A stretch of 20,446 nt of DNA from a virus, in the IMG/VR virus record IMGVR_UViG_3300046777_001434, positions 1 through 20,446 of that record; one strand, written 5' to 3'. The first letter of the stretch is position 1, and each line of letters starts with the position of its first letter. Of the stretch, positions 1 through 20,446 are shown in pieces. The position numbers were made by a program, and so were the translations under genes. The notes beneath the pieces are model-generated. The model saw only the letters and a list, made by a program, of their open reading frames with translations, did not search any database and had not been told where the DNA came from.

Positions 1-1963
1 CTAAAAAGTTTAGCACAGCTTTATTATTTATAGTAGTTAACAAAGAATAATTGCCAAAAACTGGAGAAGCTGATCTATAAATATAATAACCAAAAGCATT
101 ATCTACTATTGACCAGCTCAAATTAATGCCTTTACTTACTGGATCATTCACAGCAGCAATTGGATTGGAAGCTTTGGATTCTCCATTAGCATCGAATGAA
201 GATATGCAATAAAAACTTGTATTGTTAGCCCCGACTCCTAGATTTCCAATATTTCCTACGTTACCTGAGTATAATCTTTGCGATGCAAAATTTAAATTAC
301 TTGGCGGCTGCAATGTAGTTAAGATAGTTACTGCGGCCTCTTTTCCATTGACATAAATATTTACTTTTAAGCCCACTGCTAAGTAAGTATTTACTGTGAC
401 AGTAACATTATATAGGCTGCCAACGTTTATCAATTGATCGGTAAAACCAGAAAGCACTTCGCTGCTTGGAGAAGTAAATCTAAAATAAACTCTCCTGTCT
501 TGAATAAATATTAATTGAGGATATCCTTCGTTTTCTATAAAGTAATCGCCCTCAACAGAGCTAGATCTTGAAAATAAATAAGCTTTTTCAAATGACGCAG
601 CAGTTTGCTTAAACCAAAAATCATAAGTTTGTGTCGCGGCGCTACCTATAGAGAAAGTTTTTGTTTTATTGTATTTTAAATTTATATCTACTAGTCCGCC
701 TTCATTAGTATTTGTTCTGTTGCCAAATAAAATATAAGCATTGCTATCAAACATAGCATTTGCTAAATTAGAATTATTGTCTCCTCCTGTTATGTCAATA
801 AATCTTCCAAAAGCAGAGCGAGAAGAGGAAGTGAATTGCGTTGGATGAACTACGCCAGCGAACATTTTTTTGTTCTTCTCGAACTGCATGTTCTTATATA
901 AAATATATCCACCATCTAAATTAGCTGGAGTAAGTTGCCCTCTTGTTGGATCGAAGCAAACAGAATAAGACTCTGAACTAGTAGTAGCCCCAGAAGAACC
1001 AGAAGAGCCAGCGCTTCCTGACGATCCAACATTGCCAGAATTTCCAGTATTACCAGCGTTATATCCTCCAAGAATATTTACTTTACCACCAAAGTAGCTA
1101 GAAGAAGCTCTTCTTGAGTTGTAATAAAGGACAGAAGGAGAATCGTAAGGAACAGTGAAAATCGCATATCCATCAAAACCTTCGTTTCCATAATAAGAAA
1201 ATCCATTAGAATAAGCATTAGATCCGCCACCAGAATTTGCAGTTGTAGATAAATAAAATTCATCATTTATGTTTGACGAATTAGATTGAAGGAATACATA
1301 TGTTGCTCCTTTGTATAAATTAACTGCTCTGCCCTGAACATTTCCAATTAAGAACCCATCAGAAGATCCTGTCGCATAATAAGGATGCTGTGAGGTTTTT
1401 GGAGCTACAGAAACTTCATAAAAAATAGCATTGCCACCAAAATTATTAGTGACAGAAGGAACATATATTTTATCGCTGATAGTTTGCCAAGTTCCCTTCT
1501 TATCAAAATCATAATATCCAGTTACAGTTGCAAAACTGCCTGTTAGATTTGGAGTTAAGCTAACTACTGGCGCAATTCCAGTTCTAGGATGGCCAGTTGC
1601 AACATAAACTTCTGTAGAGTACGAGTAAGTTTCGCCTCTTGTTATTTTTATTTGGAATCCGTGTTTATTGCTGACAGAATCTGTTTGCCCAGAGACGTAA
1701 TTATATTTATATATGGAATCTGTAGTCTTATAGTCTCCAGTAGCGTTATCAAAAAAAGTTCCTTGCCCGAAATTATTATTATAGTAATCTAGTTTATAGA
1801 AATGTCTTCCTGTGTCTGCTGGTTTAATAATAAAGCCAGCATTGCCAGTAGGTTGAGTAAATAAATTAACTGTTGGCTCGCCTTCGTAAGAGTTGCCAAA
1901 AAAATCATAGAGCAAAACACAAGAACTCGCGGCAGAATCTAATGATCCATAGACTTTTTGCAT
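1..1963 (-). CDS. Large phage adhesin or tail-fibre protein with collagen-like, LamG-like and FN3-like parts (C-terminus beyond window)
   Basis: An open frame runs without a stop from an ATG at 1961-1963 to the window edge, about 654 codons. Residues 1-300 are rich in Ser, Gly, Tyr and Asn and match nothing I know. Residues 304-327 are eight Gly-X-Y triplets (collagen-like). About residues 430-545 resemble a LamG/concanavalin-like sandwich, including the typical strand IYVNGKEA. From about 565 the pattern is fibronectin III-like (YCISSFDANGES, then YYIYRSAS). Such domains are common in phage receptor-binding or virion-surface proteins, so an adhesin on the outside of the particle is inferred. 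It starts one base after the stop of the fibre gene 1965-2753, so the two are probably co-transcribed. The true length and the C-terminal tip cannot be seen. Confidence 0.85.
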   Translation of the reverse strand, partial: MQKVYGSLDSAASSCVLLYDFFGNSYEGEPTVNLFTQPTGNAGFIIKPADTGRHFYKLDYYNNNFGQGTFFDNATGDYKTTDSIYKYNYVSGQTDSVSNKHGFQIKITRGETYSYSTEVYVATGHPRTGIAPVVSLTPNLTGSFATVTGYYDFDKKGTWQTISDKIYVPSVTNNFGGNAIFYEVSVAPKTSQHPYYATGSSDGFLIGNVQGRAVNLYKGATYVFLQSNSSNINDEFYLSTTANSGGGSNAYSNGFSYYGNEGFDGYAIFTVPYDSPSVLYYNSRRASSSYFGGKVNILGGYNAGNTGNSGNVGSSGSAGSSGSSGATTSSESYSVCFDPTRGQLTPANLDGGYILYKNMQFEKNKKMFAGVVHPTQFTSSSRSAFGRFIDITGGDNNSNLANAMFDSNAYILFGNRTNTNEGGLVDINLKYNKTKTFSIGSAATQTYDFWFKQTAASFEKAYLFSRSSSVEGDYFIENEGYPQLIFIQDRRVYFRFTSPSSEVLSGFTDQLINVGSLYNVTVTVNTYLAVGLKVNIYVNGKEAAVTILTTLQPPSNLNFASQRLYSGNVGNIGNLGVGANNTSFYCISSFDANGESKASNPIAAVNDPVSKGINLSWSIVDNAFGYYIYRSASPVFGNYSLLTTINNKAVLNFL
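983..1054 (-). repeat. Collagen-like Gly-X-Y tract inside the adhesin gene
   Basis: Eight consecutive Gly-X-Y triplets (residues 304-327 of the adhesin; X and Y are mostly Ser or Asn) are encoded here. Phage collagen-like tracts usually form trimeric rods or flexible linkers between virion-attached and receptor-binding parts. The tract is short and has no Pro, so it is more likely a linker than a long triple helix. Confidence 0.7.
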
Positions 1964-1964
1964 A

Positions 1965-2753
1965 TTAATAATTTCCTGTATAGATCATAGAACTAATAAT
2001 AAGCTCTACATTATTTGGGTGCATGATTTTAGTTACGAATAAATCTCCAGTTAAGGTTCCATATCCGCTCGCAGCAAAAGAATAGTCTTCTGTGAATTGA
2101 GTAAATAATATTTCGTGCTGACCTCCGGGGTTACTATAATTTCCAGAGAATGGCAAAAGATCTATTTGCTTAAAGCCAATCCTATTTGTAAAAACTTTAG
2201 TTCCAGAGACTGTTTGATTATTAGAAGCTAAGTCTAAGAAATTACTTCCTGAAGCAGCAAGCGATGTCTCTAAAGAAGTTACTCTAGAATTTAAATTTCC
2301 GCTAACAGTAGATATTTGAGAGAATAGAACTCCACTTGTTCCAGTGATAGTAGCATTTAGCCCAGCGACTTCTCCACTAATTACTCCACTTACTTCATAA
2401 TCTAAACCTGTAACTAATGTAATAGCTGATTGACTTAAACCAGATACTGTAGATAAATTAGCATTAGTGACATTTAAATCTCCACTTAGAGAAGTTATTT
2501 CGCCTTGAAGAAAAGTGCCAGTGGCAGCAACAAGATTTGCCGAAGTTCCACTTAGTGAAGTTATTTTGGAGTCTAATATTACTCCAGTATTGCCAAGGTC
2601 TCCGCTTAGAGAAATAAAGTCAGGATCAGAAGCTACAGAAGACAAATATCCAGATGGATTGCCAACTGGATAATAACTTTGATCTGTAACACTTACTACA
2701 TAACCAGATAGCTCAGGCTGGTCTATCTGCTTAATCCTGATTAGATTAGCCAT
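1965..2753 (-). CDS. Fibre-like structural protein, paralog of the protein at 9043-9924
   Basis: A 262-residue protein. Residues 1-40 (MANLIRIKQIDQ, then YYPVGNPSGYL) match the N-terminus of the protein at 9043-9924 at 23 of 40 positions by eye. A shaft of repeated (L/V)SG units follows at about residues 45-180, spaced roughly every 10-15 residues as in trimeric coiled-coil or beta-helical phage fibres. The segment SGTKVFTNRIGFKQIDL also has a counterpart in the paralog, after which the C-terminal domains diverge. I infer a shared virion-anchoring N-terminus with a different distal head. There is no strong Shine-Dalgarno upstream of the ATG; the leader is A/T-rich. The gene lies between a small SAP-like gene and the large adhesin gene, one base from the latter. 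Confidence 0.75.
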   Translation of the reverse strand: MANLIRIKQIDQPELSGYVVSVTDQSYYPVGNPSGYLSSVASDPDFISLSGDLGNTGVILDSKITSLSGTSANLVAATGTFLQGEITSLSGDLNVTNANLSTVSGLSQSAITLVTGLDYEVSGVISGEVAGLNATITGTSGVLFSQISTVSGNLNSRVTSLETSLAASGSNFLDLASNNQTVSGTKVFTNRIGFKQIDLLPFSGNYSNPGGQHEILFTQFTEDYSFAASGYGTLTGDLFVTKIMHPNNVELIISSMIYTGNY

Positions 2754-2772
2754 TTAATAAAATTACACAGAA

Positions 2773-3120
2773 TTATCGGCCTTCTGATAAGATCTTCTGT
2801 ACATCTTTAGATATTTTCTTTTGCTTCGCCTTTGCCTCTGATGGAGCTTGATAAGCAGCAACGTGTCTTTGAAATTCTCTCTCTAGTCTAGAAATTAAGA
2901 TCTCGTGGTTGTCAGTTGGGAGCATGCCAACCTTCATAGCATGAGCATGGATATCGCTTTTATTTAGCGAACGAATATAAGATTTGTACTCCTCAAAATC
3001 ATTAGTGCCATATTTAGAAATTCCAGTGTCTCCCCAGATTTGATCTAAAGTAGTTGGTCTTCCAGTCTCTTCTTTTGCGTCTATTTGGTTTAAATCCTTA
3101 AGCTTTGATTTTTTAGCCAT
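2773..3120 (-). CDS. Small basic protein with a SAP/LEM-like helical segment, function unknown
   Basis: A 115-residue protein starting MAKKSKLKDLNQ. The frame extends upstream to 3237, but that extension would read through a terminator hairpin and into the capsid gene, so the ATG at 3118-3120 is chosen. The middle, about residues 48-80 (LNKSDIHAHAMKVGMLPTDN followed by HEILISRLEREF), has the helix-loop-helix pattern of SAP-like nucleic-acid-binding motifs. Both ends are Lys-rich. The position just after the capsid terminator suggests a head-completion or minor virion role, which is inference only. A promoter candidate lies directly upstream, so it could be expressed apart from the capsid operon. 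Confidence 0.7.
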   Translation of the reverse strand: MAKKSKLKDLNQIDAKEETGRPTTLDQIWGDTGISKYGTNDFEEYKSYIRSLNKSDIHAHAMKVGMLPTDNHEILISRLEREFQRHVAAYQAPSEAKAKQKKISKDVQKILSEGR

Positions 3121-3126
3121 ATAAAA

Positions 3127-3155
3127 ATTATATCCTAATAAACAAAATAAATCAA
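3127..3155 (-). promoter_or_regulatory. Sigma-70-type promoter candidate upstream of the SAP-like gene
   Basis: On the minus strand TTGATT (3150-3155) is followed by a 17-base spacer and a perfect TATAAT (3127-3132). It sits just downstream of the capsid terminator, which is a sensible place to restart transcription. The -10 box ends only 6 bases before the ATG, so the message would be nearly leaderless. The region is very A/T-rich and a chance match is possible. Confidence 0.4.
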
Positions 3156-3162
3156 ATAAAAA

Positions 3163-3186
3163 ACCCGCCGGGTTTCCCCAGCGGGT
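3163..3186 (-). terminator. Intrinsic terminator after the capsid gene (GAAA tetraloop)
   Basis: In the minus-strand RNA, ACCCGCUGGG and CCCGGCGGGU form a 10-bp stem (one G-U pair) closed by a GAAA tetraloop. UUUUUUAUUUG follows at once. It lies 20 bases past the capsid stop codon, so the head operon very likely ends or is attenuated here. Confidence 0.92.
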
Positions 3187-3205
3187 TTTGTTTAAACCGA
3201 ACTTA

Positions 3206-4348
3206 TTATACGATGATGCCGGAAAGAGCACGAGCATCGATACAGATGCGTCCCTCTTCCATTGATCCGTAGAATCCAGCCTTATCGCTTCTTTGTAGGA
3301 ATTGATCGTCTGGTTGTACGTTGAATTGGCTTCCAGTCTCGGCGCTAGTAGCGACAGCGCGGATTAGAGCACCCTTGGTGTTATCAACACCAACGAGGAT
3401 TTGGTAGGCAGAAGGATCGAAAGCTGTTCCGAGGGTAGAGGTCTCAGAGATGTAAGAATCAAAGAGAATGTTGTACTTCTTGGAAAGACCAAGCTCAATC
3501 AACTCAACGATGTTTACACCATAGATCTCTTGCATACCAGCGTTACGATAGATCTCCTCTCTCATTCCGTCAGGAAGAGCGATGGCAGACTCAGTGCTTG
3601 TGGGATTGGCGCTAGCTGTTCTAACTCCACCAACAGTGTTTAGTGGGTTATAAGCGAAAGCGCGGATCTTCTCCTTGATCTCTGGAGAAACATATAGATC
3701 GGTCAAGCCGGTGCTATATGGATCAGCAGGAGTACCACCAGCCCAAGACTCATTGATTCTCTTGACGCGAGTCATGAGCTTGTTGAGGTCATCGAGCTTG
3801 AATTGTCCAGCGGTTCCAGCAGCAATGTAGTGCTTTAGGGCAGATCCACCTTGAGGAGTAGTAGAGGCTTCACCAAGAGCCTTGAGCATTACGGCCCAAG
3901 CATTACGCTCTTGCTTAACCAAAACTTCTTGAGACATACGCTCGACCAACTTAGCGATAATGTCCAAGCGAGCTTGGCGAGCATATCTCTTGTTGATTGA
4001 AACAGCGCTGTCTAGACGATAGGTGGCGATCTTTAGCTCTTGGATAGCAGAAACGTCTTGTGAGGTTGGTAGACCACCAGCAAGAGTTTGTGACCAAACG
4101 CTAACGTATCCGTTGTTCAACTCTTGATAATAGAGATCAAGAGGATAGCTTGGAGAGTCATTCTCATCGAATGGAGCATCGGTATAGATTTGAGAAGCTG
4201 TACCAGCTTGCAAAATAACTCTTTGAATAACAGGTCCGAGGAAAGCAGCAAAAGCTTCTGAAGCCTCAGCAGCAACCAATCTGTTTTTAGAACCAAGAGC
4301 CTTGATTAGCTCTACTTGTTCAGGTGTATTTTTTAGTTTAATTCTCAT
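3206..4348 (-). CDS. Major capsid protein (HK97-fold type)
   Basis: A 380-residue protein that I recognise as a phage major head protein by its overall pattern: an acidic-aromatic stretch at about 55-75 (DENDSPSYPLDLYYQEL), a long helix region LDSAVSINKRYARQARLD at about 110-130, and a C-terminus ending EGRICIDARALSGIIV. The gene order supports the call: portal, protease-scaffold, decoration-type protein, capsid, then a strong terminator. AAGGA sits 6 bases before the ATG. Its DNA is richer in GC than neighbouring genes (29 of 60 bases in 3661-3720 against 18 of 60 in portal bases 8461-8520), as expected for the most highly expressed virion gene. The HK97 fold itself is inferred, not shown. 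Confidence 0.87.
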   Translation of the reverse strand: MRIKLKNTPEQVELIKALGSKNRLVAAEASEAFAAFLGPVIQRVILQAGTASQIYTDAPFDENDSPSYPLDLYYQELNNGYVSVWSQTLAGGLPTSQDVSAIQELKIATYRLDSAVSINKRYARQARLDIIAKLVERMSQEVLVKQERNAWAVMLKALGEASTTPQGGSALKHYIAAGTAGQFKLDDLNKLMTRVKRINESWAGGTPADPYSTGLTDLYVSPEIKEKIRAFAYNPLNTVGGVRTASANPTSTESAIALPDGMREEIYRNAGMQEIYGVNIVELIELGLSKKYNILFDSYISETSTLGTAFDPSAYQILVGVDNTKGALIRAVATSAETGSQFNVQPDDQFLQRSDKAGFYGSMEEGRICIDARALSGIIV

Positions 4349-4363
4349 GTTAATTCCTTTATA

Positions 4364-4948
4364 TTAGAGGGCCAATTTAACGAGGGTTTCGCCATTTGTA
4401 TCAGCAGCTCCAAGGAACTTACCAATAGCAACGTTAGCAATGCCGCCGCCTCCGGTAGAAGCAGTGATTTGTCCGGTTCCACCAGCGTAAGCAGTGCCAC
4501 CAGCGCTTGGGGTTCCGAGAACTCCTTGAACTAGGAAGATACCGCGAGTAACTACTGGAACAGCTTGTCCGGGAATTACAGCTTGCATCTCAGCAGCCTT
4601 GCGGGGCTTGTACTTGAGTAGCTCACCATTCTCGTCAGCGTCTCTGACATCATAGAGCATCATACCTACTGGGGTCTCGCCAGTTGTGCTGGCGACTACC
4701 TTAGCGGTTACTCCATAACGTTGAGAAACAACGTTGGTGGGTTGTAGTGTACCGGCTCCTCCGATGAACTCTAGTCCACCGCCAAGCTCAACGCCTGAGT
4801 CGTAGTTCTTCCATCCGGTAGCGATCTTAACCAAACTTCCTTTGGTAATGCTGATCGAACCAGCGGTCAAACCGGTTGTGTCGTAAGAAAAGAGATTGAG
4901 AACATCATGCTCATCATAATCTCTGAAAGGTCTTAGTTTATAAGCCAT
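4364..4948 (-). CDS. Probable capsid decoration or head-stabilising protein
   Basis: A 194-residue protein starting MAYKLRPFRDYDEHDVLNLF. It is predominantly beta and glycine-rich, with a Gly/Ala/Thr-rich low-complexity stretch at about residues 145-172. Decoration proteins of tailed phages commonly sit directly before the capsid gene and are made in similar amounts. This gene lies 15 bases upstream of the capsid gene, has a clear AAGGA ribosome-binding site and shares its GC-rich codon style. The function is inferred from position and composition. No specific family motif is visible to me, so another abundant head protein is possible. Confidence 0.65.
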   Translation of the reverse strand: MAYKLRPFRDYDEHDVLNLFSYDTTGLTAGSISITKGSLVKIATGWKNYDSGVELGGGLEFIGGAGTLQPTNVVSQRYGVTAKVVASTTGETPVGMMLYDVRDADENGELLKYKPRKAAEMQAVIPGQAVPVVTRGIFLVQGVLGTPSAGGTAYAGGTGQITASTGGGGIANVAIGKFLGAADTNGETLVKLAL

Positions 4949-4978
4949 ATTTTATCCTTGTATTATGTGTTTTTTTGT

Positions 4979-5590
4979 TTATCCAATTACGAACCCGTCG
5001 TAATTAAAAGCTTGTTTATACTTCTCGAAAAGAGTAGCTTCTGAAGCGGTGGAAGTAGCAGCTATTGTAGCTGTCTTCTTCTCTCCCTTTTCAGAGACCT
5101 CATCGAGAACCTCAGAAGCGGTAGCGGAAGACTTAGCCTCTTCTTTCTTCTCTTCCTTTTGCATACCCTTCTTTTTATTCTTCATGAATATTGCCATCTT
5201 ATTCTTGTAAGCGGCAAATGAATCATCATCTAGCCCAGCAATATCAGAAGCAATAACTTGTCTGGACTCGTCATCCAAATCATACTCAGCATCAAAAGCG
5301 CTCATTCTCTCATTGAACAACTCATTGGCCAAAATCTTTTGCTTCTCAACTTCAGAAGCCTCTAGAGAAGCTTTGAGGGCGGCGATTTCTTTTTCAAGAA
5401 CCTCTTGTCCGGCCAAAAGTGTGCTATATTGCTCTTTAGCGGCTTGGAGGGCTTGCTCAACAGAAACTTTTTCAGCGGCGAATTTCTCGGAAGCTGACTT
5501 AAGCTCTTGCTCAATAAGATCAGAAATTTGAGAAGCTGTTGCTTGCTTCAAATTCTCATCTGTGATGTCTTTGATGCTTTGAATTTTCAT
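4979..5590 (-). CDS. Possible nested scaffold gene sharing the 3' part of the protease gene
   Basis: An in-frame ATG at 5588-5590 (MKIQSIKDITDE, residue 274 of the fusion) would give a 203-residue protein consisting only of the coiled coil and charged tail. The base composition changes close to this codon: 12 of 60 bases are G/C in 5581-5640, but 31 of 60 in 5401-5460, similar to the capsid gene. This is how a scaffold made in excess from an internal start, as in lambda C/Nu3, would look. Against it, no Shine-Dalgarno is visible before the ATG; the upstream bases are A/T-rich. Confidence 0.35.
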   Translation of the reverse strand: MKIQSIKDITDENLKQATASQISDLIEQELKSASEKFAAEKVSVEQALQAAKEQYSTLLAGQEVLEKEIAALKASLEASEVEKQKILANELFNERMSAFDAEYDLDDESRQVIASDIAGLDDDSFAAYKNKMAIFMKNKKKGMQKEEKKEEAKSSATASEVLDEVSEKGEKKTATIAATSTASEATLFEKYKQAFNYDGFVIG

Positions 5591-6409
5591 AACGTTATTG
5601 TTAATAATTGTATTTACATCTAATTTCTCAATTTTGGAAATATTTTCTTCAGCTAGTGCTTCTTTTGCTTCTGATTTTAGCGTAGCTACTCCTTTTACAT
5701 CAGCTGCTGGTGTTTCAGTTAAGCCAATACCCAAAGGAACAACGTTGCCTATTACTTTTCTATAAATAGATTTGGTTTTGTCTAATTTTCCTGATCCACC
5801 AAATGCTCTAAGGCTATTTTTTATAGACTCTATCTCACTTGCATCAGAAATAAGAGCGCCATCTTCTATGTTTTTAGACTCTCCATCAATCATTACAACA
5901 TTATACTCATTAAAGCCAAGCTCCCAGCTTGCGCTTACTGATTGATATTTGTCACTAGTAGCATCGCTAGATTCCTCGATCTTATCAGCAAGGTGAGGAT
6001 TAGCTATTTTCCAAATTACGCCGCCGAGGGTGATATTAAATGGCCCTTTTAAGTCTTTGACTTGCTCTTCTGTAAGTGAAGCGTCTGACCCAAACTCACT
6101 GAACCCGGCAGTTAAAATTACGCCAACAATTTTTTCTCTATTGTGTTCAATATTTATTGGCTTATTGATAAAGTCTTTATAAGAAGCAATAGCAGTATCT
6201 GTATCTATTACGTCTCCATTCTTATTGACTCTATTTACAACAGCAGCATTAAATGCGACAGGAAGTAAATCAACGTTCTTCTCTGTATCTACATTAGGAA
6301 TAAAATTCCCTACTTCCATCAAGGAAGCTAGTGCTAAATACTTGTCTTTCTCTTCTGAAACTAGTGGTTTGAGAATAGAACTAAATGTTGTAATATATTG
6401 AAAGCTCAT
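4979..6409 (-). CDS. Prohead protease fused to a scaffold-like C-terminal domain
   Basis: A 476-residue protein counted from the ATG at 6407-6409. An ATG at 6427 in the same frame is an alternative that would overlap the previous gene by 16 bases. Residues 1-240 look like a head-maturation serine protease: INIEHNREKIVGVIL (candidate catalytic His89), YQSVSASWELGF (candidate Ser among 157-161) and PLGIGLTETPA near 225-235, the usual end of that domain. Residues 285-370 form a long coiled coil, followed by a Lys/Glu-rich segment at 408-425 and a short C-terminal tail, as in scaffolds. The family role is to guide capsid assembly inside the prohead and then cleave scaffold and capsid N-termini. 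DNA composition changes sharply near residue 274; see the nested-gene entry. Confidence 0.8.
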   Translation of the reverse strand: MSFQYITTFSSILKPLVSEEKDKYLALASLMEVGNFIPNVDTEKNVDLLPVAFNAAVVNRVNKNGDVIDTDTAIASYKDFINKPINIEHNREKIVGVILTAGFSEFGSDASLTEEQVKDLKGPFNITLGGVIWKIANPHLADKIEESSDATSDKYQSVSASWELGFNEYNVVMIDGESKNIEDGALISDASEIESIKNSLRAFGGSGKLDKTKSIYRKVIGNVVPLGIGLTETPAADVKGVATLKSEAKEALAEENISKIEKLDVNTIINNNVMKIQSIKDITDENLKQATASQISDLIEQELKSASEKFAAEKVSVEQALQAAKEQYSTLLAGQEVLEKEIAALKASLEASEVEKQKILANELFNERMSAFDAEYDLDDESRQVIASDIAGLDDDSFAAYKNKMAIFMKNKKKGMQKEEKKEEAKSSATASEVLDEVSEKGEKKTATIAATSTASEATLFEKYKQAFNYDGFVIG

Positions 6410-6411
6410 AA

Positions 6412-7110
6412 TTAAATTTCGTACCATTTTTCCGCATTTGAATCTTCGTCCAAATAAAGATCATCTGGACTATCAAAATCAAAATCTCCAATTTCTAAAA
6501 TATCTAAAGAAGCTTGAGTAAAATCCTCCTCTTCTGGCTCCCAAGAATCAGAAACGTCAATGACATTTAAAGAAGACTTTGCTACGTCTTGATCAGCTTT
6601 TCTGTAAGCATCCTTGACTTTACCGCCAGACATCATTCTCAAAAACATGTTTACTCTTGCCATTGCCCATTGGCCTCTTGTCTTGCCGGGCCTATGAGAA
6701 GAGCTAAAAGCTCCAGCGCCTCTTCTATAAACTTTCTTTAGCTGAGATAAGCTGACTTTTCTTGAGCTCTTAGCGTTGTGTTCTTTGACTTTATTTTTTA
6801 AAGCCTCAATTACCTTTTTAGAAAAAGAAATTGCATTATTTGATTTCTCTCCAGCAGAGCCGGGCTCATTCTTAGAAGATCCGCTTCTTTTCTCCGAAGG
6901 CTTTGCTGGTGTTTGCGCTGAACTTTTAGGCCCCGGTCTCTTAGCTTCAATTTCTATATTTAGCTGCCCCGCCTTGCTCCTAGCATCCTCTCCTTCGGCT
7001 GAAGCGCATTGCTTGCCGATAAAACCGACATCCTTATTTAATAAATCAATGGAAAACTCTTTCTTATCAAGAGCTTTGCTAAAATTTCCATTCTCTATTT
7101 CCAAATTCAT
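6412..7110 (-). CDS. Basic phage structural protein with a conserved WAMARV-type domain (DUF5824-like, tentative)
   Basis: A 232-residue protein in three parts. Residues 1-90 are low-complexity and rich in Ser, Lys, Pro and Glu. Residues about 115-172 are a basic domain with VYRRGAGAFSSSHRPGKTR, then WAMARVNMFLRMM. The tail, about 180-232, is very acidic. I associate the central pattern with a small domain found in many environmental phage head genes, possibly DUF5824, but this is from memory and unverified. The gene sits between portal and protease, two bases before the protease start, so an internal core or head-assembly role is plausible. The opposite charges of domain and tail could suit DNA mimicry or scaffold contacts; that is speculation. 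Confidence 0.7.
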   Translation of the reverse strand: MNLEIENGNFSKALDKKEFSIDLLNKDVGFIGKQCASAEGEDARSKAGQLNIEIEAKRPGPKSSAQTPAKPSEKRSGSSKNEPGSAGEKSNNAISFSKKVIEALKNKVKEHNAKSSRKVSLSQLKKVYRRGAGAFSSSHRPGKTRGQWAMARVNMFLRMMSGGKVKDAYRKADQDVAKSSLNVIDVSDSWEPEEEDFTQASLDILEIGDFDFDSPDDLYLDEDSNAEKWYEI

Positions 7111-7129
7111 TTTAGAATATTATAAAATA

Positions 7130-9040
7130 TTACACTTTTTCCAAAGAAATTTGACTATGATTTAGTATAGCTGCTGAAAAAAGATCAACAGAATGCTCTT
7201 CTGCAATCTCTAATAGTTTATTTATTTTCTCTTGATTGTCTTGTTTTCCTTCGCAATAAGCCTTAATGCTATGGTCCCAATTTACTTTGTCTTCGTTAAT
7301 TATTATACTTTGAGCCATTTGTTCTGCTATAGCTTTTTGTTCTGTGGTTAAAGACTTTTTCTTGTGCTTCTTTTTGAGAAATTCTTCTACTTTAGAAGCT
7401 AAAATTTCATATTCTTTGAAAATAGTAGATACGCCTTTCATCGAATAAGAAGCTATGGCTGGTGCTTTTTTATTCCCACCACTTGGAGATGTGTTTTTTG
7501 TTGATTGAGGAGCTTTTGCGCCTTGAGGTCTTCCAGTACTTAGTCCTCCAGCCGCACCTGCGCCACTAGCAACAGGAGCATAGAGACCTTCGTCTTTGAG
7601 TTCCTTGAATTTTCTTTGAGACTCAACAGACTCATCAAATATTGGGAGCCTTCCAGTTTCAATGGCTTGGATTCCCTCTTCTGGAGTTAAAACACCAAGC
7701 TGAACTAGCTGAGCAGAAACTCTTTGCCAAACAGAAGAGTCTTTAATGTCTATTTCTTCGAAGTGAGGAGTTGGGAAATTCTTGAATCCCATATTTTTGC
7801 AAAGTCTCTTAATCTCTGGTGCCAAAAAGTCATTTAAGAAAGCTTGGCGACCCTGCTCTAGTCTTTGGAAGAATATATTTACTTTGATGCTAGTAGCTGA
7901 GAACTTCTCATCTCCAACTAGAATGTTATTTAATCCTTGCTGGATGTCCGTATTGACTACTTCATACTTTTTAGGATCAAGAATATTAGCAATATCAGGA
8001 ATAATAAATTGAGCCTTAGTAGTAAAATCAGAAACAAGAACTTTTCCTACTGATTGATTTTGGAAAAGAGCTTGCATGGCTTCAATATTCTTTTGATTGA
8101 TATTTAAAGCGCCGCTCTTCAATTCAGAGCCCATGGTAATCAATAGAACAGCTTGTTGAGTTGTTCTAGTTAAGGCCATGTCCATCTTTTTCATTTCTTG
8201 CTTCCAGTTGATGTCTTCCAATACTGGAAAACCCATAGGAACAGAGAATGGCTCATAATCTTGCTTCTTATAAAATACAGCAGAGACTTGTTTAGTGTCC
8301 AAAGGAATAGTTATATAAGCTCCAGCACCAGAATAAGTCTTCCTCTGAATCTTGAGGCGATTTTCTTCTGTCAAGCTTCTGAGAACTTCTCTATCTTCAT
8401 CAGTAGTTGGGTTTCTTAGTCTTTGTAGTTCGTAATCTGTTAATATCTTATAGTAATTCCCATTAACGAAAGAAATATTGCCGCCATATTGAATATCTGC
8501 TGGATTCAATATCATATATTTAGACGGAAGCTCTAAAGAGTTTGAAGCCGCCGAACATTCTGAACCAAAAACCTGAGTAATCTTAGCTAAATCATCTTGT
8601 TTGACCTTGTAATCAAATCTATAGATAAAAACATTTCCAGATCTGTAGTATTCTCTGAAAAACTTATCTACGAAGTTGTCAATATTAATCTTCTTAAATA
8701 AAGCCTCTAGAAAATCTCTAGACTTTTTGTTGCCTCCAGTAAAATAAATTTTGCTAGAAGAGAACTCTGTCATCAAGTCGATTACATTTCTGAAAGAAGA
8801 GAAATTGTAATAAGCCTTTTGGCAAAGTATTACGGCATCTCTAACATTGAGGGCGCTCTTGTTAGAAACGTTGTGAGAATACTTAAAAGGCACCAGACCA
8901 TAATCTATATTATGGAACCTATCTGTTCTTTCAATGTCGCCAGCCAAATTTCTACGCGCAGGTATCGGAGTATTCTCCGTAGCCGCAGCAGCGTAGGCCG
9001 TCATCATTGGCGTAATTTCTTGTGTCTTAGGCTTTCTCAT
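7130..9040 (-). CDS. Portal protein
   Basis: A 636-residue protein with the organisation of a tailed-phage portal: an N-terminal segment, a conserved helix-rich block with VIDLMTEFSSSKIYF and EYYRSGNVFIYRFD (about residues 85-145), and a central region with the stem/crown-type sequence LVSDFTTKAQFIIPD. The last 150 or so residues begin with a Gly/Ala/Pro/Ser-rich linker and continue as a Lys/Glu-rich helical domain absent from short portals. The dodecameric portal forms the DNA channel at one capsid vertex and binds the terminase. The start ATG lies two bases after the stop of the fibre gene 9043-9924, which separates it from the large terminase; these two are more often adjacent. Confidence 0.85.
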   Translation of the reverse strand: MRKPKTQEITPMMTAYAAAATENTPIPARRNLAGDIERTDRFHNIDYGLVPFKYSHNVSNKSALNVRDAVILCQKAYYNFSSFRNVIDLMTEFSSSKIYFTGGNKKSRDFLEALFKKINIDNFVDKFFREYYRSGNVFIYRFDYKVKQDDLAKITQVFGSECSAASNSLELPSKYMILNPADIQYGGNISFVNGNYYKILTDYELQRLRNPTTDEDREVLRSLTEENRLKIQRKTYSGAGAYITIPLDTKQVSAVFYKKQDYEPFSVPMGFPVLEDINWKQEMKKMDMALTRTTQQAVLLITMGSELKSGALNINQKNIEAMQALFQNQSVGKVLVSDFTTKAQFIIPDIANILDPKKYEVVNTDIQQGLNNILVGDEKFSATSIKVNIFFQRLEQGRQAFLNDFLAPEIKRLCKNMGFKNFPTPHFEEIDIKDSSVWQRVSAQLVQLGVLTPEEGIQAIETGRLPIFDESVESQRKFKELKDEGLYAPVASGAGAAGGLSTGRPQGAKAPQSTKNTSPSGGNKKAPAIASYSMKGVSTIFKEYEILASKVEEFLKKKHKKKSLTTEQKAIAEQMAQSIIINEDKVNWDHSIKAYCEGKQDNQEKINKLLEIAEEHSVDLFSAAILNHSQISLEKV

Positions 9041-9042
9041 TT

Positions 9043-9924
9043 TTATAAAATCATTAAGTAATTTCCACTACGGAATAGAGTCCCAGAAGGAAGACTTCCC
9101 GTTTGGTTTTGGTTTGGAAGATTTGGCATTAGCACATATCCAGATATGCCGCTCAAAACTACCGACTTTCTATTGGAATGACCCAATATTAAAGTATAAT
9201 CATCAAAAAGTTCTAGCATTGGTAAACCAGCAGAGTCAGCTACAGCCCACAAAGAGCTGTTTGCCCCTGTCTCGTAATAACTTACGAAGGTTCCTGCATT
9301 TCCTACTACTGAAGCATAACCAGAGCTCGCAATTATTGATATAGAGCTGGGAGTATTAATGCCGCTAAGATTTATTCTTTGGGCTGATACTGGTGAATTG
9401 AAAATTTTAGTTCCAGTAAAATTAAAATTTGCTCCACTGACGATATTATCAATAGTAGTAGCATTTGAAGCAGCAATAATTTGAGAATTTAAAACTCCAG
9501 ATACAGTGTCTGTATATGTTTTTGCATATCCGCTAGAAGTATCAATTTTAGTATTTAAGACTCCACTAGCTCCAGTAACGCTGGCGTTTAGATTACCGCT
9601 AACAGAAATAATATAACCGCTAAGAGCAGTATCCACTGCCGTTAACGAAGCTCCAGAAGATTGTAGTCTAGTAGAAAGAGCGCCACTAACATTATCAGTA
9701 TATAAATTAGAATTTATTCCTGTACTCTGAATAGAGTTTGCCAAAATTCCTGAAACATTATCTATTTTTGTGTTTAGAGTTCCTGTCGCTGCGTCAAGAG
9801 CGTCTGAGTCTAAAAATCCAGAAGGGTTATCCACTAGTGGATAATAATTTACGTCTCCAACTTCTATAAAGAAGCCAGAAAACTCAGCTTGATCCACCTG
9901 TTTCCTCCTGACTAAATTGGCCAT
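9043..9924 (-). CDS. Fibre-like structural protein, paralog of the protein at 1965-2753
   Basis: A 293-residue protein. The N-terminal 40 residues (MANLVRRKQVDQAEFSG, then NYYPLVDNPSGFL) match the fibre protein at 1965-2753. About residues 45-165 carry recurrent VSG, LSG or SSG units typical of fibre shafts. FTGTKIFNSPVSAQRINL corresponds to SGTKVFTNRIGFKQIDL of the paralog, and the C-terminal 100 or so residues are different. It is wedged between the large terminase and portal genes with gaps of 17 and 2 bases, so it is co-expressed with head genes. It may be a head or neck fibre, or a second receptor-binding protein; the sequence does not decide. Confidence 0.75.
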   Translation of the reverse strand: MANLVRRKQVDQAEFSGFFIEVGDVNYYPLVDNPSGFLDSDALDAATGTLNTKIDNVSGILANSIQSTGINSNLYTDNVSGALSTRLQSSGASLTAVDTALSGYIISVSGNLNASVTGASGVLNTKIDTSSGYAKTYTDTVSGVLNSQIIAASNATTIDNIVSGANFNFTGTKIFNSPVSAQRINLSGINTPSSISIIASSGYASVVGNAGTFVSYYETGANSSLWAVADSAGLPMLELFDDYTLILGHSNRKSVVLSGISGYVLMPNLPNQNQTGSLPSGTLFRSGNYLMIL

Positions 9925-9941
9925 ACTATTTAGGAATTACA

Positions 9942-11780
9942 CTAAAACATCACAGGAGTAAAAGTAAATGTATTATTTTCTACCTCCTGCTTCATAATGT
10001 CATTATAACATTTAACTCCCCAGTTAGCCAACATAAATGCAGAATAATTATCTTTTCTTGCTCTTGTGGCTGAAGACCCTCTCTTCAAATGCTGCGGCAG
10101 ATCAAAGTTTTGCATGCCTCTAGAAGTCGTAGTATATTCTACCAGAGAGCATTGCTTTTTTGTTTGATAAATGAAGTCGTCTTGGTTTTCTATGAAGTCT
10201 AGATTAGTCCAATCTTGTCTATCGGCATTAAATATAAGATCTCTTGGAATTGAAGTGTCTATCACTTGGCTAAAGAACTTTTCATTAGAGCAAGTTCTAG
10301 AAGCAAACAAAACTTTCTTATAATCTATGCAAGCTTGCAAAAATTCATTGCCCTTTCTAATGAATCCAGAGGAGAATACTTGATTAAATGCTATCCTATG
10401 TTCTGATAGGTTATATTGAGATTTCGCGCTTCTTAATTGGGCGTCGTACTCTGCGCCTTCAGCATCTGCTGCGAACTCAAGAGTCTTAATGTTTATTTTA
10501 TTTGCTTTAAAAACATCAGATTGATTGCAGGTATCTAAAAATATGTCTGCGCCAGCATTATCGCTCACTATCATTACGACATTGAAGTATGTCATTAGAT
10601 ATCCAAAATATTTAACGTGATTATTTAAATTACCAAGTCCAGCATAAGTATGAACAAGTATTCCTATGCCAGTATCTTCGTCTAGTTCCATTACAGCCAT
10701 TGCAAAATAGTCCGCATTTGGGCTATCGCTCATGTTTGGATCAATGCCAATAATATACTTCTTGCCAGTGGATCCTTTTATCAACGTATGAGGATACTCG
10801 TCTTTCAAAGTACACTCTTCCATTTTCTTTGCACTAAAATAACTGTCAGATCCGTCAGTAAATTGAGCGCAATACTCTCTTAAAAATGCAGAATGAGAAG
10901 TTCCGCCACTCTGAGCTTCTTCAATGATTGTTTTATCAATCATCTCTGCTGGCAAAGCTTCGAATCCAAGCTGAGAAACGAAATAAGAAGACTCTCCTTT
11001 TTCCGGAGAAGTTATTTGGTTTACCCACTCTTGATATGTCTTATAAAGATTCTCAAAAGTATAACTGGCAGAAGACAAGGCTATCATTTTTGAATTATTG
11101 ACGAAGACCATCCTGTCTTCTTCTTTCATCTTACCTTCTTTAATTAGCAAGTCTTCCATTTCGCGCACATCAATACGTCTTTTCATGTCTTGAGGCGCAA
11201 CAAGGAATGGCATCAATACGTTTTTAATAATTTCTTCTGGTAGCAGCAAAAACTCATCAAGCACAAGAATGTTAGCACGGAAACCACGAATCTTTTCGCC
11301 GCTTAGAGGAATTGCCCTGATAGATCCGCCATTAATATCCCACTCATACAAATCATTTCTCTTGCTCTTGGCTCCGAATGCTTGCAGCAATAGCTCTGCG
11401 CCTTTGCTTTCGGACATCTTTTCTATGTTATTAAATATTGCTCTAGCAGTACGGAACGTAGGGCCTGCTATTAAGATTTTTGTATTTGGCTCAAATATGC
11501 ATTGCAGCACACAATAGACACTAGCTATAAATGACTTGGCGCAACCGCGACCCCAAACACACATATTAAAATTTCTATTAAACATTCCCTTGAGAGTAAT
11601 CTCTTGGTAAGGAGCAAGCTTAACTCCTGTTAATAAATAAGTAGTAAAGTATAAATTTTGACGTAAAAATTTTGCTAATGAAATCTTAGCTTCTTTATCT
11701 TCCAACTCTCCTTGAAGCTGCTTATAAATCTCATTATAGTTTTCTGTTTTCTTTTTGTACTTCGTTGTTTCGTGCCACAT
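9942..11780 (-). CDS. terL: Terminase large subunit
   Basis: A 612-residue DNA-packaging motor. The ATPase half shows a Walker A variant GRGCAKSF (residues 77-84), IAGPTFRTAR (104-113), Walker B ILVLDE (171-176) and a coupling motif ALSSAS (234-239). The RNase H-like nuclease half shows IIGIDPN with Asp347 and MIVSDNAGAD with Asp407 as candidate metal ligands. The enzyme cuts concatemeric DNA and pumps it through the portal into the prohead. Length is normal for large terminases. The ATG directly follows the stop of the upstream nuclease gene, so translation is probably coupled. The Walker A has Ala where the second Gly is usual; such variants occur and the enzyme looks intact. Confidence 0.95.
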   Translation of the reverse strand: MWHETTKYKKKTENYNEIYKQLQGELEDKEAKISLAKFLRQNLYFTTYLLTGVKLAPYQEITLKGMFNRNFNMCVWGRGCAKSFIASVYCVLQCIFEPNTKILIAGPTFRTARAIFNNIEKMSESKGAELLLQAFGAKSKRNDLYEWDINGGSIRAIPLSGEKIRGFRANILVLDEFLLLPEEIIKNVLMPFLVAPQDMKRRIDVREMEDLLIKEGKMKEEDRMVFVNNSKMIALSSASYTFENLYKTYQEWVNQITSPEKGESSYFVSQLGFEALPAEMIDKTIIEEAQSGGTSHSAFLREYCAQFTDGSDSYFSAKKMEECTLKDEYPHTLIKGSTGKKYIIGIDPNMSDSPNADYFAMAVMELDEDTGIGILVHTYAGLGNLNNHVKYFGYLMTYFNVVMIVSDNAGADIFLDTCNQSDVFKANKINIKTLEFAADAEGAEYDAQLRSAKSQYNLSEHRIAFNQVFSSGFIRKGNEFLQACIDYKKVLFASRTCSNEKFFSQVIDTSIPRDLIFNADRQDWTNLDFIENQDDFIYQTKKQCSLVEYTTTSRGMQNFDLPQHLKRGSSATRARKDNYSAFMLANWGVKCYNDIMKQEVENNTFTFTPVMF

Positions 11781-11781
11781 A

Positions 11782-12702
11782 TTATAGTAGTTTTAAGTCG
11801 TACATTAATTGCAAGTCGTATTTTTTATATTCTCCTTTACTAAAAAATACTTTCTTCATTATTCTAACGCATTCTTCCCTTCCATCTACAAATAAAAATT
11901 GTACGTTGGGATATTTCTGTATTAATTCTCTGACGTTAAAGAAAACAAACTCTGGAGTGACTTTGATTTTCTTAGATACATAATTGAGATATTGAAAGCT
12001 CAAGCATTCTTGCAAAGAACGCTCTACCAAGACTATCAGATTCGCTTCTGCTGCCACAGAACGCTCTATCTCTCGGCAAAATCTCTCGTAGCCGCCACTC
12101 ATTGTGCCGATAAAATCAGAAATAGATTTTCTTTCGATATAGCATTTGTTTTCGGGATCGTTGATAGCGTAGTCTCCGAATTTTAAACCTTTAATTTCAG
12201 TAGGATAGTCTATGACCAGAGGCATCTGCTCTCTGGTATCAATAAATATTTTAAATCCATCAACCTCAGAAGATTTCAATCCTTCTTTTGGATATTCGTA
12301 TTTATTTTTGAGGCCAATCTCGCCGCAAAGCCTATAATAATCCAAGAAAAGCTTGTGATAATAAGGAACAGGGGGGCTAGTAATAGAGCGAAGCTCAACT
12401 TCAGTAGGCGCATAAGTTAAGTTATGTTTTTCTTTTCTTTGGACTAGAAATTTTTTTAAATAAGTTTTCTGAGCGTCAGAATTTTGCTGGCTCAGCCACT
12501 TTTTCATGGAATTTTTATTGTTGAAGTCATTAGAGAAATAATAATCTTTATTTTTGAAGTTTATTAATTCTCCAGTAAGCAAATCATATCTCGGCTCGTG
12601 AGTTTGGTAGTATTCTACCATTCTCAACTTGTGAGATTTGAGATGCCCATGAAAATTCTTGTCTGTTTCGAATTCTAAATTACAAATTTTACATTTAACC
12701 AT
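11782..12702 (-). CDS. C2H2 zinc finger-ERCC4 (XPF-like) nuclease
   Basis: A 306-residue protein. Residues 4-24 form a perfect classical zinc finger, C-x2-C-x12-H-x3-H (C4, C7, H20, H24). Residues about 150-235 are an ERCC4/XPF-family nuclease core: FIDTREQ (D155, R157, E158), GDYAI (G176, D177), IERKSISD (E190, R191, K192, D196), i.e. the GD...ERKxxxD signature complete. The family cuts branched or flap DNA using divalent metal. The middle, 40-145, is unassigned. The gene overlaps the upstream gene by 8 bases and directly precedes terL, so a role in processing replicating DNA before or during packaging is inferred; a recombination or repair role is the alternative. Confidence 0.88.
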   Translation of the reverse strand: MVKCKICNLEFETDKNFHGHLKSHKLRMVEYYQTHEPRYDLLTGELINFKNKDYYFSNDFNNKNSMKKWLSQQNSDAQKTYLKKFLVQRKEKHNLTYAPTEVELRSITSPPVPYYHKLFLDYYRLCGEIGLKNKYEYPKEGLKSSEVDGFKIFIDTREQMPLVIDYPTEIKGLKFGDYAINDPENKCYIERKSISDFIGTMSGGYERFCREIERSVAAEANLIVLVERSLQECLSFQYLNYVSKKIKVTPEFVFFNVRELIQKYPNVQFLFVDGREECVRIMKKVFFSKGEYKKYDLQLMYDLKLL

Positions 12703-13789
12703 CTAAAACTTCCTCCTCTGTTAAGCCAAAGATTCTAGCTTTAACATCATCCATAGATGATAAGCGTCCGACCTCTGCTTTTAAAACTTCTCTTCTCATA
12801 TCTGCCATTTTTATCATTTCTTTTCTAGTCTCTTCGTCTTTCCACATCTGCACTAGATTAAGAATCGAGGCGTTATCTTTAACTTGATTAGAAAGCCTTT
12901 CGCTTCTCTTAACTTTTAGATCGTTAAGGAGTTTTTGCTGACGAGTAACGCACTGATTGTACTCTGTTCGAGCAGAAGTGACTGCTTCTACTAGAGTCAT
13001 TGGAATTTTTGCGCCTGAATTAATTTCTTGATCTATCTGATCTTGCAAAGTAGCTATTGTCTCTTGAATATTTGAAGATATTACAACTTCCGTTGCTAAA
13101 ACAATATATTGATCTACTTCTTCTTGAGTTAAATCTGATTTATCAAAAGTATATCTAATGAAACTGCTCTCGAAAAGATCTCTGTCTACGGAATTAGTAT
13201 ATGTTTCTATCTGATGCAAAAATCTATAAGTATGAAGATAAGAGATTAGAGAGTTCAGCTCTTTTTTTTGCTTAGTTGTGATTTTATCTTTATCTATTCC
13301 ATTTAAAACATATCTATTGACTCTAACTAAAGCTCTTTCTTGATTCTTGGGTGGTTTATAGTCTTCTTGATTCTCTTCTTCAGTGGGAAGACCTGCTGAA
13401 GTTTGAACTTGTTTGGGTAAGGTATCTAAATACTCTTGGATAGAGCGAGCTTCTATGGATAAATTTGTTAAACCATAATTATCGAAAAGATCTCTGGCCA
13501 ATTCTGTTGCGGTCATCATTGCCGCATTATTAACAATATAATCTTTTTGCTCGTCAGATAAAGCCACTCTATCTTTTGGAGTGTATTCGCTTTTTGTTTT
13601 TACTTTTAAATCTCTTGAGGCTAAAAATTTCTTTACGGATTTCCCATAGACGCTTCTTCCATCTATATTTGGAATTTCTGGAAAAACTATTTGAGTTAAC
13701 TCTTGTAAGCTAGGCGGATTTTCTTTTCTGTCGTTCCAAGTGCGAATAATAGTGTCTTTTTGTTCTTGAGTTAATTCTATTTCAGTCAT
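12695..13789 (-). CDS. Duplicated-HTH protein, probable terminase small subunit or packaging cofactor
   Basis: A 364-residue protein with two similar N-terminal modules. The first, about residues 5-60, begins LTQEQKDTIIRTW; the second, about 76-125, begins LSDEQKDYIVNNA. Both continue with a helix-turn-helix-like (S/T)xxEL pattern and end with Arg-Ser and a final helix ending in (F/Y)L. The remainder is largely helical with coiled-coil character (about 235-345). Small terminase subunits carry N-terminal HTH DNA-binding domains and a helical oligomerisation core and usually lie just upstream of terL. Here one nuclease gene intervenes. The assignment rests on position and architecture, not a family match. 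The ATG overlaps the sigma-factor stop as ATGA. Confidence 0.6.
   Translation of the reverse strand: MTEIELTQEQKDTIIRTWNDRKENPPSLQELTQIVFPEIPNIDGRSVYGKSVKKFLASRDLKVKTKSEYTPKDRVALSDEQKDYIVNNAAMMTATELARDLFDNYGLTNLSIEARSIQEYLDTLPKQVQTSAGLPTEEENQEDYKPPKNQERALVRVNRYVLNGIDKDKITTKQKKELNSLISYLHTYRFLHQIETYTNSVDRDLFESSFIRYTFDKSDLTQEEVDQYIVLATEVVISSNIQETIATLQDQIDQEINSGAKIPMTLVEAVTSARTEYNQCVTRQQKLLNDLKVKRSERLSNQVKDNASILNLVQMWKDEETRKEMIKMADMRREVLKAEVGRLSSMDDVKARIFGLTEEEVLDG
12709..12718 (-). promoter_or_regulatory. Strong ribosome-binding site of the ERCC4 nuclease gene
   Basis: On the minus strand AGGAGGAAG (12709-12717) lies inside the 3' end of the upstream gene, with GGAGG nine bases from the ATG at 12700-12702. 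It fixes this start and shows that the host uses ordinary Shine-Dalgarno initiation. It is the strongest such site I saw in the window. Confidence 0.8.
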
Positions 13790-14466
13790 AGGTCTATTTC
13801 TCCATTAGCCAAAGATTGCTTAGCTTTTTTTATTATTGATTTTTGGATATTTTTGAGCTGCTTATTGTAAGCGCTCTTAGCTTCCTTGTCGTATTTAAAC
13901 TTTAAAATCTTACAAACTTGCTCTTCTGTTTTGTGATTAATATATAATAACTCATACACTCTCCACTCTACTGGCTTTAAAATCTGCTTCATCTTTTCGT
14001 GCAAATTTTGAGTCGCTTTCTGAATATCTGAGTTAATACAAACCTGATTATTTATTTCGTAAGAGTGATCTTCTATGGACACAGCCATTTTTAAGTCGTA
14101 AGCATTTTTTTTGGTCTTCATCCAATTATTAAACATTGGACAACCCTGATCTTGCTTTCCGTATATGCGACATTCGCTTTCTCCCAAAGCTGCGGCGCAT
14201 TTTAAGCAAGGACGAGCATAATTTCCGTAATTATTCCTGATTAAGTTCTTGATTTGATTGGAGATGATTCTATTAATCCAAGGAAGCATGGGTTTTTTCT
14301 CATCATAAAGGTTCCATTTTTTGTATATATGGAATCTTATGATTTGAGACACATCTTCGAAATCAATCCAGCTAAGCGTCGATAAAGTCCACTTATTCTT
14401 ACGCTTTAATATCTCTGTATTAATTAAATTGATGCAAGCTTCAAATTTTATTTTATTCTTCTTCAT
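13786..14466 (-). CDS. Phage sigma-70-family RNA polymerase sigma factor with a Cys-rich insert
   Basis: A 226-residue protein. Residues 26-80 read as sigma region 2: WTLSTLSWIDFEDVSQIIRF, then YDEKKPMLPWINRIISNQ, matching the DxxDxxQ and WLxxIxxN-type patterns of ECF-like factors. Residues 155-190 fit region 4 (ILKPVEWRVYELLYINHKTE). Between them C87, C90, C99 and C109 form a likely zinc site. Phage sigma factors of this sort redirect host RNA polymerase to late genes. Its position at the head of the packaging and head operon suits a late-gene regulator. It overlaps the upstream zinc-ribbon gene by 14 bases and the downstream gene by 4. Confidence 0.8.
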   Translation of the reverse strand: MKKNKIKFEACINLINTEILKRKNKWTLSTLSWIDFEDVSQIIRFHIYKKWNLYDEKKPMLPWINRIISNQIKNLIRNNYGNYARPCLKCAAALGESECRIYGKQDQGCPMFNNWMKTKKNAYDLKMAVSIEDHSYEINNQVCINSDIQKATQNLHEKMKQILKPVEWRVYELLYINHKTEEQVCKILKFKYDKEAKSAYNKQLKNIQKSIIKKAKQSLANGEIDL

Positions 14467-14839
14467 TCATGGATTGGCGAGACGGATAAAAACCCGCTTC
14501 TCGCTTAAAAGACTCTAAAGCTTCTTGCTTATTGAACCCTTGAGCTTGAGAGACTGAGCTGCTTTCACTTTCTCCATTATAAGTTCCCATCAAATTCTGC
14601 ATTTTTGATCCTTTGTTGGGTTTTACATCAATTTCAAAGTCTAATTTTGAAATGTCGGGCACTCTTTCTGTCGAGATTTCCTCTTCTTCGTCTACTTGTG
14701 TAATCTTAGGCGTATTCTTTAAGACTTTTGGAGCTGCCGCAGCTACAATAGAAAAGCTTGAAGCGCAAGCAGAGCAAAACTTTGGCTTATTAAAAGAATA
14801 CTCAGTACCAGAGCCGCACTTTTGACAATAGATCTTCAT
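14453..14839 (-). CDS. Zinc-ribbon protein with an acidic low-complexity tail, function unknown
   Basis: A 128-residue protein. Residues 4-26 hold two CxxC knuckles, C5/C8 and C22/C25, a compact zinc ribbon. The rest is predicted disordered: an acidic stretch DEEEEIS near 50-56 and a Ser/Gln-rich C-terminus ending RQSMNEEE. It is the first gene of the minus-strand packaging operon and overlaps the sigma-factor gene by 14 bases, so translation is probably coupled. That pairing suggests a transcription cofactor such as a sigma or RNA-polymerase partner, which is inference. The start lies only 19 bases from the start of the divergent plus-strand gene. Confidence 0.75.
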   Translation of the reverse strand: MKIYCQKCGSGTEYSFNKPKFCSACASSFSIVAAAAPKVLKNTPKITQVDEEEEISTERVPDISKLDFEIDVKPNKGSKMQNLMGTYNGESESSSVSQAQGFNKQEALESFKREAGFYPSRQSMNEEE

Positions 14840-14858
14840 ATTAAGGATTATACACTAT

Positions 14859-15155
14859 ATGCCTAAAAAAACCACTAAAAGTTTTAAATTTAAGACAGAT
14901 AAGGGCGTAGAGTATTCTGTTAGCAAAATCAAAATTCCCTCTAGAGACAGGGCAGAGGGACTTTGTGATTCTCCTGATAATGAATGTCCTCAGATATTTA
15001 TAGAAGCATCTCTCTTGCCTCGTAGAGAAATGGCTGTTACTATTGAGGAGTTCGCGCATGCGTTTTTTTGGGACAAATCAGAGAAGAATGTGCGTAAGTT
15101 TGCGGCAGTTTTAACAAAATATTTATACGCGAACGGTTGGAGAAAAAGCTTTTAG
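14859..15155 (+). CDS. Putative metallopeptidase-like phage protein with a degenerate HExxH motif
   Basis: A 98-residue protein and the only plus-strand gene I accept. After a Lys-rich N-terminus (MPKKTTKSFKFKT) comes GLCDSPDNECPQIFIEASL, then TIEEFAHAFFWDKSEKNVRKF and a C-terminus with LYANGWRK. From memory this layout recalls small phage zincin-like proteins in which HExxH is followed by HAFFWD-type residues, but here the first motif position is Glu (EEFAH), so it may not be catalytic. It is divergent from the zinc-ribbon gene (19-base gap), and its last 33 bases overlap the 3' end of phoH on the other strand. The minus frame opposite lacks any family-like pattern, so I treat it as a shadow. 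Confidence 0.75.
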   Translation: MPKKTTKSFKFKTDKGVEYSVSKIKIPSRDRAEGLCDSPDNECPQIFIEASLLPRREMAVTIEEFAHAFFWDKSEKNVRKFAAVLTKYLYANGWRKSF

Positions 15156-15851
15156 CTTCTTGACCATGAATTTTACTAACTCGCTTCTCTTGATGTCGTC
15201 TTCTGTGAAGTGGAAAGAGTAGATCCCCTTTTCCTTGCTCTCTTCATCACCGAAAATAGCTTGCAGCTTCTCAAATCCACCTGACTTGCCATAAGCCAAA
15301 TCAGATTGATCTGGATCAGCAAGAATAAAACACTTACTGAACTCGCCAATGCGGGTCATTAGTGTCACAATTTCTTTTTGAGTACAATTTTGAGCCTCAT
15401 CAAGAATAATAGCCTTGCAATTCCAGCTCATGCCGCGCACAAATGACAATGGATGACTTTGGAGTCGGCCTTGATTATTAAGAGCTTCAATATATTGCTT
15501 AGATAGCAACTCTTCTAGCTTATCAGCAAAGGGAAGATTGTAATATTTTAGCTTTTCATCTGCATCTCCGGGCAGGAAGCCAATTTTGCTGTCGCTGCTC
15601 TCTACTGGAGATCTAATATACATAATGTCGCTCACTCTCTTATCTTTAATCAATTGAAGAGCGCAATAGATACTCAATAATGTCTTGGACGATCCAGCAG
15701 GGCCGCTAATAAACATCATCTTTACGTCCTTATTCAGGGCAATATCAATAAAAGCTTTTTGCTTGTCTGTCCAATTGAGTTCTCTGATCTTGATTTCTTC
15801 CTTGAACTTGTCGCGCTGAAGAATTTTGGGTGACTTATCTTGTTTTGACAT
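15123..15851 (-). CDS. phoH: PhoH-like ATPase
   Basis: A 242-residue single-domain PhoH-family protein. Walker A is GPAGSSKT (residues 50-57) and Walker B is AIILDEAQ (147-154). SPVESSDSKIGFLPGD (81-96), FILADPDQSD (175-184) and DIKRSELVKFMV (219-230) are further family motifs. PhoH proteins are ATPases related to superfamily 1 helicase cores and are common in environmental phages. Their role in infection is not settled; RNA processing and nucleotide or phosphate stress have been proposed. It starts 30 bases after the terminator of the outer-membrane gene. Its 3' end overlaps the convergent plus-strand gene by 33 bases. Confidence 0.93.
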   Translation of the reverse strand: MSKQDKSPKILQRDKFKEEIKIRELNWTDKQKAFIDIALNKDVKMMFISGPAGSSKTLLSIYCALQLIKDKRVSDIMYIRSPVESSDSKIGFLPGDADEKLKYYNLPFADKLEELLSKQYIEALNNQGRLQSHPLSFVRGMSWNCKAIILDEAQNCTQKEIVTLMTRIGEFSKCFILADPDQSDLAYGKSGGFEKLQAIFGDEESKEKGIYSFHFTEDDIKRSELVKFMVKKLKAFSPTVRV

Positions 15852-15880
15852 TAAAGGTATTATATATAGAAAAAAGAAAA

Positions 15881-15906
15881 ACCCCTAAGTTTTTCAACCT
15901 AGGGGT
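15881..15906 (-). terminator. Intrinsic terminator of the outer-membrane protein gene (GAAA tetraloop)
   Basis: The minus-strand RNA gives an 11-bp stem, ACCCCUAGGUU with AACUUAGGGGU (one G-U pair), closed by GAAA and followed by UUUUCUUUUUUCU. It lies 23 bases past the stop of gene 15930-16628 and isolates that gene from phoH. Confidence 0.93.
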
Positions 15907-15929
15907 CTATTTATGTTATTATTTAGAGA

Positions 15930-16628
15930 TTAGAAGGTCCAGCGCAAACCGCCAGCACCAACTACCTCGCCATCCAACTCCTTGCGAGCAAAGTTAAATG
16001 TAGAGACATCAAAGTCATTCTTGATGTAAGTAACCTCTGCAAATGCAGTGAGGTGATCAAAGAATGTGCGGCTTACTCCAAGCTTAGCAATAGCATTGGC
16101 AGAATCACTTAGCTTAATGTACTCTAGCGCAGGAGTCACAGTAAACCAGCCAAATACGCTGGTTGGACGTTCGAGGCCGACGCCATAGCCATATTGTTCT
16201 AGATTAATATCATATACGCCCTTTACATAAGGAGTAAATACAATATTAGATAGAGCAACCTTGATATTTGCTTCTGTTGAGTTTGGGATATTTGGGTCAC
16301 CAGCTTGGTGACGGATTACGCTGCCATCTGTGCGCAAAACCACGCCCTCAAAGAGTTGAAAACCCTTTCCTACATTGAAAGCCCAGTGGCTCTCATCGAG
16401 ATTCTCGCTAACTGGGAGAATCGTGCCAGACACTCCTACATCAACGCCATAGTATGTCGAGCCTAGACCAACTCCTGCGAAAGGAGTAGCCTTGGTGCGA
16501 GACAAACCGTTCACAAGGTACGTTGAGGTGTACCCAGCCTCAAAAGAGGCGCGAACTGGGGCATTTTGGGCAAAGGCCGCTGTAGTTAGTGTTGCAATTA
16601 ATAGTGCAATTTTGAATAGTTTATTCAT
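15930..16628 (-). CDS. Phage-encoded outer-membrane beta-barrel protein
   Basis: A 232-residue protein. Residues 1-20 are a clear Sec signal peptide (MNKLFKIALLIATLTTAAFA) with an Ala-x-Ala cleavage site. The mature part has alternating polar and hydrophobic strands with aromatic girdles (SFEAGYTSTYLVNGLS, YGYGVGLERP, LTAFAEVTYI) and ends GGLRWTF, a typical C-terminal Phe beta-signal read by the BAM complex. I infer insertion in the host outer membrane, with roughly 8-12 strands. Phage outer-membrane proteins can block superinfection or alter the infected cell surface; which applies here is unknown. It stands alone, with its own promoter candidate and terminator, so it may be timed separately from the head operon. 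Confidence 0.85.
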   Translation of the reverse strand: MNKLFKIALLIATLTTAAFAQNAPVRASFEAGYTSTYLVNGLSRTKATPFAGVGLGSTYYGVDVGVSGTILPVSENLDESHWAFNVGKGFQLFEGVVLRTDGSVIRHQAGDPNIPNSTEANIKVALSNIVFTPYVKGVYDINLEQYGYGVGLERPTSVFGWFTVTPALEYIKLSDSANAIAKLGVSRTFFDHLTAFAEVTYIKNDFDVSTFNFARKELDGEVVGAGGLRWTF

Positions 16629-16637
16629 AGCATACTA

Positions 16638-16665
16638 TTTTTACACCTTTGGGGCATTTTGTCAA
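16638..16665 (-). promoter_or_regulatory. Promoter candidate of the outer-membrane protein gene
   Basis: On the minus strand a perfect TTGACA (16660-16665) is followed after 16 bases by TAAAAA (16638-16643) preceded by TG, an extended -10 arrangement. The ATG is at 16626-16628, so the leader would be very short. AAAGGTG lies within the spacer, about 14 bases before the ATG, and would be lost from such a transcript, so the real start site could be elsewhere. Confidence 0.45.
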
Positions 16666-16943
16666 GAAAATTCTCTTAGCATCTTAAAAGGACTATAGAG
16701 AAGAAAAGGCTCGGGTATATTTTAGTTTTTGTTATTGTTTTTATTATTTAAGAAAATTAAAGAGATTAAAAAGGGTAGGGCTTTTGTTTTTTTTATTTTG
16801 TATATTAATAGACTTATATAGAAAAAATAACCGCCCCGAATTTTTTAATTTGGTTTATTAGAAGAGTTTAATTAATTGGGGGAGATTGAAAAAAGGGCCC
16901 CGTGGGTTTTTTCTGAAAAGAAAAGATTGACAAAAAGCAAAAA
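16666..16943. other. Gene-free A/T- and purine-rich stretch at the composition switch
   Basis: No convincing gene on either strand. The stretch consists of T-runs and AGA-type purine runs, a small inverted repeat (GAAAAAA at 16887-16893 against TTTTTTC at 16909-16915, flanking GGGCCCCGTGGG) and the terminator of the next unit at its right edge. It separates the low-GC phage block from the higher-GC cassette block. It has the look of a degenerate or recombination-prone spacer, but nothing specific can be named. Confidence 0.5.
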
Positions 16944-16967
16944 GGGTGGGCCCTTTCGGACCCACCC
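16944..16967 (-). terminator. Intrinsic terminator of gene 16992-17252 (GAAA tetraloop)
   Basis: In minus-strand RNA, GGGUGGGUCC and GGGCCCACCC make a 10-bp stem (one G-U pair) around a GAAA loop, followed by UUUUUGCUUUUUG. It lies 24 bases past the stop codon of the gene. Confidence 0.93.
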
Positions 16968-16991
16968 CGTGACAGAACTTTCGGATTGACT

Positions 16992-17252
16992 TTAGGCCAA
17001 GGCCGGATGCGGACACGCTGCGCGGAAATCATCTTCATCGATGGCCGCCTCGTAGTCTTCCCAATCGGCAAACGCCTTGAATGATCCGGAGGCGACAACG
17101 CCAGCCAATGGGAACATGAGATTCGAGACGTTCCGGGTGCCCTTGTAAGTCAGGCCCGGCGCGTTGCTTTGCCGATTGGCCACTAGGAGAATCGTGCCGA
17201 TTGGGTGAACCGGATTGTTTCCGGTGACTTCGTGAAGGTGAGCGGTGATCAT
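16992..17252 (-). CDS. Small protein of unknown function, high-GC cassette
   Basis: An 86-residue protein starting MITAHLHEVTGNNPVHPIGT. No motif or family is recognised. The first half is mixed beta-like, with a basic patch around RQSNAPGLTYKG; the C-terminal third is acidic (FADWEDYEAAIDEDDF). It has no signal peptide or membrane segment. No Shine-Dalgarno is visible; the ATG is 10 bases downstream of a C(UUCG)G hairpin that belongs either to its leader or to the end of the upstream gene. A following terminator and codon choices rich in G/C at third positions support it as a real gene. A 76-codon frame overlapping it (16868-17098) was judged a shadow. Confidence 0.65.
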   Translation of the reverse strand: MITAHLHEVTGNNPVHPIGTILLVANRQSNAPGLTYKGTRNVSNLMFPLAGVVASGSFKAFADWEDYEAAIDEDDFRAACPHPALA

Positions 17253-17262
17253 GGAGTTAAGA

Positions 17263-17284
17263 GCGGGGCCCCGAAGGGCCCCGC
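17263..17284 (-). terminator. Perfect 9-bp hairpin with UUCG tetraloop between two cassette genes
   Basis: In minus-strand RNA, GCGGGGCCC and GGGCCCCGC pair perfectly around UUCG, one of the most stable RNA hairpins. It starts 11 bases after the stop of gene 17296-17505 and ends 10 bases before the ATG of gene 16992-17252. There is no U-run, so termination is uncertain. A message-end stabiliser, or a leader element limiting translation of the downstream gene, is equally possible. Confidence 0.7.
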
Positions 17285-17295
17285 AGTGTTATGGT

Positions 17296-17505
17296 TTAGA
17301 ATCCGACGTAGTAGAGAGTCTCCCGAGAAACGATGACTTCGGCCAATTCGGCCTTTTTCTCTTTCAAGGACTCTGCGGCCGCGGTGTCTGCGCTGTCCTT
17401 GTCGAGCCGGCTCTGGATGTCCCGGATCTCTTGCAAGAGATCCCGTTGTTGGCGACGAAGGGCGCTGCGGGCCATGTCGAGGGCTGCACTTACTGATGGT
17501 TTCAC
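17296..17505 (-). CDS. Small coiled-coil protein of unknown function
   Basis: A 69-residue protein beginning at a GTG codon (17503-17505). Residues 10-58 are a highly charged helix with coiled-coil spacing (LRRQQRDLLQEIRDIQSRLD, then AAESLKEKKAELAEVIV). There is no signal peptide, membrane segment or catalytic motif. It could be an oligomerising regulator or an anti-host factor; nothing in the sequence chooses. Its leader carries a 9-base tandem repeat and a 7-bp hairpin. The sequence before the start, AGAAAGTAACCTATC, resembles that before the gene at 17815-18102 (AGAAAGTCAATCT), hinting at a shared initiation signal. Confidence 0.65.
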   Translation of the reverse strand: MKPSVSAALDMARSALRRQQRDLLQEIRDIQSRLDKDSADTAAAESLKEKKAELAEVIVSRETLYYVGF

Positions 17506-17518
17506 GATAGGTTACTTT

Positions 17519-17537
17519 CTGCGATCCCCTGCGATCC
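17519..17537. repeat. 9-base direct repeat in the leader of gene 17296-17505
   Basis: CTGCGATCC occurs twice, at 17519-17527 and 17529-17537, one base apart (10-base period, about one DNA helical turn). It lies 14-32 bases upstream of the GTG start. It could be a paired operator half-site or part of a folded leader; the repeat itself is certain, the function is not. Confidence 0.6.
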
Positions 17538-17547
17538 GGGGCCGATA

Positions 17548-17567
17548 TCAGCGGAACGTCCCGCTGA
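17548..17567 (-). promoter_or_regulatory. Leader hairpin upstream of gene 17296-17505
   Basis: In minus-strand RNA, UCAGCGG and CCGCUGA form a 7-bp stem with a 6-base loop, 42 bases before the start codon. It has no U-run, so it is not a terminator. Leader hairpins occur upstream of other genes in this block. Confidence 0.55.
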
Positions 17568-17644
17568 CGACATAACTAAACCACATAGGGGCCTTTTTGA
17601 CAATACCTTTTTCCTTTTTCTTTTTGGGTATCAATACACCTTAG

Positions 17645-17697
17645 CTCTCACACACGCGCGCCCGCATACACACACACGCTCACACACACCACACCAC
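17645..17697. repeat. Alternating purine-pyrimidine tract (CA/CG repeats)
   Basis: About 50 bases dominated by CACACA and CGCGCG units. Alternating purine-pyrimidine DNA of this kind can adopt left-handed Z-form under negative supercoiling, and repeats like this are prone to slippage. It directly abuts an A/T-only tract. It is unusual in compact phage DNA. Confidence 0.75.
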
Positions 17698-17700
17698 TAT

Positions 17701-17762
17701 AGTACTATATATATTATTATTTATTATTTTATTATTATTCTTTGTTCTATTATTATTCTATT
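17701..17762. repeat. A/T-rich TTATTATT-type tract
   Basis: A nearly pure A/T run built from TTATT and TTATTATT units with one CTTTGTTC interruption. On the minus (coding) strand it reads AATAATAA and follows the structured leader side, just beyond the terminator of the gene 17815-18102. Similar tracts follow each terminator in this block. Confidence 0.75.
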
Positions 17763-17772
17763 AAAACAAAAA

Positions 17773-17796
17773 ACCCCCTGTATTGCTACAGAGGGT
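17773..17796 (-). terminator. Intrinsic terminator of gene 17815-18102 (GCAA tetraloop)
   Basis: In minus-strand RNA, ACCCUCUGUA and UACAGGGGGU form a 10-bp stem (one U-G pair) closed by the GNRA loop GCAA, then UUUUUGUUUU. It lies 18 bases past the stop codon. Confidence 0.93.
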
Positions 17797-17814
17797 CTTG
17801 TGACAAATGGGCTT

Positions 17815-18102
17815 TTAGATAAACAAATCAGCTTTCGCTTTCGCGTGTGCTTGTGCCGCTTGGGTTTTCAGGCTTAGGCTTCCGGACTCCGGAGTCACGA
17901 CAGCGTAGCGTTGGCCACGGCCCACGCCCAAGCCCACGCCCACCTTGCGATAGCATCGCATGCACATATTCGCCCACGGACCCATGCGGGTCTTACCGTC
18001 AACGAACTCCGACAAACGATCCTTGCCGCACAGGTTGCACTCGCCTTGCGTGTGCATGATCTTACCCGTCATGGTCCCGCCTTCGATTTGAACGTACTGC
18101 AT
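17815..18102 (-). CDS. Small zinc-binding (two CxxC) phage protein
   Basis: A 95-residue protein from the ATG at 18102. An internal ATG at 18070-18072, preceded by GAAGGCGGGACC, is a good alternative start that would give 85 residues. The two knuckles CNLCGK and CMRCYRK, about 23 residues apart, form a likely zinc ribbon. Between and after them are DGKTRMGPWANMCMRC and VGVGLGVGRGQRY, a pattern I recall from many small phage proteins of unknown function. The C-terminus is an Ala/Lys-rich helix. Probable roles are nucleic-acid or protein binding; no reaction can be named. It is a single-gene unit with its own leader hairpin and terminator. Confidence 0.78.
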   Translation of the reverse strand: MQYVQIEGGTMTGKIMHTQGECNLCGKDRLSEFVDGKTRMGPWANMCMRCYRKVGVGLGVGRGQRYAVVTPESGSLSLKTQAAQAHAKAKADLFI

Positions 18103-18119
18103 AGATTGACTTTCTAGCG

Positions 18120-18136
18120 TCGGGTTACTGGCCCGA
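18120..18136 (-). promoter_or_regulatory. Leader hairpin upstream of the zinc-binding gene
   Basis: In minus-strand RNA, UCGGG and CCCGA make a 5-bp stem around a 7-base loop, 17 bases before the ATG at 18102. It is short, so on its own it is weak evidence. It matters because comparable hairpins precede two other genes of the block. Confidence 0.4.
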
Positions 18137-18265
18137 ACTGCATTTAATTTACTACAGGATCTTAAATAAACAAGAGCTTTTATGTGTTTTCTTTTAGTGG
18201 GCTTTCCTAGTCTGTGAGCTTGGCAACCACATAGATAATAAATAATAGAACTACAAATATGAACA

Positions 18266-18310
18266 TATTATTATTATTGATATTAATATTATTATTCTTT
18301 ATTATTTAAA
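18266..18310. repeat. A/T-only TTATTATT-type tract
   Basis: A tract of ATTATTATT units with a single G and C, lying just beyond the terminator of gene 18358-18633. Further AATAATA sequence at 18234-18248 belongs to the same gene-free spacer. Confidence 0.7.
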
Positions 18311-18317
18311 ATAAAAT

Positions 18318-18341
18318 GCCCCTAGGAGTTAACCTAGGGGC
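18318..18341 (-). terminator. Intrinsic terminator of gene 18358-18633
   Basis: GCCCCTAGG (18318-18326) and CCTAGGGGC (18333-18341) form a perfect 9-bp stem with a 6-base loop. In minus-strand RNA it is followed by AUUUUAUUUU. It lies 17 bases past the stop codon. Confidence 0.9.
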
Positions 18342-18357
18342 TTTGGTTGTTTAGGTG

Positions 18358-18633
18358 TTACGGGCAATCGGTAGCGTGGAACGAGACCAGAACGCCGGGG
18401 CGGAGCTTGTGAAGCTCTTGGAGATCCTTAAAGAATCCCGCGATCTCGGAAGCCCGGATCATGGCTTCCAACCCGATACGGTGTCCGGGTTGTTCTTCGC
18501 CCCAGCAATAGTACTGGGAACGCTCCGCAAAGAGCATTCCCGCAACGGCGCGGTGTTCGATGTCGTTTGTGCGCGGGATTGAGATCCAGACTTTGAGGCC
18601 AGCGCGGTAAGGAGACAGAGTTAAGTGCTTCAT
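18358..18633 (-). CDS. Small protein of unknown function, single-gene cassette
   Basis: A 91-residue protein starting MKHLTLSPYRAGLKVWISIP. No family is recognised. The N-terminal part looks beta-rich and the middle has a Trp/Tyr/Cys cluster (SQYYCWGEEQPG). Residues 53-75 look helical (GLEAMIRASEIAGFFKDLQE), with a short strand near the end (PGVLVSFHA). There is no signal peptide or membrane segment. It has its own terminator and lies between two A/T tracts, so it is probably transcribed alone. Third positions rich in G/C match its neighbours and differ from the low-GC phage block. Confidence 0.68.
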   Translation of the reverse strand: MKHLTLSPYRAGLKVWISIPRTNDIEHRAVAGMLFAERSQYYCWGEEQPGHRIGLEAMIRASEIAGFFKDLQELHKLRPGVLVSFHATDCP

Positions 18634-18761
18634 GCGGTTTCCAGATTACCTGAGATTGCCCACTTCACAAGAGAATAAATAACAAAAGTAAAACGCCCAA
18701 CAGACACTCCAATACACTATGCACAACTAAATCAATAAGCAAAGAAAGCCTATTCATGATG

Positions 18762-18839
<78 letters not shown>

Positions 18840-18928
18840 AAGCAAACGAAAGATAAAATAAACGATTATTAACAAAAGAATTATTGATATTAGCATAAAG
18901 TGAAATCTTCCTACTAATAAAAGAAAAG

Positions 18929-18954
18929 AGCCGGGAGTTGTTACGCTCCCGGCT
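18929..18954 (-). terminator. Intrinsic terminator of the DUF932-like gene
   Basis: AGCCGGGAG (18929-18937) and CTCCCGGCT (18946-18954) form a perfect 9-bp stem with an 8-base loop. CUUUUCUUUUAUU follows closely in minus-strand RNA. It lies 7 bases past the stop codon. Confidence 0.93.
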
Positions 18955-18961
18955 TTGTTGT

Positions 18962-19819
18962 TTAGTTGTTTACTAGTTCCAGCGGCCTAGTGACTTGTTT
19001 AAGCCTGTCGTGATCTCGGCCTAGTTCCATCATCCAACCCGTGAACTCAGCGTTCACGGTGTCGGCATACTGGAACCGTTCCCGTTTCAAGACATGAGTG
19101 AAGAACTCAGTCCCGGCGTTCCAAAGGTTGTAAACGGTGCGTTCTTCATCCTCCTTCCGGCGCGGCGCATTCCAGAAGCTCAGGATACCGTCTCGGGTTG
19201 ACCCCGAGATGATTCCATCCTCCTGAGCATGGCTCAGGATATGGGAACCCTGAGCTTGTTCGATAGGCATGACGAGGAGATCCAAGTCACTCGCCCACTT
19301 CTCGAAACGGTTTAACATAATGTCCAAACCGCCAACGATACGGTCCACGTTGAGCCGGGAAGTGTGCTTCCCCTGAAGCATGATTCCCTTTTCTGACCGC
19401 ACCGCACCGTTGAGACAGGCGAGGCGTTCAATGGTGTCAACCAGACTGACCTTCCATGAGCCATCGTAAGAGTTCCGCGCCGTAACGCGAAACGCCATTT
19501 CGTCGCCCACTTTCCGCACCTTGATGGTGCGATTCTTGAAAGTCCACTGAGCCTGACACCGCGCTCCGTGATCCATCACGGCGACCTCACGTTCAAACCC
19601 GCTAAGGTTGGCTTTCTTAAAGCCTTCCTCGATTTGGTTAATGAAGTCACTATTCTGGAGCAACCCGTAACGCTCACCCGCAACCCCGAGAACTCGGGGG
19701 AATCCCTCATCCCGGCGCACCGTTCCGAAAAACCCGGAGTCGTGACCATCGATGGTCAACGGTTCCAGAGTGACCGGGAACGAGAAGTTGCTGGAATGAG
19801 GGACAGTTTGACGAGCCAT
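18962..19819 (-). CDS. DUF932-like phage or plasmid protein, copy 1
   Basis: A 285-residue protein that I recognise as DUF932-like. Features include LGVAGERYGLLQNSDFINQI (about 45-64), a central FRVTARNSYDGSWKVSLVDT with LACLNGA (about 110-140), and the C-terminal FWNAPRRKEDEERTVYNLWN. The family is common in phages and plasmids. Its biochemical role is not established; association with DNA replication or recombination functions has been suggested. Length is near the family norm, so it looks complete. A tandem paralog lies upstream at 20210-20446. It is a single-gene unit with a leader hairpin and strong terminator. Confidence 0.82.
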   Translation of the reverse strand: MARQTVPHSSNFSFPVTLEPLTIDGHDSGFFGTVRRDEGFPRVLGVAGERYGLLQNSDFINQIEEGFKKANLSGFEREVAVMDHGARCQAQWTFKNRTIKVRKVGDEMAFRVTARNSYDGSWKVSLVDTIERLACLNGAVRSEKGIMLQGKHTSRLNVDRIVGGLDIMLNRFEKWASDLDLLVMPIEQAQGSHILSHAQEDGIISGSTRDGILSFWNAPRRKEDEERTVYNLWNAGTEFFTHVLKRERFQYADTVNAEFTGWMMELGRDHDRLKQVTRPLELVNN

Positions 19820-19864
19820 AGTTGTATGCTCTTTTCAATCCGTTCACCGATAGGACAATCCCAA

Positions 19865-19891
19865 CCCGGCGCTCCACAAAGTGGAACCGGG
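19865..19891 (-). promoter_or_regulatory. Two-part leader hairpin upstream of the DUF932-like gene
   Basis: CCCGG (19865-19869) pairs with CCGGG (19887-19891), and TCCAC (19873-19877) pairs with GTGGA (19881-19885) around a 3-base loop, with an asymmetric internal loop. It lies 45 bases before the ATG with no U-run. The rest of the 390-base gap 19820-20209 holds mixed sequence without a gene and the A/T tract listed separately. Confidence 0.55.
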
Positions 19892-20046
19892 ATCAGCTAA
19901 CGGGATGTCAAAGAACGAGATCAAATTAGCATGGAATCCTGATTTGGGAAGGCTTTTCTTTAGGTAATTAAGGGAGTCATTTTAAGTAACTGGGAAAGCC
20001 GCGCTCCCCGTTCTCTGTCCCTGTTTCTGCCCTATACTGCCCCAGC

Positions 20047-20166
20047 TATTATTATTTAGTTATTATTTATTATTATTTCATTATTCTTTATTATTCTGGC
20101 ATTATTTATTATTCGAGTATTATTATTTATTCTGGTGTTATTATTATTTGATTATTTATTATTAAT
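20047..20166. repeat. Long A/T tract of irregular TTATTATT units
   Basis: About 120 bases of TTATT and TTATTATT units, broken by single G or C bases at irregular intervals (CTGG, CGAG, GGTG). The mixed 5- and 8-base spacing places TAA stops in every frame of the minus strand. It separates the two DUF932-like units. Confidence 0.8.
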
Positions 20167-20177
20167 AGACAAAAAAA

Positions 20178-20204
20178 AGACCGGGGATTTATCGTCCCCG
20201 GTCT
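20178..20204 (-). terminator. Intrinsic terminator of the second DUF932-like gene
   Basis: AGACCGGGGA-type stem: GACCGGGGA (20179-20187) pairs with TCCCCGGTC (20195-20203), extended by one A-T pair, with a 7-base loop. A run of seven or more U follows in minus-strand RNA. It lies 5 bases past the stop codon. Confidence 0.95.
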
Positions 20205-20209
20205 GTGTG

Positions 20210-20446
20210 TTAATTGTTGATGATTGGTTCTGAAGCTTCTGCTAGTAGATCTGAGTCTCTCGATATGTGCAGGATGTAATCTGTCCACCTTGCATTGATT
20301 GTTTGTGAATACTGATTCCGTTCACGTCCTAGGACGTGCGTGGTGTATTCCGTCCCTGCGTTCCAAAGGTTAAACAGGGTCCGGTCTGCATCTTCGGACC
20401 GTCTGGGCGCATTCCAAAAGCCCAGAATGCCGTCCCTGACGCTTCC
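20210..20446 (-). CDS. DUF932-like protein, copy 2 (only the C-terminal 78 residues in the window)
   Basis: The frame is open from the right window edge to a TAA at 20210-20212. It begins GSVRDGILGFWNAPRRSEDA and ends EPIINN. It aligns with the C-terminus of the DUF932-like protein at 18962-19819, with 38 of the first 52 aligned residues identical by eye. The last 26 or so residues are less alike. The two genes are therefore tandem paralogs, each with its own terminator. The N-terminal three quarters lie outside the window, so completeness cannot be judged. Confidence 0.85.
   Translation of the reverse strand, partial: GSVRDGILGFWNAPRRSEDADRTLFNLWNAGTEYTTHVLGRERNQYSQTINARWTDYILHISRDSDLLAEASEPIINN

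Follow-up and report, generated by a model that had tools for sequence, protein, structure and literature searches.

What does a nuclease that begins with a zinc finger do for a virus that encodes it directly before its large terminase? The question was raised by IMG/VR record IMGVR_UViG_3300046777_001434, whose 20,446 bases (hereafter the window, i.e. the whole stretch of DNA analysed) have no near match among named phages. The original prediction, made from the letters alone, described a C2H2 zinc finger fused to an ERCC4 nuclease on the minus strand and suggested that the enzyme clears DNA branches during packaging. Applying profile searches, structure modelling and comparison of related loci, we examined the domains of this protein, the conservation of its surroundings and the role that both may indicate.

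Relatives of the nuclease in uncultured phages

Relatives were collected through scans of viral contigs that returned 71, 236, at least 344 and at least 389 of them, the best 80 at most being taken from each. After removal of three duplicates, 233 loci carried the nuclease gene; the 222 encoding at least 295 aa were analysed and the 11 shorter ones dropped. These full-length relatives formed 63 clusters at 88% identity, with minimum identities of 49% to the window protein and 43% between any two members. Outside viral contigs, two scans of bacterial and archaeal genome contigs using narrow patterns retrieved no relative of the nuclease, and plasmids contained a single partial match, to residues 144-214 and annotated ERCC4. 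Named phages contributed 46 matching records, all of them haloviruses, with matches starting at residue 117 or beyond in the best 40 of the 46. The fusion is not peculiar to the window, as all four zinc ligands and the nuclease occur together in 140 of the 222 relatives. Within the titles and abstract openings of the ERCC4/XPF phage papers listed and passages of PMC7326821 and PMC10535572, we found no description of a zinc finger-ERCC4 fusion or of the nuclease-terminase gene order.

An intact nuclease of the XPF/ERCC4 family

The coordinates and strand first given for the gene (11782..12702, minus strand) proved correct, and the ORF is intact, encoding 306 aa. By profile, catalytic motif and predicted fold, the protein is assigned to the XPF/ERCC4 family, an already known kind of nuclease. 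Its nuclease domain (residues about 146-291, 11830..12267, minus strand) matched Pfam ERCC4 over residues 166-284 (E 1.4e-7, 32 bits, over the curated cut-off of 24) and phrog_3490, an ERCC4-type nuclease, over residues 149-285 (E 1.5e-13 in PHROGs). ERCC4 was likewise matched in 14/14 diverse members, with Pfam (E up to 0.5, best 1.4e-12) and PHROGs (E up to 0.1, best 2.1e-17). The active site is complete and of the XPF/ERCC4 type, with D155, GD176-177, ERK190-192 and D196, and the D..RE, GD and ERK..D residues align with those of Hef (1j22) in a profile search. The GDX(12)ERKX(3)D segment (residues 176-196, 12115..12177, minus strand) was invariant at the residues checked, and all nine active-site residues were retained in 222/222 relatives, bearing out the complete GD...ERKxxxD core that had been read from the window.

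Between the finger and the nuclease lies a conserved, mostly helical middle domain (residues 27-145, 12268..12624, minus strand) without a recurring family match; a weak match to PF24608 (PDDEXK_15) at residues 49-93 recurred in only 2/14 members and was treated as chance. At the other end, the protein stops at residue 306, about 15 residues past the aligned nuclease part, and no Pfam HhH profile indicated the C-terminal (HhH)2 domain of XPF and Mus81, whether in the window protein (at E up to 1) or among the 14 members (at E up to 0.5). The Endonuclease_7 profile did not match the window protein (Pfam, E up to 1). Pfam detected no HNH domain in the window protein or the 14 members, one of which had a weak PHROG match named HNH endonuclease (E 0.022).

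Predicted structure and comparison with known nucleases

A structure model built from 63 sequences (pLDDT 95.0, pTM 0.90) replaced an earlier one from ten close relatives (pLDDT 48.7). In agreement with the ERCC4 assignment first made, the predicted model adopts the XPF nuclease fold according to both Foldseek and VIA. Against the PDB, Foldseek ranked the Hef nuclease domain 1j22 best (E 1.7e-5), followed by XPF and Mus81. The VIA matches, which cover residues 146-295 of the model, placed residues 149-290 of the window protein on archaeal XPF (Aeropyrum XPF with DNA, 2bgw: Z 13.5, rmsd 2.4, 125 residues) and gave Z 12.8 for Hef, the first entries outside the XPF/Mus81/ERCC1-like group appearing at about 5. 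Among viral models, the closest was a haloviral ERCC4 protein (E 2.7e-8).

The phage protein therefore shares with archaeal Hef/XPF, eukaryotic XPF and Mus81 (PF02732) the nuclease fold, predicted here, and the D..RE, GD, ERKxxxD active site. Unlike them, it has no helicase part and no C-terminal (HhH)2 match, carrying instead an N-terminal finger and a helical domain. With the haloviral ERCC4 nucleases (phrog_3490) it has the nuclease domain in common, at 29-35% identity in the best 40 of the 46 records, but the haloviral proteins are short (145 aa in HRTV-27) and devoid of a finger, and no terminase is annotated in the stretches examined. In HRTV-27 and HRTV-5, inspection by eye revealed no C2H2 finger in the ORFs upstream of the ERCC4 gene. 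In phi105, a relative of the haloviral ERCC4 protein is likewise not beside the terminase of its phage.

The N-terminal zinc finger

The finger (residues 4-24, 12631..12693, minus strand; ligands C4, C7, H20 and H24) has the pattern C-x2-C-x12-H-x3-H and so agrees with the classical C2H2 definition (C-x2-4-C-x12-H-x3-5-H, strand-strand-helix in the model), the model showing two short strands (residues 2-3 and 10-11) and a helix (14-24). Its zf-C2H2_jaz score lies under the Pfam gathering cut-off (18.6 vs 22.6 bits). Yet, even when its spacing was loosened, this pattern appeared in only 38 of 100,000 shuffles of the window protein and in none of 2,486 other ORFs of at least 100 aa from the related, partly redundant loci. 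This rarity, the retention of the ligands in 140/222 relatives and the modelled strand-strand-helix shape together argue that the finger is not a product of chance.

The ligand positions read CCHH in 140 of the 222 full-length relatives, C-D-A-Y in 49 and C-D-S-Y in 33. Three of the four ligands are thus missing in 82 relatives, which belong to one clade (L151, L155 and L159-L238) and retain both the nuclease gene in its usual place and the active-site residues. As gene and place are kept in a clade without these ligands, zinc binding is not required for retention of the gene. The claim of a complete classical zinc finger consequently holds for the window protein and 140/222 relatives, while its loss from the other 82 makes the finger less essential than had been claimed. 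The coexistence of zinc-bearing and zinc-less clades offers a natural experiment on the role of the finger.

Gene order beside the terminase

The nuclease gene stops one base (11781) before the start of the large terminase gene (TerL, 9942..11780, minus strand), identified by Pfam Terminase_6N (2.2e-5), phrog_2 (4.5e-23) and alignment. Upstream, the gene that we call up1 (12695..13789, minus strand, 364 aa) shares 8 bases with the nuclease gene, and the same gene run continues with a sigma-70 region 2 protein (13786..14466, minus strand, Pfam 6.9e-6); a PhoH gene lies near this run. A candidate small terminase by its position, up1 had no PDB match and no PHROG match recurring in more than 1/18 members, and nothing in these searches beyond position favours this assignment.

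The adjacency to the terminase originally described for the window extends widely across the relatives. TerL follows the nuclease within 100 bases in 212 of the 222 loci, and in a further 9 it lies within 1.5 kb, giving 221/222, the only locus without TerL in view (L128) being one whose stretch stops there. Spacings of -4 (81 loci), +1 (70) and -1 (37) account for 188 of the 221. On the other side, up1 is found within 100 bases in 200 loci and within 1.5 kb in 18, with none in view in 4. The order up1-nuclease-TerL persists down to 43-49% identity, even where other ORFs are inserted on either side.

Because the first loci had been found through the nuclease itself, sampling was repeated from TerL. 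Among 80 TerL-sampled loci, the nuclease was present in 61/61 of those with 1,000 or more upstream bases; the other 19, with shorter upstream stretches, contained a partial nuclease in 15 cases and none in 4, whose TerL started at base 2, 65, 86 or 413. This sample, the best 80 of 567, includes at least three loci on contigs already sampled (L146, L254 and L314) and, its TerL query having come from nuclease-bearing contigs, represents no more than a part of that TerL clade. Near-fixed adjacency to TerL and presence in 61/61 loci sampled from TerL argue that the nuclease gene is core to the packaging region and not a mobile insert. In a large group of uncultured phages from aquatic sources, the nuclease is fixed among the packaging genes.

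Selection and history of the zinc-less lineage

Pooled over 400 sampled pairs per group, dN/dS near the window was 0.030 for the nuclease part, 0.118 for the middle domain and 0.048 for the finger, against 0.048, 0.055 and 0.076, respectively, in the zinc-less clade. The nuclease part is under purifying selection (pooled dN/dS 0.03).

In a nuclease tree of 63 members computed without the finger, the 15 zinc-less members formed one side of a 100/100 branch, apart from the clade of the window. The TerL tree again united the same phages, but placed them with the clade of the window and L083/L137 (SH-aLRT 100). When both genes were analysed under a single model with 61 members, the zinc-less group had a stem of 0.49 for the nuclease vs 0.12 for TerL, compared with 0.30 vs 0.22 for the stem of the window's clade and 15.3 vs 11.9 for the whole trees; with differing models per gene, the zinc-less contrast had been 0.81 vs 0.12. 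The longer stem implies that the nuclease changed more than TerL in this lineage, or was exchanged, long-branch effects being possible in these trees.

Proposed role in packaging and alternative explanations

Building on the domains, active site, predicted fold, fixed gene order and purifying selection established here, we propose a structure-specific endonuclease of the XPF/ERCC4 kind that would remove branches from replicated or recombined phage DNA for packaging, as T4 endonuclease VII (EndoVII) does, a reading to which we give an even chance. Its gene immediately precedes that of the terminase in a compact run, and the nuclease would cut flaps, forks or Holliday junctions in this DNA and would thereby hand the terminase an unbranched duplex, as EndoVII achieves in T4. 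At the N-terminus, the finger and the helical domain would either replace the DNA-binding (HhH)2 of XPF and Mus81 or dock the nuclease on the packaging complex. Since there is no (HhH)2 match and the protein ends with its nuclease domain, it is not certain to recognise branched DNA. The packaging role, resting on gene order and position, is plausible; the enzymatic activity of the nuclease, its substrate, its timing and any contact with the terminase are what we infer.

The family of XPF, Mus81 and Hef acts on flaps, forks and junctions, which XPF/Mus81 enzymes cleave as dimers. In T4, according to PMC10893049, branched DNA stalls the packaging motor until EndoVII frees it, and EndoVII is associated with packaging proteins. 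This precedent and the substrates of the family lead us to favour branch removal for packaging over assistance to the terminase or incidental repair, both considered below. The T4 enzyme (gp49) resembles ours in its proposed role but belongs to a different family (Pfam Endonuclease_7), and an 11 kb stretch around gene 49 of T4 contains no terminase gene.

Twelve related records of 60-175 kb were searched for other resolvases. Each of the 12 had a single ERCC4 match, over the cut-off, while none matched Endonuclease_7 (detected in the T4 control), RuvC (profile matching 8/14 control genomes) or RusA (3/14); the T7 endonuclease I search matched nothing anywhere, controls included. As these records, of unestimated completeness, are perhaps fragments, EndoVII, RuvC and RusA may lie outside the stretches searched. 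A RecA-like gene was found in 4/12, which, like the unmatched EndoVII, RuvC and RusA profiles, adds to the plausibility of the packaging role, and the matches listed for a 174-kb record (76 of 106 ORFs scanned) include DNA polymerase III alpha-like, DnaB-like, rIIA/rIIB-like and sigma-factor-like genes. For branch clearing before packaging in phages without a recognised EndoVII, a TerL-adjacent nuclease in hundreds of contigs, its active site untouched, provides a concrete candidate.

The near-fixed place beside TerL would also suit a helper of the terminase in specific cleavage of phage DNA at cos or pac, the site being given by the finger or up1, and zinc fingers can indeed confer sequence specificity. 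HK97 gp74-type HNH proteins are likewise encoded by genes adjoining the terminase, although their nuclease family differs; HNH genes often adjoin terminases (PMC9658991) and gp74 promotes cos cleavage (PMC9410871). We nevertheless regard such a helper as unlikely, because TerL itself keeps D347, D407 and D534 in 10/10 aligned members, which, judging by TerL motifs, are probably its nuclease residues, because ERCC4 enzymes are, to our knowledge, structure-specific, and because the zinc ligands were lost in 82/222 relatives while the gene stayed put. Equally improbable in our view is a nuclease serving replication, recombination or repair in general, with an adjacency to TerL that reflects only shared late expression, although gene order can mirror shared timing rather than shared function. 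The ERCC4 gene is not beside an annotated terminase in HRTV-27, HRTV-5, HF2 and phi105, a sigma factor shares the gene run with PhoH nearby, and an ERCC4-type nuclease is described in PMC10535572 as a DNA repair nuclease; against this stand the survival of the up1-nuclease-TerL order to 43-49% identity, also despite inserted ORFs, and the three spacings shared by 188/221 loci.

Among phage nucleases, those bearing small zinc motifs frequently turn out to be homing enzymes, and a selfish homing-type or host-DNA-degrading nuclease would thus be conceivable. Its presence in 61/61 TerL-sampled contigs with at least 1 kb upstream led us to disfavour a homing nuclease; together with the single ERCC4 match in 12/12 long records and the scattered nearby inserts, which are other genes, this makes a selfish nuclease very improbable. 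Returning to branch removal for packaging, we tentatively consider a bolder form of it, possible though rather doubtful, in which the nuclease would belong to the packaging machine as a subunit dedicated to it, an XPF-type resolvase that fills the place of EndoVII across a large lineage of aquatic phages. Through its N-terminal domain it would dock to TerL, the portal or up1, and in one lineage a metal-free version would have replaced the zinc-held finger while the nuclease, but not TerL, went through a burst of change.

Additional genomic features

In some contigs (L084, L088, L094, L103, L109 and others), ORFs appearing by eye to be sulfotransferase-like and 2OG-oxygenase-like are inserted before or after the nuclease. 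Homing enzymes were considered for the inserts beside the nuclease and rejected, these ORFs looking sulfotransferase-like, 2OG-oxygenase-like or methyltransferase-like by eye.

Among 220 matched TerL sequences, the Walker A motif (window 11531-11555) reads GRGCAKS in 54, GRGCSKS in 14 and GRGCSKC in one, in place of GRGCGKS/T. Beside PhoH, the ORF at 15930-16628 has a signal-peptide-like start and 35 matches in related loci, with no Pfam match. The region 17000-20000, which encodes a DUF932 protein, reaches up to 53% GC in two of its three kilobases; since L009, L014 and L028 share parts of it, an assembly error is improbable. Finally, the ORFs at 1965-2753 and 9043-9924 have similar starts (MANL..R.KQ.DQ.E.SG) and look like paralogous fibre-type proteins.
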